From Ilumatobacter coccineus YM16-304 (GTDB taxonomy: Bacteria > Actinomycetota > Acidimicrobiia > Acidimicrobiales > Ilumatobacteraceae), in the NCBI RefSeq assembly GCF_000348785.1, contig NC_020520.1, positions 1,860,001 to 1,924,000 on the forward strand: 64,000 nt of DNA, read 5' to 3'. The position numbers were made by a program, and so were the translations under genes. Below the pieces are notes generated by a model. That model searched no databases and had not been told where the DNA came from. It was given only the letters and a program-made list of their open reading frames with translations. Shown one piece after another: positions 1 through 64,000 of the stretch. The number at the start of each line of letters is the position of its first letter. Position 1 is the stretch's first letter.

Positions 1-566
1 GTGTCGGTTCCGCCCGCAGGCCCGGCAGGTCCGGCAGGTCCTTGTGGACCAGGGGCACCGATGCTCGATGACGGTTGGTAGAAGCCGTTGACGTCGATCA
101 CGACGTTCACGGTGCCGAACGCGTTGAACACGTTGAACGACCCGTCAGGCGCCAACGGGATGTTCGCTGCGTTCGGAGTCGGAGCCTGACCGGCCACGAA
201 GTTCAGGTTGGCCGTCCCCGGATTGTCGACGTCGCCGGGGAACAGGGTGAGAAACCCGCGTGCAGTCGGGTTCACCGCGACCGTGTTCGTCGCGATCGCT
301 GTCGCCGACGAGGGGATCTCACACGGTGAGTCTGCATCGCTGCCGTCGTGGGCGTTGAACGTGGCCACTTCGTCGCCGCCGATCGGCTCATCGCGCGAAC
401 CGGTGTTGAGCGCCGGATCGGAGCGCGTGTCGATCAGACGACATGGGGTGATCGACACGAACACCGACTCGGCCGACTCGCCCGCGCCCGACACCAACTG
501 TGTCCCGATCAATGTGCCCGCCACCGCGACACCACCAGCAACCAACAACCCCATCAATCTGCTCAT
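1..566 (-). CDS. Secreted collagen-like surface protein, N-terminal part (runs off window edge)
   Basis: The reading frame is open from an ATG at 566 to the window edge, giving at least 188 codons. It begins with a signal peptide or membrane anchor (MSRLMGLLVAGG...). A domain of about 130 residues follows, starting around PCRLIDTR and ending around VIDVNGFYQP. A short G-P-x collagen-like stretch comes next. The same domain order, with near-identical sequence, heads the complete gene at 1037-2740, so the two are recent paralogues. Secretion or cell-surface location is inferred from the signal peptide; function is unknown. The missing C-terminus may or may not carry the propeller repeats of its paralogue. 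Confidence 0.85.
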   Translation of the reverse strand, partial: MSRLMGLLVAGGVAVAGTLIGTQLVSGAGESAESVFVSITPCRLIDTRSDPALNTGSRDEPIGGDEVATFNAHDGSDADSPCEIPSSATAIATNTVAVNPTARGFLTLFPGDVDNPGTANLNFVAGQAPTPNAANIPLAPDGSFNVFNAFGTVNVVIDVNGFYQPSSSIGAPGPQGPAGPAGPAGGTD

Positions 567-643
567 GCGAAAACTCTGCCACAATCCGGCCACCTCGGAT
601 TGCACGCCGGCGCGAGCGGCGCCGCCGCGGATAGGTTGCCGCC

Positions 644-1012
644 ATGAAGAAGCCTGAAGTCACCATTCCCGACGAGACCCCGACCGGAGAGCTGGTCATC
701 GAAGACCTCACGGTCGGCGACGGCAACGAAGCCACGTCGGGTGCCAACGTGACCGTTCACTACGTGGGCGTTTCGTGGTCGACGGGCAAGCAGTTCGACG
801 CGTCGTGGGATCGCCTCGAGCCGTTCCGCTTCGGCCTCGGTCAGGGCCAGGTCATCCAGGGCTGGGACGAAGGCGTGCAGGGCATGAAGATCGGCGGCCG
901 CCGCCGCCTCACCATCCCGCCGCACATGGGTTACGGCGCCCAGGGCGCCGGCGGTGTGATCGCCCCGAACGAGACGCTCGTCTTCGTGGTCGATCTCCTC
1001 GAAGTCACCTGA
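644..1012 (+). CDS. FKBP-type peptidyl-prolyl cis-trans isomerase
   Basis: A single-domain FKBP of 122 residues. Family hallmarks visible are VTVHYVGV, the FRFGLGQGQVIQGWDEG segment and the C-terminal VFVVDLLEV strand. The protein has no signal peptide, so it is probably a cytoplasmic folding catalyst that isomerises X-Pro bonds. It stands alone on the plus strand between two leftward paralogous surface-protein genes and diverges from the first of them across about 77 bp. The start ATG at 644 gives the usual short N-terminal extension before the domain. The family call is secure; the client proteins are unknown. Confidence 0.95.
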   Translation: MKKPEVTIPDETPTGELVIEDLTVGDGNEATSGANVTVHYVGVSWSTGKQFDASWDRLEPFRFGLGQGQVIQGWDEGVQGMKIGGRRRLTIPPHMGYGAQGAGGVIAPNETLVFVVDLLEVT

Positions 1013-1020
1013 CCGAGCTG

Positions 1021-1033
1021 ACCGGAGTCCGGT
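1021..1033. terminator. Short inverted repeat between convergent genes
   Basis: ACCGG-AGT-CCGGT is a five-base-pair hairpin lying in the 24-bp gap between the convergent FKBP and surface-protein genes. It has no T-tract and the stem is short, so its role as a terminator is only a guess from position. Confidence 0.25.
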
Positions 1034-1036
1034 GTC

Positions 1037-2740
1037 TCAGCGGCTGCGACCGGCGTAGTTCTCGCAGGTCGCGTTCCCGCAGACCGCCACCTTCAGATCG
1101 CTGTTCGAGTCGTCGTTCTGGGCGATGACGGGTTTGGTGTCGACGCCGATGGCGATCGACGTGTAGAAGCCGACATCGCCGGTGGTGTCGAGTGGGGTGA
1201 TCGTCGCTGCGGTGCAGGCAGGGTTCGTGCATGCGGCCACCTTCAGATCGCGGTTTGAGAAGTCGAAGTAGCTGATGATCGGGTTGCCGTCCACACCGAC
1301 GGTGATCGACGTGAAATACCCGACGTTGCCGGTGGTGTCGAGTGGCGTGATCGTCGCAGCGCTGCAAGTGGTGTCGGTGCAGGCCGCCACCTTCAAATCA
1401 AACTTGCTGGCGTCCTGGTAGCTGATGATCGGGTTGCCGTTCGCCCCGATGGTGATCGATGTGTACTGACCGACGTCGCCGGTGGTGTCGAGTGGTGTGA
1501 TGGTTGCTGCGGTGCAGGTGGGGGTGGTGCAGGCCGCGACCTTCAGGTCATCGTTGGTGTCGTCGTAGTAGCTGATGATCGGGTTGCCGTTCGCCCCGAT
1601 CGTGACCGACGTGTACCGGCCGACGTCGCCGCCGGTGTCGAGTGGTGTGATCGTCGCCGCTGCGCAGGTCGGGTTGGTGCAGGCCGCGACCTTCAGGTCA
1701 TCGTTGGTGTCGTCGTAGTAGCTGATGATCGGGTTGCCGTTCGCCCCGATCGTGACCGACGTGTACCGGCCGACGTCGCCGCCGGTGTCGAGTGGTGTGA
1801 TCGTCGCCGCTGCGCAGGTCGGGTTGGTGCAGGCCGCGACCTTCAGGTCATCGTTGGTGTCGTCCTGGTAGCTGATGATCGGGTTGTTGTTCGTGCCGAT
1901 GGTGATCGATGTGTACTCACCGACGTCCCCGGTCGTGTCGAGTGGGGTGATGGTGGCTGCGGTGCAGGCTGGGTTGGTGCAGGCCGCGACCTTGAGGTCA
2001 TCGTTGGTGGCGTCGTGGTAGCTGATGATCGGGTTGCCGTTCGCTCCGATCGCGGTCGACGTATGCGAGCCGACGATTCCAGCAGTGTCGACGCCGCTGA
2101 CACTGTGGCCGGTGTCGAGCCCACCCGCAGGCCCCACTGGTCCCACAGGCCCCACTGGTCCCGCAGGTCCAGTGGGGCCCTGCGGGCCTGTGGATCCCGC
2201 CGGGCCGGCGGGTCCTTGTGGGCCGGTGGCTCCGATGCTCGTTGATGGTTGGTAGTAGCCGTTGACGTCGATGACGACGTTCACGGTGCCGAACGCGTTG
2301 AACACGTTGAACGACCCATCGGCCGCCAGCGGGATGTTGGCTGCGTTCGGAGTCGGAGCCTGACCGGCCACGAAGTTCAGGTTCGCGGTCCCAGGGTTGG
2401 CGACGTCGCCGGGGAACAGTGTGAGGAATCCCCGTGCTGTGGGGTTCACCGCGACCGTGTTCGTCGCGATGGCGGTCGCCGAGGCCGGGATCTCGCACGC
2501 CGAGTCGGCATCGGAGCCGTCGTGGGCGTTGAACGTGGCCACTTCGTCTTCGCCGATCGGCACATCGCGCGGCCCGGTGTTCAACCCTGGGTCGGAACGC
2601 GTGTCGACCAGACGGCACGGCGTGACCGATATGAACACCGACTCGGCTGACTCACCTGCCCCTGACACCCACTGTGTCCCGATCAACGTGCCTGCCACGC
2701 CGACACAACCAGCCACCAACAATCCCGTGAACCTTCTCAT
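1037..2740 (-). CDS. Secreted protein with collagen-like stalk and seven 50-residue propeller-type repeats
   Basis: A 567-residue protein with these parts in order. Residues 1-30 are a signal peptide or anchor. Residues 38-165 form a domain starting PCRLVDTR and ending [11 protein letters not shown], a type I associate with cell-surface proteins of Acidimicrobiia. Residues 170-207 are collagen-like G-P-x repeats. Residues 211-560 hold seven repeats of about 50 residues with the pattern VGxYTSxTIG..NPIISYxD....LKVAAC...C..ATITPLDT. Seven such units suggest a seven-bladed beta-propeller closed at the surface end of a stalk. Each unit carries two cysteines that could form a disulphide. Binding partner and function are unknown. 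Confidence 0.85.
1531..1830 (-). repeat. Exact 150-bp tandem duplication inside the propeller gene
   Basis: Bases 1531-1680 and 1681-1830 are identical over all 150 positions by direct comparison. Flanking units of the same period (50 codons) are diverged. The duplication encodes one whole repeat of the propeller-type array, so a blade was copied recently or the copies are kept identical by recombination. The array as a whole spans roughly 1060-2110. Confidence 0.9.
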
Positions 2741-2797
2741 CCCAAAACACTGCCACAGCCCCCTACCCCGACATCTCGACGGGCCGGCCGGGTGCTC

Positions 2798-4018
2798 TCA
2801 GGCGGGTGGGAAGGGCAGCGGTGCTCGAGTCGGTGGGGTGAGGCCGACCAGGGGTGGTCGCAGCGTCTGCGACGTGCCGTGTGGTGAGTTGAGGTTGAAG
2901 TGTCCGCCCCCGAGGGGCTCGATACTCCATTGCTGTTCGTGGAGGAGTTGGTGGTGGAACCAGCAGAGCAGCACGAGGTTGTCGGGTTTGGTGTCGCCGC
3001 CGTCGAGCCAGTGTTGGGCGTGGTGGGCGTCGCATGAGCCGGCGGGGATGGAGCAGCCGGGCCACCGGCATCCGTGGTCACGGATGAGCAGCGTGTCGAA
3101 CAGTGGGTCGGTGACGACTCGGTGGGAGCGTCCGTAGTCGATGACGGTGCCCAAGGGGTTGGTGATGTAGCGGTGGACGTTGCAGTCGCATGCCATCCGC
3201 CGGATCGTTTCGGCTGGTACGACGGTCGTATCCAGGTCGGTGTCGATCACGCCGCCACCCGTCGCGTTGTCGAGGTCGTCGTACGCGATTGTCGCGATCA
3301 CCTTCGGCTTGCGTCGCTTCTTGCCAGGCGCCACGTCGAGGTTGGCCAGTGTGATGCGCGCCATTTCAGTGAGGGCGTCGGCCCGGCGTTGGCTGGCGGT
3401 GCGGGTCTCACCGTCGGCTGGTTGTGACAGCGCGCGGATGGCTTCGCGAACCAAGGCGAGTGCTTCGGGGTCGAGGGTGCCGTCGAGGCGTCCCATCCCG
3501 TCGAGCAGGCTCGACAGGTGCAGGGCTCGTGAGTCGAACTGTTCTTGGCTGGTGCGTTCTTCGCGGTGGGGGTCGGCGCGCATGCGCCAGGTGTCGAGCA
3601 CGAAGCGGAAGTCTTTGTGGGGCAGGTCGACCGCCCACGATCGCAGCATCGCCTCGTCGCGTTCGAAGATGTCGGCGACGTCGAGGGTCCAGGCGTCGGC
3701 CAACGAACGCAGGTTGGTTTCGGGGATGTGTCCGGCTGCGAACGCGGCCTTGATGAGTGGCATGTGTTGGATGCGTTCAGCCAACTGCAGGGTGACTTTG
3801 CAGTGGCCGATGCCTTCGCCGGTGGTCTGGTAGAGCCAGTCGGTCGCCGAGCGGTAGCCGAGCGTGTAGAACTCGCCCCGCTGGACGATGGCGTGGACTT
3901 CGTCGAGTTGCTCGGCGCGCTGGCGACGCATCCCACGCGTGGCGGCGGTGACCGCGGGTGTGGGGTCGGCGAGCCGGTCGAGTTCCTCCACACACTCGGC
4001 GATCGACAAGGTCTGCAT
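2798..4018 (-). CDS. DUF222 / 13E12-type HNH endonuclease domain protein
   Basis: A 406-residue protein with the two-part structure of the actinobacterial DUF222 (13E12 repeat) family. A helical DUF222 region covers about residues 1-260. A C-terminal HNH nuclease domain shows CRWPGC, DAHHAQHW, DNLVLLC and FHHQLLHE, which supply the zinc cysteines and the catalytic His-Asn-His set. Such genes occur in many copies in actinobacterial genomes and are thought to be mobile or selfish, but their target is not established. The gene is single, with no partner overlapping it. A second relative lies at 46380-47627. Confidence 0.9.
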   Translation of the reverse strand: MQTLSIAECVEELDRLADPTPAVTAATRGMRRQRAEQLDEVHAIVQRGEFYTLGYRSATDWLYQTTGEGIGHCKVTLQLAERIQHMPLIKAAFAAGHIPETNLRSLADAWTLDVADIFERDEAMLRSWAVDLPHKDFRFVLDTWRMRADPHREERTSQEQFDSRALHLSSLLDGMGRLDGTLDPEALALVREAIRALSQPADGETRTASQRRADALTEMARITLANLDVAPGKKRRKPKVIATIAYDDLDNATGGGVIDTDLDTTVVPAETIRRMACDCNVHRYITNPLGTVIDYGRSHRVVTDPLFDTLLIRDHGCRWPGCSIPAGSCDAHHAQHWLDGGDTKPDNLVLLCWFHHQLLHEQQWSIEPLGGGHFNLNSPHGTSQTLRPPLVGLTPPTRAPLPFPPA

Positions 4019-4161
4019 ACGAACAAGTGTACGACAGGGGTGTCTCAGAGTTGGGGCAACGCGCCAGGAGTCCGAGTGTTTCGGCGCCGACGATCGAGCG
4101 TCGGTGGTTTCCGTGTCATGGGCCTTGACCTCGACTCGGGTCGAGGTTGTTGACTCGGCGT

Positions 4162-4614
4162 ATGCGTTCGATTCTTCCTCCCATCCTCGTGCTGATCCTG
4201 ATCATCGTTGCGATTGTCATCGGGTTGCTGGCGCCAGTGGTCAGCTTGATCGACGGGTGGTGGCGCCTCGTGGGGTTGGGGCCGATCTTGGGCGGGGCGG
4301 CGCTGACCTGGCGCAGTTCGGCACTGTTCGAAGCGCTCCGGACGAACATCCACACGTTCCGCGACCCCGACGTCCTCGTCGTGGATGGACCGTTCGCGTG
4401 GTCGCGCAATCCGATGTACCTCGGGTTCGCCACGCTGCTCGCCGGCGTCGCGATCGCGGTCGGGTCGCTCTCGGCCTGGATCGCGCCGGTCGCGTTCGTG
4501 ACGGCTGCAGGTCGCTGGTACATCCCGTACGAAGAAGCGAGAATGGTCGCTCACTTCGGAGACGACTATCGCATGTACCAACAGCACTGCCGCCGATGGA
4601 TCGGGCGGTCATGA
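4162..4614 (+). CDS. Isoprenylcysteine carboxyl methyltransferase-like membrane protein
   Basis: About 150 residues with an N-terminal transmembrane segment (ILPPILVLILIIVAIVIGLL) and two or three more hydrophobic spans. The ICMT/PEMT-type C-terminal motif appears as VDGPFAWSRNPMYLG followed by EEARMVAHFGDDYRMYQQHCRRWI. Family members use S-adenosylmethionine to methylate small or lipid substrates at the membrane; the substrate here is unknown. I prefer the ATG at 4162; an in-frame TTG at 4147 would add five residues. The stop overlaps the next start (ATGA), so it is probably co-translated with the MerR regulator. Confidence 0.8.
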   Translation: MRSILPPILVLILIIVAIVIGLLAPVVSLIDGWWRLVGLGPILGGAALTWRSSALFEALRTNIHTFRDPDVLVVDGPFAWSRNPMYLGFATLLAGVAIAVGSLSAWIAPVAFVTAAGRWYIPYEEARMVAHFGDDYRMYQQHCRRWIGRS

Positions 4615-5096
4615 CCGAACTCATCGACATCGGCGATGTCATCGCACGATCGGGCCTGCCGGCCACCACGCTGCACGTGTGGGAGCGGCGCGGTCTGATC
4701 GCCGTCGCCGGCCGTCGCGGGATCCGCCGGCAGTACCCAGCCGACATCCTCGATCGTCTTGCGACCATCGTCGTGCTCAAGGGCGCAGGTTTTCGGCTCG
4801 ACGAGATCGCGGCGCTCCTCGCGCCGGATGCGTTCGATGACGGCAAGCACCGTCTCGAGGCGAAGATCCTGGAATTGCAAGCGACGAGAACGCGGTTGGA
4901 CCGAGCCATCGACGGTCTCACTCATGCGCTCGAGTGTCCGAACCCGGTCCCGCTCGATTGTCCAGGCTTCCAACAACACGTTGCCGATGCACTGCCGGTC
5001 AGCCGCAACGGGGAACGCGACGCTGCTCCGTCGGGATCGGCAGACGACTCGCTCGGCTACTCGGAGATGAGTCGTTCGGCGATGTTCGAGAAGTAG
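4611..5096 (+). CDS. MerR-family transcriptional regulator
   Basis: A protein of 161 residues that opens with a MerR winged-helix region (DIGDVIARSGLPATTLHVWERRGLI, then RQYPADILDRLATIVVLKGAGFRLDEIAALL). A coiled-coil-like segment follows (KHRLEAKILELQATRTRLDRAI). A cysteine pair (C-PNPVPLD-C) sits at about residues 108-116 and could be a metal- or redox-sensing site as in other MerR proteins; that is inference. The ATG at 4611 overlaps the upstream methyltransferase-like gene by 4 nt, suggesting the regulator controls that gene. Its 3' end overlaps the convergent gene at 5057 by 40 bp. Confidence 0.85.
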   Translation: MTELIDIGDVIARSGLPATTLHVWERRGLIAVAGRRGIRRQYPADILDRLATIVVLKGAGFRLDEIAALLAPDAFDDGKHRLEAKILELQATRTRLDRAIDGLTHALECPNPVPLDCPGFQQHVADALPVSRNGERDAAPSGSADDSLGYSEMSRSAMFEK

Positions 5097-5920
5097 TCGA
5101 GGTGCGCCTCGATCGAGTCGAGGCCCTGGCCCATCGACACCGATGCGAAGTGGGTTCCTCCAGCCTCGCGCCAGCGTTCGGCGGCGTCGGCTGCGTTCTG
5201 TGGATCGCCGGCCCGGAGACCGACCCACTCGTGGCCGTAGTCGGTCATGTCGCGACCGTTCTCGGCCGCTCGCGCCACCACGTCGTCTTTGGCGCGGAAC
5301 ACGCGCCCCTCGTCGCCCGCGTACATGAATCCGTCGCCGAGTTCGGCGCCGCGGCGGAACGCGGCCGGGCTGAACCCGCCGATCCAGATCGGGATCTGTC
5401 GCTTCGGTTTCGGAATCAACGTGCCCCGATCCATGGCGTCGAACTCGCCGGTCCAGTCGACGAGATCCTCCGACCACAGTGTGCGGAGGTACTCGATCTG
5501 TTCGTCCGCCCGCCGACCGCGGGTCGAGAAGTCCTGGCCGAGCGCGTCGTACTCGACGTAGTTCCAGCCGACACCGACACCCATCCGGAACCGCTCGCCC
5601 GACAACAGATCGAGATCGGCTGCCTGCTTGGCGACGAGCACCGTCTGGCGCTGCGGGAGGATGAGGACGCCGCTGGCGAACTCGATGCGCTCGGTCATGC
5701 CGGCGAGGTAGGCGAACATCACGAACGGGTCGTGGAAGGGATCGTGCTCGGTGTACGGCCCCCACAGCTTCGGTTCGCGGTCGGCGTGAACGGCGCCGAC
5801 GACGTGGTCGTAGGCGAGGAGGTAGTCGAAACCGAGTTCTTCGGTCGCCAGACCGATCTGGCGGACTGCGTCGGGGTCGCCACCCAGTTCGGTCTGCGGG
5901 TAGACGACGCCGTACTTCAT
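5057..5920 (-). CDS. LLM-class (luciferase-like) F420-dependent oxidoreductase
   Basis: A 287-residue TIM-barrel protein of the bacterial luciferase-like family. It begins MKYGVVYPQTELGG, with later motifs RIEFASGVLILPQR, GERFRMGVGVGWN and PIWIGGFSPAAFRRG. In actinobacteria this subfamily mostly uses coenzyme F420, less often FMN, to oxidise or reduce small organic substrates. The start at 5920 overlaps the stop of the upstream nitroreductase gene (ATGA), so the two flavin or deazaflavin enzymes are likely translated together. The gene overlaps the convergent MerR gene by 40 bp. Substrate unknown. Confidence 0.9.
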   Translation of the reverse strand: MKYGVVYPQTELGGDPDAVRQIGLATEELGFDYLLAYDHVVGAVHADREPKLWGPYTEHDPFHDPFVMFAYLAGMTERIEFASGVLILPQRQTVLVAKQAADLDLLSGERFRMGVGVGWNYVEYDALGQDFSTRGRRADEQIEYLRTLWSEDLVDWTGEFDAMDRGTLIPKPKRQIPIWIGGFSPAAFRRGAELGDGFMYAGDEGRVFRAKDDVVARAAENGRDMTDYGHEWVGLRAGDPQNAADAAERWREAGGTHFASVSMGQGLDSIEAHLDYFSNIAERLISE

Positions 5921-6573
5921 GATTCGATCTCGCTGTTCTTCCAGGCGTTCCAGTACGTGACCTGTTCGGCCGGCTTGCGGTTGGCGAGCTTGAAGTCGTC
6001 GCCGGTGTAGTAGGCCGTCGGGATGCACGCGAGTTGCGTCACCGTGTCGGGGATGCCGAGCGCTTCGCCGACTTCGTTGGCGTACGGCAGGTGCAGCGTG
6101 GTCCACGCCGTGCCGAGCCCGCGCGACCGGGCCGCCAGGCAGTAGCTCCACACGGCGGGAATCACCGACCCCCACCAGCCCTGCTGAACGTCACCGGCGT
6201 CGGCGGGCGAGCCGAGAGCACACGGAATCGCCAGGACCGGGACGTCGGCGAGGACCTCGGCCAGGTGCGTGCTCGAGTCGATGATCGGATCGGACGACGC
6301 GGCGTTGCCGGCCTTCGCCACAGCGGCCCGCTGCTTCTCGATGTACGGGGCGTACGAGCGCTGATAGGCGTCGGCGATGACCGCCTTCTTGTCGGGATCG
6401 TCGACGATCACCCAGCGCCACTTCTGGTAGTTGCCGCCCGCCGGGGCCTGCGTCGAGATGCGCACGCAGTCGAGCACCAGCTCTCTCGGCACCTCTCGGG
6501 TGAGGTCGAGACGCTTGCGAACAGCGCGCGTCGTCGAGAGCAGATGATCGGTCTGATCGAGGTCGAAATCCAT
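5917..6573 (-). CDS. Nitroreductase-family FMN oxidoreductase
   Basis: About 218 residues of the FMN-dependent nitroreductase fold. Visible motifs are TTRAVRKRLDLTREVP at the N-terminus, APAGGNYQKWRWVIVDD for FMN phosphate binding, and RGLGTAWTTLHLPYANEVGEALGIP. Members transfer hydride from NAD(P)H to nitro groups, quinones or enones. I chose the ATG at 6573, where the family's usual N-terminus starts; a GTG at 6633 would add 20 residues without a clear ribosome site. It is coupled by an ATGA overlap to the LLM-class gene, so they may act in one pathway. Confidence 0.9.
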   Translation of the reverse strand: MDFDLDQTDHLLSTTRAVRKRLDLTREVPRELVLDCVRISTQAPAGGNYQKWRWVIVDDPDKKAVIADAYQRSYAPYIEKQRAAVAKAGNAASSDPIIDSSTHLAEVLADVPVLAIPCALGSPADAGDVQQGWWGSVIPAVWSYCLAARSRGLGTAWTTLHLPYANEVGEALGIPDTVTQLACIPTAYYTGDDFKLANRKPAEQVTYWNAWKNSEIES

Positions 6574-6695
6574 CTCGTCAGACTGCCGTAGCGGCCACGC
6601 GTCGATCGAAGCGGGAACGACCGATTCGGTCACAGCACGCCAGTTCGGTCACGGCGCGCCGGCGTCGGCGCCGCCGGGCAGGGGAGCGGAAGTGA

Positions 6696-7205
6696 TCAGG
6701 AGTCGGGGGTGTGGACCCGAGCGGAGTACTCGACCGATTCGCGGAGGAACGCGGCGATGACCTCGTCGACCGTCGCTCCCGCAGCGAGTTCGTGCACCTC
6801 GGCCGCGTCGGCTCGATCATCCTCGGCGGAGGGAGTGCTGATCTTGCTCGCCAGTTCGTCGATGCTGTCGGCGAGCACGTAGGCAGACGCCCCACTCCGC
6901 AGGATCCGCTTGACCGGCCCGCCCAACTCCACGCCGAACTCCCAGTCGTCGAGTTCGACCACCACCACCCGTGCGCCGTCGTACTTGTCGCTGAGCGCAC
7001 CGATCAGTTGCGGGCTGCACGACGGCGTGAGGACGAGATCGACGTGGTCGACCGGATCGCGTACATCGACCACACGCGCATCGAGGAGCTCGGCGAGACG
7101 TTGCCGTGCTGCCTTCTTCAAGGGGAGTGCGGTGACGATGGTGCGGCGCTCGGCGACGACCTCGACCTCGGCCGGCATGTCGGGGCGACGGGGTTCGATG
7201 CTCAC
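6696..7205 (-). CDS. Conserved hypothetical protein
   Basis: A predicted soluble protein of 169 residues that I do not recognise. It alternates strands and helices (TIVTALPLKKAARQRLAELL; ARVVVVELDDWEFGVELG; ILRSGASAYVLADSIDELASKI) and ends in an acidic helical tail. I see no cofactor motif, signal peptide or membrane span. It lies 91 bp downstream of the VOC gene and on the same strand as the acyl-CoA mutase subunit, so it may belong to that operon. It lacks the DxHxxG signature, so it is not the missing B12-binding subunit. Confidence 0.6.
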   Translation of the reverse strand: MSIEPRRPDMPAEVEVVAERRTIVTALPLKKAARQRLAELLDARVVDVRDPVDHVDLVLTPSCSPQLIGALSDKYDGARVVVVELDDWEFGVELGGPVKRILRSGASAYVLADSIDELASKISTPSAEDDRADAAEVHELAAGATVDEVIAAFLRESVEYSARVHTPDS

Positions 7206-7296
7206 GCTCGGGCCTCCATGTCCAGACGGTAGTTGTCGTCGCGAACGATGTGTCGGCGGCCGAGGATGCCGAGGGGCAGTTCGGTGTCAGTCGGTG

Positions 7297-7776
7297 TCAG
7301 TCGGCCACGGCGGCGAGCCCGTCGGCCCACCACTGTTCGAAGTGGGGGAGCACGGCGGCGTCGACCAACTCGACGATCATGCCGCTCGGCGGAACCACGT
7401 AGGCGAACACGCCGAAGCCGTCGTCGGGAGCCGTCTGCGACGCTGCGCAGGTCCACCCGTTGCGGAGCGCTTCCTCGGCTTCGGCCGCCACGTCATCGAC
7501 CCACACACCGATGTGGTGAACGCCGGGTTGTTCGCGCCCGTCCCACACCGATCCGGGCTCGCCTTCGAGGAGTTCGAGGTGCTGCGGACCCTCGCAGGAG
7601 TACGTGTAGGTGAGCGGCACGGTGTGCAGGCCGCGCTCGGGGGTCCAGACCTGCTGGTCGTTCTGGCGCACCTCGGCCCACGTGAGGCCGAGCTGTGCGC
7701 CGAGTTCGTCCATCGCCGGACGCAGCGATGGCACGCGCACGCCCGTGTGGTAGATCCGCTGGTAGTCGATGGCCAT
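7297..7776 (-). CDS. VOC (glyoxalase/epimerase-fold) protein
   Basis: A 159-residue vicinal-oxygen-chelate protein. The candidate metal ligands are a histidine in IYHTGVRV (residue 10), a histidine in VHHIGVWV and a glutamate in MIVELVD, giving the usual two-His plus Glu set. Methylmalonyl-CoA epimerase belongs to this fold. The gene begins 3 bp after the stop of an acyl-CoA mutase large subunit, so an epimerase or other step on a branched acyl-CoA is a reasonable inference. The sequence is not a textbook epimerase and another CoA-ester or ring-cleavage role is possible. Confidence 0.8.
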   Translation of the reverse strand: MAIDYQRIYHTGVRVPSLRPAMDELGAQLGLTWAEVRQNDQQVWTPERGLHTVPLTYTYSCEGPQHLELLEGEPGSVWDGREQPGVHHIGVWVDDVAAEAEEALRNGWTCAASQTAPDDGFGVFAYVVPPSGMIVELVDAAVLPHFEQWWADGLAAVAD

Positions 7777-7778
7777 GG

Positions 7779-9416
7779 TCAGATGATCGGGACTTCGGTG
7801 TGGCGACCGAAGACCCCGGCGAGCGTCGACATGATCTCGCCGAGCGTGGCGTACACGTGCGAGGCCTCGATGAGCGTCGGCATGAGGTTGACCTCCGGGT
7901 CGGCCGCCTCTTGGGCCAGGCGAGCCAGCACCTTCTCGACGGCCTCGCTGTCACGGTCGTGCTTCACCGTGTCGAGGCGAGCGCGCTGACGCTGCTCGTC
8001 TTCGTTGGTGATCTGGAGGATGTCCATCGTGTCGTCGTTGCCTTCGAGGAAGTCGCTGACGCCGACGATCACACGCTCGCCGGCGTTGAACTTGCGCTCG
8101 AGTTCGTACGCCGAATCGGCGAGACGGCCCTGGAACCAGTTCTCGTCGATGCCGCGGATGACGCCTTCGAGGATCGAACCGTCACCGAACTCGTCGAGCT
8201 TCGAGAAGATCTCTTCGGCCTGACGCTCCATCTCGTCGGTCAGTTCCTCGACGAAGTACGAGCCGCCGAGCGGGTCGGCGACGTGCGTGACGTTGGTTTC
8301 GTGCGCGATGACTTGCTGCGTGCGAAGCGCGATGCGTGCCGACTTCTCGGTCGGCAGCGCCAGCGCCTCGTCCATCGAGTTGGTGTGCAACGACTGCGTT
8401 CCGCCGAGCACCCCGGCGAGCGCTTCGATCGCCGTGCGCACGATGTTGACCTCGGGCTGCTGTGCGGTGAGCGACACGCCGGCGGTCTGGGTGTGGAAGC
8501 GGAGCTGCATCGACTTGGCGCTCTCGGCGCCGTAGCGCTCCTTCATCCAGCGCGCCCAGATGCGGCGGGCAGCGCGCAGCTTGGCGATCTCTTCGAAGAA
8601 GTCGATGTGGGCGTTGAAGAAGAAGCTGAGCCGGGGTGCGAACGTGTCGATCGGCAAACCGGCCTGCAACGCCAACTCGACGTAGGCGAAGCCGTTCGCG
8701 ATCGTGAACGCCAACTCTTCGGCAGCGGTCGAGCCGGCTTCGCGGATGTGGTAGCCGGAGATCGAGATCGAGTTCCAACGCGGCATCTCGGCGGCGGTGA
8801 ACTGGATCGTGTCACGAACCAGGCGCATCGACTGGCGCGGCGGGAAGACGAACTCCTTCTGCGCCTGGTACTCCTTGAGGATGTCGTTCTGCAGCGTGCC
8901 GCCGAGGCGCACGCGGTTGACGCCCGACTTCTCGGCCTGGGCGATGTACATCGCGAAGATCGGCGCCGCAGGGCTGTTGATCGTCATCGACGTCGTGATC
9001 TCACCGAGGTCGATGTCGGCGTAGAGGTCTTCCATGTCGGCGAGCGAGTCGACGGCCACGCCGCAGCGACCGACTTCACCGAGCGCCATCGGGTCGTCGG
9101 AGTCGAGCCCGAGCAGCGTCGGCATGTCGAACGCCGTCGACAGCCCGCCGCCGCCGGCCTTGAGGATCTCCTTGAAGCGGTTGTTCGTGTCTTCGGCGGT
9201 GCCGAACCCGGCGAACATGCGCATCGTCCACAGCTTCGAGCGGTACATCGACGCGTGCGGCCCGCGGGTGTAGGGGTACTGGCCGGGGAACTCTCCGTCG
9301 TCGGGTCCGTAGACCGGTTCGAGCGGGATGCCCGACATCGTCGAGTAGTCCTGCTCTCGGATTCGCGAAGCCCCGAAGGCTTCTTCCCAGATTTCACGGT
9401 TCGTGGGCTCGCTCAT
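7779..9416 (-). CDS. Adenosylcobalamin-dependent acyl-CoA mutase, large (catalytic) subunit
   Basis: A 545-residue TIM-barrel subunit of the methylmalonyl-CoA mutase superfamily, without the C-terminal B12-binding domain. Recognisable blocks are [52 protein letters not shown] (catalytic-type histidine near 223), [18 protein letters not shown] and [13 protein letters not shown]. In true methylmalonyl-CoA mutase a tyrosine precedes the DSD motif; here it is leucine (about residue 104). The substrate may therefore be another acyl-CoA, as in isobutyryl- or 2-hydroxyisobutyryl-CoA mutases. The small B12 subunit is not in the window. ATG 9416 is preferred over GTG 9422. Confidence 0.9.
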
Positions 9417-9550
9417 GGCCACAAACGTAGACGCTTCGGTGTCGCGACGACGAGGACAACGGCGTGGTGTGACACATTCCTGAACGCTCTTTCGGAAATC
9501 TCGGCCGTCGGGTGCGAACTGAGCGGCGCGCTCCCGCTAGAAACGAGTCG

Positions 9551-11131
9551 ATGCCACGTTTCGCGAAAGACCAGGCCGCCGCGGATCCGAACGGGTTCGC
9601 GCTCGTCGACGGACAGCGAGAGTTGAACTGGCTCGAGGTCGACGATGCGTTGAACCGCTCGGCGAACCTCCTGCTCGACCTCGACCGACAGGGTGCACTC
9701 GGGCCCGATCACCGCATCGCGGTGTTCGCCGAGAACGCCGCCGAGACCGCCCTCGCCCACCTGGGTGGGCTGCTGGCCGGTGCCTCGTCGGTACCGGTCA
9801 ACTTCCACCTCACCGCCGACGAAGCCGCCTACATCCTCACCGACTCGGGGAGCCGGGTGCTCTTCGTCGGCCCCGAAACCCTCGAGCGAGGTGTCGAGGC
9901 TGCACGCCAGGCCGGCGTCGACACCATCATCGCGTGGGACTGTCCGCCCACCGACGGCGTGACGCCGTGGTCCGAGTGGCTCGCCGGCGGATCGACCGAC
10001 GACCCGCCCGACGACGTCGTCCCACGCCCGAACCTGCTCTACACGTCGGGCACCACCGGACGCCCCAAGGGCACCGAGCTGCCGCCCACCATGTTCGCCG
10101 GTGGCACCAACATGGTCGAACACCTCGAAGCGCTCGCCCAGGGCGGATTCTCCGGCTTCGGCACCCACCTCGTCGTCGGCCCGATGTACCACACCGGCCC
10201 GCTCTCGGGCATGCGCCTGCTGTGTGCCGGCGTGCCGTCGGTGATCCTCGCCAAGTTCGACGCCGAGCAGACGCTCGCGATGATCGACAAGTACAAGACC
10301 GAGACCACGGTGATGGTGCCGACGCACTTCGTTCGCATGCTCGCCCTGCCCGACGAGGTCAAGGCCAAGTACGACGTGTCGTCGATGAAGCTCATGGCGC
10401 ACACCGGGGCGAAGTGCCCGGTCGACGTCAAGGCAGCGATGATCGAGTGGTTCGGCCCCGTCTTCCGCGACGCCTACGGGGCGAGCGAAGTCGGCACCGT
10501 GTGCGCCATCTCGAGTGAAGAATGGCTCGAACACAAGGGTTCGGTCGGCCGCTCGATCCCGCCGTTCACCGCCCTCGTGCTCGACGAGGAGATGAACGAG
10601 GTGCCGGCCAACACCGAAGGCCAGCTGTTCTTCCGTGACGCCACCGGCCGCGGCATCATCTACCCGAACGACCCGGCCAAGACCGCCGCCTCCAACCCCG
10701 AACCCGGACTCTTCACACTCGGCGAGATCGGCTACCTCGACGAAGACGGCTACGTCTTCATCACCGACCGCTTCAGCGACATGATCGTGTCGGGCGGTGT
10801 GAACATCTATCCCGCCGAGGCCGAACAGCTGCTCATCGATCATCCCGGCGTCGCCGACGTCGGCTGCATCGGGGTGCCGCACCCAGAAATGGGTGAGTCG
10901 CTCGTCGGCCTGGTGCAGGCGACCGACCCCGACAACCCGCCCGACGTCGCCGAGCTCTCCGCTTGGCTTCGCGAACGGCTGAGCCACTACAAGTGTCCCC
11001 GTGAATACCACGTCGTGACCGATCTGATGCGGAACACGATGGGCAAGATCAACAAGCGGGCCCTGCGCGATGCGTGGTTGGCCGGAACCATCGAAGAAAT
11101 CACCGTCGACCCAGTTGGAGACTCCGCATGA
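9551..11131 (+). CDS. AMP-forming acyl-CoA synthetase / ligase
   Basis: A 526-residue member of the adenylate-forming (ANL) superfamily. It shows the P-loop-like LLYTSGTTGRPKG, the A5-type motif DAYGASEVGTV, the hinge TDRFSDMIVSGGVNIYP and the C-terminal lysine in the NTMGKINKRALR segment. The enzyme should activate a carboxylic acid to its acyl-AMP and then the CoA thioester. It diverges from the mutase gene across about 134 bp and its stop overlaps the start of an acyl-CoA dehydrogenase, so it probably starts a beta-oxidation-type route. The substrate cannot be read from the sequence. Confidence 0.93.
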   Translation: MPRFAKDQAAADPNGFALVDGQRELNWLEVDDALNRSANLLLDLDRQGALGPDHRIAVFAENAAETALAHLGGLLAGASSVPVNFHLTADEAAYILTDSGSRVLFVGPETLERGVEAARQAGVDTIIAWDCPPTDGVTPWSEWLAGGSTDDPPDDVVPRPNLLYTSGTTGRPKGTELPPTMFAGGTNMVEHLEALAQGGFSGFGTHLVVGPMYHTGPLSGMRLLCAGVPSVILAKFDAEQTLAMIDKYKTETTVMVPTHFVRMLALPDEVKAKYDVSSMKLMAHTGAKCPVDVKAAMIEWFGPVFRDAYGASEVGTVCAISSEEWLEHKGSVGRSIPPFTALVLDEEMNEVPANTEGQLFFRDATGRGIIYPNDPAKTAASNPEPGLFTLGEIGYLDEDGYVFITDRFSDMIVSGGVNIYPAEAEQLLIDHPGVADVGCIGVPHPEMGESLVGLVQATDPDNPPDVAELSAWLRERLSHYKCPREYHVVTDLMRNTMGKINKRALRDAWLAGTIEEITVDPVGDSA

Positions 11132-12408
11132 CCGACACACAGCAACGCCCCGCCATCGACCCGAACATCAGCATCGAGGATTTCGAGGCAGAAGCGCTGG
11201 CATGGCTCGAGGCCAACGCCGAACCACGGCCGGACGCCAGCGGCCCGATCGAATGGGGCAACGGCGAGTTCAGCGTGTCGGTGTTCCATGCGATGGACCA
11301 CGACACCGAACTCGAGTACATCACCAACATCCAGAACTGGGTCATCAAGAAGGCCGAACGCGGCTACCACGCGATCGCCGCGCCGGTCGAGTACGGCGGC
11401 CTCGGCCTCAGCCGCAAGCACGCTCGGGCGTACGGGCGCCTCGAGCGCAAGTTCAAGTCGCATGGCAAGCACGAACTGCTCGGCGTCACCACGGGCCTGA
11501 TCGCTCCGACGATCAACGTGTTCGGCACCGACGAGCAGAAGCAGCGCTTCCTTCCCGATCTCATGTCCGCGCGGACGCTGGCCTGTCAGCTGTTCAGCGA
11601 GCCGGGCGCCGGCTCCGACCTCGCCGGCCTCGCATGCCGCGCCGAGCGCGACGGCGACGAATGGGTCATCAACGGCCAGAAGGTCTGGAGCTCGGGAGCC
11701 CAGTTCGCTCAGTGGGGCGAGCTCATCGCTCGCACCGACGTCGACGAGGTCAAGCACAAGGGCATGACGGCGTTCATGATCCCGCTCGACCTTCCGGGCA
11801 TCGAAGTGCGACCGATCCACCAGATGAGCGGTGGCTCGTCGTTCTGCGAAGTCTTCTTCAACGACGTCCGCATCCCCGACGACCTCCGCATCGGCGATGT
11901 CGGCGCGGGCTGGAGTGTCGCGCTCACGACGCTCGGCTTCGAACGCGACCACTCCGAGTCGGGGTCCGAGGGCGCGGCAGCCGGCGGCACCTGGAAGCAA
12001 TTGCTCGCCACCGCTCAGCACGAAGGTGTGACCGCCGACCCGGTCATGCGTGACAAGCTGATGCAGGTGTACATCAAGGACCGGATCGAGTCGATGGTCA
12101 ACCGTCGCGCCGCCGACCTCGCCAAGTCGGGCACACCTGGCCCCGAAGGCTCGCTGGGCAAGCTGCTCTGGACCGAGGGAATGTACGCGATGACCGAGAT
12201 GATCAGTGCCGTGCTCGGCCCGAAGCTCATCGCCGACAGCGGCGAGTGGGGCACGTTCGAATGGGGCGAGCACGTGCTCGGTGCCCCGGGCTACCGCATC
12301 GCCGGTGGATCCGACGAGGTGCAGCGCAACATCATCGGGGAGCGAGTGCTCGGTCTGCCACGCGAGCCCAAGGCCGACACCGGCCCGTGGAAGGACGTTC
12401 CTCGCTGA
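11128..12408 (+). CDS. Acyl-CoA dehydrogenase
   Basis: A 426-residue flavoprotein of the acyl-CoA dehydrogenase family. It has the FAD/substrate-loop motif QLFSEPGAGSDLAGL, the WVINGQKVWSSGAQ strand and the C-terminal GSDEVQRNIIGERVLGLP region. An ATGA overlap joins it to the upstream acyl-CoA synthetase, and a TTGGAG ribosome site precedes the ATG at 11128. Together they would activate and then alpha,beta-desaturate the same acid. The longer middle segment, compared with short-chain enzymes, resembles the FadE proteins used on bulky or branched acyl-CoAs in actinobacteria; that placement is inference. Confidence 0.93.
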   Translation: MTDTQQRPAIDPNISIEDFEAEALAWLEANAEPRPDASGPIEWGNGEFSVSVFHAMDHDTELEYITNIQNWVIKKAERGYHAIAAPVEYGGLGLSRKHARAYGRLERKFKSHGKHELLGVTTGLIAPTINVFGTDEQKQRFLPDLMSARTLACQLFSEPGAGSDLAGLACRAERDGDEWVINGQKVWSSGAQFAQWGELIARTDVDEVKHKGMTAFMIPLDLPGIEVRPIHQMSGGSSFCEVFFNDVRIPDDLRIGDVGAGWSVALTTLGFERDHSESGSEGAAAGGTWKQLLATAQHEGVTADPVMRDKLMQVYIKDRIESMVNRRAADLAKSGTPGPEGSLGKLLWTEGMYAMTEMISAVLGPKLIADSGEWGTFEWGEHVLGAPGYRIAGGSDEVQRNIIGERVLGLPREPKADTGPWKDVPR

Positions 12409-12409
12409 G

Positions 12410-13330
12410 ATGAGCTACGAGGAACTCGCCGCCGTTTTCCTCACGCCGTCCACGCCTGCGCCGCCGTCACCGGCACTGCCGACGACGCGAGCCCGTCGAC
12501 TCCGCGACGCGATCGAACCGATCGCCACCATCGGATGGTGGTCACGAGCGGCGACCGAGCAGTTCACCGCCCTCGGACTCGACTTCTTCGGCGGCTACGT
12601 GTGGGGGAGGGCCGCAGCACTCGGGCCCGACGTCGACGCCGGCGTCGTCGTGTCGGCGTTCGGCGTGTTCGAGCCGACGCTCCTTACCTCGGTGCTCGAC
12701 GGCGCTCGCTCGGCAGCGTCACACGAGGCGGTACTCGCCGGACGTGAAGCCGGCGCCACCGACGGGCTACGCGCCGTCGTCGCTTCCACGACCGACATCG
12801 ACATCGAACTCGTCGAGTCGGCCGGAGCGCGGCTGCGAGCCGCGCTCGACGGCGTCGACGGCACCGCTCGTCCGCTGTTCAGCGCGCTCCGCTCGCTGCC
12901 GATCGGCGCCGACCCGCACGCCGCGCTGTGGCGAGCCGCCGAGATGTACCGCGAGCACCGCGGCGACGGCAACCTCGCGGCATCCGTCGCTGCAGGCCTC
13001 GATCCGGTCGAGATGAACGTGCTCACCGAACTGTGGCTCGGCTATCCGATCGGCGAGTACTCCGCCACACGGGGGTTCGGCCCAGAGCGCATTCAGCAGG
13101 CGGTCGACGCGATCGAAGCCAGCGGCTGGGTGTCTGGCGGTGTCATCACGGAGTCGGGTCGCGCAGCGCGGACCGCCATCGAGGCGGCGACCGACCTCTC
13201 GCAGCATGCGATCATCGAGGCCATCGGCGACGGCTTCGACGACCTGGTCGGCGACCTCGAGACGATCGGTGCCGCCGTCGTCGACGCGCAGGTCGCGCCG
13301 GCGGATCCTCGCAAACGAGCCGCGGGCTAA
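12410..13330 (+). CDS. SCO6745-family protein (helix-turn-helix type)
   Basis: A 306-residue protein resembling the actinobacterial SCO6745 family. The N-terminal pattern runs RRLRDAIEPIATIGWW, FTALGLDFFGGYVWGRAAALG, then SAFGVFEPTLLTSVLDGA. Near residues 200-260 there is a winged-helix-like region (LTELWLGYPIGEYSATRGF, VDAIEASGWVSGGVITESGRAAR). The family is uncharacterised; the winged-helix part suggests binding of DNA or of a substrate helper. It starts 1 bp after the acyl-CoA dehydrogenase stop, so it is the third gene of that operon. It overlaps the convergent AraC gene by 4 bp. Confidence 0.75.
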   Translation: MSYEELAAVFLTPSTPAPPSPALPTTRARRLRDAIEPIATIGWWSRAATEQFTALGLDFFGGYVWGRAAALGPDVDAGVVVSAFGVFEPTLLTSVLDGARSAASHEAVLAGREAGATDGLRAVVASTTDIDIELVESAGARLRAALDGVDGTARPLFSALRSLPIGADPHAALWRAAEMYREHRGDGNLAASVAAGLDPVEMNVLTELWLGYPIGEYSATRGFGPERIQQAVDAIEASGWVSGGVITESGRAARTAIEAATDLSQHAIIEAIGDGFDDLVGDLETIGAAVVDAQVAPADPRKRAAG

Positions 13331-14325
13331 GCCGTTGCATCGACCGTCGTCGGCGCACGCCGGACGGCACCGGGCGGCGTGCCCGTGATGCGTTTGAACG
13401 CCCGGCTGAACGCTGCCTCGGTCGTGTAGCCCAGCCGTTCGGCGGTCTGTGCGACCGTGAGTCCTTCTTCGGCGAGCAGGTCGGCGGCCAGGTGCATCCG
13501 CCACGTGGTGACGTACTGCATCGGCGACTCGCCGACGAGTTTCGTGAACTTGGCGGAGAAACTCGACCGTGACATCGCCACCTCCCGCGCCAGCGACGCC
13601 ACCGACCACTCGCGCTCGGGTTCGCGGTGCACCATCGCGATGGCATGACCGATGAGCGGGTCGTCGAGTGCGCCGAGCCAACCCCGTGGCGACTCGGTGT
13701 CGGTGGCGATCCAGTGCCGGATCGCTTGGATCACGAGCACGTCGGACAGCCGTGTCACGACGGCCTCGCCTCCCGGCTGCGTCGCCGCGCTCTCGTGCGC
13801 CATCAGGCCGAGCAACGTCGGCATCCACGGCCATTCGGCGTGCACGGTCGACGACGTCACGTGGATCACTTCGGGTAGCAGGGCCACGAGCGATCGTGCC
13901 GCAGGGTGCTTGAACTGCACGGCGCCGCAGATCAGGTTGGTCGCTGTGCCGCCACCACCATGGCGGAGGATCGCGTACTGGCGGCTGACGTATTCGTGCG
14001 GCAGGTCGAACACCGAGGGCGTGTCGTTGCCGATCGCGTCGACAGCGTCGTGGCCGCGTCCGTGTGGCAGCACCACCAGATCGCCCTCTCGCGCCAGGCG
14101 TTGCGTCCCGTCGGCGTCGACGAGCCAGCACTCGCCCGACGTGATGACGTGGAAGTACACGCAGTCGGGGAGCGCCGGCATGCCGACACCCCAGGGTGCG
14201 GTGAGTTCGGAGCGGCAGTAGAACACGCCCTCCATGCGCATGAAGTGCAACGCCTCGGCGAGCGGATCGGTGATGAGTGGAACACCGGCCTCGCCGATCT
14301 CGTTGGGGGTGTGCGCGGTACCCAT
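13327..14325 (-). CDS. AraC-family transcriptional regulator with N-terminal cupin domain
   Basis: About 332 residues. The N-terminal half is a cupin effector domain (VYFHVITSGECWLVDADG, then REGDLVVLPHGRGHDAVD). The C-terminal half carries two AraC-type helix-turn-helix units (EWSVASLAREVAMSRSSFSAKF and LTVAQTAERLGYTTEAAFSRAF, then KRITGTPPGAVRR). The protein should bind DNA as a ligand-dependent activator. It is the last gene of a leftward group with a DUF1772 protein and a PPOX-fold protein, which are its likely targets. The ATG at 14325 is chosen because the cupin domain starts soon after it. Confidence 0.92.
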   Translation of the reverse strand: MGTAHTPNEIGEAGVPLITDPLAEALHFMRMEGVFYCRSELTAPWGVGMPALPDCVYFHVITSGECWLVDADGTQRLAREGDLVVLPHGRGHDAVDAIGNDTPSVFDLPHEYVSRQYAILRHGGGGTATNLICGAVQFKHPAARSLVALLPEVIHVTSSTVHAEWPWMPTLLGLMAHESAATQPGGEAVVTRLSDVLVIQAIRHWIATDTESPRGWLGALDDPLIGHAIAMVHREPEREWSVASLAREVAMSRSSFSAKFTKLVGESPMQYVTTWRMHLAADLLAEEGLTVAQTAERLGYTTEAAFSRAFKRITGTPPGAVRRAPTTVDATA

Positions 14326-14338
14326 GGTCCACACCGTT

Positions 14339-14833
14339 CTAGTCGCTCTCGACCAGCGCGGCGATCGACGCACAACCGAGCGCGGCGACCGCAGCGGCCG
14401 TGCGCAGCGCGTGCCAACGGTTCCACGGCGACTCGTAGGTGCGTCGACGCTCGGCCAGCGCCGCCCGATCCGTTGCATCGAGCGAGAACCGGTCGAGCGC
14501 GTCGTTGAGCGGGATGTTGCCGACGCCGGTGACCCCGATGAGGCCGACGGTGTACAGCACGGTCGCCGAACCGAGCCACCAGGCGGCGCGGATGTTGCCG
14601 ACCCGGGCCTGAGCGAACGCCGCGGCGCCGAGGACGAGCGGAGTGGCGACGAACGGCACGACGAATCCGGGGTTGATGATGGCCCGGTTGATCGACTGCA
14701 TCGTCTCGACGTAGGTGTGGTCGTCGACCTGTTTCGTGCCGGGGATCACCGACACGGCCCAGCCGAAGAAGAGCCCGGCCATCAGTCCCGTCGTCACGAC
14801 CGAGGCCCCCGTGAGGACGCTCGCCGCGCTCAT
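14339..14833 (-). CDS. DUF1772 (anthrone-oxygenase-like) membrane protein
   Basis: A membrane protein of 164 residues with four hydrophobic segments, beginning SVVTTGLMAGLFFGWAVSVIPG. Family signs include the VETMQSINRAIINPGFVVPF segment and ALAERRRTYESPWNRWHALRT near the end. DUF1772 relatives include small cofactor-free anthrone oxygenases, but most members are uncharacterised. Its start overlaps the stop of the upstream PPOX-fold gene, and it sits 13 bp before the AraC regulator. All three probably form one transcription unit. Confidence 0.8.
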   Translation of the reverse strand: MSAASVLTGASVVTTGLMAGLFFGWAVSVIPGTKQVDDHTYVETMQSINRAIINPGFVVPFVATPLVLGAAAFAQARVGNIRAAWWLGSATVLYTVGLIGVTGVGNIPLNDALDRFSLDATDRAALAERRRTYESPWNRWHALRTAAAVAALGCASIAALVESD

Positions 14834-15426
14834 CGCTCGACCTCGCCGATCGCCTCGGCCGTGGTGATGCCGGCGCCGCTGTGCAGCGGGTCGCGGATGA
14901 TGTCGATGGCCCGGGCGCCGGGGCCGTAGCTGTGGATGTTGCCGACCGGTGTGATGCGGATGAAGGCGCCGTCGAGTTCGTCGAGCGCGCCGTGGCCACT
15001 GATGAGTTTCAGCGTGCCGTCGTCGATCAATCGGCGGGCGGTCGGGTCGGTCATCTCGACGAGTGTCGCGGTGGCCTGGAAGTGGATCGTGTAGGGCGGC
15101 CCTGCCGGAAGCCGCCGGAACGGGATGGTCACGCCGACGTGCTCGTTTGCTGCGATGTTCCGGCCCTTGCGGCTGGTGCTCATGGTGTGCGCCCAGAGCG
15201 CGCCGTCGGCCCAGACGTACACGACGCCGGCCGAGTGAGGGCGCCCGGCGGGCGACACGGTGGCGAGCGTGCAGAACGACTTGCGGCGGATCAGTCGGAC
15301 GATTCGGCGTGCGTGGCCGTCGCCGGTCAGGAGACTCGCCATGGCGTCGGCCGCCGTGTCGGGTGGCGGAGCCTGCGGCGTGCGCGTGGCGGTGGACGTG
15401 GTGGAGGTGATGTTCGTCGTGGTCAT
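14830..15426 (-). CDS. Pyridoxamine 5'-phosphate oxidase-fold flavoprotein
   Basis: About 198 residues with the split-barrel flavin-binding fold. The core runs from FCTLATVSPAGRPHSAGVVYVW to STSRKGRNIAANEHVGVTIPF and FQATATLVEMTDP. Relatives bind FMN or F420 and reduce diverse small substrates; the exact cofactor is not evident. The N-terminus is low-complexity (Thr/Ser/Pro rich, residues 1-30), so the start is uncertain: ATG 15426 or GTG 15435. It overlaps the downstream DUF1772 gene by 4 nt, which points to translational coupling. Confidence 0.82.
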   Translation of the reverse strand: MTTTNITSTTSTATRTPQAPPPDTAADAMASLLTGDGHARRIVRLIRRKSFCTLATVSPAGRPHSAGVVYVWADGALWAHTMSTSRKGRNIAANEHVGVTIPFRRLPAGPPYTIHFQATATLVEMTDPTARRLIDDGTLKLISGHGALDELDGAFIRITPVGNIHSYGPGARAIDIIRDPLHSGAGITTAEAIGEVER

Positions 15427-15467
15427 GACGTCCACGATGACCGACCGTTCTCGGACGCGGAATGGCT

Positions 15468-15513
15468 CAGACGCCGGTGTTCATGACCGATCGTCCGAAC
15501 CGCTCGGCGTCTG
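15468..15513 (-). terminator. Long hairpin downstream of the Rieske gene
   Basis: Perfect 9-bp arms CAGACGCCG (15468-15476) and CGGCGTCTG (15505-15513) enclose a second small inverted pair GTTC/GAAC (15479-15482 and 15497-15500) around a CGATCG centre. It sits just downstream of the leftward Rieske oxygenase gene and upstream of the PPOX gene. This fits a rho-independent-like terminator without a T-tract, as is common at high GC. Confidence 0.5.
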
Positions 15514-15533
15514 GGCGCCGGGCGTGTCCAGCG

Positions 15534-17129
15534 TCAGGAACGCGGGGTGAGCGACACGTTCGTCTCGCCGATCTCGAGCTGCGCGTACAGGTGCTCCCAG
15601 AAGTGGCGCAGCTTGGTCTCGTTGTAGTTGGCGAGGACGACTTCCTGCTGCTCCTGGGCCTTGAGTCCCTTCTGGACCTGCGGCAGGTTGATCGAGTCCT
15701 GCTGGAAGATCTTGGCGACGGCGCCCATCTCGGTGGCCATCGTCCAGTCGTCGTCGGGGCCCAGCTTGGTGACCTTGGCCGGAGTCGGGCGATTGTCTTG
15801 ATCGCCCCACGGCGTGAACATCATCACTTCGAAGATGCACTCGTCGGGATTGTTGCCGTGCGGACGGAAGCGGTAGTTGAGCGTGCTGAACACACCCCAC
15901 GGCGACCAGTTCGGGAACACGGAGTAGTAGGTGGCGTCGAGCATCTCGGAGTCGCTGAACTCGTCGGGGTCGATCGCGTCGCCGAACTGCTGGCGGACGC
16001 CGTCGCGACGCTGCGCCGCGACCCAGGCACGCGTCTCGGCTTCGGTCGTGATCTCGGGCGGCGGTGCCGGATCGGTGAGCGGCAGATCGAGCACGTCTTC
16101 GGGCGTCGGGCCGCCGATCCACTTGCACAGGTGCTGATCGCCCTGCTTGATCGGACCGTCGAGCCATTCACCCTCGTCGGTGAAGTGGCTCTCGTTGCCG
16201 TCGAGGTCGATGATGCGAACCTTGCCCAACTCGACACGTTCGTAGATGTGGCCGTTCATCGGGTGCCGGTAGCGCGAGAACTGCTTGCCGTCTTCGAGGC
16301 GCTCGTAGTGCTTCATGCCGATGAGGTGCGGGCTCTCGACGGCGTTGGGCGAGATGGCTCGAGAGAAGTTGCCGTACGTGTCGTAGCGCGTGTTGGCGTC
16401 GCCGAGGTTGGTCATCAGCGTCGGGTGGGTCGCCACCACGTGGTACGACTCCATGAACGCTTCCTGGCAGGCCTTCCAGTTGACCCGCATGATCTTCTCG
16501 ACGTGCACGACCTTGACGCGCTTCTCGAACGGGTACTTCTCGTGGTGCTCGTCGAGGCCGGCGAGGTAGTCGGCGAGCGGTTCGGCGTTGCGGTCGGGGT
16601 TGATGAACACGAAACCGTGCCACGTGTCGACCGACGCCTCGGGCAGTTCGTAGTCCTCCTTGCGGATGCTCGGGAAGTCCCACTCGCACGGGATCTCCTT
16701 CATCGACCCGTCGAGGTTCCAGGCCCAGCCGTGGAACGCACAGCGCAGGTTCTTGGCGCCCTTGCCGTGGGTTTCGCGAAGCAGGCGGCCGCGGTGCAGA
16801 CACGCGTTGCGGTAGGCCTTGATGCCGTCGTCGGTGCGCACGATCAGGAACGACATGTCGGCGATCTCGTAGACGTGGTAGTCGCCGACCTCGGGGATCT
16901 CCTCTTCGAGGCACGCCATCTGCCACACGCGGCTCCACAACTTCTCCACCTCGAGCGCGTGGAACTCGGGCGAGGTGTAATACCAGGCGGGGACGCGCGT
17001 GTTGCCCTCGCGCAGGCCGACCCGGCTCTCGTTGCGGAGCAGGTCGGACACGGGGCCCGAGTCGCCCTCGAGCAACTCGGTGAAGCTGATGCCAGCGGAG
17101 CGGTCGGTGCCGGTGATCGTCTCGGTCAT
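15534..17129 (-). CDS. Aromatic ring-hydroxylating oxygenase alpha subunit (Rieske non-heme iron)
   Basis: A 531-residue oxygenase alpha subunit. The Rieske [2Fe-2S] motif is complete: Cys110-x-His112, then 17 residues to Cys130-x2-His133. The mononuclear iron site is suggested by EAFMESYHVVATHP. Such enzymes insert oxygen into aromatic or alicyclic rings, taking electrons from a reductase and ferredoxin that are not encoded nearby. The protein is about 80-100 residues longer than many relatives, with an insertion around residues 270-330. The gene is monocistronic and diverges from the cyclic-nucleotide-binding gene. Substrate unknown. ATG 17129 was chosen over GTG 17150. Confidence 0.92.
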   Translation of the reverse strand: MTETITGTDRSAGISFTELLEGDSGPVSDLLRNESRVGLREGNTRVPAWYYTSPEFHALEVEKLWSRVWQMACLEEEIPEVGDYHVYEIADMSFLIVRTDDGIKAYRNACLHRGRLLRETHGKGAKNLRCAFHGWAWNLDGSMKEIPCEWDFPSIRKEDYELPEASVDTWHGFVFINPDRNAEPLADYLAGLDEHHEKYPFEKRVKVVHVEKIMRVNWKACQEAFMESYHVVATHPTLMTNLGDANTRYDTYGNFSRAISPNAVESPHLIGMKHYERLEDGKQFSRYRHPMNGHIYERVELGKVRIIDLDGNESHFTDEGEWLDGPIKQGDQHLCKWIGGPTPEDVLDLPLTDPAPPPEITTEAETRAWVAAQRRDGVRQQFGDAIDPDEFSDSEMLDATYYSVFPNWSPWGVFSTLNYRFRPHGNNPDECIFEVMMFTPWGDQDNRPTPAKVTKLGPDDDWTMATEMGAVAKIFQQDSINLPQVQKGLKAQEQQEVVLANYNETKLRHFWEHLYAQLEIGETNVSLTPRS

Positions 17130-17265
17130 GAGGCCATGTTCGCACGCCACTTCGGCTCGTATCGAGTTGGTGAAAAGGCGTTCGGATTGTGGTGAGCTCG
17201 GCCCGATACGCCTGGCAGACAGTCGCTACACTCAGCACTCTTCGGACGAGATCGGACTTCACCAC

Positions 17266-17688
17266 ATGTCACGTAACCAGTACCACGACTACCTCCGCGC
17301 TGTCCCGCTGTTCGCGGGTGTCGACGACGAGGACCTCGACGTCATCGGCGCCGCGGTCACCGAACTCTCCTTCAAGGAGGGCGACGTGCTCATGCGTGCC
17401 GGCTCGACGGCTCGCGAGATGGTCATCGTGCTCGAGGGCTCGCTCTGTGTGAAGCTCGGCGACACCGAGATCGCGCTCATCGAGACCGGCGGCTTCGCCG
17501 GCGAGATGGGGCTGCTCGCAGGTCGTCCGCGCAACGCCGACGTGGTGGCCAAGGGGCCGACCAAGGTGTTGCACATCGACAGTCGCTCGTTCGACAACGT
17601 GCTCGACGAAGCGCCGCAGATCGCGGTCAAGATGCTGCCGATCGTCGCCAAGCGCGTCGTCGACAACAACTCCCGCGTCTCCGACTGA
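17266..17688 (+). CDS. Stand-alone cyclic nucleotide-binding domain protein
   Basis: A protein of 140 residues made almost entirely of one CRP-type cyclic-nucleotide-binding jelly roll: VPLFAGVDDEDLDVIGAA, then SFKEGDVLMRAGSTAREMVIVLEGSL, then GGFAGEMGLLAGRPRNADVVA. The phosphate-binding cassette GEMGLL...RNADV lies where CRP proteins bind cAMP. There is no helix-turn-helix, so it is not a CRP-type regulator by itself. It probably senses a nucleotide for a partner protein. It diverges from the Rieske gene and is followed by a strong hairpin. Confidence 0.88.
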   Translation: MSRNQYHDYLRAVPLFAGVDDEDLDVIGAAVTELSFKEGDVLMRAGSTAREMVIVLEGSLCVKLGDTEIALIETGGFAGEMGLLAGRPRNADVVAKGPTKVLHIDSRSFDNVLDEAPQIAVKMLPIVAKRVVDNNSRVSD

Positions 17689-17689
17689 C

Positions 17690-17722
17690 CCGGTTGCCGG
17701 CGTCGTTCCGACGCCGAGCCGG
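17690..17722. terminator. Bidirectional hairpin terminator
   Basis: GGCGTCG-TTC-CGACGCC (17699-17715) is a perfect 7-bp stem flanked by outer CCGG/CCGG pairs. It lies in the gap between the convergent cyclic-nucleotide-binding and dienelactone-hydrolase genes. Position and symmetry support termination from both sides; there is no T-tract. Confidence 0.55.
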
Positions 17723-17755
17723 CCGCTCATCGCGGTCGGGTCGCGGCCGGGCGGG

Positions 17756-18496
17756 TCAGCCTGCCGTCAACGTGCGGCGGAAGATCTCGAGTGTCTTCTC
17801 GTACGTGCGGTCGGACGCTTCCTGGTGGTACGTGGCGTAGCCAGGCCAGGTGAAGCCGTGGTCGGCCCCGTCGAAGATCTCGACCTCGACGTTGTCGAGC
17901 GGTTCGACCGCGTCGAAGAACGGTTGATGCATCTCGATCGACTGCACCTTGTCGGCGGTGCCGATGCCGATGAACAGCGGCTGCTGCAGTTGCGCGGCCG
18001 ACCGGTGCGGGGAGTCGGGCTCGGTGTCGGCCAGGAACGATGGATGGAACATCGATCCGGCGGCGAAACGCTCGGGCAGTCGCTCGAGCGTGCGGAACAC
18101 CGCCCGGGCGCCGAGGCAGAAGCCGATCGTGCCGAGCTTCGCGTCGGCCGGAAGGTCGAGCGCGTCGAGCGTGTCGTCGAGGTCGGACTGGATGCCGACG
18201 TCGTCGAGGCTGGCGATGAGCTCCCACATGCGGTTGCGGAGTGACGGATCGGCGACCACGTCGGCGGGTTCGAACCCGATCATCCGGCCGGAGCGGTGGT
18301 ACAGATCGGGCGTGACGACGCGGAACCCGTCGGCGGCGAGCTTGCGCATGAACTCGTGGAGGGCCTCGCGGATCGCCGGAGCATCGTGGAAGATGACGAC
18401 CGTCGGGAACGGTCCGCCGGCGGCCGGTTCCTTCACGAGCACCGCCATCGTGCCGTCGTCCGTGGCGACGTCGAGGATCGATTCGTTGAGGTCCAT
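17756..18496 (-). CDS. Dienelactone hydrolase-family protein
   Basis: About 246 residues of the alpha/beta-hydrolase fold. The nucleophile elbow is GFCLGARAVF, with cysteine in place of serine as in dienelactone hydrolase. The acid follows in GTADKV and the histidine in GADHGFTWPGYATYHQ. This Cys-Asp-His set is typical of the family, whose members open dienelactones from chlorocatechol breakdown or act on other esters. It is not clustered with ring-cleavage genes, so the substrate is unknown. The ATG at 18496 (MDLNESI) is preferred; an in-frame ATG at 18517 would add seven residues. Confidence 0.88.
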   Translation of the reverse strand: MDLNESILDVATDDGTMAVLVKEPAAGGPFPTVVIFHDAPAIREALHEFMRKLAADGFRVVTPDLYHRSGRMIGFEPADVVADPSLRNRMWELIASLDDVGIQSDLDDTLDALDLPADAKLGTIGFCLGARAVFRTLERLPERFAAGSMFHPSFLADTEPDSPHRSAAQLQQPLFIGIGTADKVQSIEMHQPFFDAVEPLDNVEVEIFDGADHGFTWPGYATYHQEASDRTYEKTLEIFRRTLTAG

Positions 18497-18586
18497 CGGG
18501 TGAAAGTACCCGCTCATCGGCCCGATCGTCACGGTGAGCGTCCAAGTCACCGCAGATTCTTTCTGGCATGAGTCATGGCGAATCGG

Positions 18587-18636
18587 GCAACGAACGAGCA
18601 ACGAGCTGGCAACGTGCGAGCAACGTACGAGCGACC
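18587..18636. repeat. Direct repeats with 11-bp spacing upstream of the dienelactone hydrolase gene
   Basis: GCAACG recurs at 18587, 18598, 18609 and 18620, and a degenerate GCGACC follows at 18631, each exactly 11 bp apart. On the minus strand this reads CGTTGCTCGxx repeated about one helical turn apart. It sits roughly 90 bp upstream of the leftward hydrolase gene. Helically phased direct repeats are typical of operators for OmpR/SARP-type activators; that reading is inference. Confidence 0.6.
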
Positions 18637-18693
18637 GCTCGATCGACGGAATCGACGGTTGGCGGGACCGCGACCTCCGCCCGCTCGGAGCGC

Positions 18694-19908
18694 CTACGCA
18701 GGGCGGATCGATGCGACCATCACATCGATCATGGTGTCGATCTCGGCGTCGGTCGACGTGAGCGGCGGGCAGAAGGCGAGCGCTTCGCCGATCGGGCGTA
18801 CGACCACGCCACCCTCGAGCATCCGCTGTCGAGTGCCGATGCCGTCGGCGTGCAGGAGTGCCGCCTGGACGGCACCCGTTCCGCGGTGACCGGCGATGAC
18901 GCCGTCGCGGGTGAGCGCCGCGAACGCCGCCTCGAAGCGCTCGCCGATCTCGGTCGCTCGGGCGACGAGACCGTCACGTTCGATGATCGCGATGTTGGTG
19001 ACCCCGGCAGCACACGCTGCCGGATGCCCGGAGTAGGTGTAGCCGGTGCGCAACATCGCATCCGACGACTCGAAGGCATCGGCCACGCGCCGGCCGACGA
19101 CCACACCCGACAGCGGCTGGTAGCCGGAGGTGACCCCTTTGGCGAAGGTGATCAGGTCGGGCGTGACGCCGTAGGTCTGCGACGCGAACCACGACCCGGT
19201 CCGTCCGAAGCCGCTGATGACCTCGTCGAAACACAGCAACGCCCCGTGCTGCTCGGTGAGGCGGCGAAGCCCTTCGAGATAGCCATCCGACGGTGGAAAC
19301 ACACCGCCGGCGCCCTGGATCGGCTCGGTGATGACCCCGGCGATGCGGTCGCCGTGCTCGGCGAACACGCGCGCCGCGTCCTCGACGTCGTCCGGGTCGA
19401 TCTCGACGAAGTGCGGGACGAGGTCGCCCCAGCCGTCTCGGTTCGGTTCGATGCCCTGGGCGGTGGTTCCGCCCCAGTTGGTGCCGTGGTAGCCGCGCGT
19501 TCGGCGGAGCAGTATCTGGCGGTCGGGGTCGCCGTTCAACCGGTGGAACTGGCGCATCAACTTGAGCGCGGTGTCGACCGCCTCGGATCCGGAGCTGCCG
19601 AGGAACACGCGACCGTCGGGCATCGGCGAGACCGAACGGATGGCCTCGGCCGCGTCGATCGCCGGTTGATGGGTGAACGGGTCGAAGATGTGGTGGCTGT
19701 CGAGCTGGGCCAACTGTGTGCCGATCGCATCGACCATCTCGCGGTTGCCGTGGCCGATCTGGCAGAACCACAGGCTGGCCATCGCATCGAGGTAGGTCTT
19801 GCCGGTGTCGTCCCACAACGTGGTGCCTTCGGCGCGCACGATCTTCACGAAGTCGCCTTCCGGTTTGGCCGGGTCGGCGAAGGGATGCAGCAGCGCGCTC
19901 GACGTCAT
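18694..19908 (-). CDS. Class III (omega) aminotransferase, PLP-dependent
   Basis: A 404-residue fold-type I aminotransferase. Motifs visible are MASLWFCQIGHGNREM, FLGSSGSEAVDTALKL for PLP phosphate, ITEPIQGAGGVFPP, CFDEVISGFGRTGSWFA, and the PLP lysine in FAKGVTSGYQP. Enzymes of this type move amino groups from omega-amino acids, diamines or beta-alanine to pyruvate or 2-oxoglutarate. The neighbouring FAD oxidase resembles gamma-glutamylputrescine oxidases, so an amine or polyamine substrate is likely but unproven. The ATG at 19908 avoids an unlikely Trp/Gly-rich extension. Confidence 0.93.
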   Translation of the reverse strand: MTSSALLHPFADPAKPEGDFVKIVRAEGTTLWDDTGKTYLDAMASLWFCQIGHGNREMVDAIGTQLAQLDSHHIFDPFTHQPAIDAAEAIRSVSPMPDGRVFLGSSGSEAVDTALKLMRQFHRLNGDPDRQILLRRTRGYHGTNWGGTTAQGIEPNRDGWGDLVPHFVEIDPDDVEDAARVFAEHGDRIAGVITEPIQGAGGVFPPSDGYLEGLRRLTEQHGALLCFDEVISGFGRTGSWFASQTYGVTPDLITFAKGVTSGYQPLSGVVVGRRVADAFESSDAMLRTGYTYSGHPAACAAGVTNIAIIERDGLVARATEIGERFEAAFAALTRDGVIAGHRGTGAVQAALLHADGIGTRQRMLEGGVVVRPIGEALAFCPPLTSTDAEIDTMIDVMVASIRPA

Positions 19909-19979
19909 GACGTCATCTTCCCATCCCCAGCTCATTCGCCCGCCCATTCATCCGCCCGCCCACCCGGCGGCTCGTCTCG

Positions 19980-21356
19980 TCAGTCGCCGCGGAGTGCGCC
20001 GGCGAGCCACATCGCCGCTCGTGCGGGACGGTCGCGTCGGGTTTCACGACGGTCGGCCGCGGCGAGGAGACGTCGGCTGGTTCGCACGCCCAGCCAGCGC
20101 AGCGGTTCGGGCTCCCACCGGCGGTGCCGCGCTCCGACCCACGGCAGTGTGGTGCGGTCGGTCTGGTCGCCGTGGATGAGTTCGGCGAGGGTGCGCCCCG
20201 CGAGGTTGGCCGCGGCCACGCCTTCGCCGACGTAGCCGCCGAGCGTCGCCGTCCCTGAGGCTCGGTCGAGGTGCACCGAAGGCAGCCAGTTGCGGGGGAT
20301 GCCCAGCACGCCGCCCCATCGGTGCGTGACGACCGCGTCGTCGAGCGAGGGGAACAGATCGACGAGGACGTCGCGGATCCGGTGGTGAGCAGGTTCGTGC
20401 AACTCGGTCGCCGGGTCGATGACCGACCCGAATCGATAGGGGATGCCGGTGCCGCCGAACGCCAGACGGTCGTCGTCGGTGCGCTGCCCGTAGATCACCA
20501 TCGTGCGGTCGTCGTTGAACGTCTGCCGGTCGGCGAGACCGATCTCGTCGAACACCTCCGAAGGCAGGGGCTCGGTGGCGATCATCAAGGAGTACACCGG
20601 CAGCAGGTCGCGTCGCTCGCCGGCGAGGTCGCGCGTGTACGCCTCGAGCGCTCGGACGGTGACGTCGGCGCGAATCGTGCCTCGTTCGGTGACGACGCGG
20701 CGACCGTCGATGGCGGTGACAGCGGTGTCTTCGTGGATCGTGACGCCACGCTGCTCGACGGTGTCGGCGAGCCCACGGACGAGGCGGGCCGGGTCGAGCG
20801 CGGCGCACGGGGCGAAGAAGATGCCCGACCGCACGTCGGTGGCAGCGCAGTGGCGTCGTGCCTCGTCGGCATCGAGCAGACGAAGGTGCTCGTCGCCGAT
20901 GCCGGCCCGGCGCGCGTGCTCGACCTCGGCGCGCTGGCGCTCGGCCTGCGGTCGGGTTCGGGCGAGCCGGATGTTGCCACCCTTCGCATACCCGCACTCG
21001 ATGCCTTCACGCCGGGCGACGCGTCCGATCTCGTCGACGGCATCGAACACGGCCAGTTCGAGGCGGTGGGCGTCGGATCGTGTCGACATCTCGGCGTAGC
21101 GGCTCGTCGCTCCCGCCAGTTCTCCGACTGCCCATCCGCCGTTGCGGCCCGACGCGCCGAAGCCGCAGTAGTGCTTCTCGATGACGGCGATGCGCAACGT
21201 CGGGTCGAGTTCGGTGAGGTAGTACGCGGTCCAGAGTCCGCTGAACCCGCCACCGACGATGGCGACGTCGACGTCGGCGTCGCCGTCGAGTGCAGGTCGT
21301 CGCGGCGGCAGCGGGGCTCGGTCGAGCCAGAGCGACCTCGGCACCGCCTCGGTCAC
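19980..21356 (-). CDS. FAD-dependent oxidoreductase of the D-amino-acid/gamma-glutamylputrescine oxidase type
   Basis: A 458-residue DAO-family flavoprotein. The Rossmann motif is VAIVGGGFSGLWTAYYL, followed by EKHYCGFGASGRNGGWA; the GASGRNGG signature is typical of PuuB-like amine oxidases. Later blocks include LLPVYSLMIATEPLP and RWGGVLGIPRNWLPSV. The enzyme should oxidise a secondary or modified amine, releasing an aldehyde and reducing oxygen. I place the start at GTG 21356, preceded by a G-rich ribosome site, although the frame stays open further upstream. It lies 71 bp upstream of the aminotransferase on the same strand. Confidence 0.88.
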   Translation of the reverse strand: MTEAVPRSLWLDRAPLPPRRPALDGDADVDVAIVGGGFSGLWTAYYLTELDPTLRIAVIEKHYCGFGASGRNGGWAVGELAGATSRYAEMSTRSDAHRLELAVFDAVDEIGRVARREGIECGYAKGGNIRLARTRPQAERQRAEVEHARRAGIGDEHLRLLDADEARRHCAATDVRSGIFFAPCAALDPARLVRGLADTVEQRGVTIHEDTAVTAIDGRRVVTERGTIRADVTVRALEAYTRDLAGERRDLLPVYSLMIATEPLPSEVFDEIGLADRQTFNDDRTMVIYGQRTDDDRLAFGGTGIPYRFGSVIDPATELHEPAHHRIRDVLVDLFPSLDDAVVTHRWGGVLGIPRNWLPSVHLDRASGTATLGGYVGEGVAAANLAGRTLAELIHGDQTDRTTLPWVGARHRRWEPEPLRWLGVRTSRRLLAAADRRETRRDRPARAAMWLAGALRGD

Positions 21357-21365
21357 CGCAACCCC

Positions 21366-21380
21366 CGACGCGGTGCGTCG
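21366..21380. promoter_or_regulatory. Perfect 6-3-6 palindrome in divergent promoter
   Basis: CGACGC-GGT-GCGTCG lies in the 79-bp region between the divergent FAD oxidase (start 21356) and the C45-GNAT fusion gene (start 21436). Its place in a divergent promoter suggests an operator serving both genes. The regulator is not identified. Confidence 0.35.
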
Positions 21381-21435
21381 AATTCTGGTGCGGCAGGAAC
21401 CGGCATGGGCGAAACCTATAGCGTCGAGGTTCACG

Positions 21436-23247
21436 ATGAGACGACCGCCGATTCGCATCCTCGACATCTCCGGCACGCCCGAGGAGATGGGCGCGACGCA
21501 CGGTGCGGCCTTCGCCGACGAGATCCGTCGATACACCCGCGATCGAGTGGCCCTGGTCGCCGAAGGATCGTGGAGTGGGGGACCGATCGCCGAGTCGGAC
21601 GTGCTCGACATCGCGGCGTCGATGCTGCCGGCACACGAGGCGTTCGACGCGAGCCTCCACGCCGAGATGGCGGCGATGGCCGACGCGGCCGGTATCACGC
21701 TCGCCGAAGCCGTGGTGGTCGGCGGGTTCACCGACTTCGTCGACACGGTGCGCGCCGTCACCGGCGGACCGACGCCCGCCGAACTGATCGAAGACGACTG
21801 CACGGCGGTGATCGTGCCGAACTCGCGCGCCGGGGGAGCGGGCTTCCTCGCCCAGACCTGGGACATGCACGACTCGGCCACCGACCACGTCGTCCTGCTG
21901 CGTGCGCACCCGGCCGACGGACTGGGCTTCAACGTGTTCACCACCACCGGGTGTCTCGGCCAGATCGGCATGAACACCGCCGGGGTGTGTGTGGGCATCA
22001 ACAACCTCACCGGGCTCGACGGACGCCGCGGGGTCGCGTGGACCTCGGTCGTCCGCGGCATGCTCAACACCGACTCGGCCGATGCCGCACTCGACCTGCT
22101 GCTCTCGGCCGACCTCGCCGGAGCGCACAACTTCCTCGTCTACGACCGCCACGACGTCGGCTACAACGTCGAGGCGATGCCGGCGGTCCGGCCGGTCGAG
22201 ACACTCGGCGCGACGGTCGTCGTGCACACCAACCACACGGTGTACGACGCGGCCACCGCCGTCGAGGTCGAGCGGCCACCGCTGGCCACCGAGTCGTCGA
22301 CCAAGCGTCGGGCGATGGCCGAGCGTCTGCTCGCCGACGGCGACATCGACCTCGATCGCCTGGTCGAGATGCTGCGCGAGCCCACCGCGATCTGCCAGCG
22401 AGCCGTCGAGCCGATGCACATCGAGTCGAGCGGAGCAGCGGTGATGCGTCCCGCCTCGAGCGACTTCTGGGCGTGTTGGGGGCGCCCGGCCGACAACGAC
22501 TTCTCGCGCGTCGCGATGCCGATGGTGGCGCGCGAGTCGATGCCCGAGCCGGCTGCGGCCCCCGTCATGATCGGACCGCGCTCGGGCGTGCGCTACCACC
22601 ACCTCGACCCGATGTGGTCGTCGATGGCCGTGGCGCTGGAGAGCCAGGCGTTTCCGAACACGCGCCCCGAGCACCTGCTCGACCTCGACGACGTCGCCGG
22701 GCTGGCCGCGGCCTTTCCGGAGGGCTGCTTCGTCGGCATCGACGAACGACGCGTACCGATCGCCACCGGCTTCGGCATCCGCACGTACTTCGACCTCGAC
22801 GACCCGCAACACACCGTGCTCGAACTCATCGAGCGGAACGGTGGCGGCTGCGGACACGTACCCGACGGCGACTGGTACTACGGCACCTCGATCGCCGTGC
22901 GCCCCGACCATCGGCGACGCGGCATCGGCAGTGAGCTCTACGACCTGCGCAAACAGGTGTGCCGGGACCTCGGGCTGCGCGGCATCGTCGCCGGCGGCGT
23001 GATCCCGGGCTATGCCGGCCACAAGCACGAGATGAGCGCGGAGGAGTACATCGCCGAGGTCGCGGCCGGTCGGCTGTACGACCCGACCCTCACCTTCCAA
23101 CTCGACAACGGATTCGAAGCTCGCGGGGCCTTGGCGAACTACATGGAGAATCCCCTGGTCGAGAGCTATGCCGCGCTCATCGTCTGGCACAACGCCGACT
23201 TCGTCGAACCAGATGTGACCGACACGGCGCGACGAGGTCGGGGCTGA
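21436..23247 (+). CDS. Fusion of C45 autoproteolytic acyl hydrolase/acyltransferase with a GNAT domain
   Basis: A 603-residue two-domain protein. Residues 5-340 match the C45 (isopenicillin-N acyltransferase-like) family: early GTPEEMGATHGAAFADEI, the likely self-cleaving nucleophile Cys122 in IEDDCTAV, then WDMHDSATDHVVLL and TGCLGQIGMNTAGVCVGINNL. Residues about 425-595 are a GNAT acetyltransferase with the acetyl-CoA motif VRPDHRRRGIGSEL. The end of the GNAT part (PGYAGHKHEMSAEEY, then LTFQLDNGFEARG) resembles GNAT domains usually joined to nitrilase-type amidases. The protein may both cleave an amide and acylate an amine. It diverges from an amine oxidase gene. Confidence 0.85.
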   Translation: MRRPPIRILDISGTPEEMGATHGAAFADEIRRYTRDRVALVAEGSWSGGPIAESDVLDIAASMLPAHEAFDASLHAEMAAMADAAGITLAEAVVVGGFTDFVDTVRAVTGGPTPAELIEDDCTAVIVPNSRAGGAGFLAQTWDMHDSATDHVVLLRAHPADGLGFNVFTTTGCLGQIGMNTAGVCVGINNLTGLDGRRGVAWTSVVRGMLNTDSADAALDLLLSADLAGAHNFLVYDRHDVGYNVEAMPAVRPVETLGATVVVHTNHTVYDAATAVEVERPPLATESSTKRRAMAERLLADGDIDLDRLVEMLREPTAICQRAVEPMHIESSGAAVMRPASSDFWACWGRPADNDFSRVAMPMVARESMPEPAAAPVMIGPRSGVRYHHLDPMWSSMAVALESQAFPNTRPEHLLDLDDVAGLAAAFPEGCFVGIDERRVPIATGFGIRTYFDLDDPQHTVLELIERNGGGCGHVPDGDWYYGTSIAVRPDHRRRGIGSELYDLRKQVCRDLGLRGIVAGGVIPGYAGHKHEMSAEEYIAEVAAGRLYDPTLTFQLDNGFEARGALANYMENPLVESYAALIVWHNADFVEPDVTDTARRGRG

Positions 23248-23286
23248 GTCGGGTGTCGGGCGGCCGGTGGCCGTAGGGTCTCGCCC

Positions 23287-24135
23287 ATGAGCGATCAGAT
23301 CGAGATCAACGGTCTGCGGGCGATCACCATCGTTGGTGCGCTCCCGCACGAGCGTGAAATCGCCCAGCCCTTGCAGATCGACCTGGCCTTCGACGTCGAC
23401 CTGCGAGACGCCGGCCGGAGCGACGAACTCGGCGACACGGTGCACTACGGCCTCGTCGCCGATCGCGTCGTCGCCGTCGTGCAGGAATCGAAGGACTTCC
23501 TGCTCGAGCGCCTGGTCGCGCGCATCGCCGACGAGGTGTTGGCGTTCGATCGCGTCGAAGCCGTCGAGGTCAAGCTGACCAAACTGCGCCCGCCGCTCGA
23601 AGTCGACGCAGTCGACACCGCGGTTCGTATCCGCCGGTCACGGGCCGAGGCCGAGATGCCGCCGCAGACCCTGCACCGCGCCTACATCGCCCTCGGCTCC
23701 AACCTGGGCGACCGCGAAGCCTTCCTGCGCCTCGGCGTCAAGGGGCTGGGCAACGTCACCGCGATGTCGCAGGTGTACGAGACCGATCCGGTCGGTGGCC
23801 CCGACGAGCAAGGTCCGTACCTCAACATGGTCGTCGAGGTCGAGACCTCGCTCGATCCGTTCGCCCTGCTGCGCCGCTGCCAGCGCATCGAGGCCGAAGC
23901 CATGCGACAACGAGTGGTGCACTGGGGGCCGCGCACGCTCGACGTCGACATCGTCCTCTTCGACGACCTCACCATGGTGAGCGACGACCTCAGCATCCCG
24001 CACCCGCGGTTCGCCGAACGCCGCTTCGTGCTGCAGCCGCTGTCCGACGTCGCCCCCGAGCGATGCCCCGACGGCTGGGACGACACGCTCGAGCCGGGCG
24101 GGGTGCACGCCCGAGGGCCACTCTCGCTGGGTTGA
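23287..24135 (+). CDS. folK: Bifunctional dihydroneopterin aldolase / HPPK (FolB-FolK)
   Basis: A 282-residue fusion of two folate-pathway enzymes. Residues 1-118 are dihydroneopterin aldolase (GALPHEREIAQPLQIDL with its glutamate, DTVHYGLVADRV, VKLTKLRPPLEV with the lysine). Residues 126-265 are 6-hydroxymethyl-7,8-dihydropterin pyrophosphokinase (YIALGSNLGDREAFL, YETDPVGG, WGPRTLDVDIVLFDD with both metal-binding aspartates, SIPHPRFAERRFVL). It makes 6-hydroxymethyl-dihydropterin and then its pyrophosphate. gpgS starts 4 bp downstream, so the genes are probably cotranscribed. Confidence 0.95.
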   Translation: MSDQIEINGLRAITIVGALPHEREIAQPLQIDLAFDVDLRDAGRSDELGDTVHYGLVADRVVAVVQESKDFLLERLVARIADEVLAFDRVEAVEVKLTKLRPPLEVDAVDTAVRIRRSRAEAEMPPQTLHRAYIALGSNLGDREAFLRLGVKGLGNVTAMSQVYETDPVGGPDEQGPYLNMVVEVETSLDPFALLRRCQRIEAEAMRQRVVHWGPRTLDVDIVLFDDLTMVSDDLSIPHPRFAERRFVLQPLSDVAPERCPDGWDDTLEPGGVHARGPLSLG

Positions 24136-24139
24136 ACCG

Positions 24140-25045
24140 ATGGCCGGAGTTCGGACCTTCGAGGTGCCCGATCGGCTCGACGACGACGAGATCGCTCGTC
24201 TGCTCGAACTGAAGGGTGACCGCACCATCTCGGTGTGCCTGCCGTGTCGCGACGAGGCGGCCACGGTCGGCCCGTTGATCAGCGTCATCCGCAGCGAACT
24301 GATCGCGAAGACGGGTCTCGTCGACGAACTGATCGTCCTCGACGATCGCAGTACCGACGACACCGCACGCGTCGCCACGCACGCCGGAGCACGCGTCGTG
24401 TCGATCGACGACGTCCACGTCTCCCACGGCGAAGGCTTCGGCAAGGGCAACGCCCTCTGGGCGACGCTCCTCGTGAGCCACGGCGATTTCGTCGTGTGGT
24501 GTGATGGCGACGTCACGAGCTTCGAACCCGACTGGGTGTCGAAGTTGCTGCTCCCGATGCTCGACGACGACTCGGTCGGCATGGTCAAGGCGCTGTACCA
24601 CCGGCCGACCAAGTACGGCGGTGGCGGTCGTACGACCGAACTGGTGGCTCGCCCCCTGATGTCGCGGTACTTCCCCGAACTCACCGGACTCGCCCAGCCG
24701 CTGTCGGGCGAGTATGCAGGCCGCCGCTCGGTGCTCGAATCGTTGAGTTTCGTGCAGGGCTGGGGCGTCGAGATGGGACTGCTCATCGACATCGCCGACC
24801 GATACGGACCCGAGGCCATCGCCCAGGTCGACCTCGGCAACCGACTCCACCGCCACCGGTCGCTCCAATCGCTCTCGGTGCAGGCCGCCGAAGTGATGGC
24901 CACCATGCTCGACCGTGCCGGACATCCGCCCGGCGACGGCGAGGTGCAGCAGGCGCTCATCCGCGCCGACGGAACCGACGTCCCGCTCAATCTCCGCTCG
25001 CGCCCCTCGCTCGCCTCGCTGGGGTTGAGCCGCACGTCTGCATGA
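24140..25045 (+). CDS. gpgS: Glucosyl-3-phosphoglycerate synthase
   Basis: A GT-A fold glycosyltransferase of 301 residues. It opens with SVCLPCRDEAATVGPLI, then LIVLDDRSTDDTARVA and the GKGNALWATL nucleotide-sugar region. The DxD-like metal site is WCDGDVTSF, followed by KALYHRPTKYGGGGRTTELVARPL and the SGEYAGRRSVLE loop. These match GpgS, which joins UDP-glucose to 3-phosphoglycerate, the first step towards glucosylglycerate and methylglucose lipopolysaccharide in mycobacteria. The stop overlaps the start of a histidine phosphatase that would remove the phosphate, which supports the assignment. Confidence 0.92.
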   Translation: MAGVRTFEVPDRLDDDEIARLLELKGDRTISVCLPCRDEAATVGPLISVIRSELIAKTGLVDELIVLDDRSTDDTARVATHAGARVVSIDDVHVSHGEGFGKGNALWATLLVSHGDFVVWCDGDVTSFEPDWVSKLLLPMLDDDSVGMVKALYHRPTKYGGGGRTTELVARPLMSRYFPELTGLAQPLSGEYAGRRSVLESLSFVQGWGVEMGLLIDIADRYGPEAIAQVDLGNRLHRHRSLQSLSVQAAEVMATMLDRAGHPPGDGEVQQALIRADGTDVPLNLRSRPSLASLGLSRTSA

Positions 25046-25659
25046 CGATCACGCGCCTCCTGCTCGTCCGTCACGGCGAGTCGACCTGGAACGCCGTGCG
25101 CCGCTGGCAGGGGCAGGCCGACCCGCCGCTCACCGAGCGAGGCGAGCAGCAGGCGCTCGATGCCGTGGCCGCGCTGCGCGGTCTCGGCTCGTTCTCGTTC
25201 GTCGCCACGTCGACACTGCAGCGCGCTCGGCGCACCGGCGAACTGCTCGCCGCCGGCGTCGGCGTCGACATCGCTGCGCCGATCGAGTCACTGGCGGAGC
25301 GAGCCGCCGGCGAGTGGGAAGGGCTCACACGCGTGGAGATCAACGAGCGTTACCCCGGTTTCCTCGATCACGACCGCCGACCGCCCGGCTACGAGGACGA
25401 CGACGCGGTCGTGCACCGTGCCGGCGCGGCACTGACCGACCTCGCTCGCCGCCACGCCGGACAGTCGATGCTCGTGGTGTCGCACGGTGGCGTCATCAAC
25501 GCGCTCGAACGCGATCGCGGCGAGCCGTGGGTGCGACTCGACAACCTCGAAGGACGCTGGTTCGAATACGCCGACGATCGGTTGGCGCCGGTGGGCGAGC
25601 GCGTGCACCTGCGAGCTGCCGACCCCGACGACGAGCCGGTCGACCGCTCCTACGCCTGA
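25042..25659 (+). CDS. gpgP: Histidine phosphatase, probable glucosyl-3-phosphoglycerate phosphatase
   Basis: A phosphoglycerate-mutase-type histidine phosphatase of 205 residues. The catalytic RHG motif is LLVRHGESTWN, the second arginine lies in STLQRARRTGELL, the acid in AAGEWEGLT, and the second histidine in VVSHGGVINAL. An ATGA overlap ties it to gpgS, so dephosphorylation of glucosyl-3-phosphoglycerate to glucosylglycerate is the most likely role. The wider family also includes other sugar-phosphate phosphatases, so the specific name rests on context. Confidence 0.82.
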   Translation: MTITRLLLVRHGESTWNAVRRWQGQADPPLTERGEQQALDAVAALRGLGSFSFVATSTLQRARRTGELLAAGVGVDIAAPIESLAERAAGEWEGLTRVEINERYPGFLDHDRRPPGYEDDDAVVHRAGAALTDLARRHAGQSMLVVSHGGVINALERDRGEPWVRLDNLEGRWFEYADDRLAPVGERVHLRAADPDDEPVDRSYA

Positions 25660-25660
25660 G

Positions 25661-26410
25661 TCAGATCACACCGTGCGCTCGTTGCACACGGCGGATCTTC
25701 GCCGGGTAGTGCGCCCGGCCGTACTCGGGACGCTGCTCGACGACGATGTCGAGCAGCTCGTCGTGTTGCGCGGTCTCCTTCCACGGCAGCGCGATGTAGA
25801 TCGGCAGGTCGAAACGTCGGAGTTCGCCGAGGTTCGAGTACACCTGCTTCTGGTAGAGGTAGCGCTGCTCCCACTCCCAGTTCGACGGAGCGAAGCCGGT
25901 GCCGGGGTCGAGGATGCAGCGGCTGCGCAGCCCGAACCGGTCGGCATCTCTGAGCCGCTCGGTGAAGAAGTCGACCATCACCTGCACCGGGTCGGAGGTG
26001 ACGAAGTCCATCTCGCGCGGGTTCGGACCCGAGAGGAACGGCACGACGATCGGCACGTCGTACTCGGCCGCCACCTTCCACATCTCGTCCGACTGCATCC
26101 CGTCGGCGGCGTTGATGACCGTCGCTCCGGCGTCGAGCGAGCGTTGCACCACCTCGGGCCGCCACGAGTCGATCGACACGTCGACGCCGAGCGTGGCGAG
26201 CGCCGGAATGATGTGCTCGACACGAGCCCACTCGTCGTGCCAGGTCACGACCGATGCGTTGTCGGTGGAACCCTGGCCGCCGAGATCGATGGCGTCGGCG
26301 CCGTCGGCGAGCAGCGAGCGGGCCCTGGCCATCGCCTCCTCCGGAGTGGTGGCGATCGAGTCGCCGGCGAGTGAATCGGGGCTGGCGTTCACGACGCCGT
26401 AGATGATCAC
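25661..26410 (-). CDS. Dihydropteroate synthase-like pterin-binding protein, divergent
   Basis: A 249-residue TIM-barrel protein resembling dihydropteroate synthase: IYGVVNASPDSLAGDS, AIDLGGQGST, VDVSIDSWRPEVVQRSL, INAADG and CILDPGTGFAP. Key parts of true DHPS are changed. The STRPG loop reads STDNA, the SRK lysine loop reads ALPWKE, and the usual C-terminal RVHD arginine-histidine pair is absent. It may be a DHPS relative without folate activity, as reported for mycobacterial FolP2, which also neighbours gpgS. It is convergent with gpgP, 1 bp apart, and starts with GTG at 26410. Confidence 0.75.
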   Translation of the reverse strand: MIIYGVVNASPDSLAGDSIATTPEEAMARARSLLADGADAIDLGGQGSTDNASVVTWHDEWARVEHIIPALATLGVDVSIDSWRPEVVQRSLDAGATVINAADGMQSDEMWKVAAEYDVPIVVPFLSGPNPREMDFVTSDPVQVMVDFFTERLRDADRFGLRSRCILDPGTGFAPSNWEWEQRYLYQKQVYSNLGELRRFDLPIYIALPWKETAQHDELLDIVVEQRPEYGRAHYPAKIRRVQRAHGVI

Positions 26411-26535
26411 GAGGCGAAGCTACTGCCGTCGCCGGCCGGGTGCTGCACTCTGATCACAGGCCGCCACGTGCATCGGGCACGGGCAGAGCCACGACGGTTG
26501 CTGCGATCCGGACGATGGTTTGCCATGCTGTGGAG

Positions 26536-27681
26536 ATGACGATCTACGACGACGAACACGAACTCTTCCGCGACAGTTTCCGCGGGTTCGTCCAGACCCA
26601 CATGAGCCCGCACGTCGAGCGGTGGGAGCGAGACGGGATCATGGATCGCGACGTGTATCTCGAGGCCGGCAAGCTCGGGTTCCTCGGCATGGCCATCCCC
26701 GAACGGTTCGGTGGCGGCGGCATCAAGGACTTCCGGTTCAACGCGGTGCTCAACGAGGAGATCGCTCGGGCGGGCATCGGTGGCGGTGGCCTCGGCATGA
26801 TGCTGCACAACGACATCACCACCCCGTACTTCATCGAGTACTGCACCGACGAGCAAGCTCAGCGCTGGCTGCCCGGCATCGCCTCGGGCGAACTGATCAC
26901 GGCGATCGCCATGACCGAGCCGGGCACGGGCTCCGACCTCCAGTCGATCGCCACCACGGCCGTGCGCGACGGCGACGAGTACGTCATCAACGGCGCCAAG
27001 ACGTTCATCACCAACGGCATCAACTCCGACCTCGTCATCGTCGCCTGCAAGACCGGCGACCCCAAGGACGGTGCCAACGCCATGTCGCTGATCGTCGTCG
27101 AGCGCGGCATGGCCGGTTTCGAGCGCGGACGCAACCTCGACAAGATCGGTCAGCACTCGGCCGACACCGCCGAGATGTTCTTCTCCGACGTTCGGGTGCC
27201 CGTCACCAACGTGCTCGGCGAGGAGGGCAAGGGCTTCCAGTACCTCAGCTTCAACCTCGCGCAGGAACGTCTCTCGATCGGCCTCTACGGCTTGGCCGCC
27301 GCCACCGCCGTGCTCGACTGGACCGTCGAGTACGTCAAGGAGCGCACGGCGTTCGGCAAGCCGCTCAGCTCGTTCCAGAACACCAAGTTCGTGCTCGCCG
27401 AAGTCGCCACCGAGATCGAGGTGACGAAGCCGTTCATCGACCAGTGCGTGATGAAGCTCAACGCCGGCGAACTGTCGCCGGGCGTCGCCGCACAGTCGAA
27501 GCTGTGGGGGAGTGAGATGCAGAACCGCTGCATCGACAAGTGCCTGCAGCTCTTCGGCGGCTACGGCTACACGACCGAGTACCCGGTGGGCCGAGCCTTC
27601 GCCGATGCGCGCGTCTGCACGATCTACGGCGGTACGAGCGAGATCATGAAGACGATCATCTCGAAGGACGTGCTTGCGTGA
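26536..27681 (+). CDS. Acyl-CoA dehydrogenase
   Basis: A 381-residue acyl-CoA dehydrogenase of standard length. It carries AIAMTEPGTGSDLQSIATTA, YVINGAKTFITNGINSDL, GFQYLSFNLAQERLSIGLYG, the LQLFGGYGYTTEYPVGRAFADARV segment and the C-terminal IYGGTSEIMKTIISKD. It should oxidise an acyl-CoA to the 2-enoyl-CoA and pass electrons to ETF. A GTGA overlap couples it to an alpha/beta hydrolase. Start ATG 26536 gives the usual N-terminus (MTIYDDEHELFRDSFRGF); an ATG 21 bp upstream is possible. Confidence 0.93.
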   Translation: MTIYDDEHELFRDSFRGFVQTHMSPHVERWERDGIMDRDVYLEAGKLGFLGMAIPERFGGGGIKDFRFNAVLNEEIARAGIGGGGLGMMLHNDITTPYFIEYCTDEQAQRWLPGIASGELITAIAMTEPGTGSDLQSIATTAVRDGDEYVINGAKTFITNGINSDLVIVACKTGDPKDGANAMSLIVVERGMAGFERGRNLDKIGQHSADTAEMFFSDVRVPVTNVLGEEGKGFQYLSFNLAQERLSIGLYGLAAATAVLDWTVEYVKERTAFGKPLSSFQNTKFVLAEVATEIEVTKPFIDQCVMKLNAGELSPGVAAQSKLWGSEMQNRCIDKCLQLFGGYGYTTEYPVGRAFADARVCTIYGGTSEIMKTIISKDVLA

Positions 27682-28541
27682 CGACGGTGCGGCTGGCAGC
27701 AGCCGATGGCGTCGAACTCGCTGCCGACATCCTCGGTGACCCGTCGAACCCGGCGGTGTTGCTCTTCCACGGCGGCGGTCAGACTCGCCATTCGTGGGGG
27801 AGCGCGATGCGCGATCTCGTCGACCGCGGCTTCCACGTCGCCTCGATCGATCTCCGTGGGCACGGCGACAGCGACTGGTCGCCCGGTGGCGACTACGGCG
27901 CGGCGGTCTTCCCCGATGACGTCGCGGCGGTGGCCCAGCAGTTCGACCGACCCGTGCTCGTCGGTGCCTCACTCGGTGGCACGTCGTCGCTCATGGCGGT
28001 GCATCGCAGCAAGCCGCTCGACATCGCCAGAGCCCTCGTTCTGGTCGACGTCGCACCGAACATCGAACCGAGCGGTGTCGACCGGATCCGCGAGTTCATG
28101 CACGAGCACATGCACACCGGCTTCGCCTCACTCGACGAGGTGGCCGACGCGGTCGCGGCGTACAACCCGCACCGACCACGACCGACGAACCTCGACGGGC
28201 TGAAGAAGAACGTGCGACTCCGCGACGACGGTCGGTGGTACTGGCACTGGGACCCGGCGTTCATGTGGGGCAAGCACGAACAGACCGACGAGACCCGCAT
28301 CATCGAGTTCGACGAGCGCGCCAAGTCGCTCGAGGACGCGGCTCGTGGGCTCACCATCCCGACGCTCCTCGTGCGCGGGCGCCAGAGCGACCTGCTGTCG
28401 GAGGAGGGCGCCAGACGCTTCCTCGAGTTCGTGCCACACGCCGAGTTCGCCGACGTCGCCGGCGCCGGCCACATGGTCGCCGGTGACGCGAACGATGCGT
28501 TCAACGACGCCGTCGTCGGCTTCCTGCAACGTCTGCCCTGA
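27678..28541 (+). CDS. Alpha/beta hydrolase
   Basis: A 287-residue alpha/beta-hydrolase. Visible are the oxyanion-hole region LLFHGGGQTRHSW, ASIDLRGHGDSDW, the nucleophile elbow LVGASLGGTSS, the acid near LLVRGRQSDLLSEEG and the histidine in GAGHMVAGD. It likely hydrolyses an ester, thioester or C-C bond. The GTG start overlaps the upstream acyl-CoA dehydrogenase stop, suggesting both act on the same substrate chain. A short spacing (6 bp) separates it from the uracil-DNA-glycosylase-like gene. Confidence 0.9.
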   Translation: MTTVRLAAADGVELAADILGDPSNPAVLLFHGGGQTRHSWGSAMRDLVDRGFHVASIDLRGHGDSDWSPGGDYGAAVFPDDVAAVAQQFDRPVLVGASLGGTSSLMAVHRSKPLDIARALVLVDVAPNIEPSGVDRIREFMHEHMHTGFASLDEVADAVAAYNPHRPRPTNLDGLKKNVRLRDDGRWYWHWDPAFMWGKHEQTDETRIIEFDERAKSLEDAARGLTIPTLLVRGRQSDLLSEEGARRFLEFVPHAEFADVAGAGHMVAGDANDAFNDAVVGFLQRLP

Positions 28542-28547
28542 CCCGAC

Positions 28548-29147
28548 ATGCCCGCACGAACGCTCGACCACCTGCTCGGCGAGATCCGTTCGTGCACCGT
28601 GTGCGCCCCGCACCTCGAACACGGCGTCCGCCCGGTCGTGCAGGCGAGCAGCCGTGCCCGCATCGTCATCATCGGTCAGGCGCCCGGTCGGCGGGTCCAC
28701 GAGTCGGGCGTGCCGTGGGACGACCCGAGCGGCCGCACACTGCGCCGGTGGCTCGGCCTCACCGACGAGCAGTTCTACGACCCCGACATCGTGGCGATCG
28801 TGCCGATGGGCTTCTGCTATCCCGGATCCGCTGCATCGGGTGACAAACCGCCGCGGCCGGAGTGTGCGCCGCTGTGGCACGAGCGACTGCTCGACGAACT
28901 GCCCACCGACCGACTCCACGTCATCATCGGCACCTACGCCCAGAAACGCTACGTGCCCGACCGCAGGAAAAACCTGACCGACACGGTCGCCAACTGGTCG
29001 GCGTATCTGCCCGGCACGATCGTGTTGCCGCACCCGTCGCCGCGCAACCAGCACTGGCTCACGAAGAACCCCTGGTTCGAAGCCAACGCGCTGCCCGCGG
29101 TCCGCCGACGTATCGCCGAGTGTGTTGCAGACGACGCCAGTCGGTAG
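28548..29147 (+). CDS. Uracil-DNA glycosylase superfamily protein with Fe-S cysteines
   Basis: A UDG-fold protein of 199 residues. Motif A is IIGQAPGRRVHESG and motif B is VLPHPSPRNQHW. Four cysteines at 16, 19, 90 and 106 (CTVC; GFC; PEC) match the spacing used by family-4-type enzymes to hold a [4Fe-4S] cluster. It should remove uracil or another damaged base from DNA, but several UDG-fold groups of this kind are uncharacterised, so the base specificity is open. Its proximity to fatty-acid genes seems incidental. Confidence 0.8.
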   Translation: MPARTLDHLLGEIRSCTVCAPHLEHGVRPVVQASSRARIVIIGQAPGRRVHESGVPWDDPSGRTLRRWLGLTDEQFYDPDIVAIVPMGFCYPGSAASGDKPPRPECAPLWHERLLDELPTDRLHVIIGTYAQKRYVPDRRKNLTDTVANWSAYLPGTIVLPHPSPRNQHWLTKNPWFEANALPAVRRRIAECVADDASR

Positions 29148-29167
29148 CGCCGGCTGAACTCGACCTG

Positions 29168-29204
29168 GCGTGGGTGCGGGCGCACGCTGCGCCCGCACCC
29201 ACGC
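29168..29204. terminator. Strong 17-bp hairpin between convergent genes
   Basis: A perfect 17-bp stem (29168-29184 paired with 29188-29204) with a CGC loop lies between the UDG-like gene ending at 29147 and the leftward solute-binding protein gene ending at 29217. It is the strongest simple hairpin I found in the window and very likely terminates transcription from both sides. Confidence 0.8.
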
Positions 29205-29216
29205 GAACCAGATCGG

Positions 29217-31064
29217 TCAGCTCTCGACCCAGGCTTCGTCGAGTTCGACGCGGCCGGCGATCGACTGCTGGTTGGGGTTGCCCGACTCAAGGGTGAGGTG
29301 TTGGAGCCCGTGGACACCCTGGCGGTACGGGTTCGCCCATTCCGTGGTGTTCAGCCACATGTTGTACACGTTCTCTGCGAACAGCACGTTGATGTCCTGA
29401 CCGATCGCGTCGAGTTCGTCAGCGTCGGCCGTGGCCCAGGACTGCTCGAGCAGATCGTCCAGCTCCGGGTCGACGATGCGGCCGAAGTTGAGCGCCAGGC
29501 CCGTCGAGAACTGGCTGTGCCACCACACGTACTCCATGCCGGGGTGTCCCTGGCCGTGGTTCCGCCAGGCGAACACCTCGAAGTCACCGGTGATCGCCTT
29601 GGTGATCAGTTCGGCCTGCTCGAACTGGTCGATCGCCACGTTGAGCCCACAGTTGCGGTTCCACATGTCGGCGAACAACTCCGCGGTGATCAGGTTGGCC
29701 GGCACGTTGGTCGTGCCGTAGTTGATCACGTCGGGACGGCCGATCTCGTCGAACAAGGCGTTGCCGGCGTCGACATCGAACTGCGGGAAGCCCGGATCTT
29801 CGAGGTAGCCCGGCGACCCTTCGGCGAAGGGGCCGTTGGCCAGGTCGTTCCCCGGTTCACGGAACGTCAGGTACTCGTTGCGATCGGTGCACAGCGCGAG
29901 CGCCCGGCGGACCTGCGGGTCGTCGAACGGCGGCTTCGAGTTGTTGAACATCAGGTAGCTGACCTCGCGAGCCGGGTCTTCGTCGACCACGCCATTGCCC
30001 GCTTCGACCCACTCGTTGTTCCAGAACTCCTGGTTCTCACCGAAGCTGTCCATGTTGACGTCGGCGTCGCCCGCTTCCATCGTGGCGCGACGCGTCGAGA
30101 CGTCGGGCACCGGACGGAAGTTCACGCCGTCGAGATACGGCAGCGGTTCACCGTCGGCACCGTCGCGCCAGTAGTCGGGGTTGGCGACGACTTCGGTGAC
30201 CTCACCGCGGATCTGGTTGGTCATGATGAACGGTCCGGTCGCCACCATGAGCGCCCCGGCGCGGTCGGGGTCGTCCCAGAAGCTCGGTGCGACCAACCAA
30301 CCACCGCGGTTGGCGAGGAAGATGCCGTACGTGGAGTACGGGTTCGCGAAGCTGACCGTGACCGACCCGTCGTCGTTCAGCACGATGCTGTCGGCTGCGT
30401 CGCCCGGGTTGTCCGGGTTGTTGGGCGCACCGTTGGCGAGGTCGAAGTACGTCTGACCGGCGAGCACGCCGCTGGCCATCTCGATGAGCGTGCGCTGCAC
30501 CGCGGCACCGTCGGCCGGTGTGCCGTCGTGGAACGTGACGCCGTCGCGCATCACGAGTGTGAACTCGGTGAAGTCGTCGTTCGCCTCGAACGACTCGAGC
30601 AGGAACGGCTCGACCTCGCCGTCCTCGTTCACGGTCGTCATCGTGTCGGCCACCGCGTTCATCACCGTGATGCACGAGACCGCGCAGTTGGCTCCCGGGA
30701 TGTCCCAGGTGTCGCTCTCCGCTTCGAGCAGGTAGGTCAACGTGCCGCCGCGCTCGATGTCGGCCGCGTCGGCACCGTCATCTTCAGGCGTCGCGCCGTC
30801 CGTGGTCTCGTCATCGGTCGCGTCTCCGGCGTCGGACTCATCCGTCGCTGCGTCGTCGTCGGCGTCGTCCGTCGCTGCGTCGTCGGTGGCGTCCGTGTCG
30901 GTCGATTCGGTGTCGGCGTCGGTCGTGTCGGCCCCGGTCGTCTCCGTCTCCGGACCGGCGTCCTCCGGTCCGCTGTCAGAAGCGTCGTCGCTGCCGCCGC
31001 AGGATGCGGCGATCATCGTCCCCGCAACGAGCAGCGTGGCGACACGGCGTGCTGAATACTTCAT
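29217..31064 (-). CDS. ABC-transporter family-5 extracellular solute-binding lipoprotein
   Basis: A 615-residue lipoprotein. The signal peptide ends in a lipobox-like IAASC with Cys22 as the lipidation site. Residues 25-103 are an extended Asp/Thr/Ala-rich linker. From about residue 104 the SBP_bac_5 fold starts (GGTLTYLLEAESDTWDI; DDFTEFTLVMRDGVTFHDGTPADGA; RRALALCTDRNEYL). Such proteins capture peptides or other small solutes for an ABC importer, but no permease or ATPase genes are nearby. The gene diverges from the promoter/operator at 31162-31188. A GAGGGGG ribosome site precedes the ATG at 31064. Confidence 0.9.
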   Translation of the reverse strand: MKYSARRVATLLVAGTMIAASCGGSDDASDSGPEDAGPETETTGADTTDADTESTDTDATDDAATDDADDDAATDESDAGDATDDETTDGATPEDDGADAADIERGGTLTYLLEAESDTWDIPGANCAVSCITVMNAVADTMTTVNEDGEVEPFLLESFEANDDFTEFTLVMRDGVTFHDGTPADGAAVQRTLIEMASGVLAGQTYFDLANGAPNNPDNPGDAADSIVLNDDGSVTVSFANPYSTYGIFLANRGGWLVAPSFWDDPDRAGALMVATGPFIMTNQIRGEVTEVVANPDYWRDGADGEPLPYLDGVNFRPVPDVSTRRATMEAGDADVNMDSFGENQEFWNNEWVEAGNGVVDEDPAREVSYLMFNNSKPPFDDPQVRRALALCTDRNEYLTFREPGNDLANGPFAEGSPGYLEDPGFPQFDVDAGNALFDEIGRPDVINYGTTNVPANLITAELFADMWNRNCGLNVAIDQFEQAELITKAITGDFEVFAWRNHGQGHPGMEYVWWHSQFSTGLALNFGRIVDPELDDLLEQSWATADADELDAIGQDINVLFAENVYNMWLNTTEWANPYRQGVHGLQHLTLESGNPNQQSIAGRVELDEAWVES

Positions 31065-31161
31065 GGTTCCCCCTCGGTGCGCCCAGACGAGCGCGGTCGT
31101 TGTTCCCCTGTCTGACTGCCGCCGACGATCGAGTCGTCGTGGCCCGTCGAGCACGTTCGGC

Positions 31162-31188
31162 TTGACGTCGGTCACATTGTCATACAAT
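31162..31188 (+). promoter_or_regulatory. Promoter with overlapping GntR/FadR-type operator
   Basis: A -35 box TTGACG (31162-31167) and a -10-like TACAAT (31183-31188) are 15 bp apart. A 13-bp palindrome ATTGT-CAT-ACAAT (31176-31188) covers the -10. The palindrome fits the FadR-subfamily operator pattern TnGTnnnACnA. The same palindrome, at the same spacing from a -35 box, lies at 42890-42916 beside the operon that encodes a GntR protein. Bound regulator would block the operon starting at 31251. Confidence 0.7.
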
Positions 31189-31250
31189 ACTGCTGGAAAC
31201 GCAAGACGAATTGTCGACGCCGTCCGAGGGGTCGACGCAGGGGGACAACG

Positions 31251-32006
31251 ATGAGTGCAGACGATCTGACCCAGCCGAGTGGGGAGCGTTGGGCGAAGGA
31301 GTACGAGGCGTCGCGGCGACGCACCATGGCACTCCTCGACGGCATCTCTGCCGACGACGAGCAGAAGATGGTGCCCACCTGCCCGGCGTGGCGAGTCCGC
31401 GACCTGTTGAGTCATCTGAACGGCGCAGCCGAAGAGGTGTCGGCAGGACGCGGCCCAGCCGGCGATCCGCAGGTGTGGGTCGATCAGGTCGTCGCCGACC
31501 GAGCCGACACCAGCGTCGCCGAGCAACTCGAGCGGTGGTCGCAGAGCGGTCCCGCGTTCGAAGCGCTGCTGCGCAAGGTTCCTCAGGCCGGAGTGCTCGT
31601 CATCGACCTGCTCAGTCACGAGCACGACATCGCCGGTGCACTCGGCACGCACTCCGACCGGTCGTCGTCGGGTGTCGAACTGGTGATGTCGGCAAAGACG
31701 AGCTTCGTCGAGAAGGATCTCGAGGCGAACGGTCTGCAGGCGATCCGTGTCGTCGCCGGTGACCACACCTTCGAGTACGGCTCCGGCGACGTCGAGCTCG
31801 AAGTGCGCGGCAGCCTCTGGGAGATGTTCCGGCTCACCGGAGGGCGGCGGTCGATGAACCAACTCCGCGCCACCGACCACGACGGCGACATCGAACGATA
31901 CGCACCCGGATTGGTGCACAACCCGCTCGCCGAGACCGACATCCACGAAGAGTCGCCAGCGACAGAACTCAGCGAAGACACATCCACGAGACGAGGACCA
32001 TCATGA
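31251..32006 (+). CDS. Maleylpyruvate isomerase-family (DinB-like) metal-binding protein
   Basis: A 251-residue protein of the mycothiol-dependent maleylpyruvate isomerase / DinB-like family. It shows the VPTCPAWRVRDLLSHLNGAAEE segment and the second histidine motif LLSHEHDIAGALG. The two histidine motifs and the intervening glutamate form the metal site in the family. Members catalyse mycothiol-dependent isomerisation or conjugation. As first gene of a GntR-type operon and overlapping a flavin monooxygenase gene, it could isomerise a ring-cleavage product or detoxify an electrophile. A strong AGGGGGA ribosome site precedes the ATG. Confidence 0.8.
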   Translation: MSADDLTQPSGERWAKEYEASRRRTMALLDGISADDEQKMVPTCPAWRVRDLLSHLNGAAEEVSAGRGPAGDPQVWVDQVVADRADTSVAEQLERWSQSGPAFEALLRKVPQAGVLVIDLLSHEHDIAGALGTHSDRSSSGVELVMSAKTSFVEKDLEANGLQAIRVVAGDHTFEYGSGDVELEVRGSLWEMFRLTGGRRSMNQLRATDHDGDIERYAPGLVHNPLAETDIHEESPATELSEDTSTRRGPS

Positions 32007-33154
32007 TGACCCACGACGATTGCATCCGTGCGGCGCGGAATCTCGCGCCGCTCCTGAGTGAGAAAGCGCGAGACGGCGAAATCGCCCGCCGACCGCTCGA
32101 CGACGTGATCGAGGCGGCGCGCGACAGCGGGCTCTTCTCGATGATGGTGCCGAAGCGCTACGGCGGACACGAACTCGACGTCGACACGTTCTTCGAGGTG
32201 GTGCTGATCCTCTCCGAGGCCGATGCGGCCATGGGCTGGCTCATCGGCTTCTACATCGAGCATGCGTTCTGGCTCGCCGAGTACCCGGAAGCGGTGCAGG
32301 ACGAGGCGTACGGCGATGCCGATCACGTACTCGCACCCGCGGCGCTCAACATCGCCGGTGGCACCGCGACGCCGACCGACGGCGGCTACCTGGTGAACGG
32401 TCGCTGGTCGTGGGGGACCGGCATCGTGCATGCGACCTGGGTGATCGCCGGATGCATCGCGATGGACGCCGACGGCGGTGCGACGCCGATGATGTTCCTC
32501 CTCCCGCGCGACGAGGTCGACACCATCGACACCTGGCACATCTCCGGCATGTGCAGCACCGGGTCGCTCGACTTCACGATCGACGACGTGTTCGTTCCCG
32601 AGGATCGCGCCGTGCCGTTCCTGGGTCTCCTCGACGGGAGTTGGGGAATCGCCGCACGAAACGACGCTCCGCTGTACTCGACGCCGTTGGTGCCGATCCT
32701 GGCCCTGGCCGCCGGGCTTCCGTGCCTCGGGGCGGCTCGCGGCGCTCGGGCAGCGTTCGGCGAACAGGTCAAGGAGAAGATCGGCGCCACGGGCATGGTC
32801 AAGGGCGAAGGCAACTTCGGGTTGATCGCCGAGGCGTCGTTGTCGATCGACGCTGCCGAACTCCTCATGCGCGATTCGCTCGCGAAGCTGCTCGCACACC
32901 GCCACGATGCGGGCGTCGACGAGCGCTCGGCCTGGGTCAGCCAGATCGCACACGCGGTGTTCATGTGCCGCACGGCGACCAACACGATCGCCTCGCTCGT
33001 CGGTGCCAGCGGAGCGATGCTCGACAACCCGATTCAGCGTTTCGCCCGAGACATCAACACGGCGTCGAATCACGTGGTGTTCGAGCGCGAGTCGCGCTAC
33101 GGCGATCATGCCCGGCAACTCTTCGGCCAGCCGATCACGAACCAGCTCGTCTGA
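32003..33154 (+). CDS. Group-D flavin-dependent monooxygenase (acyl-CoA dehydrogenase fold)
   Basis: A 383-residue protein with the acyl-CoA dehydrogenase fold but of the HsaA/DszC-like monooxygenase type. It has the start ARNLAPLLSEKARDGEIARR, then GLFSMMVPKRYGGHELDVDTFFEVVLILSEADAAMGW, a WSWGTGI strand and C-terminal histidine and arginine residues (NTASNHVVFERESRYG). It lacks the catalytic glutamate region of dehydrogenases. Such enzymes use reduced flavin and oxygen to hydroxylate aromatic rings or oxidise sulfur heterocycles. The next gene, overlapping by 1 nt, encodes a flavodoxin-fold reductase that could supply reduced flavin. Confidence 0.85.
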   Translation: MMTHDDCIRAARNLAPLLSEKARDGEIARRPLDDVIEAARDSGLFSMMVPKRYGGHELDVDTFFEVVLILSEADAAMGWLIGFYIEHAFWLAEYPEAVQDEAYGDADHVLAPAALNIAGGTATPTDGGYLVNGRWSWGTGIVHATWVIAGCIAMDADGGATPMMFLLPRDEVDTIDTWHISGMCSTGSLDFTIDDVFVPEDRAVPFLGLLDGSWGIAARNDAPLYSTPLVPILALAAGLPCLGAARGARAAFGEQVKEKIGATGMVKGEGNFGLIAEASLSIDAAELLMRDSLAKLLAHRHDAGVDERSAWVSQIAHAVFMCRTATNTIASLVGASGAMLDNPIQRFARDINTASNHVVFERESRYGDHARQLFGQPITNQLV

Positions 33155-33795
33155 TGACCTCGATACTCTGGGTGGAAGGCAGCCCGAAGGGTCAGCGTTC
33201 GCTGTCGTCGTCGTGTGCCCGCGCGTTCCTCGACACGCTCGACGACGTCGAGATCACGCATCTCGACGTCTGGTCGGACGAGATCGTGTCGTTCGGCCGC
33301 GAAGCGGCGCTGGCCAAGCTCGGCCCGCTCTTCGGTGAGCCGCACACCCCGGACCAGGCGGCGATCTGGGAGCGGGTGACCGCGCAGATCGAACAGGTGG
33401 CGTCGCATGATGCGCTGCTCATCAGCTCGCCGATGTGGAACTGGAGTATCCCGCACGCGTTGAAGGCCTGGATCGACGTCGTCGTCCAACCGCTTCAGTC
33501 GTTCACGCTCGACGCCGAGGGGCGCCACGTCGGCACCCTCGGCGTGGGCAAGCGGGCACAGCTGATCCTGACTCGCTCGTCGGCGTACGACGGACGCAGT
33601 CCCGAGATGGAAGACCACCAGGAGCCGTACCTGCGTTACCTGTTCGAGTTCCTCGGGTTCGATCTGGCCGAGTCGGTGATCGTCGAGCCCACCACGGCCT
33701 TCACCCCCGAAGAGCGAGAGGCGCTCGCCGCCGAGGCGGTCGAACGATCGCGCGCCGCCGCTCGCTCCTTCGCGACCGCAGCGTCGGCAGACTGA
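33154..33795 (+). CDS. Flavodoxin-fold NAD(P)H-dependent oxidoreductase
   Basis: A protein of 213 residues of the FMN-dependent NADH-azoreductase/quinone reductase type. The FMN phosphate loop is ILWVEGSPKGQRSLSS, and the flavin-contact motif is ISSPMWNWSIPHALKAWIDVV. It should reduce FMN or quinones with NAD(P)H. It starts in a TGATG junction with the flavin monooxygenase gene, so I infer that it provides reduced flavin to that enzyme. Regulation would follow the operator at 31176-31188. Confidence 0.88.
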   Translation: MTSILWVEGSPKGQRSLSSSCARAFLDTLDDVEITHLDVWSDEIVSFGREAALAKLGPLFGEPHTPDQAAIWERVTAQIEQVASHDALLISSPMWNWSIPHALKAWIDVVVQPLQSFTLDAEGRHVGTLGVGKRAQLILTRSSAYDGRSPEMEDHQEPYLRYLFEFLGFDLAESVIVEPTTAFTPEEREALAAEAVERSRAAARSFATAASAD

Positions 33796-33801
33796 GCGCG
33801 G

Positions 33802-34200
33802 ATGATCGTCCTCTGGATTCTGCAGGGCCTGATCGCTGCGCTGTACCTCATGGTGAGCTACATGAAGCTCACCCGCCACCCGCACATGGTGGAGTCGTTC
33901 GAACTGTTCGGCTATTCCTACCGCGTCGCCGTGTTCACCGCCGTCGTCGAGATCCCCGCCGCACTGCTTCTGATCGCCGGCATCTGGTGGCCATGGTGTG
34001 CGGTTGCCGGAGCGCTCCTGGTGCTGCCGACGATGATCGGTGCAGCGGTCACCAACCTGCGGTTCAAGGGGCCGCCCGAGGTGCTGTTCACCCTGGCGGT
34101 GATCGCCGTGTTGGTGGCGGTCGTCATCGTCCAGTGGGGCGATTTCACCGAAGCCATCGATGACGCCAACGCGCTCACGTCGCCGACCGTTTCTCTCTGA
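33802..34200 (+). CDS. DoxX-like small membrane protein
   Basis: A membrane protein of 132 residues with four hydrophobic segments. DoxX-type features are IAALYLMVSYMKLTRHPHMVESFELFGY at the N-terminus and EIPAALLLIAGIWWPWCAVAGALL in the middle. DoxX-like proteins are linked to quinone or redox chemistry at the membrane, but most are uncharacterised. It is the last gene of the plus-strand operon starting at 31251, 6 bp after the flavodoxin-fold reductase. Confidence 0.8.
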   Translation: MIVLWILQGLIAALYLMVSYMKLTRHPHMVESFELFGYSYRVAVFTAVVEIPAALLLIAGIWWPWCAVAGALLVLPTMIGAAVTNLRFKGPPEVLFTLAVIAVLVAVVIVQWGDFTEAIDDANALTSPTVSL

Positions 34201-34262
34201 GGCAGCTCGGAGCGGCGAACGGCACGAGCACGTCGAAAAACGCGGGTCGTCGTCGCAGCGCG

Positions 34263-35831
34263 TCAGCCGGTGCGATCGCGGCCGACGCCCCCGCCGACGT
34301 CGTCGACGTTCATCATCGCATCGGCCAGCGTCGCGAGCAGCTCGGTTCGTCTCGTATCGGTCGATGAGCGGTCGTGCATCTCGTCCGGGTCGTCGTCGAG
34401 ATCGAAGAGCTGCTCGAAACCGAGCGAGTCGCGGGTGTAGCGCACCTGATCGGTGACGAGGGTGCGCATCCGAGTCGGGTTGCCCAGCAGCGCGGCGATC
34501 TCGGGTTGCAGGTCGTCTTCGATGAGCAGATGGTCGCGGACCGACGCACTCGTGCCGTCGAGGAGTGGCGAGAGCGACGCTCCTTGAATGCCGCGGTACC
34601 CGTCGACGGAGCAACGGTCGATGACCGTCGGTGCCAGGTCGAGGCTCGAGACCAGCGCAGACGAGCGGCCCGGCGTGACCCCCGGGCCGGCGATGGACAG
34701 TGGGACGCGGATGACGCCCTGGTAGTGGATGTTGCCCTTCACCATGAGCGAGTGGTCGCCCATGATGTCGCCGTGGTCGGACGTGAAGACCACGATGGTG
34801 TCGTCGGCGATGCCGAGACGGTCGAGATGGGCGAGGACTCGGCCGACCTCCTGGTCGACGAACTCGATCATCCCGTAGGTGGCCGCGATCGCCTCCTGGA
34901 CCAGCCGTGGATCGTCGGTGCCGAACGGCAGCGGCCAGAACGGCGCTTCGGAACGATTGCGAATCGCCTGGAGATACGGCGGCGCGTCGGCGAGCGGATC
35001 GCCGAACGTCGGAGGCGTCTCGATGTCGTCGGGGTCGTGACGATCGAACCAGTGCCCGGGAGGGGTGAGCGGGTGGTGCGGGTCGGGGAATGCCATCCAC
35101 GCCATCCACGGACGTCCTTGCGCGTGTGCCTCGTCGACGAACGCGACGGTCCGCTCGCCGACGAACGCGGTGGAGTGGAGTTCGGGCTCGTACGGCGGTC
35201 GGTAGATCTGCCACCACCGTTCGGAGCGACGGTCGCCCGGTGCGTCGGCGCTCATCGGCGGAAACACGTCCTCGCGACGAGCGCCCTTGTCCAGCGCCCA
35301 ACGGAGGTGGTGACCGGCCATCCGTGCGCCGTGGTCGGTGGAGAACTCGACGCGATCGAACCCGTAGTAGTCATCGGGTGCGTCGAGCTCGGCGTCGCCG
35401 TCGAAACGCTCAGCGAACTCCCACGAGTACACGTCGTCGGGATGGCCGTCGTCACGTGCATCGGCGCCGATCATCGGAATCGCCCAGCGGTCCATCGACA
35501 GCTGAAGGTGTGACTTGCCGATCAGCCCGGTGCGGTAGCCCGCCGTTCGGAGCGAACGCACGAAGGTGTTCGTGCCCCACTCCAACGCACGGTCGTTGAA
35601 GATCACGCCGTGGCTGCTCGGCATCCGGCCCGTGAGCAACGTGGTTCGATTCGGGCTGCACACCGGGTTCGCGACGTACGCCCGATCGAAGACGACGGAA
35701 CGCTCGGCCAACGCATCGAGGTTCGGGGTCCGGACCGTGGCGTTGCCGCCGAAGCCGACGTGATCGGCCCGTTGCTGATCGGTGATGACGACGAGGACGT
35801 TGGGTGGCGTCGTGGTGTCTGTACGAGTCAT
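34263..35831 (-). CDS. Type I sulfatase (formylglycine-dependent)
   Basis: A 522-residue sulfatase of the alkaline-phosphatase fold. The metal site begins VVITDQQRADHVGFGGN. The C-x-P-x-R motif for formylglycine formation is Cys58-Ser-Pro-Asn-Arg in ANPVCSPNRTTLLTGR. A second metal site is VVFTSDHGDIMGDH. No signal peptide is present, so it likely acts in the cytoplasm on an imported sulfate ester. It is 60% or more similar in layout to the sulfatase at 36276-37877 by eye, and the two flank a SnoaL-like gene. It is the last gene of the long GntR-linked operon. Confidence 0.93.
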   Translation of the reverse strand: MTRTDTTTPPNVLVVITDQQRADHVGFGGNATVRTPNLDALAERSVVFDRAYVANPVCSPNRTTLLTGRMPSSHGVIFNDRALEWGTNTFVRSLRTAGYRTGLIGKSHLQLSMDRWAIPMIGADARDDGHPDDVYSWEFAERFDGDAELDAPDDYYGFDRVEFSTDHGARMAGHHLRWALDKGARREDVFPPMSADAPGDRRSERWWQIYRPPYEPELHSTAFVGERTVAFVDEAHAQGRPWMAWMAFPDPHHPLTPPGHWFDRHDPDDIETPPTFGDPLADAPPYLQAIRNRSEAPFWPLPFGTDDPRLVQEAIAATYGMIEFVDQEVGRVLAHLDRLGIADDTIVVFTSDHGDIMGDHSLMVKGNIHYQGVIRVPLSIAGPGVTPGRSSALVSSLDLAPTVIDRCSVDGYRGIQGASLSPLLDGTSASVRDHLLIEDDLQPEIAALLGNPTRMRTLVTDQVRYTRDSLGFEQLFDLDDDPDEMHDRSSTDTRRTELLATLADAMMNVDDVGGGVGRDRTG

Positions 35832-35858
35832 GGGATCGGTGGGAGCAGTGGTGGTCGT

Positions 35859-36266
35859 TCAGGAGGAGAATGCGGCGGCGGCGTGAGCGGAGTCGACGTA
35901 CTCGTCGATCCGGGTGACCTGTCCATCGCGAACCGATGCGAAGATCGCGATCGGAAGGTCGGCGGTTCGACCGTCACCGAAGGTCACCCGGAGCACGTGG
36001 CGCTGCACGAACCCCTCCGCAGTGAGTTCACGGACAGCATCTCGGTACTCGATGGACTCGGTCGTGTCGATCATCCAGGCGAGCACCGCGAGATTCTGGG
36101 CCTTGTCCTGCACGATGCCGTCGTTGCTGTGCCAGACCTCGATGTCGTCGGCCCACAGTGCGGTCAGCGCCTCCATGTCGCCACGCTCGATCGCGTCGAA
36201 CACGGCGTCGGCGACCGTACCGGCGTTCGGGAGTTCGTTCGGGTGCTCGTTCGGGTGTCCGGTCAC
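35859..36266 (-). CDS. SnoaL-like / NTF2-fold protein
   Basis: A protein of 135 residues with the NTF2-like cone fold: TVADAVFDAIERGDMEALTALWADDIEVWHSNDG, then VQRHVLRVTFGDGRTADLPIAIFASVRDGQVTRIDEYVDS. Members are small cyclases, isomerases or hydrolases that bind a hydrophobic ligand. It lies between two sulfatase genes, 9 bp after one and 27 bp before the other, so it belongs to the same operon. It may act on the same desulfated compound; the reaction is unknown. Confidence 0.82.
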   Translation of the reverse strand: MTGHPNEHPNELPNAGTVADAVFDAIERGDMEALTALWADDIEVWHSNDGIVQDKAQNLAVLAWMIDTTESIEYRDAVRELTAEGFVQRHVLRVTFGDGRTADLPIAIFASVRDGQVTRIDEYVDSAHAAAAFSS

Positions 36267-36275
36267 AGCATCTCC

Positions 36276-37877
36276 TCACTTCGCCGAGGCGAACACGCCG
36301 CCGGCCTTGTTGGCGTGGGCCATCATCGTGTCGGCGAGCTGCACCGTCATCTCGGCGCGCAGCTCCGGGTGGGTGTCCGACAGGTTGGTGCGCTCGTCGT
36401 CGTCGGTTCCGAGTTCGTAGAGCTGGTCTTCGCCGGTCGTGTAGCGGGAGTACCGATGTGTCGGTGTGATCAGCGTGCGGATCGACGTCGGGAACATCGG
36501 CGGCAACGCCATGTCGATGTCGTCTTCGATCAGCACTGCATCGCGAACGGACGCGGTCGGGTCGTCGAGCACCGGCAACTGACTGACGCCCTGCATCCCG
36601 TGGTATCGGTCGATGTCGCACATCTCCAGCAGGGTCGAGGGCAGATCGACGCTGCTGATCAGCGACGTGGTGCGGCCCGGGCTGCGGCGCGGATCGGCGA
36701 TGACCATCGGCACCTGGGTGCAGCCGCGGTAGTGCATCATCCCTTTGAGGAGCAGGTGGTGGTCACCCATCATGTCGCCGTGGTCGGCGGTGAAGACCAC
36801 GATCGTGTCGTCGGTCTGCCCGAGGCGTTCGATCGCCGCGAGGATCTGGCCGATGCGATCGTCGATCATCTCGATGGTGCCGTAGTTCGCCGCGATGGCG
36901 GCGCGTGTGACCTCGGGGCTCGTCGCTCCGATGAGGTCGACCCAGTTCCCCATGTCGTGGACCGACCGTTGCTGTATCCACTTGAGGAACCCCGGAGCGC
37001 CGTCCATCGGGTCGTCGAACGTGGCGGGGAGCTCGATGTCGTCGGGGTCGTGGCGGTCGTACCACTGCCCCGGCGGAGTGAACGGGTGGTGCGGATCGGG
37101 GAACGACGCCCACGCCAGCCAGGGTGAACCTTCCGCGGCGGCTCCCTCGATGAAGTCGATCGTGCGGTCGGCGACGAACGAACTGGAGTGGAACTCCTCG
37201 CCGTACGGAGGGTCGTAGACCTGCCACCAGGGGTCGCCGCCGCGAGCCTTCGGGTTGTCGGCGGTCTGGGGGACGACGAGGTCGTCGTGGCGGGCCCCTC
37301 GCTCGATCGCCCACTGGTAGTGGTGTCCCTCGACCGCCGCGCCGTGGTTGAGCGACAACTCTGCGGTGTCGAACCCGTAGAAGTCGTCGGGCCAGTCGAA
37401 CGTGCTGTGCTCGACATCGTGGCCGAGCCCGTCCTGTGGGAGATAGTGCTCGGCGAATTCGAGTTCGTTCCAGCCGTCGGGCCACGGGTCGGACGCCGCT
37501 CGTTCGAGCTCGCTGTCGCGCGAAGTGAGTCGGCTGATGCCGTTCTGGAGGTGCGACTTGCCGAGGAGTCCCGTGCGGTATCCCGCTGCCCGGAAGCGGC
37601 GAACGTAGGTGTTCACGCCCCAGTCCAGCGAGCGGTCGTTGGTGATCACGCCGTGGCTCGACGGCATGCGTCCGGTCACGAGCGTGCTTCGGTTCGGCAT
37701 GCAGACCGGGTTGCTCACCCACGCGCGCTCGAACACGGTGCCGCGAGCGGCGAGCGCGTCGAGGTTCGGTGTCTGCACCACGTTGTTGTCCATGAAGCCG
37801 ACGTGGTCGGCGCGGTGCTGGTCGGTGATGATGAACAGCACATTGGGGCGCTTGCTGGAACTGGTGTCGTCGGGCAT
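36276..37877 (-). CDS. Type I sulfatase (formylglycine-dependent), paralogue
   Basis: A 533-residue sulfatase with Cys59-Met-Pro-Asn-Arg as the formylglycine motif (SNPVCMPNRSTLVTGR). Metal-site motifs are FIITDQHRADHVGF and VVFTADHGDMMGDHHLLLKG. It is a clear paralogue of the sulfatase at 34263-35831 and likewise lacks a signal peptide. Both need a formylglycine-generating enzyme, which is not encoded in the window. A tandem 14-bp repeat lies just upstream, between it and the APH-type kinase gene. Confidence 0.93.
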   Translation of the reverse strand: MPDDTSSSKRPNVLFIITDQHRADHVGFMDNNVVQTPNLDALAARGTVFERAWVSNPVCMPNRSTLVTGRMPSSHGVITNDRSLDWGVNTYVRRFRAAGYRTGLLGKSHLQNGISRLTSRDSELERAASDPWPDGWNELEFAEHYLPQDGLGHDVEHSTFDWPDDFYGFDTAELSLNHGAAVEGHHYQWAIERGARHDDLVVPQTADNPKARGGDPWWQVYDPPYGEEFHSSSFVADRTIDFIEGAAAEGSPWLAWASFPDPHHPFTPPGQWYDRHDPDDIELPATFDDPMDGAPGFLKWIQQRSVHDMGNWVDLIGATSPEVTRAAIAANYGTIEMIDDRIGQILAAIERLGQTDDTIVVFTADHGDMMGDHHLLLKGMMHYRGCTQVPMVIADPRRSPGRTTSLISSVDLPSTLLEMCDIDRYHGMQGVSQLPVLDDPTASVRDAVLIEDDIDMALPPMFPTSIRTLITPTHRYSRYTTGEDQLYELGTDDDERTNLSDTHPELRAEMTVQLADTMMAHANKAGGVFASAK

Positions 37878-37897
37878 GGCTGGTTCCCTTCGGGATG

Positions 37898-37952
37898 GGC
37901 AGTTCAGGATTGGCAGCTCAGGATTGGCGGTTCAGGATTGGCAGCTCAGGAT
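37898..37952. repeat. Four tandem copies of a 14-bp repeat
   Basis: The unit GGCAGYTCAGGATT (one copy has GGCGG) occurs at 37898, 37912, 37926 and 37940, the last copy incomplete. The array fills the 68-bp gap between the sulfatase start and the APH-type kinase stop, and the kinase TGA lies in the last copy. It has no obvious dyad symmetry and may be a simple slippage array. Confidence 0.8.
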
Positions 37953-39034
37953 GGAAGGAGTGAGTCGGCGAGTTCGACGATCGGTTGGACGTGCTCACCG
38001 AGGCGTCGCAACCGGTCGTCGGTGCTGTCGCCGACGACGAAGCGATGGTGTAGTTGGGCGAGCACGACGGCATGTTTCCACAGTGCGAACGTCTCGTACC
38101 ACGCGATGTGTTCGACGTCGTGGCCGGCTCGTGCGTACCGCTCCACGATCTCGTGGCTCGATGGGAAGCCGGTCATGTCGAGGTCGATCGTCGGAGCCCG
38201 ATCGGTCGGGTCCGACGGATCTTTCCAGTACCCGATGAGGGTGCCGAGATCGACGAGCGGGTCGCCCAGCGTCGCCATGTCCCAGTCGAAGATCGACGAC
38301 ACCCGGTCCGGGTCACCCGCCGTGAACATGGCGTTGTCGAGCTTGTAGTCGTTGTGGATGATCGACACCCGCGTCGACATCGGCTGCGTCGCCACGAGGC
38401 GTCGGTGGACCTCGTCGAACAGCCCGGTCTCGGCGGAGCCGCAGACCCGGTGCCACCGGTGGTGCCACCCGGCGAGCTGTCGTTCGACGAAACCCTCCGG
38501 CCGACCAAGCCCGCCGAGTCCGACCGCATCGGGGTCGATGGCGTGGAGTTCAGCGAGCGCGTCGACGAGCGCCATCGAGATCCGGCGAGGTGCATCGGGA
38601 GCGTCCGAGAGTTCGGCGGGGATCTCGTCGCGCACGACCAGTCCGCGTCGACGTTCGACGACGAGGAACGGCGCGCCGATCACCGACACGTCGTCGCAGA
38701 ATGCCAGTGCGCCGGGAGCGGGGGCGAAGACCGGTGCGAGCCCGTGCAGCACCCGGAACTCGCGAGCCATGTCGTGCGCGCCGGGCGCGATGTCGCCGAA
38801 CGGTGGCCGACGTACGACGAGTTCGGTGGCACCGATCGACACGCAGTAGGTGAGGTTGGCATGGCCGCCGTTGAACTGTTCGACGCGCAGGGGTCCTTCG
38901 AGGGTCGGCACTTCGCGGCGAAGCCAGGCGTCGAGGTTGGCCCAGTCCTGTTCGTCGCTGACCGGCACGGTGTCGCGGTCGTCGTCGGCGCCGGTCGGGG
39001 CGCCAAGCGAGGCACGGTTCGAGGCGTCGTTCAT
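37946..39034 (-). CDS. APH-type phosphotransferase (ACAD10/11-like kinase)
   Basis: A 362-residue kinase of the aminoglycoside-phosphotransferase fold. The catalytic loop is SIIHNDYKLDNAMF and the metal site is SIFDWDMATLGDPLVDLG. Close relatives sit beside acyl-CoA dehydrogenases and act in ACAD10/11-type handling of 4-hydroxy acids, where the kinase phosphorylates a hydroxyacyl-CoA. An acyl-CoA synthetase and dehydrogenase are in this gene cluster, so the same chemistry is plausible. A GGGAG ribosome site precedes ATG 39034. It is not expected to be an antibiotic resistance enzyme. Confidence 0.88.
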   Translation of the reverse strand: MNDASNRASLGAPTGADDDRDTVPVSDEQDWANLDAWLRREVPTLEGPLRVEQFNGGHANLTYCVSIGATELVVRRPPFGDIAPGAHDMAREFRVLHGLAPVFAPAPGALAFCDDVSVIGAPFLVVERRRGLVVRDEIPAELSDAPDAPRRISMALVDALAELHAIDPDAVGLGGLGRPEGFVERQLAGWHHRWHRVCGSAETGLFDEVHRRLVATQPMSTRVSIIHNDYKLDNAMFTAGDPDRVSSIFDWDMATLGDPLVDLGTLIGYWKDPSDPTDRAPTIDLDMTGFPSSHEIVERYARAGHDVEHIAWYETFALWKHAVVLAQLHHRFVVGDSTDDRLRRLGEHVQPIVELADSLLPS

Positions 39035-39060
39035 CGGTGCGCTCCCATCACGTCCTCCCA

Positions 39061-39786
39061 TCACATCAGGGTGATGCCGCCGTCGACGAGCAGCATCTGG
39101 CCGGTGATGTAGGTCGCCATCGTGGACGCGAGGAACAGAGTGGCGTCGCCCATCTCCTCGGGGGTGCCCCACCGGCGCAACGGGATCCTGCTGATCGTGG
39201 CGTCGTACACGTCGGGGTCGTCGTGGCTGCGGCTGGTGAGCTTGGTGTTGACGAATCCCGGCGCGACGCCGTTGACGCGGACGCCATGCTTCGCCCAGGC
39301 GACCGCCAGCGACTTGGTGAGGGTGACGAGTGCACCCTTGCTGGCGGAGTATGCGGGCTGACCCGGCGTCGCGATGAAGCTCGACGTCGAGCCGATGACG
39401 ACGATGCTCGCCTCATCCGACTCGGTCAGGTGCGGACGGAATGCCGCGCAGAGCGCCATGACGCCGTTGAGGTTCACGTCGACGACCGAGCGGAACGTCT
39501 CCAGGTCGAACTCGGCGCCGCCGTAGGCGACGGTTCCGACGCTGGGGACGAGGACGTCGAGCGTGGTGAACTCGCCGGCGAGCGACGACGCCGAATCCGG
39601 CGCCGCGACGTCGAGTTGGTGGAACGTCAGCCCGTCGAGGTCGCCGTCGGGATACGCGGACGCGTCGGCGCGGGTGCCGGTGATGTGGACGTCTGCTCCG
39701 GCAGCGAGGAAGCGCCGAGCGATACCGAGTCCGATGCCGCTGCTGCCGCCGGCGACGAGGACGCGCCGCCCGGTGAAGTCGATCAC
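39061..39786 (-). CDS. Short-chain dehydrogenase/reductase
   Basis: A classical SDR of 241 residues. The cofactor loop is VLVAGGSSGIGLGIAR, the catalytic serine lies in VVIGSTSSFIA and the YxxxK pair in PAYSASKGALVTL. The C-terminus closes with TGQMLLVDGGITLM. It should interconvert an alcohol and a ketone using NAD(P). It is 10 bp from the upstream VOC gene and 26 bp from the downstream kinase gene, inside the GntR-linked operon. Confidence 0.92.
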   Translation of the reverse strand: MIDFTGRRVLVAGGSSGIGLGIARRFLAAGADVHITGTRADASAYPDGDLDGLTFHQLDVAAPDSASSLAGEFTTLDVLVPSVGTVAYGGAEFDLETFRSVVDVNLNGVMALCAAFRPHLTESDEASIVVIGSTSSFIATPGQPAYSASKGALVTLTKSLAVAWAKHGVRVNGVAPGFVNTKLTSRSHDDPDVYDATISRIPLRRWGTPEEMGDATLFLASTMATYITGQMLLVDGGITLM

Positions 39787-39796
39787 GACCGGTTCG

Positions 39797-40489
39797 TCAG
39801 CCGTCGACCAGGACGGGCGGGGTGCTCTCGCTCATCGTCTCGGTGAGGACCTCGTCGGGCATGGTGATGATCGCCTCGTACAGCTCCTGCGGAATCCCAC
39901 GCTGCCAGGGCAGGCTGGGGTCGAACTCGGGTTGCGGCACCGGCGTGCCGGTCGACTCGAACGGTTCGGGATTGCGGTACCGCTCGAGTTCGTCGGCGGA
40001 GATGCCCGCCAGTCCGACGACCTCGGGATCGATCCAGGCACGACCGTCGATCGGCTGCTCGGAGAAGGCGACCTCGAGGCTCAGGTCTTCCGGGCCGGCG
40101 AAGTAGATCGAGTGGCACATCCCGTGGTCGAGCGGGCCGAACACGGTGATGTTGCGCGAACGGATTCGGTCACGCATGGCCAGCAGGTCGTCGAGCGAAT
40201 CGACGTTGAACGCGACGTGCTGCATCGCGCCGCCGGCGCACGGTCCGCCACCGCTCCCGGCGTGCGTGACGCCGAGCGTGCGTTCGATGCCGGGGACGTC
40301 GGGGGTCTGCACGAACGCGATCGAACAGGTGTCGCTCAGCTTCATGAACCCGTGCCAGGCGCCTTCGACGCCGTGCATCCAATAGAGGGCGACGAGTTCG
40401 CAGCCGAGCACGTCGTTGAAGAAGTCGATCTGGGTCTTGATGTCGGCCGTGGCGACGGCGAGGTGGTGGATTCCGTTGTTGGTGCTCAT
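39797..40489 (-). CDS. VOC-family metalloenzyme (glyoxalase/extradiol dioxygenase type)
   Basis: A 230-residue vicinal-oxygen-chelate protein. Metal ligands are suggested by GIHHLAVATADI, by AMQHVAFNVDSLDDLL and by the glutamate in LSLEVAFSE, giving a His-His-Glu set. It could be a ring-cleaving dioxygenase, an isomerase or a lyase. The C-terminal 75 residues form a proline-rich extension with a run of charged residues. An ATGA overlap couples it to the upstream GntR regulator gene, so regulator and enzyme levels are probably linked. Confidence 0.85.
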   Translation of the reverse strand: MSTNNGIHHLAVATADIKTQIDFFNDVLGCELVALYWMHGVEGAWHGFMKLSDTCSIAFVQTPDVPGIERTLGVTHAGSGGGPCAGGAMQHVAFNVDSLDDLLAMRDRIRSRNITVFGPLDHGMCHSIYFAGPEDLSLEVAFSEQPIDGRAWIDPEVVGLAGISADELERYRNPEPFESTGTPVPQPEFDPSLPWQRGIPQELYEAIITMPDEVLTETMSESTPPVLVDG

Positions 40490-41256
40490 GGCGTGTCTCC
40501 GTTCGTTGAGTTGTCGATCGTGTTCTGGTTCGGGGCGACGGCATCGTCGAAGTCGAGCCCTGCGAGTTCGCAGCCGCGTTTGAAGTCGACGAAGTGCTTC
40601 GACATCCAGTCCTGCGCCGTGTCGGCATCGCCCGCCTCGATCGCCTGGAAGATGCGGCGATGAGCTTCGAAGAGTCGGCGTCCGGGTCCGATTCGTCGGA
40701 TCACCGTGCCATAGGCCGGGAGGAGCAGCGCGCCGAGCGGCTCGCGGGCGAGGAGGAGGGCGTGATTCTGAGCTGCCTGGGCAACCAGGTCGTGGAACTC
40801 GATGTCGGCGGCGGCGAGTGCGATGGGGTCCTCCAAGCAGTCGGCGGTGCGGTCGAGGTTGCTGCGAAGTCGCTCCACGAGGTCGTCGGTGATGTTGTCG
40901 GCGGCCAGACGCGCAGCGAGCGGCTCGACGGCGGTCTGGACCTCCCAGAGCTCGCGGTACGAGATGCCGTGGAGGACGATCGCCTCGTGCATCGCGTTGA
41001 TGACGATGTTCTTGGCCGGCGCGGTGACCGCCATGCGACGGCGAGCGCCTCGCTCGATCAGCCCGGCCGACTCGAGTGACCGCATCGCCTCGCGCACCGT
41101 GGGACGGGTCACCCCGAGTTGTTCGGCGAGGTCGTGTTCGGGTGGGAGCAGCGTGCCGGGAGCGAGGGAGCCGTCGAGGATCTTGCGTCGGATGGTCCGC
41201 TCGGCGATGCGGTAGGCCGGAAGTCGCTCGAGGGTTTCGAATGCTGCGTCGCTCAT
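40486..41256 (-). CDS. FadR-subfamily GntR transcriptional regulator
   Basis: A 256-residue regulator. The GntR winged helix covers residues 15-80 (ERTIRRKILDGSLAPGTLLPPEHDLAEQLGVTRPTVREAMRSLESAGLI). The C-terminal FCD ligand domain has metal-binding-type histidines in EFHDLVAQAAQNHALL and AHRRIFQAIEAGD. FadR-type GntR proteins bind TnGTnnnACnA palindromes and release them on binding a carboxylate or acyl ligand. Two matching palindromes (31176-31188 and 42890-42902) lie in promoters of this region, so it likely represses both operons. It starts 4 bp after the acyl-CoA synthetase stop. Confidence 0.93.
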   Translation of the reverse strand: MSDAAFETLERLPAYRIAERTIRRKILDGSLAPGTLLPPEHDLAEQLGVTRPTVREAMRSLESAGLIERGARRRMAVTAPAKNIVINAMHEAIVLHGISYRELWEVQTAVEPLAARLAADNITDDLVERLRSNLDRTADCLEDPIALAAADIEFHDLVAQAAQNHALLLAREPLGALLLPAYGTVIRRIGPGRRLFEAHRRIFQAIEAGDADTAQDWMSKHFVDFKRGCELAGLDFDDAVAPNQNTIDNSTNGDTP

Positions 41257-41260
41257 CGAC

Positions 41261-42853
41261 TCATCCTTGCGCCCGGAGCACGTTGCGCCGGAGCTTTCCG
41301 GTGACGGTCTTGGGAAGCTCGTCGGCGAAGCTGATGGCGCGCGGGTACTTGTAGGGAGCGGTCGTCGCCTTGGCGTGTGCCTGCAACTCGTCGACGAGAT
41401 CGTCGTCGCCGACGTAGCCGTCGTTGAGGACCACCCACGCCTTCACGAGTTCGCCTCGCTCTGGATCGGGCACGCCGACGACTGCGCATTCCTGGACGGC
41501 TCGGTGCTGGATCAGCGCGTTTTCGACCTCTTGTGGCCCGATGCGATAGCCGGCCGAGTTGATGATGTCGTCGGCGCGGCCGGTGTAGAACACGTATCCG
41601 TCGTCGTCGATCTCGACGTTGTCGCCGGTCGCGAACCAATCTGCGTCGCCGACGGTGATCGTGGTCGACGCGGTGCGATCCGGGTCGTTCCAGTAGCCGA
41701 GCATCACCTGCGGGTTGGGGAGTTTGATCAGCAACTCGCCGGAGCCGCTCGCGTCGGCGGTCTCGGTGCCGGAGTCGTGCACGTGGCGAACGGCGACGTC
41801 GACCCCGGGCAGCGGACGCCCCATCGAGCCGGGCTTGACCGGGCGGCCCGGACGGTTCGTGACCGTCATCAGGGTCTCGGTCTGGCCGTATCCGTCGAGC
41901 ACGGTGGTGCCGCTGATCTCGCGCCAGCGGTCGATGATCTCCGGGTTCACCGATTCACCCGCCGAGACCGTGGATCGGAGCTTCGACAGGTCGATGCCCG
42001 ACGCGTCTTCGAGGATCAGGCGGCGCAGTTCGGTCGCAGCCGCACAGAAGCAGGTGATCTCGAATCGTTCGAGCAGACGGAACCGCTCGGCGGGGACGAA
42101 CGGGCCGTCGTAGAACAGCACCGATGCACCCTGGCTCCAAGGTCCGAACAGGATGCTCGTGCCGGCCTTCGACCAGCCGGTGTCGGCGGTGCACCAGATC
42201 CGCTCGTCGGGGGAGAGGCCGAGCCAGTGGACGGCCGAGTTGGCCCACGCCCACAGGGATCTCGACGGGTGGGTGACGCCCTTGGGCGACCCGGTGGAGC
42301 CCGACGTGTAGTACAGGATCGCCGGATCCTCGGCGGCGACCGTTGCGGGCTCGAACTCAGACGAACACTCGTCGGCCGCCGCGAAACTGGTCCAGCCGTC
42401 GGGAGCGTCGCCGACGGCGACCCGCACGGTGAGTGCGTCGAGACCGTCGAACTTCGCACAGTCGTCGCTCGGGCAGATCACCGCGGTCGCGTCGCTGTGC
42501 TCCACTCGATAGGCGAGGTCGGACGCGGTGAGCATCGTGATGCAGGGGATCGGCACGGCGCCCATGCGCGTGGCGGCCACCATGGCGATCTGCCACTCCG
42601 CGATCCGCGGGAGCATGACGATGACGCGGTCGCCCTGGCGGAGGCCGTGGTCGGCGAGCAGGTTCGCGAGTCTCGATGCCGCTCGGGCGATCTCGGCGTA
42701 GGTGTACCGGCGTTCGTCACCGGCCTCGTCGACCGTGATCAAGGCGAGTCGGTCGGGATCGTCGGCCCAGCGGTCGACCACGTCGGCCGAGAAGTTGAAC
42801 GTGTCGGGAACGTCCCATTCGAAGACTTCGTCGTATGTGTCGTCGGTCGTCAT
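41261..42853 (-). CDS. AMP-forming acyl-CoA synthetase (acetyl/benzoate-CoA-ligase type)
   Basis: A 530-residue adenylate-forming enzyme: ILYYTSGSTGSPKGVTHPS, TVLDGYGQTETLMT, WFATGDNVEIDDDGYVFYTGRADDIINSAGYRIGP and the C-terminal KTVTGKLRRNVLR lysine. The layout resembles medium-chain or aryl-CoA ligases. It would activate the carboxylic acid made by upstream steps. I place the start at ATG 42853 because a longer frame would run through the operator and promoter at 42890-42916. It is the first gene of the eight-gene leftward operon that also encodes the GntR regulator. Confidence 0.93.
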   Translation of the reverse strand: MTTDDTYDEVFEWDVPDTFNFSADVVDRWADDPDRLALITVDEAGDERRYTYAEIARAASRLANLLADHGLRQGDRVIVMLPRIAEWQIAMVAATRMGAVPIPCITMLTASDLAYRVEHSDATAVICPSDDCAKFDGLDALTVRVAVGDAPDGWTSFAAADECSSEFEPATVAAEDPAILYYTSGSTGSPKGVTHPSRSLWAWANSAVHWLGLSPDERIWCTADTGWSKAGTSILFGPWSQGASVLFYDGPFVPAERFRLLERFEITCFCAAATELRRLILEDASGIDLSKLRSTVSAGESVNPEIIDRWREISGTTVLDGYGQTETLMTVTNRPGRPVKPGSMGRPLPGVDVAVRHVHDSGTETADASGSGELLIKLPNPQVMLGYWNDPDRTASTTITVGDADWFATGDNVEIDDDGYVFYTGRADDIINSAGYRIGPQEVENALIQHRAVQECAVVGVPDPERGELVKAWVVLNDGYVGDDDLVDELQAHAKATTAPYKYPRAISFADELPKTVTGKLRRNVLRAQG

Positions 42854-42889
42854 CGGCGTCTCTGGTCCAGGGCTTGTGTGCTCGGTTAT

Positions 42890-42916
42890 ATTGTATGACA
42901 ATGCGGTGGTTGTCAA
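42890..42916 (-). promoter_or_regulatory. Divergent promoter with GntR/FadR-type operator
   Basis: On the minus strand a perfect -35 TTGACA (42911-42916) and -10-like TACAAT (42890-42895) are separated by 15 bp. The palindrome ATTGT-ATG-ACAAT covers 42890-42902. Spacing from the -35 box to the palindrome (8 bp) is the same as at 31162-31188. The site lies 36 bp before the acyl-CoA synthetase start and upstream of the divergent acyl-CoA dehydrogenase at 42978, so one bound regulator could control both directions. Confidence 0.75.
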
Positions 42917-42977
42917 CCGAGCGGTCGGTGAGCAACCGGCGGCACACCGTCACCGACCTGCGACCGAGAGGGCCCCT

Positions 42978-44144
42978 GTGATCGACTTCCAACTCACCGA
43001 ACAACAGACGGAGTTGCGTGACCGTACGGTCGCGTTCGTCCGCGACGAGCTCATCCCGCTCGAACACACGGGCGAGCCGACACGTGTCGACGACGAGTTC
43101 CGGCGTGAGTTGGTCGCCCTCGGACATGCGGCGGGCCTCGTCGCCCCGCACGCGCCGATCGAATGGGGTGGCCTCGGCCTCGATCACGTCTCGATGTCTG
43201 AAGTGTTCATCGCCGCCGGCTACTCGCTGCTCGGCCCGCTCGCGATGAACTGCTTCGCACCCGACGAAGGCAACATGAACCTGCTGTCGAAGGTGGCCAC
43301 ACGTGAGCAGAACGAGCGCTGGCTGCGGCCGTTGGTCGCCGGCGAGATCCGCTCCTGTTTCGCCATGACCGAGCCCGCTCCAGGTGCCGGAAGCGACCCG
43401 CGAGCGATGCAGACGACGGTCGCTCGTGACGGCGACGAGTTCGTCGTCAACGGCACGAAGTGGCTGATCACCGGAGCCGACGGCGCCGGCTTTGCGATCA
43501 TCATGGCCCGCGAGGCCGACGACGATTCCGGGCGTCGGGCCACCATGTTGCTCGCCGACATGGACACACCCGGGATCACGATCGAGCGCGAGATCGCCAC
43601 CCTCGACCGCAGCTTCCCCGGTGGACACCCCGTCGTACGTTTCGACGACGTGCGGATCCCCGCAACCGACGTGCTCGGCGAGCCCGGACGCGGATTCGAG
43701 TACGCCCAAGTCCGGCTCGCTCCCGCCCGCCTGACGCACTGCATGCGATGGCTCGGTGCGGCGATACGGGCCCACGACATCGCCACGGCGCACGCCCGCG
43801 AACGCCAGGCGTTCGGCAAGACCCTCGTCGACCACGAAGGCGTCGGGTTCATGCTCGCCGACAACGAGATCGACATCCAGCAGTGCCGGCTCGCGATCTG
43901 GCACACCGCCTGGTTGCTCGACCAGGGCGAGGCTGCCGGTCGCGAATCGAGCATGACCAAGGTGTTGTGTTCCGAGGCGACCGACCGCATCGTCGACCGC
44001 TGCCAGCAGGTCCTGGGCGGGTTGGGCTTCACCCACGAGACCGCCGTCGGCCAGATCGCCACCGAGATCCGCGCGTTCCGCATCTACGACGGGCCCTCCG
44101 AGGTCCATCGGTGGAGCATCGCCCGTCAGCTCGGTCGTCGCTGA
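42978..44144 (+). CDS. Acyl-CoA dehydrogenase
   Basis: A 388-residue acyl-CoA dehydrogenase with a GTG start (VIDFQLTEQQTELRDRTVAFVRDEL) preceded by GAGAGGG. Motifs are FAMTEPAPGAGSDPRAMQT, FVVNGTKWLITGADGAGFAI, ERQAFGKTLVDHEGVGFMLADNEID and the C-terminal DGPSEVHRWSIARQLG. The flavin loop carries an extra Ala-Pro compared with the usual EPGAGSD, as seen in ACAD11-like enzymes. With the APH-type kinase at 37946 it may dephosphorylate and reduce a 4-phosphoacyl-CoA; this is inference from the ACAD10/11 pattern. It shares the operator at 42890. Confidence 0.92.
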   Translation: MIDFQLTEQQTELRDRTVAFVRDELIPLEHTGEPTRVDDEFRRELVALGHAAGLVAPHAPIEWGGLGLDHVSMSEVFIAAGYSLLGPLAMNCFAPDEGNMNLLSKVATREQNERWLRPLVAGEIRSCFAMTEPAPGAGSDPRAMQTTVARDGDEFVVNGTKWLITGADGAGFAIIMAREADDDSGRRATMLLADMDTPGITIEREIATLDRSFPGGHPVVRFDDVRIPATDVLGEPGRGFEYAQVRLAPARLTHCMRWLGAAIRAHDIATAHARERQAFGKTLVDHEGVGFMLADNEIDIQQCRLAIWHTAWLLDQGEAAGRESSMTKVLCSEATDRIVDRCQQVLGGLGFTHETAVGQIATEIRAFRIYDGPSEVHRWSIARQLGRR

Positions 44145-44157
44145 CGCGAGGCACGTC

Positions 44158-45330
44158 ATGGCCACGGTCGCCCGATCCTTCGAGTTCCTCCGCCTCGATC
44201 GCACACACATCGCCACACCGCTCCACGAGGCGGTGCTGAGCGAAGCAGACCTGCGGGGCGCGCAGCGGGTGGCCATCGTCGCGTCCGGCACGCTGTCGCG
44301 TTCCACCTCCGTCATCGACGAGCTCGAAGCGGCACTGGGCACGCGCAGCGTCGGTCGGTTCGACTCGGTCGCCGCTCACGCACCACGCAGCAGCGTGTTC
44401 GCCGTCGTCGACTTCGTTCGAGCGACCGACGCCGATCTCATCGTCACGGTGGGCGGCGGTTCGCCCCTCGACACCGTGAAGACGGCGCTCGTCGCGCTGG
44501 CCGAAGGGTTGACCGACTCCGATCAACTCGAAGCCTTCGCCATCAGCACCGGGCCCGACGGCGAGCGGATCACCCCGTCGGTCGGTTCGCCACCGCTTCG
44601 ACAGATCGCCGCTCCGACCACGCTCACCGGTGCCGACTTCAGCGACCTCGCCGGTTGCGTCGACGAGCCGACGCAACGAAAGCAGCTCTTCAGCGGCGCC
44701 GAGATCGGGCCGGCGGCGATCATTCTCGACCCGGCGATCACGGTGCACACCCCGATGGACCTCTGGCTGTCGAGCGGGATCCGGGCGCTCGACCACGCCG
44801 TCGAGACGTTGTGCTCCAGCGCTCCCGAGCCGCTCGCCGACGCCGGGGCGCTCCACGCGATCCGGCTGCTCGCCCGGGGGCTTCCCGCCACCCGAGCCGA
44901 TCCCGACGATCTCGACGCGCGTCTCGAATGTCAACAGGCGGTCGGCCTCGCATGCGCCGGTCTGAACCGGGTGCCGTACGGCGCGAGCCACGGCCTCGGG
45001 CACCAACTCGGTGCGGTGTTCGGCATGTCGCACGGTCACACCAGCTGCGTGATGATGCCGCACGTGATGGCCCACAACCTGCCGGCGACGCGTGAGGCGC
45101 AGGGGTTGATCGCCGACGCGATGGGTCGCCCCGACGTCCCCGCAGCGGTGGCGGTCGGCGAACTGATCGGCGCGCTCGGTCTGCCGACCAGGTTGCGTGA
45201 CGCCGGCGCCACACGCGAGCTGCTGCCCACGATCGCCGACGGCAGCATCGCTCACCCGTGGATCACGGGCAACGCCGTCCCGATCACGTCCACCGACGAC
45301 CTGCTCGGCCTGCTCGAGCGGGCCTACTGA
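44158..45330 (+). CDS. Iron-containing alcohol dehydrogenase, maleylacetate reductase-like
   Basis: A 390-residue group-III (iron-type) dehydrogenase. The NAD-binding glycine motif is IVTVGGGSPLDTVKTALVAL, and metal-binding histidines occur in IRALDHAVETLCS, GASHGLGHQLGAVFGMSHGHTS and MPHVMAHNLPATREA. The overall pattern is closest to maleylacetate reductases, which reduce maleylacetate to 3-oxoadipate in aromatic catabolism. Other alcohol or aldehyde substrates are possible. It starts 13 bp after the acyl-CoA dehydrogenase stop and is probably cotranscribed with it. Confidence 0.85.
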   Translation: MATVARSFEFLRLDRTHIATPLHEAVLSEADLRGAQRVAIVASGTLSRSTSVIDELEAALGTRSVGRFDSVAAHAPRSSVFAVVDFVRATDADLIVTVGGGSPLDTVKTALVALAEGLTDSDQLEAFAISTGPDGERITPSVGSPPLRQIAAPTTLTGADFSDLAGCVDEPTQRKQLFSGAEIGPAAIILDPAITVHTPMDLWLSSGIRALDHAVETLCSSAPEPLADAGALHAIRLLARGLPATRADPDDLDARLECQQAVGLACAGLNRVPYGASHGLGHQLGAVFGMSHGHTSCVMMPHVMAHNLPATREAQGLIADAMGRPDVPAAVAVGELIGALGLPTRLRDAGATRELLPTIADGSIAHPWITGNAVPITSTDDLLGLLERAY

Positions 45331-45366
45331 CCCGACCAGCAATCACCAGCAATCACGAGGATTCCC

Positions 45367-46188
45367 ATGCAGATCGAAACCCATCTCCTGAACGAATACA
45401 ACGCCGTCCGCTATCGGTCCGCCGACGCGAAGTACGCACTCGTCGTCTCGCACGGCCTCGGCGGACACGGCGGGATCTACAACACGTTCTGCGAGCACCA
45501 CGCCGCGAGAGGTGCGGAGTTGTGGTGCTTCGACGCCCCTGGCCACGGCCGCTCCACCCCCAACCAGCCGCGAGGCACCTGGACGATGGACGCGTGGGCA
45601 CAGGCCAGCCGTGACTGGGCGACACATGTCCACGAGCTCACCGGGCTGCCGGTCTTCACCCTCGGGTCGAGCCTCGGCGTGTCGGCCGCGATCTCGGCGA
45701 TCGACGCCCCGGCCGTGACGGGCGCGATCCTGATGGGTTCGGCCGCCGTCCCGGGCCACCCGCTGCTCGAGGGGCCCTCCGCTCCATGGCGCAGCGACGA
45801 GGTGAAGGCGGTGCTCGAGCAGGTCGGGCGAGCGGCCCGACTCGACATCCCCACGTTCTTCGACTTCGACGTCGATTACGGCTTCCAGGGGGCGGCCGAG
45901 CAGAAGAAGCTCGATCCGTACAACACCTGGTCGTACGACCTCGCGTCGTGGGCTTCGTTCTTCCAGTACGAGCCGCCGCAGCCGTTGGCCGACAACACCA
46001 AGCCGGTGCTGTACGCGGCAGGGGAGAAGGATCCGAACGTGACCCCCGACGTGATTCGGATGATCGCCGACGGCATCGGCGGACCCGTGACGGTCGAGAT
46101 CTTCCCCGACGGCGTCCACCAGCTCATGCTGTTCGAGACGGAGGCGTTCTCGACGCTCGTCCACGACTTCTGCATCGCGAACATCTGA
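45367..46188 (+). CDS. Alpha/beta hydrolase (lysophospholipase-like)
   Basis: A 273-residue hydrolase. The oxyanion region is VVSHGLGGHGGIYNTF, followed by CFDAPGHGRSTPNQPRG, the nucleophile elbow FTLGSSLGVSAAI, the acid near YAAGEKDPNVTPD and the histidine in FPDGVHQLMLFE. It could hydrolyse an ester, thioester or ring-cleavage product. It is the third gene of the plus-strand operon from the 42890 operator, 36 bp after the dehydrogenase, with an ACGAGGA ribosome site. Confidence 0.87.
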   Translation: MQIETHLLNEYNAVRYRSADAKYALVVSHGLGGHGGIYNTFCEHHAARGAELWCFDAPGHGRSTPNQPRGTWTMDAWAQASRDWATHVHELTGLPVFTLGSSLGVSAAISAIDAPAVTGAILMGSAAVPGHPLLEGPSAPWRSDEVKAVLEQVGRAARLDIPTFFDFDVDYGFQGAAEQKKLDPYNTWSYDLASWASFFQYEPPQPLADNTKPVLYAAGEKDPNVTPDVIRMIADGIGGPVTVEIFPDGVHQLMLFETEAFSTLVHDFCIANI

Positions 46189-46379
46189 CCTCGCCGCGCT
46201 GTGCCTCGTCGCTCGTCTCCACCGATCTCTGTGACAGGGCTCGCGTAGATTGATGGGTGCCGGTGCTCGCGCCGGCGGTGTTCGATTGCCACACCTTTCC
46301 GGCGGTCCTCTCGGTTCCATTGCGCCGCGTCGAGTGAGGTGACTCACGCGCCTCAGCGCTGGTCTTTCGGAGGATTCAC

Positions 46380-47627
46380 ATGTCGGCGAGTACGACCATC
46401 ACACCATCGACAACCCCCACTCCCGTCTCGTCGACCGGAGATGAACTCGCAGCATTGGGCTGGGAGATCAACGCGAATCAGTATCGGCTGGTGCATCTTG
46501 CAGCCCGGTTCGACGACGAACTGGAGTGGTTTCGCCTCGGCTACCCGAGTGCGTCGAGTTGGATCGCCGCGAAGCTCCAGATCCAGACGTCGACGGCGCG
46601 TGAATGGATTCGGGTCGGCCAGGCGCTCCGGCATCTGCCGTCGATCGATGCGGCGTTCGCAGTGCAGATGATCTCGTATGCGAAGGTGCGGATCCTGACT
46701 CGGTGGGCTGACGACGACAACGAGGAACACTTGTTGGAACTGGCGCACGAGCGCGCCGCTGGCCGGCTCACCGTCGCCATCGCCAAGTTCTTGGCCGATG
46801 AGGGCGAGACCGATGCCGAACGCGACCTGCGCCTGCACGACGAGCGTTCGTTCACGACGTGGACCGACGCGGACGGCAGCACCGTGCTGCGCATCGTGTT
46901 GCCGCCGTCCGTGGCCAAACCGGTCGTGGCCGCAGTCGACGAGTTGGTGCGCCGCATCGCCATGACACCATTGGAAGGAGGCCCAGCGGAGCAGCCCGCG
47001 CCGGGCGACGGCGCCAGTGAGTCCGCGCCAGACGCGTCCGCGGACGCGTCTGATGAGCAGAGCGTGGTCGAGTCATCACCGAAAGCAGCATCGATGGTCG
47101 AAGCAGCGCCTGGGCCCGGGATCTCGCCCGACCCGTTGTCGGTCACGCTCCGAGACATGCGTCGGCGGTGGCAGCCCGATGGCCGCGACGACTGGACGTT
47201 TCCGAGCCTCGGTCAGCAACGGGCCGATGCGTTCGTCGCCCTGTACCTCGGCTCTGGGGTATCGCTCACCACCGAGGTCGTCGTGCACGTGCGCGGAGAC
47301 GGCATCACGTTCGACGACGGCACGCCCACCACCAGCAGTGCGGTCCTGCGCCAACTGGACGACTCGTTCATTCGGCTGATGATTCACGATGCGCAGCGCC
47401 GACCGGTCGATGCGTCGGGCCGCCGTCGCCACCCGACGACCCGACAGCAGCGGGTGGTCATGGAGACACACGGCCACGAGTGCGTCGACTGCCAGCGCAC
47501 CGAGCTGCTCGAGCTCGATCACAACCCGCCGTTCGAGCGCACCCGCCGTACCGTCACACACGAACTCGAACCCCGCTGCGCACCCTGCCACCGAGCCCGC
47601 CACCGACACGACCTCGGTGCCGCCTGA
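46380..47627 (+). CDS. DUF222-like HNH endonuclease domain protein
   Basis: A 415-residue protein related to the DUF222/13E12 family. A helical N-terminal region (about 20-190) includes FRLGYPSASSWIAAKLQIQTSTAREWIRVGQALRHLP. A Pro/Ala/Ser-rich variable linker lies at about 200-245. The C-terminal HNH-type region shows CVDCQRTELLELDHNPPF and CAPCHRARHRHD, with zinc-type cysteines and histidines. It is shorter and different in sequence from the relative at 2798-4018. Cellular role unknown. A GGAGGA ribosome site precedes ATG 46380, after a 191-bp upstream region with no other feature I can name. Confidence 0.85.
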   Translation: MSASTTITPSTTPTPVSSTGDELAALGWEINANQYRLVHLAARFDDELEWFRLGYPSASSWIAAKLQIQTSTAREWIRVGQALRHLPSIDAAFAVQMISYAKVRILTRWADDDNEEHLLELAHERAAGRLTVAIAKFLADEGETDAERDLRLHDERSFTTWTDADGSTVLRIVLPPSVAKPVVAAVDELVRRIAMTPLEGGPAEQPAPGDGASESAPDASADASDEQSVVESSPKAASMVEAAPGPGISPDPLSVTLRDMRRRWQPDGRDDWTFPSLGQQRADAFVALYLGSGVSLTTEVVVHVRGDGITFDDGTPTTSSAVLRQLDDSFIRLMIHDAQRRPVDASGRRRHPTTRQQRVVMETHGHECVDCQRTELLELDHNPPFERTRRTVTHELEPRCAPCHRARHRHDLGAA

Positions 47628-47732
47628 TCGGGGTCGTCGCCGACATCGCGAGTGTTCACCGCAGCGGAGACGACCGAGATGGGCGACGCTCACCGCCCGC
47701 TCCGAAATCGAGAAGCAGCGTCGGGCGAGCGG

Positions 47733-48878
47733 TCAGGGCGCGCCGAGTACGTGGACGACGCAGACGGCGCCGACGCCGACCATGTGGGCCAGGCCGGTCC
47801 GTGCGCCGGGATGTTGGCGTTCGCCGGCTTCGCCCCGGATCTGTGTGGTGATCTCGCAGATCTGTCCGACGCCGGTGGGGCCGATGGGGTGGCCCATCGA
47901 GAGCAGGCCACCCGAGGGGCTGACGGCGACCCTTCCGCCGATGTCGAACTGGCCGTCGGCGAGTTGCGCGGCGGCCTGTCCCTCCGGGGCGAGGCCGAGG
48001 GCCTCGATGTAGAGGAGTTCCTCGACGGTGAACGCGTCGTGCAGTTCGACGACGTCGAGATCAGCAGCGGTGATGCCGGCATCGGTGAGTGCGGCGGCCG
48101 CGGTCTCGGCCGTGAGCGCGGCGTCGAAGTTCTGGTTCTTGTAGACGGTCTCCGAACGAGCGACCGACGACGTCACCCGCACGGCTCGACTCCGGTCGAG
48201 CCCGAGCCGCTCGATGGCGTCGTCGGACGCGACGATCGCCACGGCGGCGCCCTCGCCGATCGGGCAGCACTGCAGCCGAGTGAGCGGACCGCTGATCTGT
48301 GGGGGAGCGAGCACCTCGTCGAGCGTTCGCTCCTTCTGGCGCTGCGCGTTCGGGTTGAGCGCTCCGTTGCGGCTGTTCTTCACGGCGACCTGGGCGAACT
48401 GTTCTGCAGTCGCACCGTGTTCGTGCATGTAGCGGTTCGCGAGCAGGGCGAAGTGCGTGAACGGCACGACACGGTTGCCACCGAGATCGCTCAGACCGGT
48501 CGCTTGCTGCGGCATGCTGAACTGCAACGGCTTGTCGACACCGACCGCGATGGCGACGTCGACGAGGCCGGCGGCGACCTCGATGCACGCCTGGCGGAAC
48601 GCACTCGACCCAGACGCTGATGCGTTCTCGACCTGCACCATCGAGATGCCGCTGGCGCCGAGGTGGCGATACATCAGCCGTGACAAGCCCATCGACGTGG
48701 TCGCCGTGCCGGTGTAGGCCGATTCGACGTCGCTCCAATCGATGCCGGCGTCGGCCAATGCCAGGCGGATGGCGTGAACACCGAGCTGCGTGTACGGGGT
48801 CTCGCTGGGGCGCTGATACGGATGCAGTCCGATTCCGACGACGCTGACGGGCCGAAGATCGTTCAACGACGTGCTCAT
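47733..48878 (-). CDS. Thiolase-superfamily protein with nucleophile replaced (Ltp2-like candidate)
   Basis: A 381-residue thiolase-fold protein of the SCP-x/acetyl-CoA-acetyltransferase type. The expected nucleophile motif VENACASG reads VENASASG, so the active cysteine is serine (Ser87). The usual NEAF motif reads HDAF, while GHP is kept (MGHPIGPTG). Loss of the cysteine together with a DUF35 partner gene, overlapping by 4 nt, is the pattern of Ltp2-ChsH2-type retro-aldolases in steroid side-chain breakdown. A retro-aldol rather than thiolytic role is therefore likely but inferred. Confidence 0.85.
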   Translation of the reverse strand: MSTSLNDLRPVSVVGIGLHPYQRPSETPYTQLGVHAIRLALADAGIDWSDVESAYTGTATTSMGLSRLMYRHLGASGISMVQVENASASGSSAFRQACIEVAAGLVDVAIAVGVDKPLQFSMPQQATGLSDLGGNRVVPFTHFALLANRYMHEHGATAEQFAQVAVKNSRNGALNPNAQRQKERTLDEVLAPPQISGPLTRLQCCPIGEGAAVAIVASDDAIERLGLDRSRAVRVTSSVARSETVYKNQNFDAALTAETAAAALTDAGITAADLDVVELHDAFTVEELLYIEALGLAPEGQAAAQLADGQFDIGGRVAVSPSGGLLSMGHPIGPTGVGQICEITTQIRGEAGERQHPGARTGLAHMVGVGAVCVVHVLGAP

Positions 48879-49303
48879 GATGCTGTTCCCGCCGTCTCCA
48901 TCGATTCCGACACCACGAAGCGCGGTTCGACGACATCGTTGCCGTCGTCGTCGACGCCCGTGGTGAACCACTCGGCGTGGACGCGCTGGCCGATCGAGGC
49001 GACATCGACGACGTCTCGCAACGTCGCGCGGATCAGCGGCCCGTCGTCGAGTTCGATCTCCGCCATCGTGAACGGAGCCTCGATGTCCTTGCCGTGGTGA
49101 AGGTGGACGGTGGCGACCGAGTACAGGACGCCCGCCGCAGCGATCGGGGAGGCCGCCAACCGCTCTGCTGGTGCGCCACAGACTTCGCACCCGATCGTCA
49201 TCGCCGGGAACGCCACGGTCTCGCAGGCGCCGCATCGGCTCGCGCGGAGCTGCGGTGGCGTTTCGCCGGGGTCGTAGAGGCCGGGCTGGCGTGCTGTGGT
49301 CAT
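48875..49303 (-). CDS. DUF35 OB-fold / zinc-ribbon acyl-CoA-associated protein
   Basis: A DUF35 protein of 142 residues. The N-terminal rubredoxin-like zinc ribbon has Cys24, Cys27, Cys39 and Cys42 (RCGAC, GCEVC). The C-terminal OB-fold runs VLYSVATVHLHH to PLIRATLRDVVDVASIGQRV. DUF35 proteins pair with thiolase-fold enzymes and help bind CoA substrates. The ATGA-type overlap with the thiolase-like gene shows the two are made together. It diverges from the TetR gene across a region holding a palindromic operator. Confidence 0.92.
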   Translation of the reverse strand: MTTARQPGLYDPGETPPQLRASRCGACETVAFPAMTIGCEVCGAPAERLAASPIAAAGVLYSVATVHLHHGKDIEAPFTMAEIELDDGPLIRATLRDVVDVASIGQRVHAEWFTTGVDDDGNDVVEPRFVVSESMETAGTAS

Positions 49304-49370
49304 TCGAATCGTCCTGTCATGTCGATCTCGGCGCCGAGGGTTCCGAGCAGCGCCGGACCCTCGATCGCAG

Positions 49371-49401
49371 AAGTTACTTGCTCAGCGTTCAGCAAGTTAC
49401 T
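49371..49401. promoter_or_regulatory. Candidate TetR operator
   Basis: ACTTGCT (49376-49382) and AGCAAGT (49391-49397) form perfect 7-bp inverted arms 8 bp apart. The octamer AAGTTACT is also repeated directly at 49371 and 49394. The site lies 12 bp before the TetR start and 68 bp from the divergent DUF35 gene, a typical position for autoregulation and control of both operons. Confidence 0.6.
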
Positions 49402-49412
49402 ACGATGGCCTC

Positions 49413-50066
49413 ATGGTTGTCCAGCAGGAATCTGCGCCGAGCGAGGCCGGTGGTCGCACGCAAGTCGAACGGCGGGCCGCCGCCGAGAGCGCGCTGCTCG
49501 CCGCCGCCGCCGAACTGATCGCCGAGCAAGGAGTGGTCGAGACGTCGCTGGCACAGATCGGTGAGCGCGCCGGGTACAGCCGCGGGCTCGCCAACCACCA
49601 TTTCGGCTCCAAGGCCGAACTCGTCGAGCAATTGGCGCGCCGGACACAGACCGCTTTCACCGATTCGCTCGGAGCCGGCGGCGCACGCACCGGCCGCGAG
49701 GGCATCGTGAACCTCGTCGGGGCATACCTCGGTCACTTCGACGCGCCGACGGCGGAGTCGCGAGCGATGTTGGTGATGTGGGGCGCCAACTTCCCGGCTC
49801 AGTCATCGGTCGCCGGGCTCGTCGCAGCCGACGAGCGGTTTCGGCAGGCAGTGAGCGGGATGATCCGGCAGGGCCACGACGACGGTTCGATCGGCGCCGA
49901 CGTCGACCCGTCGGGCTTCGCCGTGGCGCTCGTGGCGATGCTGCGCGGTGTCATCGCTCAGTGCCTGACCGATCCGGCGTCGATCGACCTCCATTCGGTT
50001 CGCTCGGAGTGCGAACGATTCGTCACCGCCGGGCTCGGCCCGACCAACAAACAAGGGAAAGAATGA
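49413..50066 (+). CDS. TetR-family transcriptional regulator
   Basis: A protein of 217 residues. The helix-turn-helix covers residues 20-65 (ALLAAAAELIAEQGVVETSLAQIGERAGYSRGLANHHFGSKAELVEQL). The C-terminal ligand domain is typical in length. It heads an operon of acyl-CoA synthetase, SDR, crotonase and SDR genes, and the stop overlaps the synthetase start (ATGA). It probably represses this operon and the divergent DUF35-thiolase pair until an acyl-CoA ligand binds. The palindrome at 49376-49397 is the likely binding site. Confidence 0.93.
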   Translation: MVVQQESAPSEAGGRTQVERRAAAESALLAAAAELIAEQGVVETSLAQIGERAGYSRGLANHHFGSKAELVEQLARRTQTAFTDSLGAGGARTGREGIVNLVGAYLGHFDAPTAESRAMLVMWGANFPAQSSVAGLVAADERFRQAVSGMIRQGHDDGSIGADVDPSGFAVALVAMLRGVIAQCLTDPASIDLHSVRSECERFVTAGLGPTNKQGKE

Positions 50067-51610
50067 TGTTGTCTGAAGCCGAAGCCGGTTCGCTCGAATT
50101 CTGGGCGGGGGAGCGACCCGATGCCGTTGCCGTGATCTCCGGCGACGAGTCGCTGACCTACGGCGACTGGAACGACCAGGCCAACCGGGTCGCCGACTCG
50201 TTGGCGGGCATGGGGCTGGCTGCAGGGGAGCGGATCGGAATGCGCTTCCGTCTCGGCCTTCCGTGGTTCGTCATCCAACGGGCGTTGCAGAAGCTCGGGG
50301 TCGTCCAGGTCGCGGTGAACTGGAAGCTGACGCCCGACGAGGCGATGTACATCGTCGACGACAGCGACGCCAAGGGGCTCGCGTGCGATGACCCTGACGC
50401 GTCGGGATGGGCCGAGCAGCAGCTCGGCCTGCTGATCACGGTCGGGCAATCACCCGACGCCCCAGGGGTCCGGTTCGAGGATCTCGTTGCGAACGGGAGC
50501 CCGGTCGAGCGGTTCGGGCCGCTCCGGCCGAACATGGTGCTCTACACGTCGGGTACGACGGGGCTTCCCAAGGGCGTGCCGCCGCTCGATCTCGAAGCGG
50601 TCACCGACTTCGACCGCCTCTTCGCCTATGGCGCCTCGGTCGGCGCCGTGCCTCCGCACCCGAACAACGCGGTCGTGTTGATGAGCTTGCCGGTCCACCA
50701 CGGGGCCGGGCCTGCTGCGGCGACCGCTGCGTGCGGCAAGGGCGGTACCGCTGTGCTGCTCGACCCGTACGACGCCGAGGAGGCCCTGCGTCTGATCGAG
50801 CGGCATCGGATCAACGTCTGGACCGCCGTGCCGACGATGCTGCTTCGGATCCAGGCGCTGCCCGCTGACGTGGTCGATCGATACGACCTCTCGTCGATCA
50901 CCGCGCTCAACACCGGCGCCGCACCCGTACCCCAGTCGCTGAAGGAATGGATCGTCGAGCGCTTGGGTCCCGACGTGCTGTGGGAGGCGTACGGCGCCAG
51001 CGAGGCGGGCATGATCACGTACACCTCGCCCGAGCACCAGATCTCCAAGCCCGGCACGAGCGGAATTCCCTTCGACGGTGTCGAGCTCGCCATCGTCGAC
51101 GATCAGTGGAATCGGTTGCCGACGGGTGCGACCGGCGAGATCGCGGTCAACACGCCGATGGTGCTCAAGCGATACCTGGGCCAGGACACGCTCGGCGAGG
51201 ACACGGTCAAAGACGGCTTCTACCGGACCGGCGATGTGGGCCACCTGGACGAAGACGGCTTCTTGTTCATCACCGACCGGATCAAGGACATGATCGTGGC
51301 CGGCGGCGTCAACATCTACCCGGCCGAGATCGAGAAGGCCATCGTCGAACACCCCGACGTGGAGGACGCGTCGGTCATCGGCATCCCGCAGGACGACTTC
51401 GGCGAGCAGGCCCTCGCCTTCGTCGTCGTGCGCGAGGGGCACGAGGTGACCGCGGACGCGATCCTCGAGTATCTCGACGGTCGTCTCGCGTCGTACAAGA
51501 AGCCACGCCAGATCGAGTTCATCGATGCGTTGCCGGTCAGCCCGATGGGCAAGGTCCTCAAGACCGAGCTGCGGGCGCCCTACTGGAAGGACCGTGAACG
51601 CAATGTCTGA
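50063..51610 (+). CDS. AMP-forming acyl-CoA synthetase
   Basis: A 515-residue adenylate-forming ligase: VLYTSGTTGLPKGVPP, WEAYGASEAGMITYT, FYRTGDVGHLDEDGFLFITDRIKDMIVAGGVNIYP and the C-terminal lysine in SPMGKVLKTELR. It activates a carboxylic acid as its CoA thioester. The double ATG at 50063 follows an AAGGGA ribosome site and overlaps the TetR stop. It is the first enzyme gene of the TetR-headed operon, so its product is probably the substrate of the SDR and crotonase encoded next. Confidence 0.93.
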   Translation: MMLSEAEAGSLEFWAGERPDAVAVISGDESLTYGDWNDQANRVADSLAGMGLAAGERIGMRFRLGLPWFVIQRALQKLGVVQVAVNWKLTPDEAMYIVDDSDAKGLACDDPDASGWAEQQLGLLITVGQSPDAPGVRFEDLVANGSPVERFGPLRPNMVLYTSGTTGLPKGVPPLDLEAVTDFDRLFAYGASVGAVPPHPNNAVVLMSLPVHHGAGPAAATAACGKGGTAVLLDPYDAEEALRLIERHRINVWTAVPTMLLRIQALPADVVDRYDLSSITALNTGAAPVPQSLKEWIVERLGPDVLWEAYGASEAGMITYTSPEHQISKPGTSGIPFDGVELAIVDDQWNRLPTGATGEIAVNTPMVLKRYLGQDTLGEDTVKDGFYRTGDVGHLDEDGFLFITDRIKDMIVAGGVNIYPAEIEKAIVEHPDVEDASVIGIPQDDFGEQALAFVVVREGHEVTADAILEYLDGRLASYKKPRQIEFIDALPVSPMGKVLKTELRAPYWKDRERNV

Positions 51611-52415
51611 GGCCGCACCACCTGAACGAAGCAACCTCCTCGATCTGGAGGGGCGCATCGCCCTCGTCTCCGGGGCCGGACAGGGAGTCGGTGCTGCCAC
51701 CGCTCACCATCTGGCAGCTCAGGGCGCGAAGGTGGTCGTCAACGACTTCGTCGCCGAGCGCGCCACCGAGGTGGCAACGCAGATCAACGACGGTGGCGGC
51801 ACGGCCATCGGAATCCAGGGTGACGTCACCGACTTCGCCTCGGTCACCGCGATGGTCGACGCCGCCCGCGACGCGTTCGGGCCCGTCGACGTGCTGGTCA
51901 ACAACGCCGGCAACGCCGGAGCCAACCCCTCCGCCGTCACCGGCAAGCCGTTCTGGGAGAAGGACCCTGAGGAGTGGGCGCCGTTCCTCGACGTCAACCT
52001 GTACGGCGTGCTGCACTGCTGCCGGGCCGTGCTGCCCGGAATGATCGACGCCGGCAACGGCGGACGCATCATCACCGTGTTGAGCGACGCCGGTCGCGTC
52101 GGTGAAGCCGGACTCGAGGTCTACTCGGCGGCCAAGGCCGGAGCCGGCGGCCTGACTCGTGGGCTGGCCCGCAGCCTCGGCCGCTTCGACATCACGGCGA
52201 ACAACGTGGCCATCGCCGCGACCCGCACCCCGGCCATCCAGGCGATGACCGAGAACGAGGACCTCGCCAAGCGGGTGCTCAAGAACTACATCATCCGCCG
52301 CTTCGGCGAGCCGAGCGACGTGGCCGCCATGGTCACGTTCCTCGCCTCCAAAGCAGCCGGCTGGACCACCGGCCAGACCTACCCCGTGAACGGAGGCTTC
52401 AGTGTCAACCAATGA
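51603..52415 (+). CDS. Short-chain dehydrogenase/reductase
   Basis: A 270-residue SDR. The cofactor loop is ALVSGAGQGVGAATA, NNAG lies in VDVLVNNAGNAG, and the catalytic YxxxK in EVYSAAKAGAGGL; the serine position reads VLSDAGR. It should oxidise a hydroxyacyl-CoA or similar alcohol. The start overlaps the synthetase stop by 8 nt, and the end overlaps the next start by 14 nt. These overlaps make a tightly coupled operon. Confidence 0.92.
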   Translation: MSEAAPPERSNLLDLEGRIALVSGAGQGVGAATAHHLAAQGAKVVVNDFVAERATEVATQINDGGGTAIGIQGDVTDFASVTAMVDAARDAFGPVDVLVNNAGNAGANPSAVTGKPFWEKDPEEWAPFLDVNLYGVLHCCRAVLPGMIDAGNGGRIITVLSDAGRVGEAGLEVYSAAKAGAGGLTRGLARSLGRFDITANNVAIAATRTPAIQAMTENEDLAKRVLKNYIIRRFGEPSDVAAMVTFLASKAAGWTTGQTYPVNGGFSVNQ

Positions 52416-53250
52416 ACCGTCAGTCCCAGCGTCCGACAGCGCAGCGGCATCGCCCCCAGAAGTTCCCAACGCTGCCCCCAACGGCGTCGACGTCATCCGA
52501 AGCGAACGGATCGGTGACCACCTGCTGTTGATCCGGATCGACCGGCCGCACCGGCGAAACGCCTTCGACGGTGCCACCGCCAGGGCGATGGAGGCGGCGA
52601 TCGACGCCTACGAGGCCGACGACACGTTGCGCTGCGCCATCCTCGCCGGTTCGCCGGAGGCGTTCTCGTCGGGCCAGGACCTCATCGCCGCGGCGTACGG
52701 CGACATGGGTGTCGCTCCCAACCGTGGCGGGTTCGGCATCATGGCCAAGCCGCCGACCAAGCCGATCATCGCTGCGGTCGAAGGTCATGCACTCGCCGGC
52801 GGGCTCGAGCTCTGCCTGTCGTGCGACCTGATCGTCTCGTCCCGGACGGCGACGATGGGCATTCCCGAGGCGGCCCGGTCACTCGTCGCCGTGGGCGGTG
52901 GACTGTTCCGGCTGCCGAAGCGCATTCCGTACCACCTGGCCATGGAGTTGGCCCTCACGGGCAAGGCATGGTCGGCCGAACGCATGGCCGAACTCGGCCT
53001 CGTCAACAAGCTCACCGAGCCGGGCGAAGCCCTCGATGGGGCGATCGAACTGGCCAACGAGATCCTGCTCGCTGGGCCGCTCGCCGTGAAGGCCAGCAAA
53101 CAGATCGTGCAGAAGGCCTATGAATGGGACGACGCCGATGGTTGGAAGAACCAGATGGAGTTCGCCGCCCCGGTCATGAAGTCCGACGACCTCAAGGAAG
53201 GCCTCGCCGCCTTCGCCGAAAAACGTCCACCAGTCTGGAAAGGCCACTGA
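52402..53250 (+). CDS. Enoyl-CoA hydratase/isomerase (crotonase) family protein
   Basis: A 282-residue crotonase with a GTG start and about 30 disordered residues (Ala/Pro/Ser-rich) before the fold. Core motifs are IRIDRPHRRNAFDGATARAM, the first oxyanion region AFSSGQDLIAAAYGD, and VEGHALAGGLELCLSCDLIVSS for the second. Typical glutamates seen in hydratases are present only in part (GIPEAARSL), so hydratase or isomerase activity both remain open. It sits between two SDR genes in the TetR-headed operon. Confidence 0.92.
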   Translation: MSTNEPSVPASDSAAASPPEVPNAAPNGVDVIRSERIGDHLLLIRIDRPHRRNAFDGATARAMEAAIDAYEADDTLRCAILAGSPEAFSSGQDLIAAAYGDMGVAPNRGGFGIMAKPPTKPIIAAVEGHALAGGLELCLSCDLIVSSRTATMGIPEAARSLVAVGGGLFRLPKRIPYHLAMELALTGKAWSAERMAELGLVNKLTEPGEALDGAIELANEILLAGPLAVKASKQIVQKAYEWDDADGWKNQMEFAAPVMKSDDLKEGLAAFAEKRPPVWKGH

Positions 53251-54179
53251 TGTCCCTCTTGATCGAACCCACCCTGCGATCCGAACTGCTCGCAGGCCAG
53301 ACCGCCATCGTCACGGGCGGGGCCCGCGGCATCGGCGGTGCCACCGCGACGACGCTGGCGGCCAACGGTGCCAAGGTCGTCATCGCCGAAGTCGATGCCG
53401 ACAAGGCCTCCGAGACCGTCAAGACACTCAACGACGAGTTCGGCAGCGACACGGCGAGTTCCTTCGTCGCCGACCTGGTCGCTCCAGATGCCTGCGACGA
53501 CCTGGTGAGCCACACGGTCGACACCTACGGCGGCCTCGACATCGTGGTCAACAACGCCGGGTATGCGTGGGACGGTGGCATCCACTCGATGACCGACGAC
53601 CAGTTCCAGGCCATGCTCGACATCCACCTCGTCGTGCCCTTCCGCCTGGCCAGAGCCTGCGCACCGATCTTCCGCGCCGCGGCGGGTGCCGACGCCGATG
53701 CCGGCGTGCAGCGCCACCGCAAGACCGTCATGGTGTCGTCGCTCGCCGGCGAGTGGGGTCTCATGGGAGCGGGCAACTACGCCTCGGCGAAGGCGGGGAT
53801 GCTGGGACTGATGCGCACCCTCGCGCAGGAGTGGGGTCGCTACCACGTGAACGTCAACGCCGTGGCGTTCGGTCAGATCCAGACGCGGTTCGGTCTCCCG
53901 CAATCCGATGCCGAGGTCATCCAGACCGGTGGCCGGACGATCAAGGTCGGTATGCCGCCCAAGCAAGCAGAGCGAATGGGGATCACGATCGATCCAGATC
54001 ACGTCCCGACCGACGAGGAGATCTACGCAGCGAAGCCGTTGCCGATGATCCCGCTGGGTCGATCCGGGACCATCCGGGAAGCTGCCGATTCGATCTTCTA
54101 CCTGTGCTCGCCGATGTCCGACTACACCACCGGCCAGGTCATGGTCGTCAGCGGCGGCGCTCGCGGCGGAATGAGCTGA
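53250..54179 (+). CDS. Short-chain dehydrogenase/reductase (MaoC-free, 17-beta-HSD-type)
   Basis: A 309-residue SDR with cofactor loop AIVTGGARGIGGATATTL, VVNNAGYAWDGGI, the serine in VMVSSLAGEWG and YxxxK in GNYASAKAGMLGL. An insertion of about 45 residues (TRFGLPQSDAEVIQTG to VPTDEEIYAAK) before the C-terminal strand makes it longer than classical SDRs. It should act on a hydroxyacyl-CoA or ring alcohol. The TGATG junction couples it to the crotonase gene; it is the last gene of this operon. Confidence 0.92.
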   Translation: MSLLIEPTLRSELLAGQTAIVTGGARGIGGATATTLAANGAKVVIAEVDADKASETVKTLNDEFGSDTASSFVADLVAPDACDDLVSHTVDTYGGLDIVVNNAGYAWDGGIHSMTDDQFQAMLDIHLVVPFRLARACAPIFRAAAGADADAGVQRHRKTVMVSSLAGEWGLMGAGNYASAKAGMLGLMRTLAQEWGRYHVNVNAVAFGQIQTRFGLPQSDAEVIQTGGRTIKVGMPPKQAERMGITIDPDHVPTDEEIYAAKPLPMIPLGRSGTIREAADSIFYLCSPMSDYTTGQVMVVSGGARGGMS

Positions 54180-54221
54180 GACGACGGCCGCCCACGTCGG
54201 GGCCCTGCCGTCTGCAGCAGA

Positions 54222-54980
54222 TCAGAAGACGGTGTAGCCGCCGTCGACGCAGACCTCTTGGCCGGTGTGATACGTCTGCCCGGGGTCGGCGAGAAACGCA
54301 CCGACCTCGCGGAACTCCGAGGGGTCGGCCCATCGGCGCACCGGCGTCCGCTTGACGGTCGCCTCGCGGAACACGTCGGACTCGTAGCCACCCGACGCCA
54401 ACTCGGTGATCGTCCAACCCGGGAGGAGCGAGTTGACGCGGATCTGGTGACGGGCGAGCCCGACGGCGAGCGCACGAACGAGGCCGTTGAGGGCCGTCTT
54501 GGCCGTGCCGTAGGCCTCGTTGTTCGCCGCGCCGTGGACCGCCGATGTCGACGACACCGCGACGAGGCTGCCGCCTTCTCCCTGCTCGACCAGTTGGCGC
54601 GCTGCGGCTTGCAGCGTGATGAACACCCCGTCGAGGTTGACCGCCATCACCGATCGCCACTCCTCGAGCGACAGCTTCAAGAACGGGGTACCCGTACCGC
54701 CGCGTCCGGCGTTGGCGAAGAGTCCGTCGATGCGGCCGTGCCCGGCGACCGTCTTGGCCATCGTGTCGTCGACCGCCGCTTGGTCGCTCACGTCGCACAC
54801 GAACGCCGACGCCGTGCCGCCCAGCGCTTCGAGCGCCGCGACCGCGGCAGCGTTCTTCTCCTCGTTGCGACCCCAGATCGACACCGCACCGCCCGACATC
54901 ACGATGCCTTCGGCCATGCCGAGACCGATGCCACCGTTGCCCCCGGTCACCACGAACACCTTGCCTGTCAGATCGATCAT
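54222..54980 (-). CDS. Short-chain dehydrogenase/reductase
   Basis: A 252-residue classical SDR: VFVVTGGNGGIGLGMAEG, GLFANAGRGGTGT, the catalytic serine in VAVSSTSAVHG and YxxxK in EAYGTAKTALNGL, ending TGQEVCVDGGYTVF. It stands alone on the minus strand, convergent with the preceding operon and divergent from the PEP-mobile-domain gene. Substrate unknown. Confidence 0.92.
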   Translation of the reverse strand: MIDLTGKVFVVTGGNGGIGLGMAEGIVMSGGAVSIWGRNEEKNAAAVAALEALGGTASAFVCDVSDQAAVDDTMAKTVAGHGRIDGLFANAGRGGTGTPFLKLSLEEWRSVMAVNLDGVFITLQAAARQLVEQGEGGSLVAVSSTSAVHGAANNEAYGTAKTALNGLVRALAVGLARHQIRVNSLLPGWTITELASGGYESDVFREATVKRTPVRRWADPSEFREVGAFLADPGQTYHTGQEVCVDGGYTVF

Positions 54981-55130
54981 GCGACGTTCTTAGTCCGTCG
55001 CTCAGCGAGCCGACGATTTGCCGTCGCATGCTGGCGTAGCGACCTCCCGTGATGCCCCGGCCGACCCATGTCGACGAGCCCCCGTCACGTCGGTACGAGC
55101 TGGGCCTCGCCCGTTGCCTATCTTTTGCGC

Positions 55131-56891
55131 ATGGCGAACGGCATCACCACTGACACATGGATCACCGACACCGAGATCAGCACCCGGTTTCCGTATTACA
55201 CCCGGGCCAACGCTGACGAGGTCGGCCCCGAACCGTTCAGTCCGCTCGGCTGGAGCCTCGGTTGGATGAAGGGGTGCATCCCCGGCGTGGCGAACGGCTT
55301 CGTCGCCTTCGGCGTGCTCGAGCCCGAAGAATTCGCCGTCGACCCGCCCGAAGTGTTCGGCAACTGGGGTGGCTACTTCTACAACCAGTTGTCGCTGCCC
55401 CGAGTGATGGGCGAGCGGATGCCCGGCGCCAGCGCCGAAGCGATCGACCAGGCCTACTTCGGCGATCACCCCGGCGTCCCCGTGTACGAACCGAACCCGG
55501 CCGACGAGAACGAAGCCCAGAGCGCCAAGCTCGCCGAGACCATGGGCTGGGTGATGAGCACCACCGAGTTCCCAGCGCAGGTCGCCGCCTCGGTCATGGC
55601 CTCCGAACACGTCGCCTCCCGACCCGACCTGTCGTCACTCTCGAACGCCGAACTCGTCGCACGAGCACGTGCCCTGGCCGGCGACGCACTCGACGATGCC
55701 TGGACCGCCTACTGCCAATCGGCACTCGCCGCATCGCTCGGCCCCGGCGCCGTCCAAGCGATCTGCGCCGCCATCGGTCGAGCCGACGACGCCGTCAAGG
55801 TGATGACCGCCATCGGCTCCGTCGAGTCCGCCGAATCATCGTTCGCCATGTGGGCACTCAGCCGCACCGTTCACGACTCGCCGACACTCATGGGCGAGTT
55901 CGACACCGGCGTCGACGGACTCCTCGACCGACTCGCCGCACGCGATGACGCCGACGCCGCAGCATTCCTCGACGAATGGAACGCCCTGCTCGCCGGCCAC
56001 GGTCACCGCGGACCCAACGAATGGGACCTCCGAGCGCACTCCTGGACCACCAAGCCGAGCCTCGCACTCGGCATGATCGAGCGGATGCGTCACCAAGACG
56101 ACGCCAAGTCACCCGTCGAGGCGAACGCCCGCGGCAAGGCCGAACGCGAAGCCCTCACCACCGAACTCCTGGCCATGGTCGAAGGCGACCCCGAAGCCCA
56201 CGGCGGACTCCAGGCCGGCATCGCCTCCGCCGGCCTGTTCTTCGCCATGCGAGAGATGGGCAAGAACGCCTGCATCCGACTCATCCACGAAGCGAAACTC
56301 GCGTTCATGGAGGTCGGCTCCCGGATGGTCGCCGACGGTGTGCTGTCCGATCCGCAAGACGTCTTCATGCTCCTCGACGACGAAGTCGACGGATTCCTCG
56401 CCGACCCGGCATCGATGGTCGCCACGATCGACGAACGCAACGAGACCTTCGCCCGACTCCACGACGTCGAACCCCCGTACATCGTCGGACTCGACCGTCC
56501 CGTCCCCCCGATGTCGGAATGGCCGGCACGGGGGAGCGGCTCCGGTACCGCCGTCGCCGCCGGCGACGTCCTCCAAGGCGCAGCCGGCTCACCCGGCGTC
56601 GTCAGCGGCACCGCCCGCATCGTCACCGACCCGTCCGATCCCGGCGCGATCGGACCCGGCGACATCATGATCGCACCGACCACCGACCCGTCATGGGTCC
56701 CGCTGTTCCTCGCCGCCGAAGGCGTGGTGGTCAACGTCGGCGCCGTGGCGAGCCACGCCGCGATCGTGTGCCGCGAACTCGGCATCCCGTGCGCCGTCTC
56801 GGTCATCGACGCCACGACCCGCATCCCCGACGGTGCCACCATCGAGATCGACGGATCGTCCGGCGCCGTCAAGATCGTGGCCCTGCCATGA
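55131..56891 (+). CDS. PEP-utilising-enzyme mobile (phosphohistidine) domain protein
   Basis: A 586-residue protein whose C-terminal 90 residues are the swivelling phosphohistidine domain of PEP-utilising enzymes: AGSPGVVSGTARIV, GDIMIAPTTDPSWVPLF and VASHAAIVCRELGIPCAV, with His542 as the phospho-carrier. There is no ATP-grasp domain. The helical N-terminal region is like PEP synthase-related phosphotransferases. This layout resembles the PpsA subunit of phenylphosphate synthase, which pairs with a separate ATP-binding PpsB; no PpsB is in the window. The next gene overlaps by 4 nt, so the two likely work together. Confidence 0.82.
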   Translation: MANGITTDTWITDTEISTRFPYYTRANADEVGPEPFSPLGWSLGWMKGCIPGVANGFVAFGVLEPEEFAVDPPEVFGNWGGYFYNQLSLPRVMGERMPGASAEAIDQAYFGDHPGVPVYEPNPADENEAQSAKLAETMGWVMSTTEFPAQVAASVMASEHVASRPDLSSLSNAELVARARALAGDALDDAWTAYCQSALAASLGPGAVQAICAAIGRADDAVKVMTAIGSVESAESSFAMWALSRTVHDSPTLMGEFDTGVDGLLDRLAARDDADAAAFLDEWNALLAGHGHRGPNEWDLRAHSWTTKPSLALGMIERMRHQDDAKSPVEANARGKAEREALTTELLAMVEGDPEAHGGLQAGIASAGLFFAMREMGKNACIRLIHEAKLAFMEVGSRMVADGVLSDPQDVFMLLDDEVDGFLADPASMVATIDERNETFARLHDVEPPYIVGLDRPVPPMSEWPARGSGSGTAVAAGDVLQGAAGSPGVVSGTARIVTDPSDPGAIGPGDIMIAPTTDPSWVPLFLAAEGVVVNVGAVASHAAIVCRELGIPCAVSVIDATTRIPDGATIEIDGSSGAVKIVALP

Positions 56892-57460
56892 GCGCCACAC
56901 CCAGCAACGGGGCACGCCCGACCTCTGAACGCATCGAGCCCGTCTCGCTCGACGGCGCCGAAGGAGAACTCGCCGACATCCTCGCCGGAGCCCTCACGCA
57001 CGACGGCACCCCGCTCAACATCTTCGGCGTGCTCGGACGCCACCCCAAACTCCTCAAGCGGTTCAACCTCATGGGCGGCTTCATCCTCAACAAGGGCCTC
57101 ATCCCAGCCCGCGAACGCGAGATCGTCATCCTCCGCGTCGGCCACAACGCCCGAGCCGAGTACGAGTTCGGCCAACACACCGTCATCGGCAAGCAAGTCG
57201 GACTCACCGACACCGAGATCGCCGCGCTCACCCGCAACGACGGCGACTGGAGCGCCGACGACGCCGCACTCATCGCCCTCGCCGACGACCTCCACGCCGA
57301 CGACTGCGTCAGCGACGCCACCTGGGCAGCACTCTCGACACGCTGGAACGACGAAGAGAAGATCGAACTCCTCATCGTCGCCGGTTTCTACCGACTCGTC
57401 TCCGGCTTCCTCAACAGCGCCGGCGTCCAACTCGACGACGGCATCCCCGGCTGGCCGTAA
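56888..57460 (+). CDS. Carboxymuconolactone decarboxylase-family protein
   Basis: A protein of 190 residues of the AhpD/CMD fold: LADILAGALTHDGTPLNIFGVLGRHPKLLKRF, LIPAREREIVILRVGHNARAEYEFGQHTVIGK, then ALADDLHADDCVSD. The peroxidatic CxxC of AhpD is absent; the motif is RAEYEFGQH with glutamate, tyrosine and histidine instead, as in lactone decarboxylases and uncharacterised relatives. The ATGA overlap with the PEP-mobile gene implies a shared pathway. The 528-bp repeat-rich region follows. Confidence 0.88.
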   Translation: MSATPSNGARPTSERIEPVSLDGAEGELADILAGALTHDGTPLNIFGVLGRHPKLLKRFNLMGGFILNKGLIPAREREIVILRVGHNARAEYEFGQHTVIGKQVGLTDTEIAALTRNDGDWSADDAALIALADDLHADDCVSDATWAALSTRWNDEEKIELLIVAGFYRLVSGFLNSAGVQLDDGIPGWP

Positions 57461-57461
57461 C

Positions 57462-57917
57462 GCTTTTTCGACGGCTCACCGCACGTCGGAGGTTTTAACA
57501 ATCTGATCGCCGTCGAGCCAGGCTTGGTCGCTGGCGCTCCCGGCGCCGGCCGTCTTGCACGTTGGCGGTGGGGTCTGGCCGACGAGATGCTTTTCGACGG
57601 CTCACCGCCACGTCGCAGGTTCTTGACGCTTGATCGCCGTCGAGCCGGGCTTGGTCGCTGGCGCTCCCGGCGCCGGCCGTCTTGAACACTCGTGGTGGGG
57701 TCTGGCTGACGTGATGCTTTTCGACGGCTCACCGCACGTCGGTGGTTGTCCATTCTTGATCGCCGTCGAGCCAGGCTTGGTCGCTGGCGCTCCCTCCGCC
57801 GGCCGTAACGCTTTTCGACGGCTCACCGCCACGTTGGGGGTTGTCGAAGCTTGATCGCCGTCGAGCCAGGCTTGGTCGCTGGCGCTCCCTGCGCCGGCCG
57901 TCTTGAACACTTGTGGT
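57462..57917. repeat. Four-copy intergenic repeat with conserved hairpin
   Basis: Four related units start at 57462, 57589, 57716 and 57810, with periods 127, 127 and 94 bp. Each holds CTTTTCGACGGCTCACCG, then GATCGCCGTCGAGCC, GGCTTGGTCGCTGGCGCTCCC and GCCGGCCGT. In units 1 and 2 GGCGC-TCCCG-GCGCC forms a hairpin; in unit 4 the loop changes but the arms stay paired, while unit 3 pairs one base fewer. The region (57461-57988) shows no credible gene; minus-strand frames across it are shadows. Confidence 0.8.
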
Positions 57918-57988
57918 GACGCCACCCACGGCTCGGCCGATGCGCGTTTGTCCCAAGGACGAACGCGCATCGCGCTCGGTGTTTCGGA

Positions 57989-58786
57989 TCAGTTGCCGGT
58001 GAAGGTGGGCTTGCGTTTGTTGGCGAAGGCGGCGATGCCTTCTTGGCCGTCGTGGGTGTCCATCGACGCCGAGATGGTGACCGCCTCGAACTCGCCGGCC
58101 GACTCGAGCGCCCGCTCGTAACCCTCGTAGATCACACGCTTCGCATGACCGAGCGCCCACGCCGGGCCGTCGGCGAGCTTCTGTGCCAACGCAGCCGTCT
58201 CGGCGTCGACATCGTCGTCGGGAACCACCCGGTTGACCAGACCCCACTCCTCGGCCGTCGCCGCGTCGAGCACACGGTTCGTGAGCGTGAGATCCATCAT
58301 CCGACGCAGACCGATGTGGCGCGCCACGAAGTAACTCGACGTGCCGTCGGGCGTGACCCCGGCGTTGGTGTACGCCATCGTGTACTTGGCCGACTCGGCC
58401 GACACGACCAGATCGAACGCCGCCATGAGCGACAGACCGGCACCGCCCGCAGCACCACGAACCCCGGCGACGAACGGCTTCGGCAGCCGATTCATCTTGT
58501 AGATCGCGCCATGGAAATCGACCAGCATGTCGGTCGCCAGGCGAGACACCTGGTCCCCGACCTCGGCGAACAGCTTGAGATCGCCGCCGGCACAGAACAC
58601 CTTGCCCTCCGCCGTGAACGACGCCGCCTTCACGTCGTCGTCGAACTCGATCTCGATCATCACATCGCGCAGATCTTTCGAGAACTGCGGATTGACGGCG
58701 TTGGCGCCCTCCGGACGATCGAAACGGACGTGCGCGACGCCGTTCTCGGTGTGGTACTTGATGGTTTCCAGGTCGAGCGTGCTCAT
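57989..58786 (-). CDS. Enoyl-CoA hydratase/isomerase (crotonase) family protein
   Basis: A 265-residue crotonase: VRFDRPEGANAVNPQFSKDL, the oxyanion region VFCAGGDLKLFAEVGD, then VRGAAGGAGLSLMAAFDLVVS. The second glutamate position reads GVTPDGTSSYFVARHIG, with Asp in place of the usual Glu, which is common in isomerases. It shares a TGATG junction (1-nt overlap) with the upstream SDR gene, so they are cotranslated. Specific reaction unknown. Confidence 0.92.
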   Translation of the reverse strand: MSTLDLETIKYHTENGVAHVRFDRPEGANAVNPQFSKDLRDVMIEIEFDDDVKAASFTAEGKVFCAGGDLKLFAEVGDQVSRLATDMLVDFHGAIYKMNRLPKPFVAGVRGAAGGAGLSLMAAFDLVVSAESAKYTMAYTNAGVTPDGTSSYFVARHIGLRRMMDLTLTNRVLDAATAEEWGLVNRVVPDDDVDAETAALAQKLADGPAWALGHAKRVIYEGYERALESAGEFEAVTISASMDTHDGQEGIAAFANKRKPTFTGN

Positions 58787-59568
58787 CAGTACGGCATTGT
58801 TCCACCGTCGACCGGGAACATGTTCCCGGTCATGTTGCGAGCAGCATCGGACGCCAGGAACAGCGCGACGGCACCGACCTCCTCGACCTTGTTCGGACGC
58901 TTGATCGCCGACTCCGCCGAGAACATCTCGATGAGTGCGTCGTAGCCGTCGAGCCCCATCGCCACCGCCGAATCCGGGCCGGTGTCACGGACGATGTCGG
59001 TCTCGATCAGACCCGGCAGGATCGCATTGACCGTGATGCCGAGCGTGCCGACCTCCTGCGCCGCCGCCTTGACCAGACCGTTGACGGCGTGCTTCGTCGC
59101 CGAATAGCCCGGAATGCCGGGCTTGCCCAACTTGCCTTCGACCGACGACGTGACGATCACACGACCCGACTCACGCGGGATCATGTGCTGCAGCGCTCGC
59201 CGCATCCCCCAGAACACATGGTTCAGGTTCCAGTCGATCTCGAGCTGCCATTCCTCGTCGCTCATCTGCGCGACCGGCGCGGTGTTCAGCACACCACCCG
59301 AGTTGAGGCAGCAGATGTCGAGTTGGCCGTACCGCTCGATCGTGAAGTCGATCAGCCCTTCGACAGCATCCTGCTTGGCGGCGTCGCCCGCATAGAAGTC
59401 GGCATTGTCACCGGCCCCCATCTCGGCGAGACACTCCGCGCCTTTCTCGGCGTTGCGGCCGTTGACGACCACCTTCGCGCCCTCAGCGATGAACGCCTCG
59501 GCCATGGCCCGGCCGATGCTCCGTGTGCCGCCCGTGATGCAGGCGACCTTTCCGTCGAGCTTTCCCAT
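58786..59568 (-). CDS. Short-chain dehydrogenase/reductase
   Basis: A 260-residue SDR: ACITGGTRSIGRAMAEAF, LNSGGVL in place of NNAG, serine in VIVTSSVEGKLGKPG and YxxxK in PGYSATKHAVNGL, ending TGNMFPVDGGTMPY. It is a close paralogue of the neighbouring gene at 59627-60406 by motif-by-motif comparison. An AGGAA ribosome site precedes ATG 59568. It should act on a hydroxyacyl-CoA or related alcohol. Confidence 0.92.
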   Translation of the reverse strand: MGKLDGKVACITGGTRSIGRAMAEAFIAEGAKVVVNGRNAEKGAECLAEMGAGDNADFYAGDAAKQDAVEGLIDFTIERYGQLDICCLNSGGVLNTAPVAQMSDEEWQLEIDWNLNHVFWGMRRALQHMIPRESGRVIVTSSVEGKLGKPGIPGYSATKHAVNGLVKAAAQEVGTLGITVNAILPGLIETDIVRDTGPDSAVAMGLDGYDALIEMFSAESAIKRPNKVEEVGAVALFLASDAARNMTGNMFPVDGGTMPY

Positions 59569-59626
59569 TGTCGATTCCTCTTTCAGTCCTTGATCTTGTG
59601 CAGCGTCGTGATGTGGCGAACGTCGA

Positions 59627-60406
59627 TCAGTACGGCGAGGTCCCGCCGTCGACCGAGATCATCGATCCGGTGATGCCGGCGCCGGCATCGGAGGCGAGCA
59701 ACACGCAGATCTCCGCGACGTCGCGGGTCTCGTTCAGTCGCTTGATCGCCGACTCCTCGGCGAACACGTCGAGCAGGCCCTGGTAGTCGAGCCCCATCGC
59801 TGCGGCGGCGGGCGGACCCTCGGCCTTCATGATGTCGGTCTCGATCGCTCCCGGGCAGACCGAGTTGACCGTGATGCCCATCGTGCCGACCTCTTGCGCC
59901 GCCGACTTGGTGAGGCCGTTGATGGCGTGCTTCGCCGTGACGTAGATCGAGAGCCCGGGCTTGCCCATCTTGCCCTCGACCGAACTCATCGTGATGATGC
60001 GTCCCGACTGCTGCGGGATCATGTGCTTGAGGGCCGTCTGCATCGTCCAGAACGTGTGCCAGAAGTTCCACACGAGCGAATCCTGCATGGCCTCGTCGGT
60101 CAGGTCGACGACCGGCGCGTGGTTCGACGCTCCACCCGCGTTGGCGAACAGGATGTCGATCTGGCCGAAGTGGTCGACCGTGCCGTTGACGATCGCTTCG
60201 CAACCCTCGCGGGTCTTCACGTCGCCACCGATGAAGTGGACGTCGTCGCCCGCATCCATCTCGGCGATCGCCTGCTTGCCCTTCTCTTCGCTTCGGCCGT
60301 TGATGACGACCTTCGCGCCTTCGCGCACGAATGCCTCGGCCGCGGCCCGGCCGATCCCGCGCGTGCCGCCGGTGACGCAGGCAACTTTGCCGTCGAGTGC
60401 TCCCAT
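59627..60406 (-). CDS. Short-chain dehydrogenase/reductase, tandem paralogue
   Basis: A 259-residue SDR: ACVTGGTRGIGRAAAEAF, FANAGGAS, serine in ITMSSVEGKMGKPG and YxxxK in SIYVTAKHAINGL, ending TGSMISVDGGTSPY. The start at ATG 60406 follows an AGGGGAA ribosome site; a longer frame to 60442 lacks such a site. Its similarity to the gene at 58786-59568 indicates tandem duplication. It is the first gene of the leftward SDR-SDR-crotonase group. Confidence 0.92.
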   Translation of the reverse strand: MGALDGKVACVTGGTRGIGRAAAEAFVREGAKVVINGRSEEKGKQAIAEMDAGDDVHFIGGDVKTREGCEAIVNGTVDHFGQIDILFANAGGASNHAPVVDLTDEAMQDSLVWNFWHTFWTMQTALKHMIPQQSGRIITMSSVEGKMGKPGLSIYVTAKHAINGLTKSAAQEVGTMGITVNSVCPGAIETDIMKAEGPPAAAAMGLDYQGLLDVFAEESAIKRLNETRDVAEICVLLASDAGAGITGSMISVDGGTSPY

Positions 60407-60440
60407 TGGTTCCCCTGACCCTGATGTTGGAGTGAATGAC

Positions 60441-60456
60441 ACCGACGTGTGTCGGT
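60441..60456. promoter_or_regulatory. Inverted repeat in divergent promoter
   Basis: ACCGAC-GTGT-GTCGGT is a perfect 6-bp inverted repeat in the 116-bp gap between the divergent SDR (60406) and SnoaL-like (60523) genes. It is a possible operator; the regulator is not known. Confidence 0.35.
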
Positions 60457-60522
60457 CGTGGCGGACCGTAACAAAAACGCCCGCCTCGATTCGATGTCGG
60501 ACGTCGATGTAGGGATGGCGGG

Positions 60523-61044
60523 ATGAATACGATCTCGAATCCGACGCCGACCCTCGAGACGCTGCTCGCCGTCGAAGCGTGCCGCGAGGCGGCCCGCCGC
60601 TACAGCCACGGGGTCGATCGCCTCGACCCCGACACGATGCGATCGGCGTACTGGCCCGACGGCACCGACGACCACGGCACGTTCGTCGGCAACGCCCACG
60701 ACTTCGTCGAGCACTGCATGACCGGACACACCCGGTGGGCGTGGACCATGCACTCGATCTTCAACCATCGAGTCGAGATCAGCGGAGACGGACGGACCGG
60801 GCGCGGCGAGGTCTACAACGTCACCAACCTGATGCGCGCCGACGAGCGAGTGCTCGACACCTGGTACGGGCGCTACCTCGACGAGTACGAGCAGCGAGAC
60901 GGCGAGTGGCGGATCCTGCATCGAGTGTGCGTGCACGAAGGCGACACGGCGCAGGCTGTTCCCGACGGGATGCCCATCGACGCAGCGGCGTTCCGGCAGG
61001 GCGCGTTCGATCGCCCGTCGAACGGACGACGCTTCGGCCCGTGA
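60523..61044 (+). CDS. SnoaL-like / NTF2-fold protein
   Basis: A protein of 173 residues with the SnoaL_4-type fold: LLAVEACREAARRYSHGVDRLDPDTMRSAYWPDGTDDHG, then HSIFNHRVEISGDG and DTWYGRYLDEYEQRDGEWRILHRVCVHE. Relatives include small dehydratases and the beta-like subunits of ring hydroxylases. Histidine and aspartate residues in the core could be catalytic. It diverges from the SDR operon and ends directly against the convergent selenoprotein gene with no gap. Function unknown. Confidence 0.85.
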   Translation: MNTISNPTPTLETLLAVEACREAARRYSHGVDRLDPDTMRSAYWPDGTDDHGTFVGNAHDFVEHCMTGHTRWAWTMHSIFNHRVEISGDGRTGRGEVYNVTNLMRADERVLDTWYGRYLDEYEQRDGEWRILHRVCVHEGDTAQAVPDGMPIDAAAFRQGAFDRPSNGRRFGP

Positions 61045-61587
61045 TCAGCGCGATGCGGCGACCGCGGCGATGACGTCGTCGACCGAGGGACGGTCGGCCG
61101 GGCCGTCTCCCCAGTAGCCCCACGCGAGTGTGCCGTCGGGAGCGATGACGAAGTCACCGGCCAACTGGCGGGTGTCTTCGGTGGCGCGTTCGAGATGTCG
61201 ACGCCCGCGTCGGAGGATCGAGGCGTACTTCTTCACAGCCGCCCAGTTCCAGACGTCGGTGAACGAGCCTCGACCGAGCCCGTAGGCCCGATAGACGCTG
61301 CGGTCGAGGTCGCGCAGGATCGGGAAGGCGAGCGGGTTGCGCGCCTCGTACTGCTCGAACGGTTCGTCGCCGAACACGATCAACACCACGTCGGTGTCGT
61401 CACCCAGTTCGTCGATGCGCTCGCTCACGGCGGCGGCGTGATCTCCACACGGCAGTCAATGGTTGTGGCGATGGAAGACGACCACGACGGCTCGTCCCCG
61501 ATGGTCGGCGAGCTTCCATCGCCCGCCGCGGCTCGACGGCAGGTCGATGTCGGGCGCCGGCAAGCCGATCGTCGGTCGAGCGATCAC
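61045..61587 (-). CDS. Probable selenoprotein: SelL-related/peroxiredoxin-like redox protein with in-frame TGA
   Basis: Read through one TGA (61456-61458), the frame from GTG 61587 to 61045 encodes 180 residues of an AhpC/TSA-type thioredoxin fold. The N-terminal part is GLPAPDIDLPSSRGGRW and VVVVFHRHNH. TGA is codon 44, followed by Leu-Pro-Cys47, giving U-L-P-C in the place of the redox CxxC of relatives. Downstream the family continues (VLIVFGDEPFEQYEARN, YGLGRGSFTDVWNW, LAGDFVIAPDGTLAWGYWGD). The start overlaps the upstream stop (GTGA). If TGA is not read as selenocysteine the gene is broken, but sequence on both sides stays in frame. Confidence 0.8.
61423..61443 (-). promoter_or_regulatory. 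Candidate bacterial SECIS hairpin
   Basis: Starting 13 nt after the TGA codon the mRNA can form TCACG-CCGCCGC-CGTGA, a 5-bp stem with a 7-nt loop, extended by a G-C pair across one mismatch. The loop starts 20 nt after the TGA, within the range known for bacterial SECIS elements. The loop sequence is not diagnostic and the prediction is by eye. Confidence 0.4.
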
Positions 61588-62276
61588 GACGCAGCCCCCG
61601 GGAGCGCGGCGAGGAACGCATCGGGCAGCACGCCGAGATCGACCGGATCGGCGAGCCCGGTGGCGACACCCTCGGGGGAGAGTCCGTCGGGCCAGGCGTC
61701 GGCGCGGACGCAGGCTCGCAGCATGTCGTCGTCGGTGCCGTTGACGAGCAGACCCTGGAAACGGGCGACGTGGCGTTGGCGTCGCTGCGACAGCCCCACC
61801 ACCTTGCTCGGGTCGCTCGCGCCGTCGCGGTGCTGGACGACCTCGCCCGGTCCGAGCCCGGCGAAGCAGAGGAACCGACCCTCGGCCGCGTGTTCGAGCC
61901 GGCCGGTGTGCACCGTGAGATCGGGGACTCCGAGACCGGTGAGGGTGCGCAGCCAGGTGTCGCCGACCCAGTGGAAGGCGCGGTTGACGTCGTCGCTCCA
62001 CAGCGTGTGGCTCGGCGGGATCAACACGTCGATCCAGCAGCTCGCGTCGGGATCGACCAGCACGAGCCCGCCGCCGCTACGCCGCGTGCAGACTTCGACG
62101 CCGAGTGCTGCGGCGGCGTCGTGGTCGATGATGTCGTCGCGCTGCGAACTCCCGAGTACGAGCGCCGCTCGTTCGACCCGATGGATCCACACCGTGGGGG
62201 CGGTGACCGACGCGAGGTCGCGGTGGTGAAACGGTCCGGCCTCGCCGACGCTCACCTCGACCGACCACTCGCTCAC
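61584..62276 (-). CDS. Lipoate-protein ligase A-like (BPL/LplA) protein
   Basis: A 230-residue protein of the biotin/lipoate ligase fold. The lipoyl-AMP binding motif is CTRRSGGGLVLVDP, followed by WIDVLIPPSHTLWSDDVNRAFHWVGDTWL. The active-site lysine lies in DPSKVVGLSQRRQRH. It should attach or transfer lipoyl or octanoyl groups to proteins. It starts with GTG 62276 and its stop overlaps the selenoprotein start by 4 nt, so a dithiol-related redox link between the two is possible. Confidence 0.85.
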   Translation of the reverse strand: MSEWSVEVSVGEAGPFHHRDLASVTAPTVWIHRVERAALVLGSSQRDDIIDHDAAAALGVEVCTRRSGGGLVLVDPDASCWIDVLIPPSHTLWSDDVNRAFHWVGDTWLRTLTGLGVPDLTVHTGRLEHAAEGRFLCFAGLGPGEVVQHRDGASDPSKVVGLSQRRQRHVARFQGLLVNGTDDDMLRACVRADAWPDGLSPEGVATGLADPVDLGVLPDAFLAALPGAAS

Positions 62277-62311
62277 CGATCGAACGGTATCCCCACGCGA
62301 ACTGCGTCAAA

Positions 62312-62326
62312 CGGTGTCAGACACCG
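62312..62326. promoter_or_regulatory. Perfect 7-1-7 palindrome in divergent promoter
   Basis: CGGTGTC-A-GACACCG lies in the 76-bp gap between the divergent lipoate-ligase-like gene (start 62276) and the M20 peptidase gene (start 62353). It may be an operator for both. The half-site also occurs as CGGTGTC at 7281 and 7292 near another gene end. Confidence 0.45.
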
Positions 62327-62352
62327 AATGACGGGTATGGGAGGGTGGTGGG

Positions 62353-63723
62353 ATGGGTGCGACGATCGAGCAGTTGGGTGGCGAGACGGTCGAACTGCTC
62401 CAGCAGATGATCCGCAACCAGTGCGTCAACGACGGCACGCCGGAGTCGGGCCACGAGCACCGGACGGCCACGCTGCTCCGCGACGAGATCGAACAGCTGG
62501 GCATCGATCACGAGTTGATCGAGGTCGCCCCGGGCCGCACCTCTCTGGTGGCTCGACACGCCGGCACCGACCCCACAGCGCCGGCGCTCTGCCTGATGGG
62601 GCACACCGACGTGGTACCGGCGAGCCCCGAAGGGTGGCGCCACGATCCGTTCGGCGGAGAGATCATCGTCGCATCCGACGGCACCCCCGAGGTGTGGGGG
62701 CGTGGTGCGGTCGACATGCTCAACCTCACTTCGTCGATGTTCGTGGCGTTTCGCGAGATCGTGCGCACCGGCAAGCGTCACCCGGGCGACCTGGTGTACT
62801 TCGCGGTCGCCGACGAAGAGGAGGGCGGTGCGCTCGGGGCGAAAGACATCGTCGCCAACTCCTGGGATGCGGTGCGCTGCGACTACGTGCTGACCGAGTA
62901 CGGAGGGACCCCGTCGGTCGGCGCCGACGGCACGACGGTGTTGCTCACGACCGGGGAGAAGCAGGCTGCGCCGTTCCAGATCACCGTGCACGGAACGCCC
63001 GGACACGGCTCGATGCCCTATGCGACCGACAACGCGTTGGTCAAGGCCGCCAAGATCGTGAGTCGCATCGCCGAGCACCAGGCCGACCCGTTGATCGACG
63101 AGATGTTCACCGAGCGGATCCGGTCGCTCGGCCTCGGCGACGACCTCACGGCTCGACTCATCGACCCGGCCGCGATCGACGACGCCCTCGCGGAGTTGCC
63201 GACCGACCTGGCGCGCAACGTGCACTCGTGTTGTCACACCACGTTCAGCAGCAACGTGATGCGAGCCGGGCGCAAGGGCAACACGGTGCCCGACAAAGCG
63301 ACGGTGTGGGTCGACATCCGCCTCCGACCGGGCGAGAACAAGTACGACGCCGAACGGCAGCTGCGCGAGATCATCGGCGACGATCTCGCCCCGTCGGTCG
63401 ACGTCGAGGCGATGCGCCCCGATCTCCCCGAGAGCAATCCGTTCTCGTCGACCGACACTCCGATGTGGGACGCGTTGGCCGACTCGATCCGGATGGCCTA
63501 CCCCGATGCCAAGGTGATCCCGAGCCTCGTGACCGGGGCGACCGACGCCAGGTTCTTCCGTCAGCGCGGCGTGCAGGCGTACGGCGCCGGGTTGCTGAGC
63601 AACAAGGTGAGCCTGCCGGAGTTCCTCCGACGTTTCCACGGCAACGACGAGCGCATCGACATCGAATCGCTGCAACTCACCACCCAGATGTGGCTCGACG
63701 TCTGCAACCGCCTCTGGCACTGA
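62353..63723 (+). CDS. M20-family metallopeptidase / deacylase
   Basis: A 456-residue two-zinc hydrolase of the M20 family. Metal ligands and catalytic residues are seen in CLMGHTDVVPASPEGW, VWGRGAVDMLN, VADEEEGGALG and, near the end, the histidine in FLRRFHGNDERID. The dimerisation domain includes VHGTPGHGSMPYATDNALV. Members cleave dipeptides or N-acyl amino acids. It is preceded by a palindrome and followed by a strong hairpin, so it appears to be a single-gene unit. Confidence 0.93.
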   Translation: MGATIEQLGGETVELLQQMIRNQCVNDGTPESGHEHRTATLLRDEIEQLGIDHELIEVAPGRTSLVARHAGTDPTAPALCLMGHTDVVPASPEGWRHDPFGGEIIVASDGTPEVWGRGAVDMLNLTSSMFVAFREIVRTGKRHPGDLVYFAVADEEEGGALGAKDIVANSWDAVRCDYVLTEYGGTPSVGADGTTVLLTTGEKQAAPFQITVHGTPGHGSMPYATDNALVKAAKIVSRIAEHQADPLIDEMFTERIRSLGLGDDLTARLIDPAAIDDALAELPTDLARNVHSCCHTTFSSNVMRAGRKGNTVPDKATVWVDIRLRPGENKYDAERQLREIIGDDLAPSVDVEAMRPDLPESNPFSSTDTPMWDALADSIRMAYPDAKVIPSLVTGATDARFFRQRGVQAYGAGLLSNKVSLPEFLRRFHGNDERIDIESLQLTTQMWLDVCNRLWH

Positions 63724-63728
63724 GCCAA

Positions 63729-63765
63729 AGTTGGTCACATCGCTCCGGGAGCGATGTCACCAACT
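63729..63765 (+). terminator. Hairpin terminator after the M20 gene
   Basis: AGTTGGT-C-ACATCGCTC pairs with GAGCGATGT-C-ACCAACT across a CGG loop, a 16-bp stem with one C-C mismatch. It lies 6 bp after the peptidase stop and before the XRE-type gene, so termination is the likely role. Confidence 0.7.
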
Positions 63766-63797
63766 CTGGTCGGGGGAGGGGTGGCTAGGGTTTCGTC

Positions 63798-64000
63798 ATG
63801 TCGACCGGAGAACCGCAGGGCGAATCCGACACGGTGCCGGGAGCGCCCGAGCGTGATGGCGGCGATGACGTGCTCGCCGATGTGCTCCCGTTCCCGTCGA
63901 ACGGGAGGCGCACCGCGACCGACTCGCACGACGAACCACGGCTGCGAACGGTGATCGGTGACGTGCTCCGCGACGAACGTCTGCGCCAAGCACGCGTGCT
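63798..64000 (+). CDS. XRE-family helix-turn-helix regulator, N-terminal part (runs off window edge)
   Basis: The frame is open from ATG 63798 to the window edge (67 codons). After about 45 Asp/Gly/Pro-rich residues it reads LRTVIGDVLRDERLRQARV, which matches the first helix of XRE/Cro-type regulators, and the ClgR subgroup of actinobacteria begins similarly. Only the first helix is present, so the family call is provisional. Confidence 0.6.
   Translation, partial: MSTGEPQGESDTVPGAPERDGGDDVLADVLPFPSNGRRTATDSHDEPRLRTVIGDVLRDERLRQARV

Follow-up and report, generated by a model that had tools for sequence, protein, structure and literature searches.

A probable selenoprotein gene with a U-L-P-C site, close to the SelL-related family, in Ilumatobacter coccineus YM16-304

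In the 64-kb stretch of I. coccineus YM16-304 DNA analysed here (the window), a minus-strand reading frame for a redox protein contains a single TGA where the first residue of its active-site motif would lie. This locus raises the question of whether the TGA ends translation, is an error in the sequence, or is decoded as selenocysteine (Sec). The anatomy of the gene, the conservation of TGA or Cys at this codon, the presence of Sec machinery, and two other UGA-containing genes agree with the proposal of the first-pass annotation that this is a probable selenoprotein with a UxxC site. From these lines of sequence evidence we infer Sec insertion, and we conclude that the gene is very probably a selenoprotein gene whose UGA is read as Sec.

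Reading frame and neighbouring genes

The reading frame consists of 43 codons, the TGA, 136 further codons, and the stop (Table 1), and the read-through protein around the site reads VVVVFHRHNH-U-LPCGDHAAAV. The TGA is thus at the first redox position of U-L-P-C, as the first-pass annotation had it, and aligned relatives carry TGA or Cys there. The claimed family similarity on either side of the TGA is also present, as a Pfam AhpC-TSA match spans residues 7-155 of the read-through protein (E 7.1e-17) and a match to NCBIfam NF040769 spans residues 11-175 (E 1e-33). When open reading frames were called with table 11, only a 127-residue C-terminal piece (61045..61428), in frame after the TGA, was obtained, which is what had been expected of ordinary gene callers. 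This result would fit a TGA that is a true stop, in a gene that has decayed or in a locus split in two with just the 127-residue part produced, an explanation that is weighed below against the sequences of relatives.

Table 1. Features of the locus, in positions of the 64-kb window
Feature	Position	Strand	Detail or basis
Probable selenoprotein gene, AhpC/TSA-type, near SelL-related family	61045..61587	minus	GTG start 61587-61585, stop TGA 61047-61045, 180 aa
In-frame TGA, codon 44, U of U-L-P-C, most likely Sec	61456..61458	minus	TGA in orthologs
Codon 47 (TGT), partner Cys of U-L-P-C	61447..61449	minus	invariant across 19-row alignment A1
GTGA overlap of upstream ORF stop and selenoprotein start	61584..61587	minus	sequence, 4 bases
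Upstream overlapping ORF, lipoyl protein ligase-like	61584..62276	minus	Pfam LplA-B_cat E 1.9e-11
Candidate bacterial SECIS hairpin, CGCCGC / GCG-A-GCG	61418..61435	minus	family-level constraint; not significant in target alone
Alternative hairpin register UCACG / CGUGA, near that of the first-pass annotation	61425..61441	minus	sequence and register statistics

The GTGA overlap reported at the start of the gene is present, and the ORF upstream of it matches a lipoate-ligase-type catalytic domain, but this partner lacks a counterpart at the other loci that were compared. No relative of the lipoate ligase was found in 68 loci (L051-L118) at E ≤1, or in L020-L078 at 1e-3 besides the window's own, and the coupling is therefore a local arrangement. 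The neighbourhoods of 16 ortholog loci and the window were compared over at most ∼5 kb per side, using ORFs of at least 90 residues and BLASTP scores of at least 60 bits. The most widely shared groups were the selenoprotein gene itself and its antisense frame; no fixed neighbour gene was found around the 16 loci, where one group occurred in six loci and several in three, with place and strand scattered.

Three other features of the window were observed near this locus. A SnoaL-like ORF on the plus strand (listed at 60523-61047) ends at 61044 and abuts the selenoprotein stop at 61045, a convergent arrangement with a gap of 0. At 58786-60442 on the minus strand, two adjacent ORFs resemble related short-chain dehydrogenases when their translations are compared by eye. 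Overlapping ORFs at 57400-57970 contain recurring similar peptide blocks (also by eye), which suggests a short repeated intergenic DNA element.

The TGA codon in relatives and the selenocysteine machinery

The read-through protein was searched against overlapping sets of 396 genomes of the phylum, 395 of the class, and 397 of the order. At E ≤1e-20, the order-wide search matched 39 of 397 genomes, with that of YM16-304 included. All 39 matches contain one internal TGA, and two of them contain a TAA or TAG besides; eight of the 39 were not fetched and are each listed with one TGA whose codon position was not placed. Among the fetched ULPC orthologs, target included, codon 44 is TGA in 35 of 36 sequences and TGC in the other (L057), at identities of 38-60% to the target across the fetched orthologs. 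The codon for the partner Cys in the 35 TGA orthologs is TGC in 25 and TGT in 10. Full-length alignment with relatives, a check proposed with the first-pass annotation, shows either TGA or Cys at the site: more distant relatives (n = 25) have TGA in 22 cases and Cys in three (L038, L042, and L044). In addition, 13 further class members have TGA within the same motif, and a weaker match (L068) is another redoxin that does not contain the motif. These orthologs and relatives were taken as the top matches to a query of Sec type, so Cys forms are probably under-sampled. A single-protein scan of genome contigs gave 48 pattern matches, with no relative among them.

The relationships of these sequences were analyzed in a tree of 74 sequences in which U was written as C (L041, L045, L046, and L068 were omitted from the 78 loci in range; L049, L050, and L076-L078 lie outside the range of the tree). 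A branch with support 100/98 separates the 36 ULPC sequences from the rest, and the target is in the HRHxxULPC group, which is distinct from the ULIC group and the others. With midpoint rooting, the Cys ortholog L057 falls inside the ULPC group.

The pattern at codon 44 bears on two of the alternatives. That 35 of 36 orthologs share the TGA of codon 44 between conserved flanks, with Cys as the single exception, argues against a true stop, since in a decaying gene a single stop would not be expected to persist at the same redox codon throughout many genera; we consider the true-stop explanation very improbable. TGA differs by one base from both Cys codons, so a TGC or TGT could have been turned into TGA by a sequencing error. 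Such an error is extremely improbable, given that separate assemblies carry the identical TGA (35 of 36) and that the genome paper, in its available text, sets a Phrap quality limit of 70 or 40 for every base (PMC3910706).

Decoding of this codon as Sec would require the corresponding machinery, and the genome contains all four of the genes (selA, selB, selC, and selD) whose search had been proposed. One tRNA-Sec was found (66.5 bits versus a cut-off of 47; ARAGORN tRNA-SeC(tca)), together with selA (413.2 bits), selB (275.1 bits), and selD (369 bits), each above its curated cut-off. Matches below cut-off to tRNA-Sec, selB, and selD appear in 14 of 14 control genomes, and therefore only matches above cut-off were counted.

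Two other genes in this genome have UGA at classical Sec sites. The selD gene (L018, genome 2441028-2441951, minus strand) has UGA in HGAGUGCKL, so that SelD is probably itself a selenoprotein, and the gene for the catalytic part of FdhA (L119, genome 3455269-3457146, minus strand) has UGA in SCNRTUHAPSVV. The accessible part of a published motif list gives UxxK for SelD and UHxP for FdhA (PMC13188914). At least three UGA genes (the present gene, selD, and fdhA) thus point to a genome in which Sec decoding would work. The N-terminal Fe-S part of the formate dehydrogenase was observed as a separate ORF (L125, 3452613-3452780, minus strand) at a distance of ∼2.5 kb, which would fit a split subunit.

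These findings also bear on the alternative that the UGA is suppressed, or read as Trp or Cys, in a selenium-free manner. The complete Sec pathway in the genome, the alignment of the site with Cys in four homologs, and the UGA codons at the classical Sec sites of SelD and FdhA each argue against a selenium-free reading, which we regard as highly improbable. Insertion of Sec at codon 44 is thus the explanation that we prefer.

Of the 34 TGA orthologs fetched besides the target, the 10 from the class search had their genomes examined for Sec genes. A tRNA-Sec was present in 10 of 10 and selB was above cut-off in 9 of 10; the other genome (G551, an assembly of about 290 contigs) had no selB match at E ≤1e-40. 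A tRNA-Sec was present as well in 16 of 20 same-family genomes listed with no class-search ortholog match at E ≤1e-10, so the co-occurrence of orthologs and Sec genes is not sharp. The same count runs against the first-pass statement that Sec is uncommon in actinobacteria, as a tRNA-Sec is common among genomes of this family. In the genome that contains the Cys ortholog L057 (G411), selB was above cut-off and no tRNA-Sec match was found at E ≤1e-8; this is perhaps a genome that is losing Sec.

Candidate SECIS hairpins downstream of the TGA

The first-pass annotation had placed a possible SECIS hairpin 13-33 nt after the TGA. This stretch does fold, weakly (-4.5 kcal/mol), and the evidence from the family favours a loop 27-31 nt past the TGA, with the first-pass register as a less favoured possibility. 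In the target, three stretches that surround or follow the TGA were not more stable than shuffles (z +1.1 to +1.2). The favoured hairpin has the loop CGUGA 27-31 nt past the TGA (61429-61425), a spacing of 26, six pairs, and one bulged A; when the T of TGA is numbered 1, the loop is at 30-34 and pairs run outward from 29/35. Its energy in the target is -6.4 kcal/mol alone and -7.7 and -10.5 kcal/mol with flanks, where the register shifts, and 119 of 500 synonymous recodings are equally stable, so the target hairpin is unremarkable on this measure. In the accessible part of its description, the bSECIS model has a loop of 3-9 nt with G in the first two positions, a spacing of 16-37 nt, a stem of 4-16 bp, and an MFE of -7.5 or lower (PMC13188914). 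A permissive bSECIS pattern matches 35 of 36 sequences and is given no weight, because the Cys form matches as well. At E ≤1, Rfam gave no match within window positions 60000-62400.

Evidence for the favoured register comes from the orthologs. A stem of at least three contiguous pairs beside a loop with GU at 31-32 is present in 30 of the 35 TGA orthologs versus 8.7 expected from synonymous recoding, a count reached by 0 of 2000 recodings with relatedness uncorrected. GTG encodes the Val of the loop in 31 of 33 sequences versus a background of 45% (binomial p 3e-9, relatedness ignored). Two orthologs, L081 and L083, have the loop GGUCG and retain every pair of the favoured register (8 of 8), and in both of them the alternative register is broken when the sequences are read by eye. 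In a scan of placements, z was 6.6 for the favoured register; the alternative helix scored 7.0 when read with a loop of 9 nt and 5.8 with one of 7 nt, and further hairpin placements were raised too. In four TGA orthologs (L054, L086, L097, and L098), just 2-3 of the 8 pairs of the favoured register can form. Shuffling codons among same-residue sequences gave no covariation signal (pairing 5.91 versus 5.87, with 644 of 2000 shuffles as high) and RNAalifold found no consensus structure on the orthologs, so compensatory covariation in the clade is not supported. Taken at the level of the family, the evidence favours a hairpin with the loop CGUGA, in a register that we infer from these sequences.

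The ULIC relatives (L021-L033) contain a strong SECIS candidate of their own. At nt 19-33 from the T of TGA, 12 of 13 sequences share the 15 bases CACCTCGTGAAGGTG, a count uncorrected for relatedness, and the other one has CATCTCGTGAAGATG, in which both sides of one pair are changed. This stretch looks as a SECIS would be expected to look.

A possible Sec lineage and its relation to known redox proteins

The tree and the hairpin analysis can be read together, with somewhat less than even confidence, as a distinct, nearly always Sec-containing HRHxxULPC lineage beside the SelL-related family, in the order and class of the window's organism (a class that we take to be Acidimicrobiia). On this reading the lineage would have its own SECIS layout, with a loop CGUG ∼26 nt after the UGA that would hold Ala-Val codons fixed. 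If it is true, the lineage is a natural case for asking why aerobic bacteria keep Sec. A group in which 35 of 36 sampled orthologs have TGA and one has Cys offers a way to ask what a redoxin gains from Sec relative to Cys. The analysis also mends a gene model that ordinary callers would shorten to 127 residues, and it finds tRNA-Sec to be widespread within the actinobacterial family concerned. The organism, an aerobic marine actinobacterium, gains a probable Sec protein, and no word starting with "seleno" occurs in the main text of its genome paper as available (PMC3910706). Open-licence literature gave no match for a selenoprotein in Ilumatobacter, although the gene may have been published elsewhere, and none for "SelL-related".

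The nearest solved structures to the protein are peroxiredoxins (Prx/Bcp) and ResA (2ywn, 2cx3, and 1st9; profile E 1.3e-17 to 1.3e-13), and a weaker profile match to prostamide/prostaglandin F synthase (9us9) covers most of the profile, positions 15-172 (E 8e-10). In the two ResA rows shown, the CxxC of ResA aligns with both positions of the profile's U/C-x-x-C. In two peroxiredoxin rows with the motif Cys, this Cys pairs with Cys47 of the target and the Sec position is Thr or Ser. These alignments favour a thiol-disulfide or peroxide reductase that would act via a Sec44-Cys47 Se-S bond, and we give about even odds to a chemistry of thiol-disulfide exchange or peroxide reduction. In the proposed mechanism, a short stem-loop close downstream of the UGA of codon 44 would direct SelB and Sec-tRNA(Sec) to insert Sec there. 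Sec44 and Cys47 would then be the redox pair of U-L-P-C on a thioredoxin fold: attack by the selenol of Sec44 on a disulfide or a peroxide would lead to an Se-S bond with Cys47, which a cellular thiol donor would reduce.

The closest family to the predicted protein is the NCBI SelL-related redox protein family NF040769, which the available main text of a 2026 review does not mention. The SelL-related identity given by the first-pass annotation is supported by a full-length match (profile 3-172 of 173, E 1e-33) in which U44 and C47 occupy the U/C-x-x-C site, but the score of 116.4 bits falls 3.6 short of the cut-off of 120, and the target is therefore a close relative and not a filed member. 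All 19 members of alignment A1 match NF040769 at E ≤0.001. Of seven other ULPC sequences compared with this profile, L051, L052, L053, L057, L059, and L080 exceed 120 bits and L061 is below.

SelL proper has a UxxU motif with two Sec residues, whereas the second position in the target is Cys (TGT). The peroxidatic motif of peroxiredoxins is TxxC, from which the target differs in having Sec at the first motif position and Cys at the last. The Sec-containing peroxiredoxin motif is listed as TxxU in the accessible part of PMC13188914. Selenoproteins described as Prx-like thiol:disulfide oxidoreductases (PF00578, UxxC/UxxU; PMC13188914 and PMC9312934, each in its available text) and as Prx-like 1 (pfam00578, UxxC; available text of PMC2398784) are like the target in their AhpC/TSA domain and in having Sec in UxxC. 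As judged from its predicted sequence, the target is of an already known kind, a UxxC Prx-like selenoprotein.
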